Of a stretch of DNA of 64,000 nt, positions 1 to 64,000 are shown piece by piece; position 1 is the stretch's first letter; each line of letters opens with the position of its first letter. Below the pieces are notes generated by a model. That model made no database searches and had not been told where the DNA came from. It saw only the letters and a list, made by a program, of their open reading frames with translations. This stretch comes from Luteimonas terrae. Lineage in GTDB: Bacteria > Pseudomonadota > Gammaproteobacteria > Xanthomonadales > Xanthomonadaceae. The stretch covers positions 744,001 through 808,000 of the forward strand of contig NZ_SMTG01000002.1 of assembly GCF_004358165.1 (NCBI RefSeq), in the 5' to 3' direction. The translations under genes were made by a program, and so were the position numbers.

Positions 1-1
1 G

Positions 2-985
2 ATCATGGGCGCCGGCCATCCGCTGCAGATCGATGGCATCGGGGGCGGCAACGCGCTGTCGAGCAAGGTCGCCATCGTCGGACCGGCCAGCCGCGCCGAT
101 GCGGACATCGACTATCTGTTCGCCCAGGTGCGGATCGACCGGCAACTGGTCGACACCACGCCCAACTGCGGGAACATGCTGGCCGCCGTCGGCCCGTTCG
201 CGATCGAATCGGGCCTCGTGCCCGCCGGCGATCCGGTGACCCACGTGCGCATCCACAACGTCAACACCGGCAAGGTGATCCTGGCCACGGTGCAGACGCC
301 CAGGGGCGAGGTGCACTACCGCGGCGACACCGCGATCGCCGGGGCCCCGGGCACTGCCGCGCCGATCTCGCTGGCCTTCCTCGACGCGGCGGGGGCGCGG
401 ACTGGCAAACTGTTGCCCACCGGCGAGGCCAGCGAATGGATCGATGATGTCGAGGTGAGCTGCATCGACTGCGCGATGCCGATGGTGATGCTCGAGGGTG
501 CGGCCCTGGGCGTGACCGGTGCGGAAAGCGCGGCCGAACTCAATGGAAACGCCGCGATGCTGGCGCGCCTGGAGCGCATCCGCATCGAGGCCGGGCGCCG
601 GATGGGCATCCCCGATGCGGGCGATCGCGTCATCCCCAAGCCCGTGCTGCTGCTGCCGCCCCGCGCGGGCGGTGCGCTGCAGGTGCGCTACTTCATGCCG
701 CACCAGTGCCACAGCGCGCTGGCGATCACCGGCGCGGTCGGCATCTCGACCGCCTGCGTGACCCCCGGCACGGTGGCGCAGCGCATGGTCGGCAGCCTGA
801 CGCTGCCGGGCAGCGTGCGGCTGGAACATCCCAGCGGCTGCCTGGACGTGGCCCTGCACAAACCCGACATGGATGCCCCGATCGTCGCCAGCGTCGTGCG
901 GACCGCACGGCGACTGTTCGAGGGCCGCGTCTTCGCCAGCACCGCACCGTCGCGCAGCGCCGCGGCCTGGAGCTCGGCGGCCTGA
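2..985 (+). CDS. 4-oxalomesaconate tautomerase, PrpF/GalD family (5' end cut by window)
   Basis: The N-terminus lies outside the window; about 327 residues of a roughly 360-residue protein remain. Two PrpF-family signatures are visible: DGIGGGNALSSKVAIVG near the start of the visible part and DTTPNCGNMLAAVGPFAIE about 40 residues later, with Cys at about residue 55 (counting from the ATG at 5) in the place of the family's catalytic cysteine. The second-half stretch FMPHQCHSALAITGAVG fits the oxalomesaconate branch better than 2-methylaconitate isomerase. Known family role: cis-trans or keto-enol isomerisation of unsaturated tricarboxylates, for GalD in the protocatechuate/gallate 4,5-cleavage pathway. 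An ABC importer follows after 69 bp, which supports an aromatic-acid pathway. PrpF proper (methylcitrate cycle) is the main alternative. Confidence 0.8.
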   Translation: MMGAGHPLQIDGIGGGNALSSKVAIVGPASRADADIDYLFAQVRIDRQLVDTTPNCGNMLAAVGPFAIESGLVPAGDPVTHVRIHNVNTGKVILATVQTPRGEVHYRGDTAIAGAPGTAAPISLAFLDAAGARTGKLLPTGEASEWIDDVEVSCIDCAMPMVMLEGAALGVTGAESAAELNGNAAMLARLERIRIEAGRRMGIPDAGDRVIPKPVLLLPPRAGGALQVRYFMPHQCHSALAITGAVGISTACVTPGTVAQRMVGSLTLPGSVRLEHPSGCLDVALHKPDMDAPIVASVVRTARRLFEGRVFASTAPSRSAAAWSSAA

Positions 986-1054
986 CACAGACGGAGTGAT
1001 CCGAACTCTCCGGGCCCACGCCCGGTCCAAGCCACACAATCCTGGGAGGGATCG

Positions 1055-2089
1055 ATGTACAAGCGTCTCATCACCGCCGTGCTCGCGGCGGCCATGGTCT
1101 GCGTCGCCGGTTGCGGCGGCAGCCGCAGCGGCGGCGGCGCCGGCGGCGAGTCCGTGCGCATCAGCGTCGGCTCGTACAACCTCAACAACCTGCCGTTCTT
1201 CATCGCCGATGCGAACGGCTACTTCGACGACGTGGGCCTGAAGGTCCAGACCGAGAACTTCGCCCAGGGCGGTTCCAAGGTGCTGCAGGCGCTGGTCGCC
1301 GGCTCGACCGACGTCGCGGTCGGCTTCTACGACCACACCATCCAGATGCAGGCCAAGCAGAAGGACGTCGTGGCGTTCGTGCTGCTGTCGCGCAACTCGG
1401 GCCTGGTGTTGGCCGGTCGTCCCGACAGCGCGTTCGATCCGGCCAACCCGGCGTCGATCCGCGGCATGAAGGTCGGCATCACCGCGCCCGGCTCGTCGTC
1501 GGACTTCTTCGTGCGGCATTACCTCGCGCGCAACAACATTCCGGTCGACGACATCTCGATTATCGGCGTCGGTTCGGGCGCGGCGGCGGTCGCGGCGCTG
1601 CAGCAGGACAAGATCGACCTGCTGGTGAACTACGACCCGGCCGGCACGCTGCTGGTCGAGCGCGGCGTGGGCAAGATCCTGATCGACGCGCGCAGCGACG
1701 AGGGCGCCCGCGAGGTCTACGGCGGCATCTATCCGACCTCGGTCATGTACGCGCAGCAGTCCTTCCTCGACCAGCGCCCCGAAGCGGTGGAGAAGATCGT
1801 CCGCGCCGAGCGCATGGCGCTGGAGTTCATCGCCGACCACACCGCGGCCGAAATCGTCGCCGCGCTGCCGGACAAGTACGTCTCCGGTGACCGCGAGACC
1901 TATGCCAAGGCGGTCGAGCAGGCCCGCGCCATCTTCACCCGCGACGGCCGCTTCGAGCCCAAGGACCTGGAAACGCCGCTGATCGTGCTGCGCGAGTTCA
2001 ATACCGATGTCGCCAATGCCGACATCGATCTCGAGAAGACCTACACCAACGCATTCGTCGACCGCGTCGCCGCGGACGCGAAGCAGTAA
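1055..2089 (+). CDS. ABC transporter substrate-binding lipoprotein (NMT1/SsuA-like)
   Basis: 344 residues. The N-terminus is a lipoprotein signal with lipobox VAGC (Cys20), followed by a Gly/Ser linker and a periplasmic binding fold of the NMT1/SsuA/TauA type (NNLPFFIADANGYFDDVGLKV early, then GSTDVAVGFYDH). The ATG is preceded by GGGAGG at 1044-1049. The next genes are its ATPase (9-bp gap) and permease, so it is the ligand receptor of a complete importer. The substrate cannot be read from sequence. The neighbouring tautomerase and porin suggest an aromatic or tricarboxylic acid rather than sulfonate or nitrate; that is inference. Confidence 0.85.
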   Translation: MYKRLITAVLAAAMVCVAGCGGSRSGGGAGGESVRISVGSYNLNNLPFFIADANGYFDDVGLKVQTENFAQGGSKVLQALVAGSTDVAVGFYDHTIQMQAKQKDVVAFVLLSRNSGLVLAGRPDSAFDPANPASIRGMKVGITAPGSSSDFFVRHYLARNNIPVDDISIIGVGSGAAAVAALQQDKIDLLVNYDPAGTLLVERGVGKILIDARSDEGAREVYGGIYPTSVMYAQQSFLDQRPEAVEKIVRAERMALEFIADHTAAEIVAALPDKYVSGDRETYAKAVEQARAIFTRDGRFEPKDLETPLIVLREFNTDVANADIDLEKTYTNAFVDRVAADAKQ

Positions 2090-2098
2090 GGAGGTTCC

Positions 2099-2932
2099 AT
2101 GGCTGTCGCCAGCGTTGCCCGCATCCGGGAAGAAGCCCCGATGCCGATCCAGTCGCGCCCGATGGTGTCGGTGCACGACGTCACGATGTCCTTCGGCGAT
2201 TTCACCGCCGTGCGCGACGTCAACATCGAAGTCGGTGACGGCGAGTTCCTCGCCATCGTCGGCCCTACCGGTTGCGGCAAGAGCACCATCCTCAACGCCG
2301 TCGCCGGCCTGTTGAAGCCGACGAAAGGCGGCATCCGCATCGACGACAAGGCGGTCAGCGGCGTGCAGGACTCGGTGGGCTACCTGTTCCAGCAGGACGC
2401 GCTGCTGCCGTGGAAGACCGCGCTGCAGAACGTCGAACTGGGCCTGCGGTTCCGCGGTGTCGGCAGCGACGAGCGCGAGAAGCGCGCCCGCGACTGGCTG
2501 ACCAAGGTGGGCCTGAAGGGCTTCGAGCATCGTTACCCGCACCAGCTCTCGGGCGGCCAGCGCAAGCGCGTGCAGATGGCGCAGGCACTGATCGTCGAGC
2601 CGAAGGTGATGCTGATGGACGAGCCGTTCTCGGCGCTCGACATCCACACCCGCCACCTGATGCAGAACGAACTGCTGCGCCTGTGGCAGGAAGACCGCCG
2701 TGCGGTGATCCTGATCACCCACGACCTCGAGGAAGCGATCGCGCTCGGCGACCGCGTCGTGGTGCTGTCCTCGGGCCCGTCGAGCCGGGTGGTCGAAAGT
2801 TTCCCGGTGAATCTGGAGCGGCCGCGCAACGTGGCCGAAATCAAGCTCGACCAACGGTTCACCGACCTCTATCGCGACATCTGGGCCTGCCTGCGCGGCG
2901 AAGTGGAGAAGAGCTATGCACGCCAAGACTGA
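2099..2932 (+). CDS. ABC transporter ATP-binding protein
   Basis: 277 residues. Walker A GPTGCGKS at 55-62, signature LSGGQ at 150-154 and Walker B MLMDE at 171-175, with ITHDLEEA (H-loop) after it: a complete nucleotide-binding domain of the nitrate/sulfonate/taurine (SsuB/TauB) class. A strong AAGGAGG at 2088-2094, overlapping the stop of the preceding gene, precedes the ATG at 2099. A second in-frame ATG (2141, MPIQSRP) is possible but lacks such a site. The 3' end overlaps the permease start by 17 bp, so the two are translated together. Confidence 0.92.
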   Translation: MAVASVARIREEAPMPIQSRPMVSVHDVTMSFGDFTAVRDVNIEVGDGEFLAIVGPTGCGKSTILNAVAGLLKPTKGGIRIDDKAVSGVQDSVGYLFQQDALLPWKTALQNVELGLRFRGVGSDEREKRARDWLTKVGLKGFEHRYPHQLSGGQRKRVQMAQALIVEPKVMLMDEPFSALDIHTRHLMQNELLRLWQEDRRAVILITHDLEEAIALGDRVVVLSSGPSSRVVESFPVNLERPRNVAEIKLDQRFTDLYRDIWACLRGEVEKSYARQD

Positions 2933-3692
2933 CCGTGCCATCCAGATCATGCTCGTCGTCGCCGTGTTCGGCGGCTGGCAGGCCGGCGTCACGGCCGGGC
3001 TGATCGACCCGTTCTTCTTCCCGGCGCCGTGGGACATCGTCCGGCAGATGGTGACCTGGCTGATGGACACCAGCTTCTACAGCCACGTCTACATCACCCT
3101 GACCGAGACCGTCCTGGGCTACGTGATCGGTACCGTGCTCGGCGTCACCGGCGGTGTCTGGCTGGGCTTGAGCCCGCGCTCGGCGCGCATCCTCGATCCC
3201 TTCATCAAGGGCTTCAATGCGATTCCGCGCGTGGTGCTGGCGCCGATCTTCGTGCTCTGGTTGGGCCTAGGCCTGTGGTCGAAGGTCGCACTGGCGGTGA
3301 CGCTGGTGTTCTTCATCACCTTCTTCAACGCCATGCAGGGCGTGCGCGAGGTGAACCCGGTGGTGCTGGCCAATGCACGCATCCTCGGCGCGAGCCGTCG
3401 CGACCTGCTGCGCCATGTGTACTTCCCGGCGGCCGCAAGCTGGATCCTGTCCTCGCTGCGCACCTCGGTGGGCTTCGCCGTGGTCGGCGCGATCATCGGC
3501 GAATACCTCGGCGCCTCGGCGGGCCTGGGCTATCTGATCGCGCAGGCCGAAGGCAACTTCAATGCGGTCGGCGTGTTCGCCGGCATCATCATCCTCGCGG
3601 GTTTCGTGCTGATCATCGACTTCTTTCTCGACATCGCCGAGAACCGCCTGATCACCTGGCGTCCCAACGCCTCTCGCGAAGCCACGAGCTGA
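2916..3692 (+). CDS. ABC transporter permease (BPD_transp_1)
   Basis: 258 residues, inner-membrane protein with several hydrophobic segments (about 10-30, 65-90, 115-140, 175-200, 220-245). The cytoplasmic EAA-like loop ANARILGASRRDLLRHVYFP, which docks on the ATPase, is present. The ATG lies inside the ATPase gene behind a GGAG motif. It completes the importer; a homodimer of this permease is the usual arrangement in the family. Confidence 0.9.
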   Translation: MHAKTDRAIQIMLVVAVFGGWQAGVTAGLIDPFFFPAPWDIVRQMVTWLMDTSFYSHVYITLTETVLGYVIGTVLGVTGGVWLGLSPRSARILDPFIKGFNAIPRVVLAPIFVLWLGLGLWSKVALAVTLVFFITFFNAMQGVREVNPVVLANARILGASRRDLLRHVYFPAAASWILSSLRTSVGFAVVGAIIGEYLGASAGLGYLIAQAEGNFNAVGVFAGIIILAGFVLIIDFFLDIAENRLITWRPNASREATS

Positions 3693-3880
3693 CCGTGCCG
3701 CGTCCCGGCGCGCATAGCGCCGGGACGCATCGACACCCGTTCCCCACGTCCGGGTGCGCTGCTCGCGCCGGAACCCCTCGTCGGTCCGGCGCCTCCTTTT
3801 CGAATGCTCTGCCCGTCGCATCGCGGCGGGCCTGTCTGCGGCCGTCCGTCGAAGGGCGCGCCGCGTCCGGAGATCGCACC

Positions 3881-5293
3881 ATGCGCATGTCGTTCCGTCC
3901 CCGTCCCACGGCACTCGCCGTCGGTCTGCTGCTGGCCTCGTCCGGCGCCTTCGCCCAGACCGCGTCGCCCGAGCTCGAGGCGCTGGTCCGCCAGCAGGCC
4001 GCGCAGATCCGCCTGCTCGAGGCGCGCCTGTCGGCCCTCGAAACCGGCCAGGCGCCGGCCACTGCCGCCGCGCCGGTTGCGCCCGCCGCCGATCCAGCGC
4101 TCGTCGAGCGCATCGCCAAGGTCGAGGCCGCGCAGGCCAAGGCGCCCACCGTCAGCTGGGCCAAGGGCGCGCCGCAGTTCACCAGCAGCGACGGCCAGAT
4201 CACCTTCCGTCCGCGCGGCCGCGTGTTCGTCGACACGTCCAGCACCAGCGGCTCGGACTTCGAGGCCCGCAACATCACCGGTACCGAGATCCGTTCGGTG
4301 CGTCTGGGTTTCGAGGGCAGCTACGGCATTCTCGGCTACGCGGTCGAGGGCGATTTCGCCGACAACGGCGTGGCCTGGAAGTCGGCCTATGCGACGGTCG
4401 ACCACACGCTCTTCGGCCGCGAGGCCGAACTGACGATCGGCAACCGCCTCAACGACCGCGGCATCGACGGGTCCAGTGGCACCGGCAATACGCCCTTCCA
4501 GGACCGCAATGTGGTCGGCACCCAGATCGTGCCGCAGCGCGGCCTGTTCGGCGTCGGCCTGACCGAGCGCGTCTACGGCGAGAACTGGCATGCCAGCCTG
4601 TCGCTGGCCGGTAACGACCTCAACAATGTCGGCGACAGCGACGATTCGAAGACCGTCGCCGGTCGCGCGCACTGGAACCCGGTGAAGGGCGAGGGCGGCC
4701 TGCTGCACCTCGGCGCCTGGGGTTTCTACGAGGACATCGCGCCAGGCAGCAGCGGGGTGTTCCGCAGCTCGGCGATTTCGGGCCACCTCAACGATCTGGT
4801 CAAGATCGCCCCCGGCGCGTTGACCGGCGCGACCCGCGGCGAAGGCTACGGCGTCGAGGTGCTCGGCGTGCGCGGCCCGTTCTGGGGCTACGGCGAATGG
4901 GGCACCCGCGACGTCGCCGGCTTTGGCGGCGCCGGTCGCTACGAGGTCACCCACGACGCCTGGGCGGTCTCGGCCGGCTGGTTCCTCTCCGGTGCCAGCC
5001 CGTCGTTCGCGAGCAGGACCGGCACCTGGAGCCGGGTCAAGGTGGCGCGTCCGGTCACCGCCGGCGGCCCCGGCGCCTGGGAACTCAAGGCCCGATACGA
5101 GGACGCCGACTACAGCGAGCTGCCGACCGGCGGCACCGGCAACGCCTGGACGGTCGGCGTGAACTGGTATCTCAACGACTTCAGCCGGGTGCTGTTCGAC
5201 GCGGTGCGCTGGGAAACCGACAACCGCAGCGGCGCCTATCAGGGCCTTGATCGCGGCACCACGCTCAACGCGCGCTTCCAGCTGGCCTTCTGA
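3881..5293 (+). CDS. OprP/OprO-type outer-membrane porin
   Basis: 470 residues. Signal peptide MRMSFRPRPTALAVGLLLA ending near AFAQ, then a short coiled-coil-like segment (LEALVRQQAAQIRLLEARLSALE) and Ala/Pro linker typical of phosphate-selective-porin-like proteins, then a Gly/aromatic-rich beta-barrel ending in Phe (LNARFQLAF), as outer-membrane barrels do. The reading frame stays open far upstream through the permease, but the signal peptide fixes the start at 3881 or the ATG at 3887. The 188 bp between permease and porin holds no gene. It probably supplies outer-membrane entry for the substrate of the preceding ABC importer; phosphate specificity should not be assumed. Confidence 0.85.
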   Translation: MRMSFRPRPTALAVGLLLASSGAFAQTASPELEALVRQQAAQIRLLEARLSALETGQAPATAAAPVAPAADPALVERIAKVEAAQAKAPTVSWAKGAPQFTSSDGQITFRPRGRVFVDTSSTSGSDFEARNITGTEIRSVRLGFEGSYGILGYAVEGDFADNGVAWKSAYATVDHTLFGREAELTIGNRLNDRGIDGSSGTGNTPFQDRNVVGTQIVPQRGLFGVGLTERVYGENWHASLSLAGNDLNNVGDSDDSKTVAGRAHWNPVKGEGGLLHLGAWGFYEDIAPGSSGVFRSSAISGHLNDLVKIAPGALTGATRGEGYGVEVLGVRGPFWGYGEWGTRDVAGFGGAGRYEVTHDAWAVSAGWFLSGASPSFASRTGTWSRVKVARPVTAGGPGAWELKARYEDADYSELPTGGTGNAWTVGVNWYLNDFSRVLFDAVRWETDNRSGAYQGLDRGTTLNARFQLAF

Positions 5294-5360
5294 CGCGCGA
5301 CCGTCATCGAGGGCGCACACGATGGGCCGGGTCGGCATGACCCGGCCCATCGCATGTGCA

Positions 5361-5409
5361 GTATGGTGGCTGGGGTATGCGTGCTCAGGTATGTATAATG
5401 CGCGCATAC
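5361..5409 (+). promoter_or_regulatory. Promoter/operator of the mazE-vapC pair
   Basis: GTATG occurs three times at an exact 14-bp period (5361, 5375, 5389). GTATGCG (5375-5381) forms an inverted repeat with CGCATAC (5403-5409). A perfect -10 hexamer TATAAT lies between the arms at 5394-5399; no good -35 is seen. The layout fits autorepression by the antitoxin encoded just downstream. Confidence 0.55.
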
Positions 5410-5427
5410 TTTTTCGGGAGCGCTCCG

Positions 5428-5676
5428 ATGGAAGCCACCGTCGCCGAGCGCGGCCAGATCACCCTGCCCAAGGCCGTGCGCGATGCGCTGGGCCTGAGCA
5501 AGGGCACGATCCTCAAGGTCGAGCTGGAAGGCAGCCGCATCGTGCTGCGCAAGAGCGTCGATGACGCCGTGTCCCGGGCCCGCGGTCGCTTCAGGCTGGA
5601 GGGCTTCGACGGCACCGATTCCGCGATGCGCGCCGTGCGCGGGCAGGGCGACGCGGCGGGAGACGCCGACGCGTGA
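5428..5676 (+). CDS. AbrB/MazE-type antitoxin
   Basis: 82 residues. The SpoVT/AbrB swapped-hairpin domain occupies the first 45 or so (TVAERGQITLPKAVRDALGL, then KGTILKVELEGSRIVLR). The remainder is a short polar tail that would bind and neutralise the toxin. A GGGAG motif precedes the ATG at 5428. The stop overlaps the toxin start codon (GTGA), as in many vapBC operons. Members of this fold normally bind their own promoter as dimers. Confidence 0.85.
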   Translation: MEATVAERGQITLPKAVRDALGLSKGTILKVELEGSRIVLRKSVDDAVSRARGRFRLEGFDGTDSAMRAVRGQGDAAGDADA

Positions 5677-6074
5677 TCGCCGTCGACGCGCCCGTGCTGG
5701 TGGACCTGCTGGCCGACGGCCCGCAGGCCGACGCCGCTGAAGCCTGCCTGCGCCAGTACCTGAGCGCCGGCCCGGTCGTGGTCTGCGATGTGGCCCTGGC
5801 CGAGATCTGCGGCGCGCTGCACGACGGCGCCGAGACCATGGCCGTGCTCGAGGACATGGGCGTGCGGTTCTCGGCGATCGAAGCCAAGTCCGCGCTGCGG
5901 GCCGGCGAGATGCAGCGGCGCTCCTGGCAGCGTGGCGACAAGTCCGGTCGCGCCGCGCGCGATTTCCTCGTCGGGGCGCATGCGCTGTTGCAGTGCAATG
6001 GCCTGATCACCCGCGACGACGCGTTTTTCCGCACCTACTTCAAGGGTCTCAAGCTGATCGTACCGTCGGCCTGA
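5673..6074 (+). CDS. PIN-domain ribonuclease toxin (VapC family)
   Basis: 133 residues starting with GTG at 5673, which overlaps the antitoxin TGA. The acidic residues of a PIN active site are in place: Asp5 (VDAPVLVDLL), Glu44 (ALAEICGAL), Asp97 (AARDFLVGAHA) and Asp115 (TRDDAFF). Family role: Mg-dependent endonuclease cutting RNA, held inactive by the antitoxin. The frame is intact and no key residue is missing, so the system is probably functional. Confidence 0.85.
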   Translation: MIAVDAPVLVDLLADGPQADAAEACLRQYLSAGPVVVCDVALAEICGALHDGAETMAVLEDMGVRFSAIEAKSALRAGEMQRRSWQRGDKSGRAARDFLVGAHALLQCNGLITRDDAFFRTYFKGLKLIVPSA

Positions 6075-6116
6075 GACCGGTTATCCCGGTACTGCACGAA
6101 TCTGGAGTTGCCCGTC

Positions 6117-8708
6117 ATGTTGGAAGCCTATCGCCACCACGTTGCCGAGCGCGAAGCGCTGGGAATCCCGCCGCTGCCGCTCAATGCGCAGCAGACCGCG
6201 GACGTCATCGAACTGCTGAAGAACCCGCCCGCGGGTGAAGCGGAGTTCCTGCTCGACCTGCTGACCCACCGCGTGCCGGCCGGCGTCGACGACGCCGCCA
6301 AGGTCAAGGCCTCGTACCTCGCCGCGATCGCCTTCGGCAGCGAACGCAACGCGCTGATCACCCGCGCGCGCGCCACCGAACTGCTGGGCACCATGCTCGG
6401 CGGCTACAACGTGCAGCCGCTGGTCGACCTGCTCGACGATGCCGAGGTCGGCACCATCGCCGCCGACGCGCTCAAGCACACGCTGCTGGTGTTCGATGCC
6501 TTCCACGACGTCGAAGAGAAGGCCAAGGCCGGCAACGCGAACGCCAAGGGCGTGCTGCAGAGCTGGGCCGACGCCGAGTGGTTCACCAGCAAGCCGGAAG
6601 TGCCGCAGTCGATGACACTGACGGTGTTCAAGGTGCCGGGCGAGACCAATACCGACGACCTGTCGCCGGCGCCCGACGCGACCACGCGTCCGGACATCCC
6701 GATGCACGCGCTGGCGATGCTCAAGAACAAGCGCGACGACGCGCCGTTCGTGCCGGAAGAAGACGGCAAGCGCGGCCCGATCCAGGCCATCCTCGATCTC
6801 AAGAAGAAGGGCAACCTCGTCGCCTACGTCGGTGACGTGGTGGGTACCGGTTCGAGCCGCAAGTCGGCGACCAACAGCGTGCTGTGGTGGACCGGCGACG
6901 ACATTCCCTACATCCCGAACAAGCGCGCCGGCGGCGTGTGCCTGGGTTCGAAGATCGCGCCGATCTTCTACAACACGATGGAGGACGCCGGCGCGCTGCC
7001 GATCGAACTCGACGTGTCGCAGATGGAGCAGGGCGACGTCATCGAGTTGCGTCCCTTCGAAGGCAAGGCGCTCAAGAACGGCGCCGTGATCGCCGAGTTC
7101 CAGGTCAAGTCGGACGTGCTGTTCGACGAAGTGCGCGCCGGTGGCCGCATTCCGCTGATCGTCGGCCGCGGCCTGACCGCCAAGGCGCGCGAGTCGCTGG
7201 GCTTGCCGGCGACCGACCTGTTCCGCCTGCCGCAGCAGCCGGCCGACACCGGCAAGGGCTTCTCGCTGGCGCAGAAGATGGTCGGCCGCGCGATCGGTCT
7301 GCCGGAAGGCCAGGGCGTGCGCCCGGGTACCTACTGCGAACCGAAGATGACCTCGGTCGGTTCCCAGGACACCACCGGTCCGATGACCCGCGACGAGCTG
7401 AAGGACCTGGCGTGCCTGGGCTTCTCGGCGGACCTCGTCATGCAGTCGTTCTGCCACACCGCGGCGTATCCGAAGCCGGTCGACGTCAAGACCCATCACA
7501 CGCTGCCGGAGTTCATCTCCACGCGTGGCGGCATCTCGCTGCGTCCGGGTGACGGCGTGATCCACAGCTGGCTCAACCGCATGCTGCTGCCCGATACCGT
7601 CGGCACCGGCGGCGACTCGCACACGCGTTTCCCGGTCGGTATCTCGTTCCCGGCGGGTTCGGGTCTGGTCGCATTCGCGGCCGCGACCGGCGTCATGCCG
7701 CTCGACATGCCCGAGTCGGTGCTGGTGCGCTTCAAGGGCAAGATGCAGCCCGGCGTGACCCTGCGCGACCTGGTCAACGCGATCCCGCTCTACGCGATCA
7801 AGCAGGGCCTGCTGACCGTGGCCAAGGCCGGCAAGAAGAACATCTTCTCCGGTCGCATCCTCGAGATCGAAGGTCTGCCGGATCTCAAGGTCGAGCAGGC
7901 GTTCGAGCTGTCCGACGCCTCGGCCGAGCGTTCGGCCGCCGGGTGCTCGGTGCACCTCAACAAGGAACCGATCATCGAGTACATCAACAGCAATATCGCG
8001 TTGCTGCGCTGGATGATCGCCGAGGGCTACCAGGATCCACGTTCGATCCAGCGCCGCATCGAGAAGATGGAAGCCTGGCTGGCCGATCCGCAGCTGCTCA
8101 AGGGCGACGACGATGCCGAGTACGCCGCGGTCATCGAGATCGATCTGGCCGACGTGCACGAGCCGATCCTGGCTTGCCCGAACGATCCGGACGACGTGAA
8201 GTTCCTGTCCGAAGTCGCCGGCGTCGAGATTGACGAGGTGTTCATCGGTTCCTGCATGACCAACATCGGCCACTTCCGCGCGGCATCGAAGCTGCTGGAA
8301 GGCAAGCGCGATATCCCGACCAAGCTGTGGGTCGCCCCGCCGACCAAGATGGACGCCGCCGAGCTGACCAAGGAAGGCCACTACGGCACCTTCGGCGCGG
8401 CCGGCGCGCGCATGGAAATGCCGGGCTGCTCGCTGTGCATGGGCAACCAGGCGCAGGTGCGCGAAGGCGCGACGGTGTTCTCCACGTCCACCCGCAACTT
8501 CCCGAACCGTCTGGGCCGCAACTCGAACGTCTACCTGGGCTCGGCCGAACTCGCGGCGATCTGCTCGCGCCTGGGCCGCATTCCGACCAAGGCCGAGTAC
8601 ATGGCCGACGTCGGCGTGCTGGACGCCTCGGCGAACGACATCTACCGCTACATGAACTTCGACCAGATTCCGGAGTACGTGGAAGCGGGCGAGAAGACCG
8701 CTGCCTGA
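6117..8708 (+). CDS. acnB: Aconitate hydratase B
   Basis: 863 residues, matching the AcnB family length. The N-terminus [17 protein letters not shown] is nearly that of E. coli AcnB and fixes the ATG at 6117, with GGAG at 6104-6107. Domain order is AcnB type: HEAT-like domain first, then swivel domain, then the catalytic core. The three [4Fe-4S] ligands are Cys713 ([10 protein letters not shown]), Cys771 and Cys774 ([10 protein letters not shown]). It interconverts citrate and isocitrate in the TCA cycle, and in other species acts as an iron-sensing RNA-binding protein when the cluster is lost. It is followed by a terminator and stands alone. Confidence 0.97.
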
Positions 8709-8730
8709 CGGCAACGGTTTGCGGACACGA

Positions 8731-8757
8731 AACACCCGGCCTCGCGCCGGGTGTTTT
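8731..8757 (+). terminator. Intrinsic terminator of acnB
   Basis: A 10-bp perfect stem (AACACCCGGC 8731-8740, GCCGGGTGTT 8746-8755) with loop CTCGC, followed by further T residues, 22 bp after the acnB stop. Confidence 0.85.
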
Positions 8758-8828
8758 GTATCAGGGGTCCTGTACGTTTCGATCCGATTCTTGCTACGTC
8801 ACGGTTGAGCCGCCATCGCGAGAGGCCG

Positions 8829-8990
8829 CCCCTTCCCCCGCCTGCGGGGGAAGGTTGGGATGGGGGCGAGCAGGAAGACCGGAACGAATGCCTCCTGCGC
8901 GATCTCGACCCTGGATCCGCACGAGTTCATCGGCAGCACGATCGGGCCGTTTGCCCCACCCAACCCTACCCCGCACGCGGAGGAGGGCTC
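8829..8990. repeat. Intergenic element with terminal inverted repeats, copy A
   Basis: The left end is a hairpin CCTTCCCCCG-CCTG-CGGGGGAAGG followed by TTGGGATGGGGGC; the right end (about 8953-8988) is the inverted counterpart, GCCCCACCCAACCCTACCCC with a degenerate hairpin. About 80 bp of unrelated DNA lies between. The same structure recurs at 49019-49184. It ends at the stop codon of the histidine-phosphatase gene, in a convergent intergenic space. It is REP/BIME- or MITE-like; no protein is encoded. Confidence 0.65.
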
Positions 8991-9636
8991 AGTCCGTCGC
9001 CAAGTGCGCAATTCCGCGCGCGAGATCCGCGCGATAGCGCAGATGCCACTGCCCGCCCGTGCCGGTCAGTTCGTACACCGCGCAATTCGGCATCGGCAGC
9101 GCCACCTGGAATGCGCGGAACGCGCGCATGTCGTCGGGCGTGTCGGCCTCGAAGCCCATCAGCCGCCAGGCCAGCAGGCCGAACCAGATCCCGTGGCCGA
9201 ACAGCACGCTGCCCTCGGCCAGCGCCTCCATGCCGTCGATGAAGCCGTCCACGCAGGCCACGAACTCGCCGAAGGTATCGGCCGCGTCGCCCATGCGTGC
9301 GTCGCGATCGCCGCGCGCCCAGTAGGCCTCGGTCAAGGGGCGTCGCTGCTCGCCGGTCAGGCCCTCGATCCGCGCCGGATCGATGGCCGAGAACTCGTGC
9401 ATGAGCCGATGCACCTGCGCATCGATGCCGATGCGCGCGCAGTACGGCCCTGCGGTCGCGCGCGCGCGATCGAACTTCGACACGTGTACCGCGCCCGCGT
9501 CCACCGGCAACTGCGTGGCGATCCACGCCGCCTGTGCTTGGCCGGTCGACGACAGCGGAATGGTCGGGTGCGGGAGGGTCCGGCCGCCAGCATTGGCCAC
9601 GCTCTGCGCGTGGCGGACGAAGGTCAGACGCGCCAC
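8989..9636 (-). CDS. Histidine phosphatase family protein
   Basis: 215 residues. The phosphohistidine motif is VRHAQS with His9 (RHA instead of the usual RHG), and the second catalytic histidine is in LFGHGIW. Family members include phosphoglycerate mutases and small-molecule or protein phosphatases; the substrate here is unknown. The start lies 7 bp downstream of the hflD stop, so it is probably the last gene of the nudJ-mnmA-hflD operon. Confidence 0.8.
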   Translation of the reverse strand: MARLTFVRHAQSVANAGGRTLPHPTIPLSSTGQAQAAWIATQLPVDAGAVHVSKFDRARATAGPYCARIGIDAQVHRLMHEFSAIDPARIEGLTGEQRRPLTEAYWARGDRDARMGDAADTFGEFVACVDGFIDGMEALAEGSVLFGHGIWFGLLAWRLMGFEADTPDDMRAFRAFQVALPMPNCAVYELTGTGGQWHLRYRADLARGIAHLATD

Positions 9637-9643
9637 GCGCGCG

Positions 9644-10231
9644 TCAGATCGCGCGCAGCATCTGCTGGCGGCGCAGCAGGAAGTCCCACAGGCTGCCGCC
9701 CATCTGCCGCCACAACACCGCCGAACGCAACGAAGCCAACAGCACCGCGCGGATCTCGGCGACCACGTTGGCCTGGCCGAGGTAATGCGGATTGCCCTGG
9801 ACCATCACCTTCGGACGCAGGTGGCTGACCGTGTCGGCATACAGCGCGCCGAGCGCGGCCAGCACTTCGGGATGCGTGTGTCCGAGCTGTTCGGCCTTGG
9901 GTTTGATCTCGAGGATGCCGTGATGCACTTCGCCGCTGACGGCGCGATCCTGGATGAAGCGGCGTTCGAGCTGCGCGACCGCAAGGCCCAGCTTGGGCAG
10001 CAGCGGGTCGCTGCCCTGGTTGCCGAAGTAATCGCGCAGCAACATCAGGCCCGGCACGACCGCGTCGCGTCCACCGTAGACGGCTTCGGGCGAGGACGCA
10101 TCGATGCGGAACACGCTGTCGAGCGAGGTCGACAGCACGGCGGCGTCGGCCTGGCCGGTCTCGGCGATGCGGCGGACCTGCTTGAGCGCCTGGGCCATGC
10201 CGGCCAGCGCGAGCACGCGGTCTTCCATCAT
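9644..10231 (-). CDS. hflD: High-frequency lysogenization protein HflD homologue
   Basis: 195 residues, all-helical, with the conserved [19 protein letters not shown] opening and the [15 protein letters not shown] and [19 protein letters not shown] stretches. In E. coli HflD is a peripheral membrane protein that antagonises phage lambda CII; the cellular role is unclear. The ATG at 10231 overlaps the mnmA stop (ATGA). The order nudJ-mnmA-hflD is conserved with E. coli, although purB, which follows there, is absent here. Confidence 0.9.
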
Positions 10232-11349
10232 GCCGCCACCCCGCGTGCGCGCAGCTCCAATGGCGCATCCGTGGCCGCGATGACCGCACCGCCGAGGCAC
10301 ACGTCGCCGTCGTAGAGCACCAAGGACTGGCCGGGCGTGACGGCGCGCTGGGGGCGGTCGAACCGCACGTCGAGTTGGCCAGTGTTCGCGTCGATGGTCA
10401 CTTCGCAGGATTCCTCGTGTTGCCGGTAACGGGTCTGGGCGGTGCAGCGGAAGCGCGGCGCCGGCGGATCGCCCGCGATCCAGTGCGCGGGCTCGCTGCG
10501 CAGCCAGGTCGACTGCAGCCAGGGCGTGTCGGCGCCCTGCGCGACGTAGAGCACATTGTCGCCCACATCCTTGCCCACCACATACCAAGGCGCCGCGTCG
10601 AAGCCGCGCACGCCGCCGATCTGCAGGCCTTCGCGCTGACCGAGGGTGAAATAGAACACGCCCGGATGCGTGCCGACGCGGTGGCCGTCGGGCGTGCGCA
10701 TCTCGCCTTCGCGGGCCGGCAGGTACTGGCCGAGGAAGCTGCGGAAGTCGCGTTCGCCGATGAAGCAGATGCCGGTCGAATCCTTCTTCTCCGCGGTCGG
10801 CAGGCCGGCTGCGCGGGCGAGGTCGCGCACGTCGGTCTTGGGCAGTTCGCCGAGCGGAAACAGCGTCGCGGCGAGCTGCGCCTGGCCGAGCTGGTGCAGG
10901 AAATAGCTCTGGTCCTTGTTGCGGTCACGCGCCCGCAGCAGGCGCCAGCGGCCGTCGACTGCATCGACGCGCGCGTAATGGCCCGTCGCGATCTTCGCCG
11001 CGCCCAGATCGCGCGCGGCGTCCAGGAAGTGCTTGAACTTGATCTCGCGGTTGCACAGCACGTCGGGATTGGGCGTGCGTCCGGCCGCGTACTCGGCGAT
11101 GAAGTGCTCGAACACGCCGGCCCAGTACTCGCCGGAGAAATCGCGGAAATGGATCGGCAGGCCGAGGCGGCCCGAGACCGCGACCGCATCGCGACGGTCG
11201 TCCTCGGCGCGGCAATCGCCGGAGCCGTCGTCGGCCCAGTTCTGCATGAACAGACCGGCCAGCGACACGCCCGAGTCGCGCAGCAACAAGGCGGCGACCG
11301 ACGAGTCCACGCCGCCGGACATGCCGACGATGACCTCGGGCGCGCTCAT
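10228..11349 (-). CDS. mnmA: tRNA-specific 2-thiouridylase MnmA
   Basis: 373 residues. The PP-loop SGGVDSS at 11-17 activates U34 of tRNA-Lys/Glu/Gln by adenylation. Catalytic Cys99 (VLCNREIKF) and Cys195 ([12 protein letters not shown]) carry out sulfur transfer, matching Cys102/Cys199 of E. coli. The start ATG at 11349 overlaps the stop of nudJ (ATGA). tRNA-Glu(UUC), one of its expected substrates, is encoded at 42.4 kb. Confidence 0.96.
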
Positions 11350-11828
11350 GGCATCTGGCGCACGGCCGACAGCGGAAAGCGCTGGCCGGCCAGGCAATCG
11401 GCGACGACCTGCCAGACCAGCGGGCTGCGGTGGCGCGCCGCCTGGGCCTGGAGTTCGGCCGGCGTGAACCACGTGGCCTGCTCGATGCCGTCGTCGAGCA
11501 CGCGCGCCGGGTCGTGCGACACCGGACGCGCCGCGAAGGCGAAGCGCAGGAAATGCCGGCCGCCGTCCTCGCCGGGACGCGGCGGCGCCTTCCACAGGTA
11601 GCTGCCGATGAAGCCGGTCAGTTCGACCGTCCAGCCCGATTCCTCCAGCGTCTCGCGCACCGCCGCGTGGACCAGCGACTCGTCCGGCTCCAGATGTCCG
11701 GCCGGCTGGTTGATGACCAGGCGGCCTTCGATGCGCTCCTCGATGCACAGCACCCGGCCACGGTCCATCACCACCGTGGCCACGGTGACATCGGGCTGCC
11801 AGAAACGCGGATCGGCGGTCGCAGGCAT
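11346..11828 (-). CDS. nudJ: NUDIX hydrolase, NudJ-like phosphatase
   Basis: 160 residues from ATG 11828. The NUDIX box is intact: G-x5-E-x7-RE-x2-EE-x-G in [21 protein letters not shown]. coli NudJ hydrolyses HMP-pyrophosphate, thiamine pyrophosphate and nucleoside phosphates; gene order with mnmA-hflD supports orthology. The frame stays open 45 codons further upstream, but that stretch is Arg/Cys-rich and unlike the family, so the internal ATG is preferred. Confidence 0.88.
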
Positions 11829-11977
11829 CAGCGCAGCGCTCCGCGCGCGACGGGCGCAGCAGCAGCAGGCGGGGCGAGGAGAACGCAGCGACGATCGGGA
11901 TGCATCGAGGCACCGGAGCGGGGGAATGCGGTCATTCTGACGACCGGGCTCCGGGGCGTCCATCCGCGGGCGGACGG

Positions 11978-11983
11978 TATAAT
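11978..11983 (+). promoter_or_regulatory. -10 box of clpS, probably leaderless
   Basis: A perfect TATAAT ends 6 bp before the clpS ATG (11990). Normal spacing places the transcription start at or within 1-2 nt of the A of ATG. No Shine-Dalgarno sequence is present and the -35 is weak. Confidence 0.55.
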
Positions 11984-11989
11984 CGGCGC

Positions 11990-12310
11990 ATGAGCCGCAA
12001 ACACGAACACGAGCACGAACATGGCACCGCGGTCGCGACCGGCCGCCCGGAAGTGGCGCCGCCGCCGCTGTATTCGGTGCTGCTGCTCAACGACGACTAC
12101 ACCCCGATGGATTTCGTGGTCGAGATCCTGGTGCGCTTCTTCGCGCTGGACATCGAGCGCGCCACCCAGGTGATGCTGCACGTCCACACCCGCGGTCGCG
12201 GCGTCTGCGGGGTCTACAGCCGCGAAGTGGCGGAGTCGAAAGTCGCGCAGGTGAACGAATGCGCCCGACTGAATCTTCACCCCTTGCTCTGCACGATGGA
12301 AAAGGCCTAA
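11990..12310 (+). CDS. clpS: ATP-dependent Clp protease adaptor ClpS
   Basis: 106 residues. A His/Glu-rich flexible N-terminus (KHEHEHEHG) precedes the conserved core [20 protein letters not shown], which forms the N-degron pocket and ClpA contact. ClpS delivers proteins with Leu, Phe, Tyr or Trp at the N-terminus to ClpAP. Its clpA partner begins 79 bp downstream. The aat gene, which creates such N-degrons, lies 4.7 kb away. Confidence 0.95.
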
Positions 12311-12389
12311 TAAGGCCCGACGGGGCAGGGTTTGAATGCCGGAATCGGGCCCCATTTAGGGTGTCAGTGAAGCCGGAGGCGACCGCCCC

Positions 12390-14675
<2,286 letters not shown>

Positions 14676-14696
14676 CCGGCGGACATCGCAGGCATG

Positions 14697-14726
14697 AAGA
14701 AGGCGCCCTCGGGCGCCTTCTTTTTT
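14697..14726 (+). terminator. Intrinsic terminator of clpA
   Basis: Stem AAGAAGGCGCC (14697-14707) with GGCGCCTTCTT (14712-14722), four-base loop, and a run of T to 14726. It may also serve the convergent DUF885 gene. Confidence 0.85.
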
Positions 14727-14741
14727 AACTCGTGCGGACGG

Positions 14742-16613
14742 TCAGCGCGCCGCCGAGGCCGATTCCACCCACGCGTCCACACGCTGCTCGAGCAGGTCCA
14801 GCGGCAGCGCGCCGCCGCCCAGCACCGCATCGTGGAAGCCGCGCACGTCGAAGCGGTCGCCGAGCGCCTGTTCCGCTTCCGCCCGCAATTCCTGGATGCG
14901 GATCATGCCGATCTTGTAGGCCGTCGCCTGGCCGGGCCACGACAGGTAGCGCTGCACCTCCGAGCGGACCGTCGCCTCGGGAAAGCCGCTGTTGGCGTTG
15001 AAGTAGTCGACGGCCTGCTGCTCGGTCCAGCCCTTGGCATGCATGCCGGTGTCGACGACCAGGCGGATCGCCCGCCACAGCTCGGAGCTCAGCTGGCCGT
15101 AGCGCGAGTAGGGGTCGGCATAGGTCCCCGGAATCTCCTTGGCCTGCCACTCCGAATACAGGCCCCAGCCTTCGGCGTACGCGGTGACCTGCGCCTGGGT
15201 GCGGAACTGCGGCATGCCGGTGAGTTCCTGCGCGATCGCGATCTGCATGTGGTGGCCGGGTAGGCCCTCGTGATACGCGATGACCTCGAGCTCGGGCTTG
15301 GGCATCGCGTTCATGTCCGACAGATGCGCGTAGTAGATGCCCGGTCGCGTACCGTCGGGGCTGCTCGGGAAATAGTGCTGGGCGGCGCCCGGCTCCTCGC
15401 GGAAGGATTCGACGCGGCGCACCACGAGGTCGGCCTTGGGCATCAGGCCGTAGAACTGCGGCAGCTGCCGCTTGATGTTGTCGAGCAGGCGCGTCGATTC
15501 GTCGAGGTAGGCCTGGCGGCCGGCATCGGTATCGGGAAACTTGAACTGCGGGTCGGTCGCGATGAAGCGGAAGAAGGCCTTCAGATCGCCGTCGAAACCG
15601 ACCGCGGTCTTGATCGCTTCCATGTCGGCGTGCAGGCGCGCGACATCCTTCAGGCCGATGTCGTGGATCTGCTCGGCGCTCAGATCGGTGCTGGTGTTGC
15701 GACGCAGCTGCATGGCGTAGTACGCGGCGCCGTTCTTCTGGGTGGTGCCGACACCCGCCGGGTTCTCCAGCGCGTTGCCGATGTCGCCCTCGTGCCAGGC
15801 GATCACGCGCTGGTAGGCCGGACCGACCGATGTCAGCAACGCCTCGCGCGCCTGCGCCTTGAGCGCATCGGCGCGTGCGGCGTCGACCGTGCCGGCCTCG
15901 CGCAGGGCGTCGGCCTTCTTGACCAGATCGGCCCACAGGGCGGTGTCGTCGCCATCGGTGAACGGCGCACCGGTGATCACGTTGCGCGACTGGGTGATGA
16001 CGCCGGTGTAGGCGAACTTCGGCGCACGGATGCCGGCCTGCGCACTGGCCTGCGTGTGTTCAAGCAGGGTGTCGAACATCGTCGGCAGGGCGCGCAGACG
16101 CGCCACGTACGCAAGGTAATCGGCTTCGGTGTCGACCTTATGGAAGTTGATCAGCAGCGTCGGCAGCATCGCCTGCGGCCCCATCATCTGGGTGAAGGCA
16201 TAGCCGTTGCGACGGAATTCGAACTGCTCCGCCGCCTCGCGCGCCTGCTGCGCCCACAGGTCGTAGGACAGGCGCCCTTCGAGATCGAGCGCGTCGCGGT
16301 CGAACGTGGTTTCCATTTCGGCGACGCTGGCGCGCTGCCAGTCGATCTGCTTCTGCACGGCCGCGTCGGACACGTCGTCGAGGCGATCGTAGAGATCCTT
16401 GCGGCCGAGGAAGGTCAGGCCGATCGGACTGAACTGCAGCGAGGTCTCGTACTGCGCGTCGAGCCAGACATTGAGGCGCGCGGTTTCGGATGACGGCGGC
16501 GCCTGCGTCATCGCCGCGGGCGCGGCCGCAGGCGGCGCGGCCGTCTGCGCGTGAGCGGGCAGGGCGAGCGCCAGCGCGAACGTCAGCGCGGCGACGGCGG
16601 GAAACCTGGGCAT
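14742..16613 (-). CDS. DUF885 family secreted protein
   Basis: 623 residues with a clear signal peptide (PAVAALTFALALALPAHAQ). The family hallmark HEGLPGHHMQIAIAQE resembles a zinc-protease HExxH motif with an insertion; DUF885 proteins are presumed metallopeptidases. Residues such as HMRP/EGWGLYSEW-type helices follow (YAEGWGLYSEW). It is expected to be periplasmic or secreted. The substrate is unknown. The gene is flanked by clpA (convergent) and infA (upstream, same strand). Confidence 0.85.
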   Translation of the reverse strand: MPRFPAVAALTFALALALPAHAQTAAPPAAAPAAMTQAPPSSETARLNVWLDAQYETSLQFSPIGLTFLGRKDLYDRLDDVSDAAVQKQIDWQRASVAEMETTFDRDALDLEGRLSYDLWAQQAREAAEQFEFRRNGYAFTQMMGPQAMLPTLLINFHKVDTEADYLAYVARLRALPTMFDTLLEHTQASAQAGIRAPKFAYTGVITQSRNVITGAPFTDGDDTALWADLVKKADALREAGTVDAARADALKAQAREALLTSVGPAYQRVIAWHEGDIGNALENPAGVGTTQKNGAAYYAMQLRRNTSTDLSAEQIHDIGLKDVARLHADMEAIKTAVGFDGDLKAFFRFIATDPQFKFPDTDAGRQAYLDESTRLLDNIKRQLPQFYGLMPKADLVVRRVESFREEPGAAQHYFPSSPDGTRPGIYYAHLSDMNAMPKPELEVIAYHEGLPGHHMQIAIAQELTGMPQFRTQAQVTAYAEGWGLYSEWQAKEIPGTYADPYSRYGQLSSELWRAIRLVVDTGMHAKGWTEQQAVDYFNANSGFPEATVRSEVQRYLSWPGQATAYKIGMIRIQELRAEAEQALGDRFDVRGFHDAVLGGGALPLDLLEQRVDAWVESASAAR

Positions 16614-16672
16614 ACGGGCGCATCCTGTCGGTCGAGAAGACCGAGCCTACATCGCCCGCGCGCCGGAAACGA

Positions 16673-16697
16673 CGAAGGCGGCCCGGGGCCGCCTTCG
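16673..16697 (-). terminator. Hairpin after infA
   Basis: An 11-bp perfect GC-rich stem (CGAAGGCGGCC with GGCCGCCTTCG, 3-nt loop) 19 bp after infA. The T-tract on the minus strand is short (CGTTTCC), so termination may be weak or Rho-assisted. Confidence 0.5.
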
Positions 16698-16715
16698 CAG
16701 GTGCCGCAGAAGTGC

Positions 16716-16934
16716 TTACTTCATGCGGTAGGTGATGCGACCCTTCGTGAGATCGTAGGGCGTCATCTCGACCTTGACCCGGTCGCCGGTCAGGATGCGG
16801 ATGTAGTTCTTCCGCATGCGGCCCGAGATGTGCGCAATGATTTCGTGGCCGTTCTCGAGCTTCACCCGGAACATGGTGTTCGGGAGGGTCTCGGAGACCG
16901 CGCCTTCGAACTCGATGACGTCATCTTTCGCCAT
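16716..16934 (-). CDS. infA: Translation initiation factor IF-1
   Basis: 72 residues, the exact family length, beginning [19 protein letters not shown] and ending RGRITYRMK-like (KGRITYRMK): a single S1/OB-fold domain. It binds the A site of the 30S subunit during initiation. It lies 110 bp downstream of aat, the same neighbourhood as in other gammaproteobacteria (aat-infA-clpA). Confidence 0.97.
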
Positions 16935-17044
16935 TCGTCTGGAATATCCGTTGTTGAGGGATGCGGCGCGCGGACGTGGCGCCAGCAAAGCGGGGCATTG
17001 TCGCACGCGGCCGCGGGCGATGCAAAACGCCGCCTTGCACGGAT

Positions 17045-17788
17045 TCAGCGGGCGCTGCCCAGGTCCGAAGCGGGTCGACTGCCGAATCCCTCTGACCACG
17101 AGCCGGTCACCGGCGGCGGCCGGTCGACCAGCGCCTGCACCGCCTCGATGAACCGCGGACGCGGCCAGTTGGTGGCGCCCAAGCGCGACAGGTGCGGATT
17201 CTCCACCTGCGCGTCGATCAGCGGCATGTCCCAGTCCCGCATCTGCGCGGCAAGCCCCAGCAGCGCGGCCTTGGAACCGCCGGTTGTGCCGCTGAACATG
17301 CTCTCGCCGAAGAACATCCGGCCGATCGCGACCCCGTAGATGCCGCCGACCAGCCGCGTGCCGTCGAAGACCTCGACGCTGTGCGCGTGCCCGGCTGCAT
17401 GCATGCCGACGTAAGCGGCCTGCATGTCGGCGGTGATCCAGGTGCCGTCCTGTCCGGGGCGCGGCGCGACCGCGCAGGCGGCGACGACCTCGGCGAATGC
17501 GGTGTCGGCGCGCAGCGTCCAGTGACTGCCACGCAATGCCCGGGCTAACCGGCGGTTGGGCCGCAGCTGCGCGGTCTCGAAGACGGTGCGGGGATCGGGC
17601 GACCACCACAGGATCGGCTGGCCTTCCGAGAACCACGGGAACACGCCGTGGCGATAGGCATTGCACAGGCGCGGCACCGAGAGATCGCCGCCGAAGGCGA
17701 GGAGGCCGTCGGGGCGCTGCAGGGCGGTCTCCACCGGTGGGAACGGCGCCTGCGGGTCAGTGTCCAGCTTGGGCAGATGCAGGCTCAC
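17045..17788 (-). CDS. aat: Leucyl/phenylalanyl-tRNA--protein transferase
   Basis: 247 residues from GTG 17788, which overlaps the preceding stop (GTGA). Conserved blocks: [56 protein letters not shown] and [16 protein letters not shown]. The enzyme adds Leu or Phe to N-terminal Lys/Arg and so makes ClpS-ClpAP substrates. The frame is open further upstream (another 26 codons), but those residues do not resemble the family. Confidence 0.95.
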
Positions 17789-18915
17789 GGCGTCGCCGGT
17801 TTGAACGGGCTGCTGGCCGCGAGCGTCGCGGCGTAACCCCGGATCGACTGCGCCTCCTGCGCGCACCAGTCACGCAGTGCACGCCGGAATTCGGGATCGG
17901 CAATCCAGTGCCGGCTGTGCACGATCGTCGGCAGGAAGCCGCGCGCGAGTTTGTGTTCGCCCTGCGCGCCGGGTTCGAAATGCCGCAGGCCTTCGCGCAG
18001 GCAGTAGTCGATGCCCTGGTAGTAGCAGGTCTCGAAATGCAGGCCGGGCAGGGTGGCGATCGCGCCCCAGTAGCGCCCGTAGAGCGTATCCCCACCGCGC
18101 AGGCACAGCGCCCCGGCGACCGGGACATCGCCGAGGTCGGCGAAGACCAGCACCAGCTGGCGCGGCATGGTGGCGACGAGATGCCGCAGGAAATCCAGCG
18201 TCAGCGCCGGGGAGTTGCCGTACTCGGCGAAGGTCTGCAGGTAGAAGCGGTACATGGTGACGAGGTCCTCGTCGCCCGCTTCGTCGCCGTGCAGCACGCG
18301 GAAGGTCACACCGGCGCGTGCCACCTTGGCGCGTTCCTGGCGGATGTTCTTGCGGTGCTTGTGGTCCATCGCAGCGAGGTAATCGTCGAACGTCGACCAG
18401 TCGCCGGGATTGCGCCAGTGATACTGCACGTCGATGCGCGCGAGCCAGTCGGCATCGAAGTCCGCGGCTTCCGCACCGGTATGGAAGTTCACGTGCGCGG
18501 ACGACAGGCCGTCCGCGACGGTCATCGTCTGCAGCTGTTGCAGCAGTGCCCGGCGGTCTTCCGCCGTGCGCGCCAGCAGGCGCGGGCCGGTGACCGGGGA
18601 ATAGGGCACCGCGCACAGCCACTTCGGAAAGTAGTCGTGCCCGTAGCGCGCGTAGGCGTTGGCCCAGGCATGGTCGAACACGAACTCGCCATGCGAATTG
18701 GTCTTCAGATACGCCGGCGCTGCGGCGACGAGCACGCCATCGCGCCACAGGGTCAGGTGTCGCGGCGTCCACCCCCAGTCCTCGCGCAGGCAGCCCGCTT
18801 CCTCGAGTCCGCTCAGGAAGGCGTGCGCGACGAAGGGATTGTCGTCCACGCACAGCGCGTCCCAGTCCGCCGCGGACACGGCATCGAGCGTGCTGAGGAT
18901 CCGGACCTCGCTCAT
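17785..18915 (-). CDS. GNAT-like protein of the peptidoglycan-type acyltransferase family (DUF482)
   Basis: 376 residues. Characteristic blocks: DDNPFVAHAFLSGLEEAGC near the N-terminus, HRKNIRQERAKVARAGV in the middle and HFETCYYQGIDYCLREGL near the C-terminus (KLARGFLPTI following). The fold is two GNAT-like halves, as in FemABX-related proteins. The biochemical role is not established. ATGA overlap with DUF2254 upstream and GTGA overlap with aat downstream give a tightly coupled three-gene unit. Confidence 0.8.
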   Translation of the reverse strand: MSEVRILSTLDAVSAADWDALCVDDNPFVAHAFLSGLEEAGCLREDWGWTPRHLTLWRDGVLVAAAPAYLKTNSHGEFVFDHAWANAYARYGHDYFPKWLCAVPYSPVTGPRLLARTAEDRRALLQQLQTMTVADGLSSAHVNFHTGAEAADFDADWLARIDVQYHWRNPGDWSTFDDYLAAMDHKHRKNIRQERAKVARAGVTFRVLHGDEAGDEDLVTMYRFYLQTFAEYGNSPALTLDFLRHLVATMPRQLVLVFADLGDVPVAGALCLRGGDTLYGRYWGAIATLPGLHFETCYYQGIDYCLREGLRHFEPGAQGEHKLARGFLPTIVHSRHWIADPEFRRALRDWCAQEAQSIRGYAATLAASSPFKPATP

Positions 18916-20168
18916 GCCGACGTGCGCAGGCCCACCACTGCGTCGCGCAGGGCGCGGCGGTCGCCTTCGAAGGACATCGCCGCGTCCGCCCGCGCGAGCG
19001 CATCGCCGGCATGGCGCCGTGCGGCCGCCTCAAAACCGGCATGGCCGGTGGCCGCGATCGCCGCCAGGCCCTTCTGCAGGCGCACGCCGACCTCGAGCAG
19101 GCCCGCGCCGTCGCGGGCGAGCAAGGGGAACACATCCCCGAAGAGGTCATCGACGTCGATGGCCGGCACGAAGACCCGGGCGTGGCGCACCTCGATCGGC
19201 GCGGGCGCCGCCAGCGCCCATTCGCACAGCAGACGCGTGACCGTGCCGATCACGTCGATCGCCGTGCCGCTGTCGTTGGTCGCGGGCGACAGGGCCCGTG
19301 AGCCGATCTCGGTCAGGACCACCAGTCCGTAACGCGGGTCCTGATCGAAGCTGCGTTCGTCGCCGATCGTGAAGGCGGCCCGCAGGGCGGCCACGGTGTC
19401 GGCGTCGGGCGGCGCGCCATCCACGACCAGCAGCGGACGCCCCGGCACAGCGAAGCTGCCCGAACGCGACTGGACGTGCACCGTGACGCCTGCCGTCTGC
19501 GCGATCTCCGACAGGTGCGCGACGTCGACGTGCTCCACGTAGCCGATCCGGTCGGTGTCCACGGGGTGTCCGTCCGCAGGCGCACCGATGCCCGGTGCCG
19601 CGCCCAGGTGCGGGTCGCGCAGATGCGCTTCGATGGCACGGCGTGTCGCGGTTTCGACCAGGTTGATCGTCGCGCCCAGACGTCCGAAGCTCGACAGCTG
19701 TTCGATCCAGCGCAGCAGCGTCAGCGTGATCAGCACGATCACCAGCACCGTGGCCGCGAACAGCACGACACGGCCGCTGTCGCCGTACAGGCCGGTGCTG
19801 AGCGCGATGAGCCCGACCACCGAAAACAGGAAGGCGCCGATGAACGTGGCCAGGGCGCTCTGCGCGGCGCTGTCGGCGATGAGCAGGCGCGTCGCACGCG
19901 GGGTGGCGCCCGTTGAGGCCGAGCTGTAGGCCGACACCATCGTCGACAGCGAGAACGTCGTCACCGCGAGCATCGAAGCGGCGAGGATGCCAAGCAGGTT
20001 GCCGACCGAATCGGCACCAATCCGCCCGGCCAGCGTTTCGGGAATCCAGGTCTTGACCAGCGCGCCGACGAGCGCCGTTACGACGGCCAGCGCGCAGTAG
20101 ACGGTCGCGCGCACCCACATGCGCCGGGCGTGCCTGCGCAGGAAGAGACGCAGCTGTTCCAGGGTCAC
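18912..20168 (-). CDS. DUF2254 membrane protein
   Basis: 418 residues. Four N-terminal hydrophobic segments (about 20-42, 58-80, 105-128, 135-155), then a soluble C-terminal half with YVEHVDVAHLSEIAQ and ALSPATNDSGTAIDVIG, both typical of DUF2254. The function of the family is unknown. The start lies 51 bp from the trxB stop on the same strand, so co-transcription with trxB is possible. Confidence 0.85.
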   Translation of the reverse strand: MTLEQLRLFLRRHARRMWVRATVYCALAVVTALVGALVKTWIPETLAGRIGADSVGNLLGILAASMLAVTTFSLSTMVSAYSSASTGATPRATRLLIADSAAQSALATFIGAFLFSVVGLIALSTGLYGDSGRVVLFAATVLVIVLITLTLLRWIEQLSSFGRLGATINLVETATRRAIEAHLRDPHLGAAPGIGAPADGHPVDTDRIGYVEHVDVAHLSEIAQTAGVTVHVQSRSGSFAVPGRPLLVVDGAPPDADTVAALRAAFTIGDERSFDQDPRYGLVVLTEIGSRALSPATNDSGTAIDVIGTVTRLLCEWALAAPAPIEVRHARVFVPAIDVDDLFGDVFPLLARDGAGLLEVGVRLQKGLAAIAATGHAGFEAAARRHAGDALARADAAMSFEGDRRALRDAVVGLRTSA

Positions 20169-20219
20169 GGGTGGCGGCCGAGCGCGTCGCGTGCGTCCGC
20201 TGCGGCCGTCATCGGACGA

Positions 20220-22405
<2,186 letters not shown>

Positions 22406-22451
22406 CGTAAGATCAAAGGCCTGTATCGACTTTCTCAGGTAAAGACGCACG

Positions 22452-24833
22452 GTGGCACGCCCGCTCTCAGATCGACCCAAGCGTTCGCGTGCCAGCGCGA
22501 AGGACGCCGCTCCGGCGGCGTCCGAGAAGGCGGCGCCGAATCCGCGCCGCCAGCGACTGGTCCGCGACATCGCACTGATCCTGATCGCGCCCTTGCTGCT
22601 GTATCTGCTGGCCTGTCTGGTCACGCATTCGCACACCGATCCCAGCTGGTCCTCGCAGACCGGCGTGCTGCCCAGCGAGATCCACAACGTCGGCGGGCCG
22701 GTCGGTGCGTGGATCGCCGACGTGCTGCTGCAGCTGTTCGGCTTGATGGCCTATCCGTTGCCGCTGATCCTCGGCGCGATCGCGTGGATCGCGCTGTTCG
22801 GCATGGATCGCGATGGTGACGGCCGCGCGGATTTCGGGCCGGCCCTGCGGCTGGCCGGCATCGTCGGGTTCCTGGTCACCGGTGCGGGCCTGCTCGCGCT
22901 GCGCTTTCCGAACCTGCTGAACTATCCGGCCGGCGGTGGCGGCATTCTCGGCCGTCTGGTCGGCAACACGCTCAAGGCCGCCTTCGGTGCGTTCGGCGGC
23001 AACCTGTTGCTGCTCGCACTGTTCCTGGTGTCGGTGACGCTGGCCACGGGCCTGTCGTGGTTCGCGGTGATGGACCGCATCGGCGCCTGGGTGATGCGTC
23101 TGCCCGAGCTGTTCCGCCGCAGCAGCAAGCAGGCGACCGAGTGGAAGGAAGCGCGCGTGCACCGCGAGGAGCGGACCGAGGCGCGCAAGATCGAGACCGA
23201 ACTGCGCGCCAAGCGGGCGCCGGTGAAGATCGAGCCGCCGCCGGCGCCGGTGGTCGAGAAGAGCGAGCGCGCCAAGCGCGAGCAGCAGATCCCGATGTTC
23301 TCCGGCGTCGATGCCGGCGGCACCGGCCTGCCGTCGCTGGCCCTGCTGGACCCGCCCAAACCGCAACCCAGCGGCTACGACCAGGCCACGCTGGACACGC
23401 TGTCGCGGCAGATCGAGTTCAAGCTCAAGGACTTCCGCATCGATGTCGAGGTCAAGGAAGCCCAGCCGGGCCCGGTGATCACGCGCTTCGAGATGGAGCC
23501 CGCGCCGGGTGTGAAGGTCAGCCAGATCAGCTCGCTCGACAAGGACATCGCCCGCGGCCTGTCGGTGAAATCCGTGCGCGTGGTCGACGTGATTCCGGGC
23601 AAGTCGGTGATCGGCCTGGAAATCCCGAACGTGCGCCGGGAGATGATCTATCTCACCGAGCTGCTCGACTCCAAGGAATACGACAAGTCCGCCAGCCCGC
23701 TGACGCTCGCGCTGGGCAAGGGCATCAGCGGACAGCCGGTGGTCGCCGATCTGGCGCGCATGCCGCATCTGTTGGTCGCCGGTACCACCGGTTCGGGCAA
23801 GTCGGTCGCGGTCAACTCGATGGTGCTGAGCCTGCTGTTCAAGGCCACGCCCAAAGACCTGCGCATGCTGATGATCGACCCCAAGATGCTGGAGCTCAGC
23901 GTCTACGAGGGCATCCCGCACCTGCTGGCGCCGGTGGTCACCGACATGAAGGAGGCCGCCAATGGCCTGCGCTGGTGCGTGGCCGAGATGGAGCGCCGCT
24001 ACAAGCTGATGAGCGCGGTCGGCGTGCGCAACCTCGGCGGCTTCAACAAGAAGGTCAAGGACGCGCAGGACGCGGGGCAGCCGCTGTCCGATCCGCTGTT
24101 CCGGCCAAATCCCGAATCGAGCGACGTCGCCGAACTGCTCGAACCGCTGCCCTACATCGTCATCTTCATCGACGAATTCGCCGACATGATGATGATCGTC
24201 GGCAAGAAGGTCGAAGAGCTCATCGCGCGCCTGGCGCAGAAGGCGCGCGCGGCCGGCATCCATCTGATCCTGGCCACGCAGCGGCCGTCGGTGGACGTGA
24301 TCACCGGCCTGATCAAGGCCAACATCCCGACCCGCATCGCCTTCCAGGTCAGCTCCAAGATCGACTCGCGCACCATCCTCGACCAGTCCGGTGCGGAAAC
24401 GCTGCTCGGCAACGGCGACATGCTGTATCTGCCGCCGGGAACCGCGATGCCCGAGCGCGTGCACGGCGCCTTCGTATCCGACGAGGAAGTGCATCGCGTC
24501 GTCGAACACCTCAAGCAGAGCGGCAAGGCCGACTACATCTCCGGCGTGCTGGACGAAGTGCAGACGATGGGCGACGGCACCGTCATCGGCGCGACCGGGC
24601 TGCCGGAAGCAGGCAGCAGCGGCGGCGACGAGAGCGATCCGCTCTACGACGAGGCGGTGAAGATCGTCACCGAGACCCGTCGCGCATCGATCTCCGGCGT
24701 GCAGCGCCGACTGAAGATCGGCTACAACCGCGCCGCGCGTCTGGTCGAGGCGATGGAAGCGGCGGGCGTCGTCAGCCCGCCCGAGCACAACGGCGACCGC
24801 AGCGTGCTCGCGCCGCCGCCACCGCCGCGCTGA
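22452..24833 (+). CDS. ftsK: DNA translocase FtsK
   Basis: 793 residues from GTG 22452. Four N-terminal membrane segments (about 38-60, 80-112, 127-148, 178-205), an acidic/Arg-rich linker, then the motor: Walker A GTTGSGKS at about 443-450 and Walker [17 protein letters not shown]. The C-terminal gamma winged helix ([26 protein letters not shown]) reads KOPS and activates XerCD at dif. The dif site itself lies 19 kb downstream at 41.6 kb. The linker is short compared with E. coli FtsK. Confidence 0.96.
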
Positions 24834-24963
24834 CGCACCGGCGCCCGCTCGCGCTGAATCGTCGATGCACGAGGCCGGGCATGCGCCCGCGTTGTCGTCG
24901 GCGCATTCAGCTTGCGCTTCGCACACTCCGATCCAACGAATGACGCACCCCGAGGTTCTTCCG

Positions 24964-25605
24964 ATGCGCACGATGCTCCGCAATTCCCGTTGGCTCGCCG
25001 CGGCCGCCGTGCTGCTGGTCGCAGGTGTCGCCCAGGCCTCGGGCGCACGCGCCCAGCTCGACACCTTCACCCGCGGCCTGACCGGTCTGGAAGGCCAGTT
25101 CACCCAGCAGGTCAGCGACGGCAACGGCCGCGCGCGCGAGAGCTCCAGCGGCACGCTGGCGCTGTCGGCGCCGCGTCTGTTCCGCTGGGAATACGTGAAG
25201 CCGTATCCGCAGCTGATCGTCGCCGACGGCCGCACGGTGTGGGTGTTCGATCCCGACCTGCAACAGGTCACGCGCCGCTCGCAAGGCCCGCAGGAACAGG
25301 ACAGCCCGCTGGCCGCGCTGATCGACCCGTCCAAGCTCGACCGCGACTTCACCGTGACCGAGGCCGGCAATGCCGGTGGTCTGGCGTGGCTGGAACTGCG
25401 CCCCAAGCGCACCGAGAACGCCGCGTTCGAACGCGCACGCCTGGGCTTCAACAGCGCCGGCATGCCCACGCGCATGGAAATCCACGACACGCTGGGCCAG
25501 CAGACCACGATCGGTTTCAGCGGCTGGAAGCGCAACCCGACGTTCGCGCGGGATACCTTCCGCTACACGCCGCCGGCGGGGGTGGATGTGGTGGGCGAGG
25601 AGTGA
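24964..25605 (+). CDS. lolA: Outer-membrane lipoprotein carrier protein LolA
   Basis: 213 residues. Signal peptide (SRWLAAAAVLLVAGVAQA), then LDTFTRGLTGLEGQFTQQV and RLFRWEYVKPYPQLIVADGRTVWVFDPDL, the conserved half-barrel of LolA. It shuttles lipoproteins from LolCDE to LolB through the periplasm. ftsK-lolA-rarA is the usual order in gammaproteobacteria. GAGG at about 24952 fits the ATG at 24964; another ATG at 24940 is possible. Confidence 0.93.
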   Translation: MRTMLRNSRWLAAAAVLLVAGVAQASGARAQLDTFTRGLTGLEGQFTQQVSDGNGRARESSSGTLALSAPRLFRWEYVKPYPQLIVADGRTVWVFDPDLQQVTRRSQGPQEQDSPLAALIDPSKLDRDFTVTEAGNAGGLAWLELRPKRTENAAFERARLGFNSAGMPTRMEIHDTLGQQTTIGFSGWKRNPTFARDTFRYTPPAGVDVVGEE

Positions 25606-25704
25606 GGCGTGGGATTTGGAGCGTCAGCGGTGAGGCGTAAGGCGTAAGACGTCAGTGTGCAGGCTCTGCTCGCGTACCCCGTCGTCGCCCGGACCACTAT
25701 CGAC

Positions 25705-25783
25705 CGTCGTCCCAGCGAAAGCTGGGACCCATTTTCGCGATAGAGCAAGATCAAGATGGGTCCCAGCTTCCGCTGGGACGACG
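25705..25783. repeat. REP-like inverted repeat element
   Basis: Two 31-bp arms (25705-25735 and 25753-25783) are inverted copies with two mismatches, separated by 17 bp. Each arm is itself a hairpin (GTCCCAGC-GAAA-GCTGGGAC on the left). It occupies the convergent gap between lolA and the ChaN-like gene. Repeats with this GTCCCAGC core are, to my knowledge, frequent in xanthomonads. Confidence 0.8.
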
Positions 25784-25806
25784 GCTTCAAATGCTTGCTC
25801 GCAGGA

Positions 25807-26658
25807 TTAATCCTTCGACTCGCCGACCTGCCGGATCGGCGTGAACGCCGGCAGCACCAGCCGGTAATCGAAGGGCGACCTCGCACCTTCGACACCGCCG
25901 CCACGCGATGGCGCGACATCGACGATCCCGCATGTCTCGCCGCAGGCCCAGTACGCGCCGCGCGCGGCCGTGACATTGACCGAGTAGGGCAACAGATCCT
26001 GCAGCAGCGCAGTCATCGGCTGTTGGGGAAACCCTTCCGGCGCATCCGCCGGACGCGAGCGCATCGCATGCACGTTGCCGGTGACGACCACCATCCGGCC
26101 GTGCGGGAACGCGTCATGCGCGCGCCGCAGCACATGCGCCATCGCCGCTTCGCAGGTGCCGCGCTGGTAGCACCGGATGTCGCGTGGATCGAACGGCAGG
26201 ATCGCGACATCGCGTCCGGACGCCTTCAGTCGACCGATGCGCCGGACCAGCGCCAGTACATCCTCGCTGCGACGCCCGTCGTTCTCATCGGCGGGCACCT
26301 GCCACCAGGCGCGCTGACGTAGCCGATCGATCGCCGCATCGGCGCCGCCGCTGGCCACGGCTTCACGCAGGGAATCGTGTTCACGCGCGGGAATCTCAAG
26401 CGCCAGCAGCACCGGCGACGCGTCGCTCCAGCGTTCGACCAGATCGCCGGCCAGCAACGGAATCTCGCGCGTGCCGTGCATCTCGCCGAGCACGACCAGA
26501 CGATGCCCGTCCGATGCCCGGGTCAGCGTGTCGACCGCATCTGCGCGCCAGTCGGCGGCGGCCGTCGCCGACAGCGCACTCAGCGCGATGCCGAGTGCGA
26601 GCCGCTGGAGCTGGCGCGTCGCGCTTGTGATCACGTCCCGGTGGCGCAATATCGACAT
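25807..26658 (-). CDS. ChaN/EreA-like exported protein
   Basis: 283 residues from ATG 26658 with signal peptide (LQRLALGIALSALSATAAA). The motif VVLGEMHGTREIPLLAGDLVER and later VVTGNVHAMR resemble the ChaN-like haem-binding lipoprotein and erythromycin-esterase superfamily. No lipobox is seen. A start at 26703 (MARVNLWG) is open but would overlap the divergent rarA start. Function is unknown. Confidence 0.65.
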   Translation of the reverse strand: MSILRHRDVITSATRQLQRLALGIALSALSATAAADWRADAVDTLTRASDGHRLVVLGEMHGTREIPLLAGDLVERWSDASPVLLALEIPAREHDSLREAVASGGADAAIDRLRQRAWWQVPADENDGRRSEDVLALVRRIGRLKASGRDVAILPFDPRDIRCYQRGTCEAAMAHVLRRAHDAFPHGRMVVVTGNVHAMRSRPADAPEGFPQQPMTALLQDLLPYSVNVTAARGAYWACGETCGIVDVAPSRGGGVEGARSPFDYRLVLPAFTPIRQVGESKD

Positions 26659-26696
26659 GTCGCAATCCCTGCAATCGAGTCCCCACAGGTTAACGC

Positions 26697-28067
26697 GTGC
26701 CACGATCCCGACCTTCCCGCGCCGGCACCGGCGACCTGCTGCAGGTCGACCGCAGTGCCATGCGTCCGCTGGCCGAGCGCATGCGCCCCGCCAGGCTCGA
26801 CGAGATGGTCGGCCAGCGCCGGCTGGTCGCCGAGGGCACCGCGCTGCGCACGGCGGTCGAGGCCGGCAAGATCCATTCGATGGTGCTGTGGGGCCCGCCG
26901 GGCTGCGGCAAGACCACGCTGGCGCTGCTGCTGGCGCACTACGCCGATGCCGAGTTCAAGGCGATCTCGGCGGTGCTGTCCGGACTGCCGGAAGTGCGGC
27001 AGGTGTTGGCCGAGGCCGCGCACCGGTTCGACGGTGGGCGCCGCACGGTGCTGTTCGTCGACGAGGTGCACCGCTTCAACAAGACCCAGCAGGACGCGTT
27101 TCTGCCGCACATCGAGCGCGGCACGATCGTGTTCGTCGGCGCGACCACGGAGAACCCGTCGTTCGAACTGAATTCCGCGCTGCTGTCGCGCTGCCGCGTG
27201 CACGTGATGGAGCCGGTGTCGCCGGACGACATCATCGATACGCTGCGCCGGGCGCTGATCGATGGCGAACGCGGCCTGGGCGATCGCGGCCTGCGCATCG
27301 ACGACGCGTTGCTGCGGATGATCGCCGTCGCCGCCGATGGCGACGTGCGCCGTGCGCTGACGCTGCTGGAGATCGCCGCCGAACTGGCGGGCGAGGGCGG
27401 GGACGTCACCGCCGGCACGCTCGAGCAGGTGTTGGCCGACCGCACGCGCCGCTTCGACAAGGGCGGCGAGCAGTTCTACGACCAGATCTCGGCACTGCAC
27501 AAGTGCGTGCGCAGCTCCAATCCCGACGGCGCGTTGTACTGGCTGGCGCGCATGCTCGACGGCGGCTGCGATCCGGGCTATCTCGCCCGGCGCATGACGC
27601 GGATGGCGGTCGAGGACGTGGGTCTGGCCGATCCGCGTGCGCTGCAGATGGCGATCGATGCCTGGGAGGCCTTCGATCGGCTCGGCAGTCCCGAGGGCGA
27701 ACTCGCGCTCGCGCAGCTGGTGATCTATCTGGCCAGCACCGCGAAATCCAATGCCGGCTACATGGCCTTCAACCAGGCCAAGCGCGACGTGCGCGAATAC
27801 GGCACGCAGGACGTGCCGATGCACTTCCGCAACGCGCCGACCAAGCTGATGAAGGAGCTCGGCTACGGTACCGGCTACCAATACGACCACGATGCCGAAG
27901 ACGGCATCGCGCTCGACCAGACCGCGTTCCCGGATGCGATGGGCGAGCGGGTCTATTACGAGCCGGTCGCCCGCGGCATGGAGATCAAGCTCAAGGACAA
28001 GCTCGATGCATTGCGGGCGGCGCGGGCCGAGGCCATCGCCAAGGCCCGCGAGGCCGGCGACGACTGA
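26697..28067 (+). CDS. rarA: Replication-associated recombination protein A (AAA+ ATPase)
   Basis: 456 residues. PLAERMRPARLDEMVGQ, Walker A GPPGCGKT at 66-73, Walker B LFVDEVHRFNKTQQDAFLPH, sensor GATTENPSFELNSALLSRC, then the MgsA C-terminal tetramerisation part. It is a clamp-loader-like ATPase acting at stalled forks and gaps. GTG 26697 is used; ATG 26760 (MRPLAERM) is an alternative. It follows lolA, as usual in gammaproteobacteria, apart from the intervening minus-strand gene. Confidence 0.94.
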   Translation: MPRSRPSRAGTGDLLQVDRSAMRPLAERMRPARLDEMVGQRRLVAEGTALRTAVEAGKIHSMVLWGPPGCGKTTLALLLAHYADAEFKAISAVLSGLPEVRQVLAEAAHRFDGGRRTVLFVDEVHRFNKTQQDAFLPHIERGTIVFVGATTENPSFELNSALLSRCRVHVMEPVSPDDIIDTLRRALIDGERGLGDRGLRIDDALLRMIAVAADGDVRRALTLLEIAAELAGEGGDVTAGTLEQVLADRTRRFDKGGEQFYDQISALHKCVRSSNPDGALYWLARMLDGGCDPGYLARRMTRMAVEDVGLADPRALQMAIDAWEAFDRLGSPEGELALAQLVIYLASTAKSNAGYMAFNQAKRDVREYGTQDVPMHFRNAPTKLMKELGYGTGYQYDHDAEDGIALDQTAFPDAMGERVYYEPVARGMEIKLKDKLDALRAARAEAIAKAREAGDD

Positions 28068-28203
28068 GAGCCTGTTCAAAGGGTTTCGGGTTTCCCGATC
28101 TGCTTGTCGGAGATCGCATCGACGCGACTGCGCGCTTGCACGATGGCGCGTCGAAGGGGACAGGCGCAGCGTCGAAGGCGGTTCTTCCACGGAGGGAACG
28201 CCG

Positions 28204-28611
28204 ATGCGGATCTGTCTGTTTGTATTGCTGATGCTGGCCTGGCCGGCCGCCGCGCAGTCGGTCCACAAATGCGCCGACAGCCGCGGTGGACACAGTTACC
28301 AGTCGCAACCCTGCGCCCAAGGCGAGGCGCTGAAGTCGTGGGATATCCCCGTCTATGCACCATCCACGACGCCGGCGACCGTCCCGAAGCCTCGCGCACC
28401 GCGCAGAACGGCCACGCCCGCGTCGCAGCGGGCGGCCACGGCACCGCGCAGGCCGGCGGCCAGCCGCGACAGCCAGCACGCCCGCTGCCTGGCAGCCCGT
28501 GCGAGTCGCGACAGTGCACTGCAGAAGCTCGGCAACCAGCGGCGCTACGACGACCTGCGTCGACTCAACGAACGCGTGTCGGCGGTCTGCAATCACCGCG
28601 GCCGGCAATGA
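28204..28611 (+). CDS. DUF4124-type small exported protein
   Basis: 135 residues. Signal peptide MRICLFVLLMLAWPAAAQ, then the DUF4124 core VHKCADSRGGHSYQSQPC, a Pro/Arg/Ala-rich linker, and a helical C-terminal module framed by Cys residues (RCLAARAS ... AVCNHRG). The protein at 38441 has the same layout and the same C-terminal CNH-RG signature. Function unknown; periplasmic location expected. It faces the next gene tail to tail with a 3-bp gap. Confidence 0.75.
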   Translation: MRICLFVLLMLAWPAAAQSVHKCADSRGGHSYQSQPCAQGEALKSWDIPVYAPSTTPATVPKPRAPRRTATPASQRAATAPRRPAASRDSQHARCLAARASRDSALQKLGNQRRYDDLRRLNERVSAVCNHRGRQ

Positions 28612-28614
28612 ACC

Positions 28615-28974
28615 TCATGGATTGCAGGGACGCCCGGTACCTTCCCAGCCGTTCGGCAGACGCCGGATGACCTGGTTGCCGGCGCAGCGTTCGCCGGCTT
28701 CCAGCGGCGTCGAGCGATAGGTCACCAGCACCGGCTCGGCGGCGGCAGCGGCCACGGGCCTGGGGTATTCGTAGATCACACGTTCGGGCGATGGCAGATG
28801 CCCCGGCGCGCGCGCGAACCCGGCGCTGTCGGCGCTGTCGGCGCCGCTGCGGCTGGCGTGCAACCAGGCCGCATTGGACGCGACCAGCAGACCCAGCAGT
28901 ACGAGGGCGCTCGCCTGCCAGGTGGATCGGCCCCAGCGGGCAGGGGACAGGAACGCCTTGCGTCGATGATCCAC
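28615..28974 (-). CDS. Small single-pass membrane protein, paralogue of the 41754 protein
   Basis: 119 residues from GTG 28974, preceded by GGAGGG at the right spacing; the earlier ATG at 29028 lacks such a site. One membrane helix (WQASALVLLGLLVASNAAWL), then an extracytoplasmic part with ERVIYEY and two Cys blocks (ERC ... NGWEGTGRPCNP). The same order W-x-A-LLGLL-NAAW, RVIYEY, ERC, G-W-C-x-P occurs in the protein at 41754. No known family recognised. Confidence 0.65.
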   Translation of the reverse strand: MDHRRKAFLSPARWGRSTWQASALVLLGLLVASNAAWLHASRSGADSADSAGFARAPGHLPSPERVIYEYPRPVAAAAAEPVLVTYRSTPLEAGERCAGNQVIRRLPNGWEGTGRPCNP

Positions 28975-29234
28975 GATGCCCTCCGGAAAGATGTCCTGAC
29001 GGACCGCTCCCGATGCTAGGGACGCCATGGGAGGCGGACCATCTGGGGTAAACCCGATGGCGCGGCGCTGCGGATCCGGCTTGCAGACGGGTCCAGCGAC
29101 CGGAGTCACAGGCGCCGGTCATATGCCTGGGTGAGAACTTTTCTGAGGAAGTGGCTGCAAGCCTTTCATCGGATTGGATCCGTTCCGGACCGCCTGCAGG
29201 CTCATGATCGAAGTGATGGCATCTGCACACACGA

Positions 29235-29254
29235 GGGTGTACAAATGTACACCC
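29235..29254. promoter_or_regulatory. LexA2-type operator
   Basis: A perfect 20-bp palindrome, GGGTGTACAAATGTACACCC, ends directly before the lexA2 ATG. Its core GTAC-N4-GTAC resembles the GTAC-N4-GTGC motif known for LexA2 repressors of imuAB-dnaE2 cassettes. It contains no Shine-Dalgarno sequence. Confidence 0.75.
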
Positions 29255-29854
29255 ATGATCGACCTGCCGCCCCAACGTGCCGCCGTCCTCGCCTTCCTGC
29301 GCGAGCGCATCGCCGCAGGCGCCTCGCCGAGTCTGGCCGAGATCGCCGAGGCCTTCGGTTTCGCCTCGCGCAATGCGGCCCACAAGCATGTGCAGGCGCT
29401 GGTCGGTGCCGGACTGGTCGAACTCAAGGCGGGCCGCAAACGCGGTCTGCGCCTGCCGGGGCAGGGCGAGCGCATGGCGGCATTGCCGGTGCTCGGCCGG
29501 GTGGCGGCGGGTGTGCCGATCGGGCCGGATACCGGCAGCGAACGGACGCTCTGGCTGGATCGCGGCCTGTTCTCGCTGCGCCCCGATTACCTGCTGCGCG
29601 TCGAGGGCGATTCGATGATCGACGACGGCATCCTCGACGGTGATCTGGTCGGCGTGCACCGCGCCCGTGATGCCCGAGACGGCCAGACCGTGGTCGCGCG
29701 CCTCGACGATGCGATCACCATCAAGCGGCTCGAACACCGCGACGGCGGCATCCGCTTACTGCCGCGCAATCCCGCACATGCGCCCATCGTGATCGCTGCC
29801 GATGCCGACTTCGCGATCGAGGGCCTGTACTGCGGCCTGGTGCGGCAGGGCTGA
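29255..29854 (+). CDS. lexA2: LexA-type repressor (LexA2)
   Basis: 199 residues. N-terminal winged helix (PSLAEIAEAFGFASRNAAHKHV), self-cleavage bond Ala85-Gly86 (RVAAGVPI), catalytic Ser120 (EGDSMIDDG) and Lys157 (AITIKRL); the 37-residue Ser-Lys spacing equals that of E. coli LexA. It represses its own operon until RecA-ssDNA stimulates cleavage. imuA starts 2 bp after its stop, so it heads a damage-induced mutagenesis operon. Confidence 0.92.
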   Translation: MIDLPPQRAAVLAFLRERIAAGASPSLAEIAEAFGFASRNAAHKHVQALVGAGLVELKAGRKRGLRLPGQGERMAALPVLGRVAAGVPIGPDTGSERTLWLDRGLFSLRPDYLLRVEGDSMIDDGILDGDLVGVHRARDARDGQTVVARLDDAITIKRLEHRDGGIRLLPRNPAHAPIVIAADADFAIEGLYCGLVRQG

Positions 29855-29855
29855 G

Positions 29856-30473
29856 ATGGCCGCCGCCACGCAATCGCTCGATGCGCTGCTGGCCGCACGC
29901 ACGGTGTGGCCGGCCGGTCGCGGCACGCGCTGCGCGGATGCGGGCCAGCCGACCGGACATGCCGCGCTCGATGCGGCGTTGCCGGGTGGCGGCTGGCCGC
30001 CACGGGCGCTGACCGAGCTGCTGCTGCCGTCCGATGGCGTTGGCGAGATCTCGCTGCTGTTCCCCGCGCTGTCGCGCATCACCGCTGCCGGCGGCCGCGT
30101 GGTGCTGGTCGCACCGCCATGCATTCCCTATGCGCCGGCCTGGCAGGCGGCGGGTGTGCGGCTGGAGGTGCTGGACATCGTCGACGCGGCGCCCGGCGAT
30201 GCGCTGTGGGCGTTCGAGCAGTGCCTGCGCAGCGGCGCCTGCGCGGCGGTGCTGGGCTGGCCGGACACCGGCGATGCGCGCCTGATGCGCCGTCTGCAGG
30301 TCGCAGCCGACAGCGGCGACTGTCACGCCTTCGCATTGCGCGACCGGCGCCATGCGGCCAATCCTTCGCCCGCCGCGCTGCGCATCGAGTATCTGCCCGA
30401 GGCACAGGCCTGGCAGGTGCGCAAATGCCGCGGCGGACAGGTGCCGGCGCAGCCCTTGCGACTGGCGAGCTGA
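29856..30473 (+). CDS. imuA: Translesion synthesis accessory protein ImuA
   Basis: 205 residues. RecA/SulA-like fold: GHAALDAALPGGGWPPRALTELLLP near the start and SLLFPALSRITAAGGRVVLVAPP following, but without a proper Walker A lysine motif, as usual for ImuA. It works with ImuB and DnaE2 in mutagenic bypass. The ATG comes 2 bp after the lexA2 stop. Confidence 0.9.
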   Translation: MAAATQSLDALLAARTVWPAGRGTRCADAGQPTGHAALDAALPGGGWPPRALTELLLPSDGVGEISLLFPALSRITAAGGRVVLVAPPCIPYAPAWQAAGVRLEVLDIVDAAPGDALWAFEQCLRSGACAAVLGWPDTGDARLMRRLQVAADSGDCHAFALRDRRHAANPSPAALRIEYLPEAQAWQVRKCRGGQVPAQPLRLAS

Positions 30474-30484
30474 ATGATCCCGCC

Positions 30485-31909
30485 ATGCTCTGGGCCTGTC
30501 TTCTCCTGCCGCAACTGGCGCTCGACGCCGTTCTCCGTCGCCAGCCCGATGCGAAGGCCGCGCCGTTCGCGCTGGTCGACGGACCGGCGCAACTGCGGCG
30601 CCTGCACAGCGTCAACGCGGCTGCGGCGGCGCATGGCCTGAAGCCCGGCATGCGTCTGTCGGCGGCGCATGCCCTGCTCGCCGGCGTGAGCACGCAGGCA
30701 CACGATCCCCTGGCCGAATCGGCCGAGCACCGGTTCCTCGCGGCCTGGGCCTACCGGCACAGTTCGCTGGTGAGCCGGCAATGGCCGCGGGCGATCGTAC
30801 TGGAGGTGCAGGCGAGCTTCCGGCTGTTCGGGCCGTGGTCGCAGTTCGAACACACCTTGCGCGCCGAACTCGGGTCGATGGGATTCGGGCATCGCATCGC
30901 CCTGGCGCCATCGCCGACCGCGGCCCGCGTGCTGGTGGGACTGCGCGACGGCTTCGCGGTGACGGCGCAGGACGAACTGTCGAGCCTGCTCGATCGCGTA
31001 CCGGTGCGCCGCGCCGCCTTGCCCGACGATGCCGGCGAACGTCTATACCGCATGGGCGTGCGCACGCTCGGTGCCCTGCGTGCGCTGCCGGGTGCGTCGG
31101 TGCAGCGGCGGTTCGGTGCCGACGTGCTGGCGCACCTGCGCCGGCTCTACGGCGAGTCCGACGATCCGGTCGACTGCTACACGCCGCCCGACCGGTTCGA
31201 CATGCGCGTGGAGCTCGGCTACGAAGTCGAGTCGCATCCGCCGCTGCTGTTTCCGCTGCGGCGTCTGATCAACGACCTGTGCATCTATCTGTCGGCGCGC
31301 GACGGCGGCGTGCAGCGCTTCGTCGTGCGACTCGAACATGACGCCGGCCATACCGATGTCGAGGTCGGTCTGCTCGCGCCCGAACGTACCGCGACGATGC
31401 TCTTCGAACTGGCGCGCAACCGCCTCGAACGCACGGAGATACACAAACCCGTGGTCGCGATGCGTCTGCAGGCCTTCGAGCTGCCACCGTTCGTACCGGC
31501 TGCGCGCGACCTGTTCGACACGCGTCCGCAGCAGGCGCTGGACTGGCCGCATCTGCGCGAACGCCTGCGCGCGCGGCTGGGCGACGAGGCCGTCTACCGG
31601 GTCGTGCCGGCCGGCGATCCGCGGCCCGAACATGCGTGGACCCGGCAGGTCGGCGCGGACACCGGCACGATCGCCGACGCACCTGCGCGTCCGATGCGTC
31701 CGGCCTGGCTGCTGCCGCAGCCGGTGCCGTTGCAGGACACCGGCCTGCGCATCCTCTCGGGCCCCGAACGGCTGGAAAGCGGCTGGTGGGACGGCGACGA
31801 TGCGCGCCGCGACTACTACGTCGTCGAGACCCGCGCAGGCCAGCGCGGCTGGGCCTTCGTGCCGCCGGGCCGCCATGAAGGCTGGATGCTGCACGGCTGG
31901 TTCGCATGA
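30485..31909 (+). CDS. imuB: Inactive Y-family polymerase ImuB
   Basis: 474 residues. The Y-family fold is recognisable ([55 protein letters not shown]), but the N-terminus reads [15 protein letters not shown] where active polymerases have the catalytic Asp (DxDxFF). ImuB serves as beta-clamp-binding hub for DnaE2. The start is 11 bp after imuA; the 3' end overlaps dnaE2 (ATGA). Confidence 0.92.
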
Positions 31910-34900
31910 GCTGGGACGATGCGATCGACGGCGTCGACCGCGACACGCCGGGCGCGCACGTGCCGCGTGCGGTGCGCGTGGCAACGCGCATGCGCGCGGC
32001 CGCCAACGATGACGTCTCCCACGATGCCGACGACGACCAGCCGCCGTATGCCGAACTGCATTGCCTGTCGGATTTCTCGTTCCTGCGCGGCGCATCCAGC
32101 GCGGAGCAGCTGTTCGCGCGCGCCGTGCACTGCGGTTACGGCGCGTTGGCGATCACCGACGAGTGTTCGCTGGCGGGCATCGTGCGCGGCTACGACGCCA
32201 GCCGGGCGACGGGCCTGAAGCTGATCGTCGGCAGCGAGTTCCGCCTGCTCGACGACACGCGGTTCGTGCTGCTGGTCGAAAGCCGCGCCGGTTATACCCA
32301 GCTCTGCGCATTGATCACCCGCGGCCGGCGTGCCGGCACCAAGGGGCAGTACCGGCTGTCGCGTGCGGATGTCGAGGCCATGTTCCGCGGCAAAACACCC
32401 GGGGTCTTCGCGCTGTGGCTGCCCGGCGCAACGCCCGACGCGCAATCGGGCGCCTGGCTGCGCAGCGTGTTCGGTGATCGCACGCATCTGGCCGTCGAAC
32501 TGCACCGCGAGCGCGACGATGCCGAACGCCTGGCCACGCTGCTGTCACTGTCGCGCACGCTCGACATCCCGGCGCTGGCCAGCGGCGACGTGCACATGGC
32601 CACGCGACGCGAGCGCATCCTGCAGGACACGCTGACCGCGATCCGCCACGTCACGCCGATCGCCGACTGCGGCGCACACCTGTTCCGCAACGGCGAGCGG
32701 CACCTGCGTACGCGCCGGGCGCTGGGCAACATCTACGGCGCTGCGCTGATGCAGGCGGCGGTCGATCTCGCGGCGCGCTGCACGTTCGAGATGGGCGAAC
32801 TGCATTACGACTATCCGGTCGAGCTGGTGCCCGAGGGCCACACGCCGACGACCTGGCTGCGTGCCCTGACGGAAACGGGCATCCGCGAGCGCTGGCCCGG
32901 CGGTCCGCAGCCCAAGGTGCGTGACCTGATCGAGACCGAACTGGCATTGATCGCCAAGCTCAAGTACGAGGCGTTCTTCCTCACCGTCGCCGACATCGTC
33001 CGCTTCGCGCGGGGCGAGGGCATCCTGTGCCAGGGCCGCGGGTCCTCGGCCAATTCCGCGGTCTGCTACGCGCTCGGCATCACTGCGGTCAATCCCGACG
33101 ACACCCGCCTGCTGATGGCGCGCTTCCTGTCGGAGAACCGCAACGAACCGCCGGACATCGACGTCGATTTCGAACACGAACGGCGCGAGGAAGTCATCCA
33201 GTACGTCTACGCCAAGTACGGCCGCGAACGCGCCGCGCTGGCCGCGACCGTCATCGCCTATCGCGGCAAGAGCGCGGTGCGCGACGTCGCCAAGGCCTTC
33301 GGTCTGCCGCCCGACCAGATCGCGCTGCTGGCCAGCTGCTACGGCTGGGGCAATGGCGGCACGCCGATGGAGCAGCGCATCACCGAGGCCGGCTTCGATC
33401 TCGACAATCCCCTGATCGGCCGGATCCTCGTCGTCACCGAGATGCTGCGCGACCACCCGCGGCATCTCTCGCAGCACGTGGGCGGCTTCGTGATCTCCAA
33501 CGAACCGCTGTCGCATCTGGTGCCGATCGAGAACGCGGCGATGGACGACCGCACGATCATCCAGTGGGACAAGGACGATCTGGAATCGATGAAGCTGCTC
33601 AAGGTCGACTGCCTCGCGCTGGGCATGCTGACCTGCATCCGCAAGACGCTCGATCTGGTGCGTGGCCATCGCGGGCGCCGGTTCGAGATCGCGACCCTGC
33701 CGCGTGAGGACGCGCAGACCTACGAGATGATCCAGATCGCCGATACCGTCGGCGTGTTCCAGATCGAATCGCGCGCGCAGATGGCGATGCTGCCGCGGCT
33801 CAAGCCCAGAGAGTTCTACGACCTCGTGGTCGAGGTCGCGATCGTGCGGCCGGGCCCGATCCAGGGCGACATGGTGCATCCCTACCTGCGGCGCCGGCAG
33901 GGCTACGAAGCGGTCACGTATCCGTCCGAAGGCGTGCGCGAGATTCTCGGCCCGACACTGGGCGTGCCGCTGTTCCAGGAACAGGTGATGGAGCTGGTGA
34001 TCCACGCCGGCTACAGCGCCGACGAGGCCGACGGCCTGCGTCGCTCGATGGCCGCCTGGCGGCGCGGCGGCGACATGGAGCCGCATCGCGCGCGCATCCG
34101 CAAGCTGATGGAAGAGAAGGACTACGCGCCGGAGTTCATCGAACAGATCTTCGAGCAGATCAAGGGCTTCGGCTCCTACGGCTTTCCGCAGAGCCACGCG
34201 GCCTCGTTCGCCAAACTCGTCTACGCCAGCTGCTGGCTCAAGCGCCACGAACCGGCGGCCTTCGCCTGCGGGCTGCTCAACGCGCAGCCGATGGGCTTCT
34301 ATTCGCCGAGCCAGATCGTACAGGACGCGCGCCGCGGCAGCCTGCATCGCGATGCGGTGACGGTGCTGCCGATCGACGTCATGCACAGCGACCGCGACTG
34401 CACGCTGGTCGGCGGCGTGCCCTGGCGCAGCGGTGACGCGCCGGGCAGGCAGCCCGACATTCGCCTGGGCCTGCGCCTGATCGCCGGGTTGTCGAAGGAC
34501 TGCGCCGAGGCGATCGTCGCCGCGCGCGCGCAGCGTCCCTTCGCCAGCATCCAGGACCTGTGTCTGCGGGCCGGACTCGACGAGAAGGCCCGCAGCGTGC
34601 TCGCCGAAGCTGGCGCGCTGGCATCGCTGGCCGGGCATCGCAATGCGGCGCGCTGGGCGATGGCCGGCATCGAGCGGCAGCGGCCCCTGCTGCCGGGCAG
34701 TCCGGACGAGGATGCGATCGAACTGCCGATGCCGCGGGCAGGGGAGGAGATCCTGTCCGACTACCGCAGTACCGGCCTGACGCTGGGACCGCATCCGATG
34801 TCGCTGCTGCGGCCGCGCATGCGCGAGCGGCGGATCATCGGCCTGCAGGACCTGCAGCAGCGGCGCCACGGCAGCGGCGTGCATGTCGCCGGGCTGGTCA

Positions 34901-35154
34901 CGCAGCGGCAGCGCCCCGCAACGGCCAAGGGCACGATCTTCGTCACGCTGGAGGACGAGACCGGAATGATCAACGTCATCGTCTGGCCGCATCTGGCGTT
35001 GCGGCGCCGCCGTGCGCTGCTGGAATCGCGGCTGATGGCGGTGCGCGGCCGCTGGGAGCGCGTCGACGGCGTGGCGCATCTGATCGCCGGCGATCTGGAA
35101 GACCTCAGCGGGATGCTCGGCGGCATGCAGCTGCCCTCGCGCGATTTCCATTGA
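31906..35154 (+). CDS. dnaE2: Error-prone DNA polymerase DnaE2
   Basis: 1082 residues, the length of DnaE2 rather than DnaE1 (about 1160-1190). PHP domain from about residue 46 ([23 protein letters not shown]), polymerase core with catalytic Asp417, Asp419 and Asp421 in [20 protein letters not shown], helix-hairpin-helix near 880, C-terminal OB fold ([16 protein letters not shown]) at about 985-1060. No epsilon/tau-binding tail. It is the catalytic subunit of the ImuABC mutasome. Confidence 0.95.
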
Positions 35155-35180
35155 AGCGGCGGGTGCTTGGTGCGGTGATT

Positions 35181-35193
35181 GTTATGTTGTAAC
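35181..35193. promoter_or_regulatory. Zur-like palindrome upstream of the methyltransferase
   Basis: GTTATGTTGTAAC forms a 13-bp near-palindrome in an AT-rich patch 33 bp before the methyltransferase ATG. It differs at two positions from GTTATATTATAAC, the type of site bound by zinc-uptake repressors. No zinc gene is adjacent, so this is tentative. Confidence 0.25.
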
Positions 35194-35226
35194 TTTCGCG
35201 TCCCGGATTCGCACGCGCAGGGCCCG

Positions 35227-35988
35227 ATGTCGCTGTTTCAACGGATCGCCGATCTGCAGGGCGATCGCCCCTGGGGCGCCATGCTCGACGCCGGCACCGG
35301 TCGCAACTCGATGCGCTGGCTGCTGTCGCTGGAGACCGAACGCTGGACCGCCGTGACCGGCGCCGCTTCGATGGCGCGTCAGGTCGAGACCGAACTGGGC
35401 ACCCGCACGCGTGACGCGGACCGGCTGGTCGTCGGCAACTGGACCGACCCGGACCTGCTGGCCGGCGAACGCTACGACACCGTGCTCGCCGACTATCTGC
35501 TCGGCGCGATCGAGGGCTTCGCACCGTACTGGCAGGACCGCCTGTTCGAACGCCTGCACGGACTGGTCGCGCCCGGTGGGCGGTTGTACGTCGTCGGTCT
35601 GGAACCCTATGTGCCGCAGCTGCCCGATACGCTCGATGCCGCCGGCAGCCTGGTCACGCGGATCGGTCGCCTGCGCGACGCCTGCCTGCTGCTGGCGGGC
35701 GACCGGCCGTATCGCGAGTATCCGGCGCCGTGGACGCTGCGCCAGATCGAACGCGCCGGCTTCCGCGTGCTGCATGCAGAACAGGTGCCGATCCGCTTCG
35801 GCACGCGCTTCGTCGACGGCCAGCTCGACATGTGCACGCGCGTGCTCGAACGTCTCGACGATCGCGCCCTGGCCGCGTCGCTGCAGACGCACGTCGATGC
35901 GTTGCGCATGCACGCGCACATGCACATCGCCGAACACGGCGGTCTGCGCCATGGACACGACTACGTGATCGCCGCCGAGCCGATCTGA
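35227..35988 (+). CDS. Class I SAM-dependent methyltransferase
   Basis: 253 residues. SAM motif I MLDAGTGRNSMRWL near residues 19-32, then VLADYLLGAIEGF (motif II) and LVAPGGRLYVVGLEPY (motif III). The substrate is not predictable. The gene stands alone behind the dnaE2 operon, with its own AT-rich upstream patch. Confidence 0.75.
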   Translation: MSLFQRIADLQGDRPWGAMLDAGTGRNSMRWLLSLETERWTAVTGAASMARQVETELGTRTRDADRLVVGNWTDPDLLAGERYDTVLADYLLGAIEGFAPYWQDRLFERLHGLVAPGGRLYVVGLEPYVPQLPDTLDAAGSLVTRIGRLRDACLLLAGDRPYREYPAPWTLRQIERAGFRVLHAEQVPIRFGTRFVDGQLDMCTRVLERLDDRALAASLQTHVDALRMHAHMHIAEHGGLRHGHDYVIAAEPI

Positions 35989-36050
35989 TTCCTGCCGGCA
36001 ACGTCGGCAAGTCACTGGTGTCCGGCCTGCCCGGATTGCATGATGTCGGC

Positions 36051-36848
36051 ATGCCCCGTCGCAAACCGGACACGCCCGTACCCGCCGGACACGACGTGCC
36101 GCTGCCTGCCGGCCCCGAGACGCCGGTCTATTGCCAGGCCCGCGACTACGCCCCCGACCACGTGATTCCGTTGCACCGGCATCCGGACCGGCACCAGCTG
36201 GTCTACGCCGCGTCCGGCGTGTTCGTCGTGCGGGCAGGGGCCGGGCGCTGGGTCGTGCCGAGCACGCGCGCGATCTGGATGCCGATGGGCATCGCCCATC
36301 AGGTCAGCTGCATCGGTGCGGTGCAGATGCGCAGCGTCTACATCCTCCCGGAGGCGATCGCCGATGCGCCGGCAACCGCGTCGGCAGTGTCGGTCACGCC
36401 GCTGCTGGCAGCATTGCTGCAGGCCGCATCGACGGTACAGGCGCCGTATGCCCGCGAGTCGCGCGACGGTCGACTGATGCAGCTGATCCTCGACGAACTC
36501 TCGACGCTGCCGGCGCTGCCGCTGCATCTGCCCGAACCGGACGATCCGCGTCTGCGCGCGATCGAGCGCTACTGGGACAAACGGCCCGATGACGGCATGT
36601 CGCTGCAGGACTGGGCCGCCCGCCTGGGAGTCGATGCGCGCACGGTGCAGCGTCTGTGCGCGCGCGAACTCGGCATGACATTCGGGCGCTGGCGGCAGCA
36701 GACCCGTCTGCTGCGCGCGCTCGAGCAGCTGGCGGTCGGCGGCAAGGTCATCGATGTCGCGCTGTCGCTGGGCTACGAAAGTCCCAGCGCGTTCACTGCG
36801 ATGTTCAAACGGCGCTTCGGACAGACGCCGACCGAATTCTTCCGGTAG
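36051..36848 (+). CDS. AraC-family transcriptional regulator
   Basis: 265 residues. N-terminal cupin with VIPLHRHPDRHQLVYAASG and WMPMGIAHQV; C-terminal AraC DNA-binding domain with two helix-turn-helices (MSLQDWAARLGVDARTVQRL; VIDVALSLGYESPSAFTAMF, then KRRFGQTPTEFFR). This two-domain form often controls a neighbouring exporter. The Fsr-like exporter gene lies next to it, but convergent rather than divergent. Confidence 0.9.
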   Translation: MPRRKPDTPVPAGHDVPLPAGPETPVYCQARDYAPDHVIPLHRHPDRHQLVYAASGVFVVRAGAGRWVVPSTRAIWMPMGIAHQVSCIGAVQMRSVYILPEAIADAPATASAVSVTPLLAALLQAASTVQAPYARESRDGRLMQLILDELSTLPALPLHLPEPDDPRLRAIERYWDKRPDDGMSLQDWAARLGVDARTVQRLCARELGMTFGRWRQQTRLLRALEQLAVGGKVIDVALSLGYESPSAFTAMFKRRFGQTPTEFFR

Positions 36849-36998
36849 GCCGGTCCCGGACATTCGGCTTCGCAGGGTGAGTAGAGCACGGCCAAACCGG
36901 TCATTGCCGCGCACGGGAAATGGATTCTCGCTGCGCTCCACCATCCGAAGGCTGCATGGCGTGCGCGCTCGAAGATCGACGCGCGCGCGATCGAAGAC

Positions 36999-38219
36999 CT
37001 ACATCTTCCCGCCACTGGTGCGCGGCAACAGCGCGGTGGCCAGACCGAGCAGCGGCAGGAACGCGGTGACCTGGTAGACCCACAGGATGCCGCGCACGTC
37101 GGCCAGCTCGCCGAGCGCGGCCGCGCCGATGCCGCCGATGCCGAACATCAGGCCGAACATCACCCCCGACACCATGCCCACCCGGCCCGGCACCGCTTCC
37201 TGCGCGTAGACGACGAGCGCGGCGAACGCCGACGACATCACCAGGCCGATCAGGATCGACAGCACGGTCGTCGCGACGAGGCCCACGTGGGGCAGGGCGA
37301 GCGCGAACGGCGCGACGCCGAGGAAGGAAATCCAGATCACCGCCTTGCGGCCGATGCGATCGCCGACCGGACCGCCCATGAAGGTGCCGAGCGCAATCGC
37401 GCCGAGGAAGGCGAAGAGGTGCACCTGGCTCTGCTGCACGCTCACGCCGAACCGCTGGATCAGATAGAACGTGAAGTAGTTGGTGAACGAGGCGATGTAG
37501 ACGAACTTCGCGAACATCAGCACCGACACCACCGCGATCGCCTGCACGACTTTCGCCTTCGGCAGACCGGCGCCATGACGCCCGGCAAGATTCGCGAGCC
37601 GCGCCTGACCGTGCTGCACCGACCACTTCGTCAGCCGCAACAGCACGAAGATCGCCAGCGCCGCGACCAGCAGGAACCAGCCGATCGCCGGCTGGCCGTA
37701 CGGAATCACGATCGCGGCCGCCAGCAGCGGCCCGATCGCCGAGCCGGTGTTGCCGCCCACCTGGAACGTCGACTGCGCGGTGCCGAAACGGCCGCCCGAG
37801 CCCATGCGCGCCACGCGCGAGGCTTCGGGATGGAAGGTCGCCGAGCCGACACCGACGATGGCCGCCGACACCAGCAGCATCGGATAGCTGTGCGACAGCG
37901 CCAGCGTCGCGATGCCGGCGAAAGTCACGGCCATGCCGGCCGGCAGCAGATAGGGCATCGGATGCTTGTCGGTGTACAGCCCGATCCAGGGCTGCAGCAG
38001 CGAGGCGGTGATCTGGTAGACCAGTGCGATCAGACCGATCTGGCCGAAACTCAGTTCGAAATCGGCCTTCAGCATCGGGAAGATCGCCGGCAGCATCGCC
38101 TGGATCAGATCGTTGAGCAGATGCGCGAACGCCGCCGCGCCGACGACGCGGATCGCGAAGCCCTGGGGAGCGGTGGGCGTGTCGGTAGCGGGGAGGGGCG
38201 GAGCAGGGGAGTGCGACAT
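36999..38219 (-). CDS. MFS exporter, fosmidomycin-resistance (Fsr) type
   Basis: 406 residues with about 12 membrane segments. The opening AFAHLLNDLIQAMLPAIFPMLK and GLIALVYQITASLLQPWIGLYTDK are typical of Fsr. Motif-A-like GDRIGRKAV lies in the central loop. Proposed role: efflux of fosmidomycin-like or other small toxic compounds; real substrate unknown. The AraC-type gene 150 bp away is the obvious candidate regulator. Confidence 0.88.
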   Translation of the reverse strand: MSHSPAPPLPATDTPTAPQGFAIRVVGAAAFAHLLNDLIQAMLPAIFPMLKADFELSFGQIGLIALVYQITASLLQPWIGLYTDKHPMPYLLPAGMAVTFAGIATLALSHSYPMLLVSAAIVGVGSATFHPEASRVARMGSGGRFGTAQSTFQVGGNTGSAIGPLLAAAIVIPYGQPAIGWFLLVAALAIFVLLRLTKWSVQHGQARLANLAGRHGAGLPKAKVVQAIAVVSVLMFAKFVYIASFTNYFTFYLIQRFGVSVQQSQVHLFAFLGAIALGTFMGGPVGDRIGRKAVIWISFLGVAPFALALPHVGLVATTVLSILIGLVMSSAFAALVVYAQEAVPGRVGMVSGVMFGLMFGIGGIGAAALGELADVRGILWVYQVTAFLPLLGLATALLPRTSGGKM

Positions 38220-38440
38220 CGAAAGGAGCAGCGGCGTACAGCGTCACCGCGACCGCAGGCAGTGTGGGGACGTGCAGGCTAGGCCGATCGGGCAGGTCCG
38301 TCCTGCGCGATCACGACAGCAGCTGTCGCAATTGGGACATTGTGGCGTCCGTTCCGGTTCTGGAAGGGGTCGCACCACACGTCTCGACACACCAGATCCG
38401 CGACGTAGACTTCGACGCACAGGGGATGGAGCGTCATCGA

Positions 38441-38857
38441 ATGGAATCGAAAGCGAAGCAGCTCGTGCTGCTGGCGGCCGCGGCCGTTTGGTCCGCCCCG
38501 GCGGCGGCCCAGCACGTCTATAAACGTGTCAACTGGCAGGGCGCTGTGACCTACCAGTCCGAGCGCTGCAGCGACCGCGACCGGATCGACCGCGTCTACG
38601 ACACCAATCGCGAGATCGAGATCGACGGCCGCGTGGTCCGGAACTTCGTGCCGAGCACGACGTCGCGTGATCCAGGTCTGTCGCGCAGCTATGGGCGCCC
38701 GCAGAACAGCGACGGCAGCTACAAATCCGACGCGGCCTGCGACATTGCGAGAGCGGTCACGAACGGCAATCGCCGCCATCGCAACATCGAGTCGCTGGCC
38801 GGCGACGCGCGGCTGCGCTCCGAGCACTGCAATCACACGCGGGGTCCTGCCGGCTGA
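38441..38857 (+). CDS. DUF4124-type small exported protein
   Basis: 138 residues from ATG 38441, with GGAG 9 nt upstream. Signal peptide (KQLVLLAAAAVWSAPAAAQ), DUF4124 core HVYKRVNWQGAVTYQSERC, a polar middle, and a C-terminal module between Cys residues ending EHCNHTRG. The same architecture is found at 28204. The first core Cys of DUF4124 is replaced by Arg (YKRV instead of HKCA). Function unknown. Confidence 0.7.
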   Translation: MESKAKQLVLLAAAAVWSAPAAAQHVYKRVNWQGAVTYQSERCSDRDRIDRVYDTNREIEIDGRVVRNFVPSTTSRDPGLSRSYGRPQNSDGSYKSDAACDIARAVTNGNRRHRNIESLAGDARLRSEHCNHTRGPAG

Positions 38858-38940
38858 CGCGAGATCACGAACTTGGGGCAGGGTGTTCAAGTCCATCGCG
38901 CAGTCGCATCGATCTGGTGCGCGACGGGACGCTCGAGGGC

Positions 38941-40050
38941 TCAGGGCGCGCCGCGCATTTCCTCGAGCAGCACCGCGACCAGATCCGCAGCGGGCAGTGC
39001 GCGCGCCAGCGGTGCGCCTTGTCCGGCCCATTGCGCCGCGAAGTCGGACACGCCGTGGCGCGCCGCCGCCGTATGCAGCTGTTTGGCTGCATCGTAGGCG
39101 ACCGGATAGTCGGGCGCGGCCGCACTGTCGGACGCATCGAACTGTGCCATCAGCCGGTTGACCAGCCCGCGCGCGGGTCGTCCCGACAGCACGCGCGTCA
39201 GTCGCGTGGTCCGGCTGCGCTCGCTGGCCAGGGCGGCCCGGTACTCCGGCCCTGCGGCCGATTCGGGACACAGCACGAACGCCGTGCCGAGCTGCGCGGC
39301 ACACGCACCCAGGCCGAGCGCTGCGCGGATGCCCTGACCGTCCATGATGCCGCCGGCCGCGATCACCGGCAGCGGCGAATGCGCGCACAGAAGCCGCACC
39401 AGGACGGCGGTGCCCAGCTGCGCATCGGGCGAGTGCGGGTCGAACATGCCGCGGTGTCCGCCAGCTTCGATGCCTTGGGCGACGATCGCGTCGATGTCCG
39501 CTCCCGCGATGCGGTCTGCTTCGCCGGTCGACGTCGCCGTCGCGAGCGTCAGGATGCCGGCATCGCGCAACCGGTCCACCCAGCTGCGCGGCGGCACGCC
39601 GAAATGGAAGCTGACGACCGCCGGACGCGCGTCGAGCAGCAGCGACAGCACGGTTTCGTCGGCCAGAAAGCTCGGATAGATCTCGTGGAGCGCCTCGGGC
39701 GGTGCGGTTCCGAATGCCTCGAACAGCGGGCGGAGCCGTTCGATCCACGCGGCTTCGCGGGCGGCATCACGTACAGCGGGTGCATGCGCGAACACGTTGA
39801 CGTTGAACGGTCGCCCCGTCAGCGCACGGGTCTGCTCGATCATGCGGCCCGCCGCTGCGACATCGCTGGCGCCGATCGCAATCGAACCCAGGCCGCCGGC
39901 GTTCGACACCGCGGCCGCAAGCGCTGGCGTGGAAACACCCGCCATGGGCGACTGGATGATCGGCTGGATGTCGAGTCGTTCCAGGAGCGGATGATGGCAG
40001 GCCTTATGCAGAAGCATTTCGGAGATATGGGAGGACACAGATGGCCACAT
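38941..40050 (-). CDS. Nitronate monooxygenase (2-nitropropane dioxygenase family)
   Basis: 369 residues if started at 40050; ATG 40017 would give 358. The FMN-binding TIM barrel is clear: [82 protein letters not shown]. It oxidises alkyl nitronates such as propionate-3-nitronate. Its 5' end is the immediate neighbour of the dif-borne element: the left junction begins about 14 bp upstream of the longer start. Confidence 0.88.
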
Positions 40051-41012
40051 TACGACATCCAGAATTTCGCATAATGTACAAAAAGCCTTTGAAAAACAAG
40101 GGCTTGAAGAAGAGGGCGGTTCGGCCCCTCATTACCGCTGAGCAATTCCGAGATGCGCGTGTGTTCGGTGGCTTCACCCGCGAAGAGGTCGCCGAATTTC
40201 TCTGCGTCGGACTTCGCACCGTAGGCCATTGGGAGACCGGCAAAACCCGCGTTCCCTATTCGGCTTTCAAGCTTCTTCGTGTGCTTCGCCATGGCGATTT
40301 GATTGACCCTGCTTGGTCCGAATGGAAGATCTCCCGAGGCATGCTCTGGACTCCTGAGGGGCGCGCTATTGGGCCTCATGAGGGCCAGTGGTTGGGCCTT
40401 CTCGTCGCGCGTGCTCACCTCTCTGCTGACCTGGCTAAAGAGGTCCAGAAGCTGCGTGCACGTATCGCCGAACTGACTGCCGCTGGGGTCGAGGCCGGAG
40501 CGGTAACGGAGCGAAGCGACGGTCTCGCGACGGCCGCTGGCCCCATTGGGCTTGTCTATTCTTCAACAAGTGGTCCGCGCTCTCTGACCGCCTTTCCGGT
40601 TCAGTGGTTTAGCTTGAATTCTTCCTATTGCACTGGCCCATTTATGGGGCCAGAATGGGGCCATGAACGCACCCAAGCCAGAGATACACAAGCTCAACCT
40701 CCGGCTTCCGCCCGAGTTGAAACAGCAGCTGCAGATTTACGCGGACAGCGTGGGCGTGTCGCTCAATGCGGCATGCCTGCTGGCAATCCGGAATTACCTG
40801 CCGTACGCGATGAAGGGTGTGGAGCAGTTCGAGAAGAACGTACCCAAGCCATCTCTCCCGCGAGCCACAAAGGCGCAGTCGGCAATGCCACATCGAAAAG
40901 CCGAACCCGTCTTGCAAAGGCGGGTTGGTCGGAACGAGTCATGCCCTTGCATGAGTGGCAAAAAGGCGAAGGTTTGCCATCCGGAGTGGACCTGACGGGA
41001 GAGCCGCGATGA
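40041..41012 (+). CDS. Xer recombination activation factor-like protein (VC1465/DUF3653 type)
   Basis: 323 residues as read in the integrated state. Core at about residues 12-145: [14 protein letters not shown], a helix-turn-helix ([20 protein letters not shown]) and the DUF3653-like [20 protein letters not shown]. In TLC phage a relative lets XerCD recombine without FtsK. The first residues come from chromosomal DNA left of the junction; from the second ATG (40074) the gene is element-borne. In the excised circle the start would be ATG 41574 (MKSRLRIMYKK). The C-terminal half overlaps another gene in a different frame (40663-40995) and may not be real coding. The stop overlaps the next ATG (ATGA, 41009-41012). 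Confidence 0.65.
40064..40080 (+). other. Left junction: dif-like half site (XerC arm plus central region)
   Basis: XerC arm ATTTCGCATAA (40064-40074) and centre TGTACA (40075-40080) match dif, but the following bases (AAAAGCCTTTG) do not match a XerD arm. Its last 15 bp repeat exactly at 41587-41601. This is what insertion of a circle at dif leaves on the XerC side. Confidence 0.75.
40633..40663. promoter_or_regulatory. Putative operator in front of the RHH gene
   Basis: Inverted repeat CTGGCCC (40633-40639) / GGGCCAG (40647-40653), plus a direct repeat TGGGGCCA at 40645-40652 and 40656-40663, 11 bp apart; the second copy runs into the ATG. The spacing of one helical turn suits cooperative binding of small ribbon-helix-helix dimers. 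Confidence 0.45.
40663..40995 (+). CDS. Ribbon-helix-helix-like protein with C-terminal SEC-C zinc motif
   Basis: 110 residues. N-terminal half resembles an Arc/MetJ-type DNA-binding domain ([22 protein letters not shown], then [14 protein letters not shown]). The last residues, [20 protein letters not shown], match the SEC-C metal-binding motif (GRN-CPCGSGKK-K-C) with Met for Gly and His for the last Cys. The combination is unusual. It may be the repressor of the element, acting on the repeats just upstream. Confidence 0.65.
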   Translation: MNAPKPEIHKLNLRLPPELKQQLQIYADSVGVSLNAACLLAIRNYLPYAMKGVEQFEKNVPKPSLPRATKAQSAMPHRKAEPVLQRRVGRNESCPCMSGKKAKVCHPEWT

Positions 41013-41338
41013 GGCGTCGGCAGTCGAACCCTGAGTATCTCCGGGCTGCTTACCTCCGGGCCCTTGAGGTTGTCGACGCACTCGATAGCGTGCATGCCGA
41101 CAACAAATCTCCGACCCTTGAAGATCGCATTGCTTATGCCGATGCGCGGCGTTCTCTTCAAGCTTTCGCTGATTATTTCCACACCGAACTGTCGATCGTT
41201 GCTCGCCGCGGCGGGCATGGACACCGCGTCCGTGGCGCTGCCGCCGATGCCGTTGCCGGGCGCCAGCCGCGAGGCGGGCGACCCGGCATCGACTTCGACG
41301 GCGACACCCAATCGCGTTCAACAGGTGGCCCGGAATGA
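41009..41338 (+). CDS. Element protein of unknown function (109 aa)
   Basis: 109 residues, with GGGAGAG before the ATG at 41009. Arg-rich start ([21 protein letters not shown]), a helical, negatively charged middle (SPTLEDRIAYADARRSLQAF), and a Gly/Arg-rich tail. No family recognised. The ATG overlaps the stop of the Xer-activator frame and its own stop overlaps the next ATG (41335-41338). Confidence 0.5.
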   Translation: MRRRQSNPEYLRAAYLRALEVVDALDSVHADNKSPTLEDRIAYADARRSLQAFADYFHTELSIVARRGGHGHRVRGAAADAVAGRQPRGGRPGIDFDGDTQSRSTGGPE

Positions 41339-41577
41339 CCGTTCGACCTGGCTATTTCGTCAAGCGTCAGGATTGGGGTGCAGGGGCTGCGCCCCTGCGG
41401 TTATGGCGCATGGATGCGCCGCTTCTTCCTAGCGGTCGGACCCGCGCTAGGGGCCGGTCAGCAGTAGGCATGTCCGCTTTCTGCCGACCGGCTTTTCGCA
41501 CCAACATCCGGGCAATTACTGCCAGCGGTTGCAGCCGCTGGACAACCCAGAGCCGCACGGGGGCGGCAGTGCTATGA
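41335..41577 (+). CDS. Possible small element protein (80 aa)
   Basis: 80 residues. It begins MTVRPGYFVKRQDWG, which looks like real coding, but from residue 15 on it runs through five strong hairpins and turns Arg/Ser-rich, so it may be only partly or not translated. Start and stop both sit in ATGA overlaps (41335-41338 and 41574-41577); the second leads into the short ORF that becomes the Xer-activator start in the circle. Confidence 0.35.
   Translation: MTVRPGYFVKRQDWGAGAAPLRLWRMDAPLLPSGRTRARGRSAVGMSAFCRPAFRTNIRAITASGCSRWTTQSRTGAAVL
41380..41541. repeat. Cluster of five hairpins
   Basis: GCAGGGGC/GCCCCTGC (41380-41398), GGCGCA/TGCGCC (41405-41420), CCTAGCG/CGCTAGG (41428-41451), CCGGTC-GCAG/CTGC-GACCGG (41454-41491), CCAGCGG/CCGCTGG (41522-41541). 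No T-tract follows any, so they are not terminators. Such clusters are usual in filamentous-phage intergenic regions (origins, packaging signal). Confidence 0.6.
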
Positions 41578-41584
41578 AATCACG

Positions 41585-41612
41585 ACTTCGCATAATGTAC
41601 ATTATGTAAATT
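41585..41612 (+). other. dif: Chromosome dimer resolution site dif (right junction of the element)
   Basis: Arms and centre match the 11-6-11 XerC/XerD plan: XerC arm ACTTCGCATAA, centre TGTACA, XerD arm TTATGTAAATT. E. coli dif has GGTGCGCATAA, TGTATA and TTATGTTAAAT. KOPS-like octamers on both sides point toward it. The XerC arm here is from the element; the original chromosomal arm is at 40064. Confidence 0.85.
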
Positions 41613-41753
41613 TCGAGAGGTCCCGTAAGATCGAGGACGCGGCATGTACATCGGCACGCAGGTCATCGGCGACGTATCCAATGATGAGGCTAGTCGCACG
41701 TGGAAAGCGTTTGCCTTCCCTCGAACGCAACCAGAACCGGCAAGGAGAGATCG

Positions 41754-42104
41754 GTGGCAGCAAGGAAGCATCAGAGCAACGCGTATCAGGCGTGGACCTA
41801 CATCCTCGCAGGTCTCCTGGCGCTGACGAACGCTGCGTGGTTCCTGTCCAGCAGAGTGACGGCGAACGATCATGCGGCGCAATTGCGTGCGGCACAGGTT
41901 CAAGGCCCGCCCGTGCAACGCGTGATCTACGAGTACCGCAATCGGACGCCCGAGCCCGCAGTGGGCCCGGGCATGCAACGACGCCTGGAATCGGATGAGC
42001 GCTGCCAGCCCATCGCAGGCGGCAGTCGCGAAGGCGTGGTCATCTCGAAACGGGGAAACGCATGGTCATCGGATGGTGAACGCTGCGATCCCACGCTCGT
42101 CTAG
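41754..42104 (+). CDS. Small single-pass membrane protein, paralogue of the 28615 protein
   Basis: 116 residues from GTG 41754, preceded by AAGGAG (41742-41747). One membrane helix (WTYILAGLLALTNAAWFL), then QRVIYEY, a Pro/Arg stretch, ERCQPIAG and the ending GNAWSSDGERCDP. The same motifs in the same order occur in the protein at 28615-28974, which also starts with GTG. Function unknown. It lies 142 bp beyond dif. Confidence 0.65.
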   Translation: MAARKHQSNAYQAWTYILAGLLALTNAAWFLSSRVTANDHAAQLRAAQVQGPPVQRVIYEYRNRTPEPAVGPGMQRRLESDERCQPIAGGSREGVVISKRGNAWSSDGERCDPTLV

Positions 42105-42338
42105 CGGATGATCCGGATCCGTCGACCGTGGACTTGTATTGCGCAGTCCGGCGGCAGCACGCGACGCGTGCAATCACGCGGATTGACCCCTGTGCTCTGG
42201 AACCGGCACCGTCCAGCGCATCTTCGCCCGGACACCACGGCATTGAACACGTGCGGTCAGCGCAAGACGTGAGAGGCCGGATCCGATGCCCCGCCCTCGC
42301 CTCGCATCCACAGACTTTTTCGACCGGACGAAAGCAGA

Positions 42339-42364
42339 ACGGGCAGCTCTCGCGAGCTGCCCGT
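42339..42364 (-). terminator. Intrinsic terminator of the tRNA operon
   Basis: Perfect 11-bp stem ACGGGCAGCTC / GAGCTGCCCGT with a 4-nt loop; read on the minus strand it is followed by TTCTGCTTT. It lies 12 bp after tRNA-Glu. Confidence 0.8.
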
Positions 42365-42376
42365 CTGTTTGTAAAG

Positions 42377-42452
42377 TGGCGTCCCCACGGGGATTCGAAC
42401 CCCGGTGTCCACCGTGAAAGGGTGGTGTCCTAGGCCTCTAGACGATGGGGAC
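42377..42452 (-). tRNA. tRNA-Glu (anticodon UUC)
   Basis: 76 nt including an encoded CCA. Acceptor GTCCCCA pairs with TGGGGAC; the anticodon arm reads CACCC-TTTCACG with UUC at 34-36; the T arm is CCGGGGTTCGAATCCCCG. Substrate of MnmA (encoded at 10.2-11.3 kb). Confidence 0.97.
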
Positions 42453-42512
42453 GCTGAAAACCGTCTTGCGTCATCCCGATGGTCAGGCCGTAAACGACCA
42501 CCGGACAAATTT

Positions 42513-42588
42513 TGGTGGAGCCAGGCGGGATCGAACCGCCGACCTCCTGCATGCCATGCAGGCGCTCTCCCAGCTGAGCTATGGCCCC
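42513..42588 (-). tRNA. tRNA-Ala (anticodon GGC)
   Basis: 76 nt including CCA. Acceptor GGGGCCA pairs with TGGCTCC; the anticodon arm is CCTGCATGGCATGCAGG with GGC; the T arm is GGCGGTTCGATCCCGCC. First gene of a two-tRNA operon; tRNA-Glu follows after 60 nt. Confidence 0.97.
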
Positions 42589-42604
42589 ACGTTTGGGAGC
42601 GCGA

Positions 42605-42633
42605 ATTCTAGTGTTGCGTTTCAGAAACGTCAA
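42605..42633 (-). promoter_or_regulatory. Sigma-70 promoter of the tRNA operon
   Basis: On the minus strand TTGACG (42633-42628), a 17-bp spacer, and TAGAAT (42610-42605). Expected start near 42597, about 9 nt before tRNA-Ala. Confidence 0.75.
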
Positions 42634-42684
42634 CAAGGAATTTCGCATTCCCGCCGTTCGCATCGTGCCGTCGGTGAGGACGTC

Positions 42685-43191
42685 TCAGCCGGTGGCGCCG
42701 GCCTCGCTGCAATCGAGGCGCGCATCTTCCGGATTTGGACGCAAAGATGCAAGCCCGTGTTTCTGGTCTTCGAGATATTGCAGCCACTTGCCCAGAAACG
42801 TGTTCATGCGCAGGCGGTGATCGACGACCTCGACCGGCGGCGGAAACATGCCGATGACGTCCTGCCAGCGGCGTCCGACATAGCAATGCGTCGCTTCGAC
42901 CTGGCCCGCATCGCGGTACAGACGCAGATGCGCGGACGGGTCCGGTTCGCCGGTCACCGGATCGAGCATCGCGTAGCTCAGACGCAACTCGGTCGTGTAC
43001 GGGTGCTGCGCGATCACGTCCAGCAACACCGGCAAGGTGCCCGGCACGTCGGAACGGTATCGACCGGGCGCGAGGCTCGCCGGATCAAATATGCGTACCG
43101 CGCGTTCGTGGTTTTCCGCATACAGCGCCATCAGCCAGCCGAAGCGGCCCAGTGTGGGAGGTCTGGCATGGCGGGTCAGGACTTTCTGCAT
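42685..43191 (-). CDS. DUF1249 (YqiB family) protein
   Basis: 168 residues. Typical blocks: LMALYAENHERAVRIFDP, LLDVIAQHPYTTELRLSYAM, PHLRLYRDAGQVEATHC-like (SAHLRLYRDAGQVEATHC) and KWLQYLEDQKHGL at the C-terminus. In E. coli the family member yqiB sits with nudF and cpdA; here it stands alone upstream of the tRNAs. Function unknown. Confidence 0.85.
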   Translation of the reverse strand: MQKVLTRHARPPTLGRFGWLMALYAENHERAVRIFDPASLAPGRYRSDVPGTLPVLLDVIAQHPYTTELRLSYAMLDPVTGEPDPSAHLRLYRDAGQVEATHCYVGRRWQDVIGMFPPPVEVVDHRLRMNTFLGKWLQYLEDQKHGLASLRPNPEDARLDCSEAGATG

Positions 43192-43389
43192 GGACCGATG
43201 CTACATCCGCGGCGATGAATCGGGCAGCAGACACCACGCGGTCCGGGGATGGGGATCGCGGGTCCACGCCCCCATCTGTGGCAAGTCGCATGGGGCTGGA
43301 ATCGGCAATTGCCTGTTGCAGGCAACCGATCCTGGGCGGCCGGCCCGGCCCTGCCCCGCCTAGCCGAAAAGAACGCTAGCCGCAGGCCC

Positions 43390-44211
43390 TCAGTACATCA
43401 CCCGCTCGATGCCCAGCGTCGACATGACCTTGCTGGAGATCTCCTCGATCGAGGTGTGCGTGGTGCTCAGTGACGGAAGACGCTCGGCCCGGAACAGCGC
43501 TTCGGCGGCGGTGACTTCGCGCCTGCAGGTCTCCAGCTGCGCGTAGCGCGAGTTGGGCCGGCGCTCCTGGCGGATCTGCGCCAGACGCACCGGGTCGATG
43601 GTCAGGCCGAACAGCTTGTTGCGATGCGCGCGCAGGCGCGGTGGCAGGCGGTCGTGCTCGAGGTCTTCCTCGGTCAGCGGATAGTTCGCCGCGCGCACGC
43701 CGTGGTGGAGCGCCAGATACACGCAGGTGGGCGTTTTGCCGGCGCGCGACACGGCCACCAGCACCACATCCGCCTCGTCGTAGTTCGTCGCCATGCCGTC
43801 GTCGTGACTCAGCGCGAAGTTCATCGCGTTGATGCGCCGGTGGTAGGTCTCGAAATCGACCATGCCGTGCGCGCGGCCCACGCGCGACTCGCGGGTTTCC
43901 AGCAGCTCACGCTCCAGCGGCTCGATGAACGGTGCGAAGACGTCGAGCACCAGCGCCCCGCTCTCGCCCAGCACCATCGCCAGTGCCGGATCGACGCAGG
44001 AACTGACGACGATCGGGCGCACGCCCATGGCCTCGCCGCGTGCGCGGATCAGGGTGGCGACCTCGGCGGCGCGTTCGAGCGAATCGACGAAGGGAATGCG
44101 GTTGGTGCTGAACTGCGTGCCGGTGAACTGGGTCAGCAGGCTGTGTCCGATGGTCTCGGCGGTGATACCGGTGCCATCGGAGACATAGAACACGGGACGG
44201 GGGCTGGACAT
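43390..44211 (-). CDS. ppsR: PEP synthase regulatory protein (bifunctional kinase/phosphorylase)
   Basis: 273 residues, DUF299 family. [23 protein letters not shown] at the N-terminus and the P-loop [20 protein letters not shown]. It inactivates PEP synthase by ADP-dependent threonine phosphorylation and reactivates it by phosphorolysis. It is divergent from ppsA with 111 bp between, the expected partner arrangement. Confidence 0.95.
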
Positions 44212-44322
44212 CGCGACACCGGATCGTTCACGAGCGTCTTCGCGCCCGGGGTGGCTAAAATAGCGGTTCCGCGCCGGGCCTGCCCGGTCTCACTCTCGTT
44301 ATCCGCGACACGGAGTCTCCCC

Positions 44323-46698
44323 TTGAGCAACATCCTGTGGCTGCATGACCTGCGCCTGTCCGACCTTGCGCAGGTCGGCGGCAAGAACTCGTCCCTCGGC
44401 GAGATGATCGGCAACCTCGCCAAGCTCGGCGTTTCGGTGCCCGGTGGTTTCGCCACGACGGCCGACGCGTTCAAGGCCTTCATCGCCCACAACGATCTGC
44501 ACCAGCGCATCTTCGACCGCCTGGCGCCGCTGGACGTCGAGGACGTCGCCGCACTGACCGCAGCCGGCAAGGAGATCCGTGGCTGGGTCATCGACGCTCC
44601 GCTGCAGCCCGATCTGGATGCCGACATCCGCGCCGCTTACGAAAAGCTGGCGGCCGAGAATGGTGGCGGCGAGATCGCCGTCGCGGTGCGTTCGTCGGCG
44701 ACCGCCGAGGATCTGCCCGACGCGTCGTTCGCGGGCCAGCAGGAGACCTTCCTCAACGTCACCGGCGCCGACGACGTCCTGCACAAGGTCAAGGAAGTCT
44801 TCGCGTCGCTCTACAACGACCGCGCGATCGCCTACCGCGTGCATCACGGCTTCAAGCACGAGGACGTGTTCCTGTCGTCGGGCGTGCAGCTGATGGTGCG
44901 TTCGGACATCGGCGCCTCCGGCGTGCTGTTCACCCTCGACACCGAATCCGGTTTCCGCGACGTGGTCTTCGTGACCTCGAGCCTGGGCCTGGGCGAGATG
45001 GTCGTGCAGGGCGCGGTGAACCCGGACGAGTTCTACGTCTACAAGCCCACGCTCAAGGCCGGCAAGCCGGCGATCCTGCGTCGCGGCATCGGCAGCAAGC
45101 AGCTGCGCATGGTCTATTCGGACGTGCCGGGCGAGCGCGTCAAGGTCGAGGACACGCCGGTCGAGTTGCGCAATGCGTTCTCCATCACCGATGAAGACGT
45201 GCACGAGCTCTCGCGCCAGGCGCTGATCATCGAGGAGCACTACAAGCGCCCGATGGACATCGAGTGGGCGAAGGACGGCGCCAGCGGCAAGCTCTTCATC
45301 GTGCAGGCGCGCCCGGAGACGGTGAAGTCGCGCGCCAAGAACACCCAGATCGAGCGTTTCTCGCTGGAGAAGCGCGGCGATGTGATCTGCGAAGGTCGCG
45401 CGATCGGCCAGAAGATCGGCGCCGGCGTGGCGCGCGTGGTGCGTTCGCTCGACGACATGAGCCGCGTGCAGCCCGGCGACGTGCTGGTCGCCGACATGAC
45501 CGATCCCGACTGGGAGCCGGTGATGAAGCGCGCCGCCGCCATCGTCACCAACCGCGGCGGCCGCACCTGCCACGCGGCGATCATCGCGCGTGAGCTGGGC
45601 GTGCCGGCCGTCGTCGGCACCGGCAATGCGCTGGACACGATCGAGGACGGCCAGGAAGTCACGATCAGCTGTTCCGAGGGCGACACCGGCTTCATCTACA
45701 GCGGCATCCTGCCCTTCGAGCGCATCACCACCGATCTGACCTCGATGCCCGAGGCGCCGCTGAAGATCATGATGAACGTCGCCAACCCCGAGCGCGCGTT
45801 CGACTTCGGCCAGCTGCCCAACGCCGGCATCGGCCTGGCGCGTCTGGAAATGATTATCGCCGCGCACATCGGCATCCACCCGAACGCGCTGCTGCAGTAC
45901 GAGAAGCAGGACGCCGAGACGAAGAAGAAGATCGACGAGAAGATCGTCGGTTACGGCAATCCGGTCGACTTCTACGTCAACCGCCTGGCCGAAGGCATCG
46001 CCACGCTGACCGCGTCGGTGGCGCCGAACCCGGTGATCGTGCGCCTGTCGGACTTCAAGTCCAACGAGTACGCGAACCTGATCGGCGGCAAGCACTTCGA
46101 ACCGCACGAAGAGAATCCGATGATCGGCTTCCGCGGTGCCAGCCGTTACGTCGATCCGAGCTTCACCGATGCGTTCGCGCTCGAGTGCAAGGCCGTGCTC
46201 AAGGTCCGCAACGAGATGGGCCTGGAGAACCTCTGGGTGATGATTCCGTTCGTGCGCACGCTCGATGAAGGCCGCAAGGTCGTCGAGGTGCTGGAGCAGA
46301 ACGGTCTCAGGCAGGGCCAGGACGGCTTGAAGATCATCATGATGTGCGAAGTGCCGTCGAACGCACTGATGGCCGACGAGTTCCTCGACATCTTCGACGG
46401 CTTCTCGATCGGCTCGAACGATCTCACCCAGCTGTCGCTCGGTCTGGACCGCGACTCGTCGATCGTCGCGCACCTGTTCGACGAGCGCGACCCGGCGGTC
46501 AAGAAGCTGTTGTCGATGGCCATCAAGGCCGCCCGCGCCAAGGGCAAGTACGTCGGCATCTGCGGTCAGGGCCCGAGCGACCACCCGGACCTCGCCCAGT
46601 GGCTGATGGAAGAAGGCATCGAGTCGGTGTCGCTCAATCCCGACACGGTCGTCGACACCTGGCTCAAGCTGGCCAAGTCGAAGGCGAACGCCGGCTGA
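44323..46698 (+). CDS. ppsA: Phosphoenolpyruvate synthase
   Basis: 791 residues from an unusual TTG start at 44323, chosen because GGAG precedes it by 7 nt and the product then begins [22 protein letters not shown], as in other PpsA. The frame is open far upstream, but that part is antisense to ppsR. ATP-grasp N-domain ([20 protein letters not shown]), phosphohistidine His417 ([17 protein letters not shown]), C-terminal PEP domain with [14 protein letters not shown]. It makes PEP from pyruvate and ATP for gluconeogenesis. Confidence 0.96.
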
Positions 46699-46719
46699 TC
46701 ACTGCGTCATGCGTCATCG

Positions 46720-46752
46720 GAACGCCCGGGACCTCCTGGGCGTTCTTTTTTA
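46720..46752 (+). terminator. Intrinsic terminator of ppsA
   Basis: Stem GAACGCCC / GGGCGTTC (46720-46727, 46738-46745), extended by partial inner pairing, followed by seven T. Confidence 0.85.
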
Positions 46753-46966
46753 TGGCACCGCGCAGGTGCACGCGGATTGCACTGCGTTCTGGAACCGCGC
46801 CGTCGGCAGGTGGAGCGCGACGACTGTCGCCCGTCCCCATCCCACTTCCTTCGCCGGCACGCATCCGCCTCGCAGAAAGATGCCCCGATCCGTTTGACCT
46901 TTTGGGAACACCGCGCCGCCTAAGCTGCCGTCGCTGCCCGCGACGCCGGGCGATTCGAGGAAAATC

Positions 46967-47857
46967 ATGATGGAGCGTTGGTGGACTCGCCTGCAGGCGT
47001 CGGGCTGGGAAGACATCGCGTTGGCCTGGGGTCTGCGCGTGGCGGGCGCGCTGCTGCTGTTCCTGATCGGACTGCGCATCGCCAAGTGGATTGCCGGCCT
47101 CGCCGAGCGCGGGCTCACGCGCGCGCACGTGGAGCCCACCGCGACACATTTCCTGCGCAAGGTCGCCTACGTGATCCTATTGGTGGTGCTGGTGCTCGCC
47201 TCGCTGCAGGTGATTGGCGTGCCGATGACCTCGATGGTCGCGGTGCTCGGCGCCGCGGGCCTGGCGATCGGCCTGGCGCTCAAGGATTCGCTGTCCAACA
47301 TCGCCTCAGGCGTGATGCTGGTGACGCTCAAGCCGTTCCGCGCGGGCAACGTGGTGACGATCAACGGCGTCACCGGCACGGTGGAAGACGTGAGCATCTT
47401 CCAGACCAAGCTGCGCGGCGCCGACAACCAGCTCATCGTGCTGCCCAACAGCCTGATCACCGCCGATTCGATCATCAACCTCACGCCCGACACGCGCCGC
47501 CGCGTAGAAGTCGTCGTGGGCATCGGCTACGCCGACGACATCGATACCGCGCGCGCGGTGATCCTCGGCATCATGCAGGAAGACCCGCGCGTGCTCGCCG
47601 AGCCGGCGCCGGCGGTCGTGGTCTATTCGCTGGGCGACAACAGCGTCAATCTTGGCGCGACCTGTCACGTCGCCAATGCCGACTGGTGGGGCGTGAAGTG
47701 CATGCTGACCGAGCAGATCAAGAAGCGCTTCGACGCGGGCGGCATCTCAATTCCGTTCCCGCAGCGCGACGTGCACATGTACCACCACCTGCCGCCGGGC
47801 ACGCAGGCCGTGCCCAACGATGCCCTGGCGGGCGCGCCGCAGTTGCGACGCGACTGA
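46967..47857 (+). CDS. mscS: Small-conductance mechanosensitive channel MscS
   Basis: 296 residues. Three membrane helices; the pore helix VAVLGAAGLAIGLALKDSLSNIASGVMLV carries the Gly/Ala packing pattern of MscS TM3, followed by the beta domain (FRAGNVVTINGVTGTVEDVSIFQTKLR) and DNQLIVLPNSLI. It releases solutes on osmotic downshock. The ATG at 46967 is doubled (ATGATG). It is convergent with orn, 20 bp apart. Confidence 0.94.
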   Translation: MMERWWTRLQASGWEDIALAWGLRVAGALLLFLIGLRIAKWIAGLAERGLTRAHVEPTATHFLRKVAYVILLVVLVLASLQVIGVPMTSMVAVLGAAGLAIGLALKDSLSNIASGVMLVTLKPFRAGNVVTINGVTGTVEDVSIFQTKLRGADNQLIVLPNSLITADSIINLTPDTRRRVEVVVGIGYADDIDTARAVILGIMQEDPRVLAEPAPAVVVYSLGDNSVNLGATCHVANADWWGVKCMLTEQIKKRFDAGGISIPFPQRDVHMYHHLPPGTQAVPNDALAGAPQLRRD

Positions 47858-47877
47858 ATTCGCGCCGCTGCCGGCGC

Positions 47878-48441
47878 TCAGGGGCTCGCGAGCGCGGCCA
47901 AGTGCCGCCGGTAGTGGCGCAGTTCGTCGATCGAATCGCGCACGTCGCTCAGCGCGGTGTGCGCCGAATGCTTGGTGAAACCCGCCAGCACCTGCGGCGC
48001 CCAGCGACGCGCGAGTTCCTTGAGCGTGCTGACGTCCAGATTGCGGTAGTGGAAGAACTTCTCCAGCTCGGGCATCTGCCGGTGCAGGAAGCGCCGGTCC
48101 TGGCAGATCGAATTGCCGCACATCGGCGACTTGCCCGGCTCGACCCAGAGCCTGAGGAACTCCAGCGTGCGTGCCTGCGCTTCTGCCAGACCGACGCCCT
48201 GTTCGAGCGACCGCTGCCACAGGCCCGAGCGCCGGTGCTGGCCGCGGTTCCAGTCGTCCATCGCTTCGAGCGTGTCCAGCGACTGCACGATCGCGAGTTC
48301 CGGACCTTCGGCGAGGATGTTGAGTTCGCCATCGGTGACGATGGTGGCGATCTCGAGGATCTGGTCGTGATCGGTATCCAGTCCGGTCATCTCCAGGTCG
48401 ATCCAGATCAACCGGCCCTCGCTGGCCCTGTCGGCATTCAT
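47878..48441 (-). CDS. orn: Oligoribonuclease
   Basis: 187 residues, DEDDh exonuclease. [11 protein letters not shown] gives the first Asp and Glu, [20 protein letters not shown] the core, and [18 protein letters not shown] the His and last Asp. It degrades 2-5-nt RNAs and pGpG, so it also finishes cyclic-di-GMP turnover. Essential in several gammaproteobacteria. Confidence 0.96.
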
Positions 48442-48473
48442 GCGTGCGTTCGCCTTCCACGTAGTGACGGCGC

Positions 48474-49007
48474 ATGATATCCCAGCCGTCTCGACGAGCC
48501 GCCTGCGTGTTCCCTTCCCAGATCCTGTCGAATCCTTCCGTGACGCATTACGCCATCCTCACCGCGATGCTCGCGCCGGCGTTCTTCCTGACCGCCACCG
48601 CGTCCCTGCTCGGCACCGCCAACGCGCGGCTCGCGCGCGTGATCGATCGCACCCGATCCTTGCTGCGCGATCTCGCCGACGACGACGGCCACGACACCGA
48701 GGACCGTCGCATCCTCGAAGCGCGCATCGCGCTGCAGCGGCGCCGCAGCCGCATCATCCTGCGCGGCAGCCAGCTGCTGTACGTGGCGATCAGCTGCTTC
48801 GTCGGCACCAGCCTGACGGTTGCCGGCGACTCGTTCTTCGACCATCGCTTTGGCCAGGCGCCGACCATCCTCGCCGCGCTCGGCGTGCTGGCGATGTTCG
48901 CCGCCAGCCTGCTGCTGGCGCGCGAAGCCTCGATGGCCGTGCATGCGGTCAACGAGGAAATGGACGACGCGCACCGCAAGGCCAATCGGCGCAGTCCGTT
49001 GATCTGA
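48474..49007 (+). CDS. DUF2721 membrane protein
   Basis: 177 residues from ATG 48474; GTG 48540 (then [15 protein letters not shown]) would be closer to the family length. Three hydrophobic segments: [36 protein letters not shown] and [18 protein letters not shown]. The [13 protein letters not shown] block after the first is characteristic. Function unknown. It is divergent from orn with 32 bp between. Confidence 0.75.
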
Positions 49008-49018
49008 GGTGCGCTTTG

Positions 49019-49184
49019 CACCTTCCCCCGCCTGCGGGGGAAGGTCGGGATGGAGGCAAACGCTCAGGTTGCAGAAGTCCCGAGCTCGCAGGGCTCCAGA
49101 TGTTCTTCGCTCGATCTCGTTTCCAGCATCGTCGGACGCTTCGCCCCCACCCAACCCTCCCCCGCTCGCGGGGGAGGGCTTTCA
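49019..49184. repeat. Intergenic element with terminal inverted repeats, copy B
   Basis: Left hairpin CCTTCCCCCG-CCTG-CGGGGGAAGG with TCGGGATGGAGGC; right end GCCCCCACCCAACCCTCCCC with hairpin CCCCGC-TC-GCGGGG. The ends are inverted relative to each other. The middle (about 85 bp) is unlike copy A at 8829-8990. It fills the convergent gap between the DUF2721 gene and tadA. Confidence 0.65.
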
Positions 49185-49186
49185 GT

Positions 49187-49675
<489 letters not shown>

Positions 49676-50230
49676 TCAGCGCCGCGCGGCGATGTCGGCG
49701 GCGAAGCCCTGCACGAACGCGGCCAGCTGCTGGCGCACCTTTTCGTCGACCAGCACGCCATCGGCAAAGGTCTGGCCTGCGCGCGAAACCAGCAGCCTGG
49801 CGCCCGACCAGTGGTCGACGCCCAGCGTGTGCAGCACCGGCAGCCACGCGGCCTGCGAAAGCACGGTGCCGAAGCCACCGGCCGAGGCGCCGATCAACGC
49901 GACCGGGCGGCCGCCGAACAGTTCGCCGATGCCGCTGGCCGGTCGCGACAGCCAGTCGATGGCGTTCTTGAACACACCGGGGATGCCGTTGTTGTATTCC
50001 GGCGTCGACAGCAGCAGGCCGTCGGCGGCGCGGATCTGCGCCTTTAACGCCTCGACCGCTGCCGGAATGCCGTCGGCCGCTTCGGCGTCGCCGTCGTAGA
50101 GCGGAATGCCGTGCAGCGTGGCGATTTCCAGTTCGATGCCCTCGCCCGCCACGTCGCGGGCCGCATGCAGCAACGCGGTGTTGAACGAGCCGGCGCGCAG
50201 GCTGCCGGAAATGCCGAGAATCCTGACCAT
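49676..50230 (-). CDS. NAD(P)H-dependent FMN reductase
   Basis: 184 residues, flavodoxin fold of the NADPH-dependent FMN reductase/ChrR type: GISGSLRAGSFNTALLHAA (phosphate loop) and LLSTPEYNNGIPGVFKNAIDW (flavin contact). Substrates in the family include quinones, chromate and azo dyes; not resolvable here. Confidence 0.88.
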   Translation of the reverse strand: MVRILGISGSLRAGSFNTALLHAARDVAGEGIELEIATLHGIPLYDGDAEAADGIPAAVEALKAQIRAADGLLLSTPEYNNGIPGVFKNAIDWLSRPASGIGELFGGRPVALIGASAGGFGTVLSQAAWLPVLHTLGVDHWSGARLLVSRAGQTFADGVLVDEKVRQQLAAFVQGFAADIAARR

Positions 50231-50299
50231 GTCGTCGTCGCAGGCGGGCGCTGCAAGGCAGCCGGGCGGCGACTTTAACGCAAGCGCCTGCGCGCCGCT

Positions 50300-51850
50300 T
50301 CAGCTCTGCGTACGTCGCCAGGCCTCGGATTCGGCGCGGATCGCCGCACGCTCGCCGGCCTCCAGCCGCTCCAGACTGCGGACCTGCTGGCGGGTGCGCG
50401 AGTTGTCGGCCAGCAGCGTTTCGTGCCGGAGCATGAAATCCCAGTACAGCCGCGTGTACGGGCAGGCGGTCGGTCCGGTGCGCTGGCCTGGATCGAAGGC
50501 GCAGCGGCTGCAGTAGCTGCCTGCGCTCATGCGTTCGATGTAACGACCGCTGGCGATGTAGGGCTTGCTGCTCATCAGCCCGCCGTCGGCGTACTGGCTC
50601 ATGCCCAGCACGTTCGGCATCTCCACCCATTCCACCGCGTCGACGTAGACCGCCAGATACCAGCGATGCACCTGCGCCGGTTCCACGCCGAGCAGTTGCG
50701 CGTACAGACCGATGACCATCAGTCGCTGGATGTGATGCGCATAGCCGAGGTCGAGCGTCTGCCGGAGGGCGTCGGCCAGGCACGGCATCGGCGCGTCACC
50801 AGTCCAGAAGAACGCGGGCAGATCCTCGTGCGCGTCCAGCGCATTGGATCCCGCATAGCGCGGCATCTGCGTCCAGTACACGCCGCGCACGTATTCGCGC
50901 CAGCCCAGGATCTGGCGGATGAAGCCCTCGACCGCCGCGATCGGCGCCCGGCCTGCGCGCCACGCGGTCTCGGCGGCGTCGACCACCTCGCGCGGCGACA
51001 GCAGCTTGAGGTTCAGCGCGGACGCGAGCTGCGAGTGCCAAAGCCACGGCGCCTGCGGCCACAGCGCGTCCTGCCACTGGCCGAACGCCGGAAGACGTTC
51101 GTCGATGAAACGCGTCAGCGCATCCAGCGCCTGTGTGCGCGTCACCGGCCAGGCGAAACCGTTGAGCGCGCCGGGATGATCGGCAAGGCGCGTGCGCACG
51201 AGCGCCAGCACCTCGCGCGTGATCGCATCGGGTTCGATCTGCAGTGGGAGCGGCGTCGCGCCCGGGCCCTGCGGGCCGAACGGCGCGCGGTTCTCGGTAT
51301 CGAAATTCCAGCGGCCGCCTGCAGGCCCGTCGGCCTCCATCAGCACGCCGTGGCGCTGGCGCAGGTTGCGGTAGAAGGTTTCCAGCCGCAGTTCGGACTG
51401 GCCGCGTGCCCAGTGTGCGAAGTCGCGGACGTCGCAATAGAAATGCCGATCCGGCGCGATGTGGAGCGGCACGCCTGCCGCGCCCGCCGCGCCGCGGATG
51501 GCCTGCAGCACGCGCCAGTCGCCCGGCGCGGTCAGGCGCAGGCCCGCGGGACGCAAGGCCGTGATCGCATGCGCCAGTTCGTTCGCGAGCGTGCCGCGGT
51601 TCTCCGCATCGTCGAGCGCACGGTAGTGCACCGTCCAACCCGCCGCGCGGCGTTCGGCGGCGAAATGTCGCATCGCGCTGAGAAACAGCGCGGTGCGCAT
51701 CTTCGTCGACCACACGTGCGTCGATTCCTCGGCGACCTCGGCCATCCAGATCGCGTCGCGCGCCGGATCGCAGCCGTCGAACGCGGCCGCGGCGGCATCG
51801 AGCTGGTCGCCAAGCACCAGAACGAGCGTGCGGACCGCCTGATCAGCCAT
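50300..51850 (-). CDS. Cryptochrome/photolyase-related protein, FeS-BCP type
   Basis: 516 residues from ATG 51850. LVLVLGDQLDAAAAAFDG at the start and WEYVRGVYW-like (GWREYVRGVYW), MVIGLYAQLLGVEP and MSQYADGGLMSSKPYIASG in the C-terminal half mark the prokaryotic (6-4) photolyase group; SYCSRCAFDP plus ACPY gives three of the expected [4Fe-4S] cysteines, the fourth being upstream. Predicted role: light-driven repair of (6-4) photoproducts, or blue-light sensing. It overlaps the DUF2256 gene by 8 bp. Confidence 0.85.
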   Translation of the reverse strand: MADQAVRTLVLVLGDQLDAAAAAFDGCDPARDAIWMAEVAEESTHVWSTKMRTALFLSAMRHFAAERRAAGWTVHYRALDDAENRGTLANELAHAITALRPAGLRLTAPGDWRVLQAIRGAAGAAGVPLHIAPDRHFYCDVRDFAHWARGQSELRLETFYRNLRQRHGVLMEADGPAGGRWNFDTENRAPFGPQGPGATPLPLQIEPDAITREVLALVRTRLADHPGALNGFAWPVTRTQALDALTRFIDERLPAFGQWQDALWPQAPWLWHSQLASALNLKLLSPREVVDAAETAWRAGRAPIAAVEGFIRQILGWREYVRGVYWTQMPRYAGSNALDAHEDLPAFFWTGDAPMPCLADALRQTLDLGYAHHIQRLMVIGLYAQLLGVEPAQVHRWYLAVYVDAVEWVEMPNVLGMSQYADGGLMSSKPYIASGRYIERMSAGSYCSRCAFDPGQRTGPTACPYTRLYWDFMLRHETLLADNSRTRQQVRSLERLEAGERAAIRAESEAWRRTQS

Positions 51851-52034
51851 GGGCCGGTCCATCGGCCGACGTCGGCGCATGCTTCTGGCGCCGGCAGCGT
51901 TCCGAGCAGTAGCGCACCTCGTCCCAGGTCTTCGCCCAGGCCTTGCGCCAGGTCATCGTGCGGCCGCAGACCGCGCAGGGCTTGCTCGGCAGGTAGGCCT
52001 TGTTGCCTGCGAAACCGCTGCGCCTGGAACTCAC
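51843..52034 (-). CDS. DUF2256 zinc-ribbon protein
   Basis: 63 residues: KPCAVCGRTMTWRKAWAKTW and VRYCSERCRRQK give a CxxC...CxxxC zinc site. DUF2256 is regularly found next to, or fused with, photolyase-related genes; here the two overlap. Function unknown. Confidence 0.88.
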   Translation of the reverse strand: MSSRRSGFAGNKAYLPSKPCAVCGRTMTWRKAWAKTWDEVRYCSERCRRQKHAPTSADGPAHG

Positions 52035-52046
52035 GGCGATCGTCCG

Positions 52047-52994
52047 TCAGGCGCCACAGGCCAGCACCAGGAACTGCTGCAGCGCATGCGCCGGCGCCGG
52101 CAGTTCCGCGTCCGGACGCTGCACCAGGCCGACATCCATCGGCGGAATCGCGTCCGACAGCGTGCGCACATCGATCCGGCGCCCGTCCAGCGACCACGGC
52201 CGGTAGACCATGTCCGACAGGATGCTCACCCCGAAGCCGTAGCCCACCAGGCCGCGCAGCGCTTCCAGCGACGAGGTGCGGAACGCGACATTGGGCGTGT
52301 GCTCGGCCGACTGCCAGAAGCGCATCGCCGACGACTCGCCCTCCTCCACCTTGAGCATGATGTAGGGATACGGCGCCACGTCGGCCAGTCCGACCACGGG
52401 CAGCTGCGCCAGCGGATGCGACTCGGCCAGCCACAACTGGCGGCGCGACTGGATCAGCACCTGCCGCTTGAGCACGTAGGGCGGGACCATGTTGGAGATG
52501 ACGCACAGGCCGAAATCGAGTGCACCTTCCGCCACGCCCCTCTCGATCTCGGTGCGGTCCATGTCGATCAGGTCGATCTCCACCTGCGGGTACGAGCGCT
52601 TGAACCGCGCCAGCAGGCTCGGCAGGAAGTAGCCCAGCACCGTGTAGGACGCCCCCACGCGTACCGTGCCGGCCAGCGTGTTGGCCAGGAACATCGGCTC
52701 GCTCAATGCGTCCTGCAAGGTGTCGAGGATGTGGCGCACGTGCTGGTGGAAGCGATGGCCCTCGGCGGTCAGCACCACGCCGTGCGGCATGCGGTCGAAC
52801 AGGCGCAGCCCCAGCAGCGTCTCGAGCTGGGCGACGGCCGTCGTGATGACCGACTGGGACACGTGCAGCTTGCGCGCGGCCTGCGAGAACTGCCCCAACT
52901 CGGCGGCCTCGGCGAAATAGCGCAACTGGCGCAGCGACATATTGGCGGGAATCTGCACTGCCTGCTCCGGCGACCGGCGGGTATCGGATTTCAC
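52047..52994 (-). CDS. LysR-family transcriptional regulator
   Basis: 315 residues. N-terminal helix-turn-helix (QFSQAARKLHVSQSVITTAV), linker, and periplasmic-binding-like effector domain (GTVRVGASYTVLGYFLPSLL). It is divergent from the branched-chain 2-oxoacid dehydrogenase operon; the 290-bp gap contains an AT-rich stretch (52998-53035) suited to LysR binding, so it probably controls that operon. Confidence 0.88.
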   Translation of the reverse strand: MKSDTRRSPEQAVQIPANMSLRQLRYFAEAAELGQFSQAARKLHVSQSVITTAVAQLETLLGLRLFDRMPHGVVLTAEGHRFHQHVRHILDTLQDALSEPMFLANTLAGTVRVGASYTVLGYFLPSLLARFKRSYPQVEIDLIDMDRTEIERGVAEGALDFGLCVISNMVPPYVLKRQVLIQSRRQLWLAESHPLAQLPVVGLADVAPYPYIMLKVEEGESSAMRFWQSAEHTPNVAFRTSSLEALRGLVGYGFGVSILSDMVYRPWSLDGRRIDVRTLSDAIPPMDVGLVQRPDAELPAPAHALQQFLVLACGA

Positions 52995-53185
52995 GATACC
53001 TCATAGTCAATTAAACAAATTTACGATAAACAGTGCCGCCCTTAGACTTCACGTCTGGCGGAATGCGCGTGTCGCGGACCGCCTTGCACACCGCGGACCG
53101 ACGTCCGCCCGACCGGGAGAAGCGTTCTTGCACTGTGCACCGTCCCGACCATTCCGGCGTGCGCCCCACGCGCCCGCCGCCGTGA

Positions 53186-54535
<1,350 letters not shown>

Positions 54536-54539
54536 TCAC

Positions 54540-55583
54540 ATGAGCGATCAAGCAGTACAGACCACCGGCAGCGCGCCGATGACGATGATCCAGGCCCTGC
54601 GGTCGGCGATGGACGTGATGCTGGAGCGCGACGACAACGTCGTGATCTTCGGCGAGGACGTCGGCTACTTCGGCGGCGTGTTCCGCTGCACCGACGGCCT
54701 GCAGGCCAAGTACGGCAAGCAGCGCGTGTTCGACGCGCCGATTTCCGAAAGCGGCATCGCCGGCGCGGCGATCGGCATGGCCGCCTACGGTCTGCGCCCG
54801 GTCGCGGAGATCCAGTTCGCCGACTACATCTATCCGGCCTACGACCAGATCGTGTCCGAGGCCGCGCGCCTGCGGTATCGCTCTGGCGGCATGTTCACCT
54901 CGCCGCTGGTGTTCCGCACGCCCTGCGGCGGCGGCATCTACGGCGGCCAGACCCACAGTCAGAGCCCGGAGGCGATCTTCGCCCACGTGGCCGGCCTGCG
55001 CACGGTCATGCCGTCGAATCCGTACGACGCCAAGGGGCTGCTGATCGCCTCGATCGAGAACGACGATCCGGTGATCTTCCTGGAGCCCAAGCGCCTCTAC
55101 AACGGTCCGTTCGACGGTCACCACGACCGCCCGGTCACCGCGTGGTCCAAGCACGCCGACAACGTGGTGCCGGAAGGCTACTACTCGGTGCCGCTGGACA
55201 AGGCCGCCGTCGTCCGCGAAGGCCAGGCCGTGACCATCCTGACCTACGGCACCACGGTGTGGGTGGCGCAGGCGGCGGCAGAAGACGCCGGCATCGATGC
55301 CGAAGTCATCGACCTGCGCAGCCTGTGGCCGCTGGATCTCGACGCCATCGTCGCCTCGGTCAAGAAGACCGGCCGCTGCATCGTGCTGCACGAGGCCACG
55401 CGCACCTGCGGCTTCGGCGCCGAACTCGTCGCGCTGGTGCAGGAGCACTGCTTCTATCACCTGCAAGCGCCTGTCGAACGCGTTACCGGTTGGGACACGC
55501 CCTACCCGCACGCGCAGGAATGGGACTACTTCCCGGGCCCGGCCCGGGTCATCGACGCGATGCACCGCGTGCTGGAGGACTGA
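54540..55583 (+). CDS. bkdA2: Branched-chain 2-oxoacid dehydrogenase E1 beta subunit
   Basis: 347 residues, transketolase-type fold. VVIFGEDVGYFGGVFRCTDGL, RVFDAPISESGIAGAAIGMA and FADYIYPAYDQIVSEAARLRYRS are diagnostic. It forms an alpha2-beta2 E1 with the upstream gene product, decarboxylating 2-oxoacids from Val, Leu and Ile. Confidence 0.95.
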   Translation: MSDQAVQTTGSAPMTMIQALRSAMDVMLERDDNVVIFGEDVGYFGGVFRCTDGLQAKYGKQRVFDAPISESGIAGAAIGMAAYGLRPVAEIQFADYIYPAYDQIVSEAARLRYRSGGMFTSPLVFRTPCGGGIYGGQTHSQSPEAIFAHVAGLRTVMPSNPYDAKGLLIASIENDDPVIFLEPKRLYNGPFDGHHDRPVTAWSKHADNVVPEGYYSVPLDKAAVVREGQAVTILTYGTTVWVAQAAAEDAGIDAEVIDLRSLWPLDLDAIVASVKKTGRCIVLHEATRTCGFGAELVALVQEHCFYHLQAPVERVTGWDTPYPHAQEWDYFPGPARVIDAMHRVLED

Positions 55584-55586
55584 GCC

Positions 55587-56927
<1,341 letters not shown>

Positions 56928-56931
56928 CCGA

Positions 56932-58338
56932 ATGACTCAAACGATCGAAACCCAGCTGCTGGTCATCGGCGGCGGCCCCGGCGGCTACATCGCCGGTATC
57001 CGCGCCGGCCAGCTCGGCGTCAAGACCATCGTCGTCGAAGGCGTGAACCCGGGCGGTACCTGCCTCAACATCGGCTGCATTCCGTCCAAAGCGCTGATCC
57101 ATGCCGCCGAGGAATTCGCCAAGACCGCAGCCTTCGCGGCCGGCACTTCGCCGCTCGGCATCACCGTGCAGGCGCCTGCGCTCGACATCGCCAAGACCGT
57201 CGAGTGGAAGGCCGGCATCGTCAAGAAGCTCACCAGCGGCGTCAGTGCGCTGCTGAAGAAGAACGGCGCGCAGCTGGTCAAGGGCTGGGCCACGATCGTC
57301 GACGGCAAGACCGTCGATGTCGCGGGCGCCGGCGAAGACGGCGGCAACCTGCGCATCAAGTGCGAGCACCTGCTGCTGGCTACGGGTTCGGAGCCGGTGG
57401 AACTGCCCTTCCTGCCCTTCGGCGGCAAGGTCATCTCGTCGACCGAAGCGCTGTCGCCGACCGCGCTGCCCAAGCACCTGATCGTCGTCGGTGGCGGTTA
57501 CATCGGTCTGGAACTCGGCACCGTGTACCGCAAGCTCGGTTGCGAGGTGACCGTGGTCGAAGCACAGGACCGCATCCTGCCGGCTTACGACAACGAACTG
57601 ACCAAGCCGGTCGCCACGCACCTGCAGAAGTCGGGCGTCAAGGTGCTGGTCAAACACAGCGTGCTGGGCCTGACCGATGGCGGCGCGCTGCGCGTGCGCG
57701 ATCCCGACGGCACCGAGCTCACGCTCGACGCCGACCAGATCCTGGTCGCGGTGGGCCGTCGCCCGAAGACCGACGGTTTCAACCTCGAATCGCTGGGCCT
57801 CGATCTCGCCGGCAAGGCGATCAAGATCGACGACCAGTGCAGGACCTCGATGCGCAACGTCTGGGCGATCGGCGACGTTGCCGGCGAGCCGATGCTCGCG
57901 CACCGCGCGATGGCGCAGGGCGAACTCGTCGCCGAGATCGTCAGCGGCAAGAAGCGCCACTTCATGCCGGCCGCAATCCCGGCGGTGTGCTTCACCGATC
58001 CCGAAGTCGTCGTCGTCGGCCTGTCGCCGGACGAAGCCAAGGCGCAAGGCATCGAGATCAAGACCTCGATGTTCCCCTTCGCCGCCAACGGCCGTGCGAT
58101 GTCGCTGGAGTCGACCGACGGCTTCGTGCGCGTGGTCGCGCGTGCGGGTGACCACCGCATCCTCGGCTGGCAGGCCGTCGGCGTGCAGGTCTCGGAACTG
58201 TCGATCGCCTTCGTGCAGTCCATCGAGATGGGCGCCACGCTCGAGGACATCGCCGGTACCATCCATCCCCACCCGACGCTGGGCGAAGCCGTGCAGGAAG
58301 CCGCGCTGCGCGCACTCGGCCACGCCTTGCACATCTGA
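56932..58338 (+). CDS. lpdA: Dihydrolipoyl dehydrogenase (E3)
   Basis: 468 residues. FAD motif GGGPGGY at 13-19, redox Cys44 and Cys49 ([15 protein letters not shown]), NAD motif [12 protein letters not shown], and C-terminal [10 protein letters not shown] with the catalytic His. The location inside the bkd operon suggests a dedicated E3 (LpdV type). Confidence 0.95.
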
Positions 58339-58347
58339 GTTCCGCGC

Positions 58348-59445
58348 ATGACCGACACCACGTTCCCCACCTTCCGCATCGTGCCGTCGCAGGCGGCGCG
58401 CGCGCAGGCCGACCGCGAGAAGATCCTCGCCGATCCGGGCTTCGGCACCCACTTCACCGACCACATGGTCGCGATCGACTGGACCGTCGAAGACGGCTGG
58501 CACGACGCACACGTGCGCCCCTACGGCCCGCTGACGTTCTCGCCGGCGGCCGCGGTGCTGCACTACGGCCAGGAAATCTTTGAGGGCATGAAGGCGTTCC
58601 GGCATGCCGACGGTTCGGTGTGGACCTTCCGTCCCGAATCAAACGGCCGTCGCCTGCAGCATTCGGCGCGCCGCATGGCGCTGCCGGAACTGCCGGTGGA
58701 CCTGTTCGTCGAATCGATCAAGCAGCTCGTGCAGACGGATGAAGCCTGGGTGCCGGGCGGCGGCGAATCGAGCCTGTACATCCGCCCCTTCATGATCGCA
58801 AACGAGGATTTCCTCGGCGTGCGTCCGGCGCGTCGCGTGGCCTACTACGTGATCGCCAGCCCCGCGGGCGCCTACTTCAAGGGCGGCATCAAGCCGGTCT
58901 CGATCTGGCTGTCGCGCGATTACGCACGCGCAGGCCGCGGCGGCACCGGTTCGGCCAAGTGCGGCGGCAACTACGCCTCGTCCCTGCTGCCGCAGCGCGA
59001 GGCGGTCGAGAACGGCTGCGCGCAGGTGCTGTTCCTCGATGCCGAGACCAACACCTACGTCGAAGAACTCGGCGGCATGAACGTCTTCTTGGTGCAGAAG
59101 GACGGCAGCGTCATCACCCCGTCGCTGACCGGCAGCATCCTCGAAGGCATCACCCGCGACAGCGTGATTCAGCTGCTGCGCGATCGCGGCCACACCGTGA
59201 CCGAGCGTCGCGTCGGGATCGCCGAGTGGATCGAGGGCGTCCGTTCGGGCGAGATCGCCGAGGTCTTCGCCTGCGGCACCGCGGCCAGCATCTCGCCGAT
59301 CGGTGTGCTCAAGGGCCACGACTTCAGCGTGGGCGATGCGGATGCGCAGCCGGGCGAGGTCACGATGGCGATCCGCAAGGACCTGCTCGACATCCAGTAC
59401 GGCCGCGCGCCGGATCGGCACGGCTGGCTGACGCGTCTGGTCTGA
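58348..59445 (+). CDS. ilvE: Branched-chain amino acid aminotransferase
   Basis: 365 residues, fold-type IV, long (BCAT-II) form. The PLP lysine is Lys204 in GSAKCGGNYASSL; also LHYGQEIFEGMKAFRH and VEELGGMNVFLV. It provides the 2-oxoacids for the upstream dehydrogenase, so the operon runs the first two steps of Val/Leu/Ile breakdown. Start 9 bp after E3. Confidence 0.95.
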   Translation: MTDTTFPTFRIVPSQAARAQADREKILADPGFGTHFTDHMVAIDWTVEDGWHDAHVRPYGPLTFSPAAAVLHYGQEIFEGMKAFRHADGSVWTFRPESNGRRLQHSARRMALPELPVDLFVESIKQLVQTDEAWVPGGGESSLYIRPFMIANEDFLGVRPARRVAYYVIASPAGAYFKGGIKPVSIWLSRDYARAGRGGTGSAKCGGNYASSLLPQREAVENGCAQVLFLDAETNTYVEELGGMNVFLVQKDGSVITPSLTGSILEGITRDSVIQLLRDRGHTVTERRVGIAEWIEGVRSGEIAEVFACGTAASISPIGVLKGHDFSVGDADAQPGEVTMAIRKDLLDIQYGRAPDRHGWLTRLV

Positions 59446-59470
59446 TCGACCGCGCGCAGGTGGCATCGGA

Positions 59471-59494
59471 ACGGCCCGCAGCGCGGGCCGTTTT
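59471..59494 (+). terminator. Intrinsic terminator between ilvE and mvaB
   Basis: 9-bp perfect stem ACGGCCCGC / GCGGGCCGT, 3-nt loop, then TTTT. It lies 25 bp after ilvE; the opposite-strand gene mvaB ends 9 bp beyond. Confidence 0.75.
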
Positions 59495-59502
59495 CGTGTG
59501 CG

Positions 59503-60395
59503 TCAAGCGTTCGCCAGGGCCACGGTCGCGAGCTTGCTGGCCGGCTTGCGTCCCAGCTCGCCGCTGATCCACACCGCCGTGTCGGTCACCGCCTGCAGAT
59601 CGATGCCGGTCCGCAGGCCCAGGCCTTCGAGCATGTACAGCAGATCCTCGGTCGCGAGGTTGCCGCTCGCGCCCTTCGCATACGGGCAGCCGCCGAGTCC
59701 GCCGACGGCACTGTCGACCACGCGTACGCCGGCTTCCAGACACGCCAGCACGTTGGCCAGCGCCTGGCCGTAGGTGTCATGGAAATGTACGGCGAGCTGC
59801 GCCATCGGCACGGCCTGTGCGCAGGCCAGCAGCATCTCGCGCGCCTTGGCCGGCGTGCCGACACCGATGGTGTCGCCGAGCGAGATTTCCTCGCAGCCCA
59901 TCGCATGCAGCGCGTCGGCCACGCGCACCACGTCGCCCAGCGGCACGTGGCCCTGATAAGGACAGCCGAGCACGGTCGATACATACCCGCGTACCGACAC
60001 GCCGGCAGCGCGTGCCTGCTCGACGACGGGCGTCAGCCGTTCCAGCGAGCCGTTGACATCAATGTTGGTGTTCTTGAGGTTGAACGCATCCGACGCGGCG
60101 GTGAACACCGCGATGTGACGCACGCCGGCGGCCAGCGCACGCTCCAGTCCTTTCGCGTTGGGCACCAGCACCGGATAGGCCACGCCTTCGCGCGGCTGGA
60201 TGCCGGCGAGGACGTCCTCGGCATCCGCGAGCTGCGGCACCCACTTGGGGCTGACGAAGCTGGTGGCTTCGACGACCTGGAAGCCGCAGGCCGACAGCCG
60301 GTCGATCAGCGCGATCTTGGTCGCGGCCGGCACGAGCGCATGCTCGTTCTGCAGGCCGTCGCGCGGGCCGACTTCGACGACGCGGACGAAGTCGC

Positions 60396-60399
<4 letters not shown>
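59503..60399 (-). CDS. mvaB: Hydroxymethylglutaryl-CoA lyase
   Basis: 298 residues, TIM barrel. VEVGPRDGLQNE at the active site, VHFHDTYGQALANVL for metal binding and Cys238 in GGLGGCPYAKGASGN. It splits HMG-CoA into acetoacetate and acetyl-CoA, the last step of leucine degradation. The start overlaps mccA (ATGA). Confidence 0.95.
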
Positions 60400-62416
<2,017 letters not shown>

Positions 62417-62420
<4 letters not shown>

Positions 62421-63205
62421 CGGGCGTCCTTTGCGCGGCGTGCGGACAGGAAGGCGTCCAGCCGCGTGCGTGCTTCGTCGGTGGCGCGGATGCCGGCGAT
62501 GCGCGCGGCCGTGTCGGCAATCAGCGCATCGCCGATGGTCTGGCCATCGAGATCGCGGATCAGCCGCTTGGATTCGGCCTGCGCATTCGGGCCGCCCTGC
62601 GCCAGCGCCTGCACCAGCGTGTCGACGGTGGCGTCGAGCGCGTCGTCGGCGACGACTTCATGCAACAGCCCGATCTCGAGTGCCTTCGCCGGCTGGATCA
62701 GTTCGGCCGTCAGGAAGTAGCGCGCGGCCTGGCGCGGGCCGATCGCGCGCAGCACGTACGGGCCGATCGTCGCGGGAATCAGGCCGAACTTGACCTCGGA
62801 CGTCGCGAACATCGCCTTGTCGCTGGCCACCGCGATGTCGCAAGCCGCGACCAGGCCCAGCCCGCCACCGATCGCCGCGCCATGCACGCGCGCGATCGTC
62901 GGCTTGGGCAGTTCCGCCAGGCGGCGCAGCATGCGCGCAAGGGCTTCGGCTTCGTCGCGGTTGCGCACCACGTCGTAGTCGGCCGCGCGGCGCATCCAGT
63001 CGAGATCGGCGCCGGCGGAGAAGCTGCGGCCGCGACCGGCGAGCACGACGACGCGCACGCTGTCGTCCGCGCCCAGCGTCTGCAGGCCGCGATCGATCGC
63101 ATCGATCAGGTGCTCGTCGAACGCGTTGTGTCGCTCGGGGCGATCCATCCACAGGGTCGCCACGGCGCCCTTGCGCTCGATCGCGATGTTCGGTGTGTCG
63201 GTCAT
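62417..63205 (-). CDS. liuC: Enoyl-CoA hydratase family, probably methylglutaconyl-CoA hydratase
   Basis: 262 residues, crotonase fold. Oxyanion-hole segments AGRGRSFSAGADLDWMRR and VHGAAIGGGLGLVAACDIAVA. The position between the two carboxylase subunits and next to HMG-CoA lyase points to 3-methylglutaconyl-CoA hydration. Confidence 0.9.
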
Positions 63206-63227
63206 TGCGTGTCCTCGTCGCGCCCGG

Positions 63228-64000
63228 TCACATCCGGAAGATGCCGAACGTCGTCTCTTCGTTCGGTGCGTTCAACGCCGCCGACAGCGCCAGCCCCAGT
63301 GCGCGCCGGGTCTTGGCCGGGTCGATGATGCCGTCGTCCCACAGGCGTGCGCTGGCGTAGTACGGATGACCCTGCTGTTCGAACTGCTCGCGGATCGGCG
63401 CCTTGAACGCGTCCTCGTCTTCCGCCGACCACGTGCCGCCCTTGGCCTCGATGCTGTCGCGGCGCACGGTGGCCAGCACGCCGGCCGCCTGTTCGCCGCC
63501 CATCACGCCGATGCGGGCGTTGGGCCACATCCACAGGAAACGCGGCGAGTACGCGCGGCCGTTCATGCCGTAGTTGCCGGCACCGAAACTGCCGCCGATG
63601 ACGACGGTGAATTTCGGCACCTTCGCGCAGGCGACCGCTGTCACGAGTTTCGCGCCATCACGCGCGATGCCGCCGTTCTCGTATTTCTTGCCGACCATGA
63701 AGCCGGTGATGTTCTGCAGGAACAGCAACGGGATGCCGCGCTTGGCGCACAGCTCGACGAAGTGCGCGCCCTTGAGCGCACTCTCGGAAAACAGGATGCC
63801 GTTGTTGGCGACGATGCCGATCGGATGGCCATGCAGATGCGCAAAGCCCGTGACCAGCGTGGTGCCGTAGCGCGCCTTGAATTCCTCGAAGCGCGAGCCG
63901 TCGACGAGACGCGCGATCACTTCGCGCACGTCATACGGCTTGCGCGTATCGGCCGGAATCACGCCGTAGAGTTCCTCGGCCGGATACAGCGGCTCTTCGG
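63228..64000 (-). CDS. mccB: Methylcrotonyl-CoA carboxylase beta subunit (N-terminus beyond window)
   Basis: About 257 C-terminal residues of the carboxyltransferase. [38 protein letters not shown] and [20 protein letters not shown], with the tail [14 protein letters not shown], are typical of MccB. 22 bp separate its stop from liuC. Confidence 0.93.

What the first reader, a model, noticed from the sequence alone, without database searches (positions are those of the whole stretch)
40064..41612. Element inserted in the chromosomal dif site by Xer recombination
The site 41585-41612 fits the dif plan (ACTTCGCATAA, TGTACA, TTATGTAAATT). A XerC-arm-plus-centre half site lies at 40064-40080. The two share a 15-bp direct repeat 1,521 bp apart. 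Joining the left XerC arm to the right XerD arm gives a near-palindromic dif resembling that of other gammaproteobacteria. The DNA between has lower GC and no recombinase or replication initiator, so it must use host XerCD, like dif-integrated filamentous phages and satellites, but is far smaller than those I know.
Basis: partly seen in the sequence, partly recalled or inferred. Interest (0 to 1): 0.85.

Follow-up and report, generated by a model that had tools for sequence, protein, structure and literature searches.

The report
Tiny filamentous-phage satellite in dif site
A 1.5-kb DNA element sits in the bacterium's chromosome-separation site (dif) and carries little more than a gene related to a known activator of that site's recombinases plus signals shared with filamentous phages, so it looks like one of a widespread family of very small phage satellites.

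Summary
In detail: 40064-40080 and 41585-41612 are a dif half-site and a full dif 1,521 bp apart, and no better dif was found in this genome. The first gene encodes a full-length VC1465/XafT-family Xer recombination activation factor (84.3 bits, cut-off 70). Downstream lie a 25-bp motif also present in the replication-initiator genes of Xanthomonas filamentous phages and a covarying hairpin array whose first hairpin recurs in inoviruses on the origin strand. No replication, coat or recombinase family was found in the four ORFs tested. Similar elements recur at dif: of 33 full-length xaf genes examined, 25 have two att-like sites 0.96-2.0 kb apart; some are tandem and beside inoviruses. xaf is under purifying selection. 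Best explanation: a minimal, Rep-less, TLC-class satellite of Cf/phiLf-type filamentous phages, inserted by host XerC/XerD with its own XafT-like activator. XerD and a second Xer recombinase are present; no Zot gene was found, so no resident helper. Movement, helper use and packaging are inferred.

The parts
40064..40080 (+). left att half-site: XerC arm (ATTTCGCATAA) and centre (TGTACA), followed by element DNA in place of a XerD arm
41585..41612 (+). right att site: complete 28-bp dif (XerC arm, centre, XerD arm)
40074..40451 (+). xaf: XafT/VC1465-family Xer recombination activation factor (HTH plus DUF3653-like C-terminal part); its ATG lies in the centre of the left att site. The frame stays open to 41012, so the true C-terminus is uncertain
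   Evidence: NF040522 84.3 bits, cut-off 70; DUF3653 22.8 bits, cut-off 22.4, on the trimmed domain but 21.6, below cut-off, on the long ORF; dN/dS in relatives
40532..40572 (+). candidate plus-strand origin: short inverted repeat (GGCC-GCT-GGCC) and motif GGGCTTGTCTATTCTTCAACAAGTG at 40548-40572
40663..40995 (+). ORF2: ribbon-helix-helix/HicB-type DNA-binding part plus SEC-C motif
   Evidence: Pfam HicB 25.2 (cut-off 21) and SEC-C 24.7 (cut-off 20.4) bits
41009..41338 (+). ORF3: small protein of unknown family; similar protein in the tandem elements of L180 (by eye)
   Evidence: no family match
41340..41584 (+). hairpin array upstream of the right att site
   Evidence: z-scores -2.25 (+ strand) and -3.89 (- strand) as single-stranded DNA
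41376..41398 (+). hairpin 1 (GGGTGCAGGGG-N-CCCCTGC), also found in inoviruses; candidate packaging signal
41404..41421 (+). hairpin 2 (GGCGCATGGATGCGCC), covarying among the elements
41431..41448 (+). hairpin 3 (AGCGGTCGGACCCGCGCT), exact in G010, 1 mismatch in G009

Best explanation
A minimal satellite of Cf/phiLf-type filamentous phages, integrated at dif. As a double-stranded circle its attP (XerC arm and centre matching dif, degenerate XerD side) recombines with dif through host XerC and XerD. The XafT-like protein stands in for FtsK as activator of XerD. When a helper inovirus enters, its replication initiator nicks the borrowed origin (40548-40572), and the resulting single strand, which carries hairpin 1 on the same strand, is packaged and exported by the helper. 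In 29 of 33 cases xaf begins within about 60 bp of an att site, so integration replaces the DNA upstream of it, which may switch it off. Shown here: att sites at the only dif found, a XafT-family gene, shared origin motif and hairpin, a recurrent family, tandem copies, purifying selection. Inferred: excision and integration, XerD activation, replication by a helper, packaging, the switch.
For: att sites and single dif; empty dif at a syntenic locus in relatives; XafT family over cut-off; host XerD 347.6 bits and a second Xer recombinase 285.3 bits; attP layout as described for TLCphi (passages of PMC4246890); origin motif in 4 of 61 genomes, namely this element and three inoviruses, control 0, and in nine Xanthomonas phage records, 5 of 9 annotated as replication initiation protein at that place; hairpin 1 in 7 of 61 genomes, control 0, all in a short element or inovirus-like context (for four of them); in 64 viral contigs chosen by the origin motif, 30 hold hairpin 1, 30 of 30 on the origin strand; 25 of 33 full-length xaf genes between two att-like sites; three tandem copies beside an inovirus; phage-plus-short-element arrays in further contigs; dN/dS 0.04-0.19 in seven close pairs.
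Against: Movement was not observed. No Zot gene, so no helper, in this genome. The origin motif stands at the expected place in only 14 of 33 xaf contexts, and the version in Cf1c and phiLf matches the window's at 20 of 25 positions, not all. Short elements share little with the phage beside them. Hairpin 1 is absent by pattern from several dif inoviruses of the genus and from 34 of 64 origin-bearing viral contigs, some of them partial. No promoter was recognised. One PHROG annotated 'tail assembly protein' matches xaf at E 6e-10; I take the annotation to be loose.
Confidence: 0.78

Rival explanations
1. A decayed remnant or internal-deletion (defective-interfering) derivative of a filamentous prophage that once sat at dif, with no life cycle of its own.
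For: It holds a phage-type origin and hairpin but no phage genes, and this host has no helper.
Against: The full-length xaf, in the loci examined, is found in short elements while inoviruses match only the C-terminal part (L303 and L309 unresolved). Size, site order and xaf position recur in many genomes; xaf is under purifying selection; tandem near-identical copies exist.
Confidence: 0.1
2. A Xer-dependent integrative element that does not use a phage: it moves only by excision, natural transformation or other uptake and re-integration, and the origin motif and hairpins have other roles.
For: No helper in this genome; 19 of 33 xaf contexts lack the origin motif at the expected place.
Against: Motif and hairpin are otherwise confined to inoviruses in the genomes searched, on one strand; tandem arrays next to inoviruses.
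Confidence: 0.08
3. A former element domesticated by the host: xaf at dif now helps chromosome dimer resolution.
For: Location at the one dif found and purifying selection on xaf.
Against: Most genomes lack it: over-cut-off xaf in 19 of 395 family genomes and 3 of 61 in the first set.
Confidence: 0.03
4. Chance repeat or assembly artefact.
For: None found, apart from 2 matches of the reversed control pattern at up to 3 mismatches.
Against: The two sites have 0 and 1 mismatch; the same structure recurs in many species; XafT-family content.
Confidence: 0.01

Closest known systems
TLCphi, satellite phage of Vibrio cholerae (XafT-encoding IMEX)
   Same: Integrates at dif with an attP whose XerC site and centre resemble dif and whose XerD site is degenerate; lacks morphogenesis genes (passages of PMC4246890). 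Family of the activator shared (VC1465 family).
   Different: TLCphi has an autonomous replication module; none was found here. TLCphi is several kb (recalled); this element is 1.5 kb.
Cf1c / phiLf / XacF1 filamentous phages of Xanthomonas
   Same: dif integration with the same attP plan, origin-region motif, hairpin 1 in phiLf, DUF3653 protein beside attP in phiLf (35.0 bits).
   Different: 6-7.3 kb with initiator, coat and pI/Zot genes. phiLf's DUF3653 protein matches only the C-terminal part of Xaf; the protein that contains attP is a separate HTH/DUF3693 protein.
RS1, satellite of CTXphi
   Same: Small helper-dependent element at dif near a filamentous prophage (recalled).
   Different: Carries its own replication gene and is about 2.7 kb (recalled; not tested here).
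Other IMEXs such as the gonococcal genomic island
   Same: Listed in the TLC class of attP.
   Different: Much larger island (recalled).

Membership tests
IMEX (integrative mobile element exploiting Xer) | Flanked by dif-like sites, one a complete dif, at the chromosomal dif | tested here: met
   locus syntenic on the right with dif of 7 of 19 relatives
IMEX (integrative mobile element exploiting Xer) | No recombinase of its own; host XerC and XerD present | tested here: met
   (the second recombinase is read as XerC; it was not scored with a XerC model)
IMEX (integrative mobile element exploiting Xer) | Excises and integrates through XerC/XerD | not testable with these tools
   needs PCR, long reads or a recombination assay
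TLCphi-like XafT satellite | attP with XerC arm and centre like dif and degenerate XerD side | tested here: met
TLCphi-like XafT satellite | Encodes a XafT-family protein | tested here: met
   84.3 bits, cut-off 70
TLCphi-like XafT satellite | Autonomous replication module | tested here: not met
   no initiator family in the four ORFs tested
TLCphi-like XafT satellite | XafT activates XerD in place of FtsK | not testable with these tools
   function recalled; one sentence in PMC9765430 on a V. cholerae IMEX
Satellite of a filamentous phage | Carries origin and hairpin signals shared with inoviruses | tested here: met
   roles inferred
Satellite of a filamentous phage | Replicated and packaged by a helper | not testable with these tools
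   no helper in this genome
Inoviridae (autonomous filamentous phage) | Initiator, coat and pI/Zot genes | tested here: not met

The most novel reading that the evidence does not exclude
A widespread class of perhaps the smallest phage satellites: 1-2 kb elements without initiator or coat genes, built from attP, an xaf gene, helper-type origin and hairpin signals. They keep an activator of the host's chromosome-dimer recombinases as their core gene and silence it on integration, because its upstream DNA stays on the other side of attP. They occur in gamma- and probably betaproteobacteria and in two attP polarities (XerC arm or XerD arm repeated).
Probability: 0.5. Interest if true: 0.85.

Novelty: new variant of a known kind. 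Interest (0 to 1): 0.72.

Why it matters
If true, a phage satellite can be as small as 1-1.5 kb, and what it keeps is an activator of the host's chromosome-dimer recombinases. The elements offer compact natural tests of how a XafT-like protein replaces FtsK, of which sequences inoviruses recognise as origin and packaging signal, and of how phage and satellite share one dif without blocking chromosome segregation. The recurrent start of xaf at attP gives a directly testable switch tied to integration.

Tried and rejected
Hairpin 3 as a viral marker: the 16-mer GCGGTCGGACCCGCGC matched 20 viral contigs; their contexts, read by eye, lack the array, so it is not used as a link to helpers. In 61 genomes the 18-mer at up to 2 mismatches matched fewer often than its reversed control. 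Element DNA, its hairpin end and the long first ORF against named phages gave no useful match; the xaf domain gave only weak tblastn matches, E 0.02 or worse among the rows shown, 20 of 51 records listed. Short element against neighbouring phage gave few shared stretches in ten pairs; the best were 47 bp at 83% in L159 and 62 bp at 71% in L180, so helper pairing by neighbourhood is not claimed. I first equated XacF1 ORF12 with the DUF3653 part of Xaf; Pfam on the phiLf counterparts showed that the attP-containing protein is HTH/DUF3693 and its neighbour is DUF3653, so I dropped that equation. Rfam: one chance-level match. Promoter scan: none found. AlphaFold2 of Xaf: mean pLDDT 73, HTH, beta hairpin and long helix, not searched further. 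PDB sequence search: 8 distinct sequences, by name antitoxins, transcriptional regulators and Aca proteins, matched in the HTH part.

Rows dropped before counts: searches count only xaf hits covering model positions from 30 or lower to 105 or higher, 33 hits in 27 of 30 loci scanned; truncated hits (L154, L155, L156, L175) and duplicate loci were left out, and copies within arrays count singly. One search aligned 10 hairpin regions; elements without a recognisable hairpin 1 and 2, and near-duplicates, were left out. In one search, 12 of 14 regions had the GGATG core near the end, one of which (G125b) I judge chance. The covariation test also has two weaker measures: 47 of 500 shuffles reach the number of pairs changed on both sides and of further pair types.

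Literature: two XafT papers were looked up by DOI from memory and are not held; that XafT-encoding IMEXs are widespread is recalled from the abstract of one of them. Searches for satellites of this kind and for the XafT family showed none of this kind in the rows listed, several of those lists being capped; most subscription papers are outside the library.

Full report
OBSERVATION. At up to 3 mismatches the XerC-arm-plus-centre 17-mer occurs in the 3.57-Mb genome only there (0 and 1 mismatch) and as the other arm of the same dif (3 mismatches); the reversed control pattern gave 2 matches. The joined 28-mer was found in 18 of 61 genomes, control 0. Of 19 dif neighbourhoods compared with the window's flanks, the right flank matched over long stretches in seven; the left flank matched only about 165 bp in two. 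Four of the seven (G030, G031, G011, G013) show a single dif in the stretch fetched. The element occurs once in its genome. G009, of the same genus, has a contig of 178,782 bases that agrees in length with a Luteimonas aestuarii B9 record, so the window is by inference from Luteimonas.

CONTENT. xaf starts at an ATG inside the left att site. Residues 25-124 of the open frame match NF040522, VC1465 family Xer recombination activation factor, at 84.3 bits, cut-off 70. ORF2 is a HicB-type/SEC-C protein. ORF3 has no family. The four ORFs tested gave no initiator, coat, Zot or recombinase family; neither did seven ORFs of other short elements in Pfam. The genome has a XerD over cut-off (347.6 bits) and a second Xer recombinase (285.3 bits) read as XerC, and no Zot match at E 0.01.

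A FAMILY. Over-cut-off NF040522 matches are rare: 3 of 61 genomes in the first set (25 of 61 at E 0.001; among 14 control genomes 4 ring, none over cut-off) and 19 of 395 in the family (control 0). In the genus set the three are the three short elements G000, G009 and G010, while intervals of 6.2-7.7 kb with phage-type genes lie at dif in seven others. With an HMM made here from eight Xaf sequences, full-length matches fall in short elements in the loci then held, whereas inoviruses, phiLf included, match only from about model position 70 on. In viral contigs fetched later, full-length xaf lies beside a phage-sized interval in L298, L299, L300, L301 and L302; L303 and L309 are unresolved. Of 33 full-length hits in 27 loci, 25 have two att-like sites, 959 to 2,021 bp apart; 29 have a site within about 60 bp of the xaf start; 14 have the origin motif 380-620 bp in. 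Two polarities exist: XerC arm repeated (the window, G010, G009 and most others) and XerD arm repeated (L158, L168, L180, L181, G375, G259). L180 holds an inovirus followed by three tandem copies of a 1,530-bp element (98.1% and 99.9% identical; the third is cut by the contig end); L159 holds two, spaced 1,560 bp. A scan of named genomes (32 loci) added betaproteobacterial xaf loci; several have direct repeats 1-2 kb apart, some with a second xaf. I did not verify that those repeats are the dif of their hosts. dN/dS of xaf is 0.04-0.19 in seven close pairs; the three pairs with the window give 0.20, 0.27 and saturation.

SHARED PHAGE SIGNALS. (1) Origin motif. GGGCTTGTCNNTTCTTCAACAAGTG at up to 3 mismatches occurs in 4 of 61 genomes, without mismatch: this element and the inoviruses of G001, G008 and G024; control 0. 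The version of an inovirus contig matched nine phage records over 36 bases at 89%, all of Xanthomonas phages (Cf1t, Cf1c, XacF1, phiLf, phiXv2); five of nine are annotated there as replication initiation protein. In phiLf it lies at 300-335 of a 1-1041 initiator gene. In Cf1c and phiLf the motif matches the window's at 20 of 25 positions. That the phiLf origin lies inside this gene is recalled. An inverted repeat precedes the motif in the phages and in many short elements. (2) Hairpin 1. In about 1.2 Mb of fetched sequence 47 matches, duplicates included, lie in short elements or inovirus-like stretches as far as I could judge. In 61 genomes it occurs once each in 7, control 0: three are the short elements, four have inovirus-like ORFs around them, judged by eye. 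Of 64 viral contigs brought in by the origin motif, 40 hold a pI/Zot-like motif, all 40 on the origin strand; 30 hold hairpin 1, all 30 on the origin strand and 5 also on the other; in 24 it lies within 3 kb downstream of the pI/Zot motif. Such a place after pI fits a packaging signal; the comparison with Ff phages is recalled and the role inferred. (3) Hairpin 2 covaries in ten elements: 98.3% of 60 cells paired, 8 cells changed on both sides, 0 of 500 shuffles reaching either or the covariation score, but 47 of 500 reaching the number of pairs so changed. The 245-base array folds better than shuffles on both strands (z -2.25, 4 of 200 as good; z -3.89, 0 of 200).

MECHANISM. The attP here, XerC arm and centre like dif and a degenerate XerD side, is the layout described for TLCphi, in a class that lists phiLf and Cf1c and in which XerD exchanges strands first, without FtsK (passages of PMC4246890). 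A V. [quoted passage not shown] that this is TLCphi is recalled. In XacF1, loss of most of ORF12, the gene that contains attP, delays integration and destabilises the prophage (PMC5666396, parts 1 and 2 of 3); its phiLf counterpart is HTH/DUF3693, next to a DUF3653 protein, so the pair together resembles Xaf's two parts without being the same protein. I propose that Xaf activates XerD at attP and dif, that a helper's initiator acts on the borrowed origin, and that the helper packages the strand. Since xaf starts at an att site, integration replaces its upstream DNA; no promoter was recognised, so the switch is a proposal.

LIMITS. Nothing here shows movement, and this host has no helper. Origin and packaging roles rest on shared sequence, strand and place, and neither signal is universal in the family. 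Novelty is bounded by the library: the XafT papers looked up are not held, and XafT-encoding IMEXs are, from recall, already known to be widespread. What may be new is the 1-2 kb form without an initiator, its signals shared with phages and its two polarities.

Noticed in passing
L054, L055, L057, L064, L069, L070, L071: Full-size inovirus-like prophages of 6.2-7.7 kb at dif in seven relatives, four with the XerC arm repeated and three (G001, G008, G024) with the XerD arm repeated.
   Followed up: partly
L265, L270, L272, L273, L274, L276, L279: Full-length xaf genes in Comamonadaceae-type betaproteobacteria with direct repeats (mostly TATACATCGTGGAA or TATACATCGTATCAA) 1-2 kb apart; second xaf copies in L265, L274 and L279.
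   Followed up: partly
L145 (G133) 7084-10435: Two full-length xaf genes in opposite orientation about 2.6 kb apart around one dif-like site.
   Followed up: no
L298: A 7,831-bp viral contig with three copies of an att-like repeat, one at each end, splitting it into a 6,245-bp part with a pI/Zot-like motif and a 1,569-bp part with full-length xaf; it may be a phage-satellite co-integrate circle or part of an array.
   Followed up: no
L138 (G397), L144 (G066): A short xaf element directly next to a phage-sized interval that ends at the full dif; in L138 the short element measures about 1,770 bp, in L144 its far end was not found.
   Followed up: partly
L159 8289-8335 and 2478-2524: A short element without the GGGCTTGTC motif shares a 47-bp stretch (83%) with the phage beside it, at a place just after the phage's presumed initiator ORF; possibly a second origin type.
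   Followed up: no
L140 (G410) 7843-8163: Full-length xaf with no att-like site found nearby.
   Followed up: no
window 42380-42590: Two tRNA-like stretches and, beyond, a PEP synthase region right of the element; this flank is near dif in several relatives. tRNAs recognised by eye, not by the tRNA tool.
   Followed up: no
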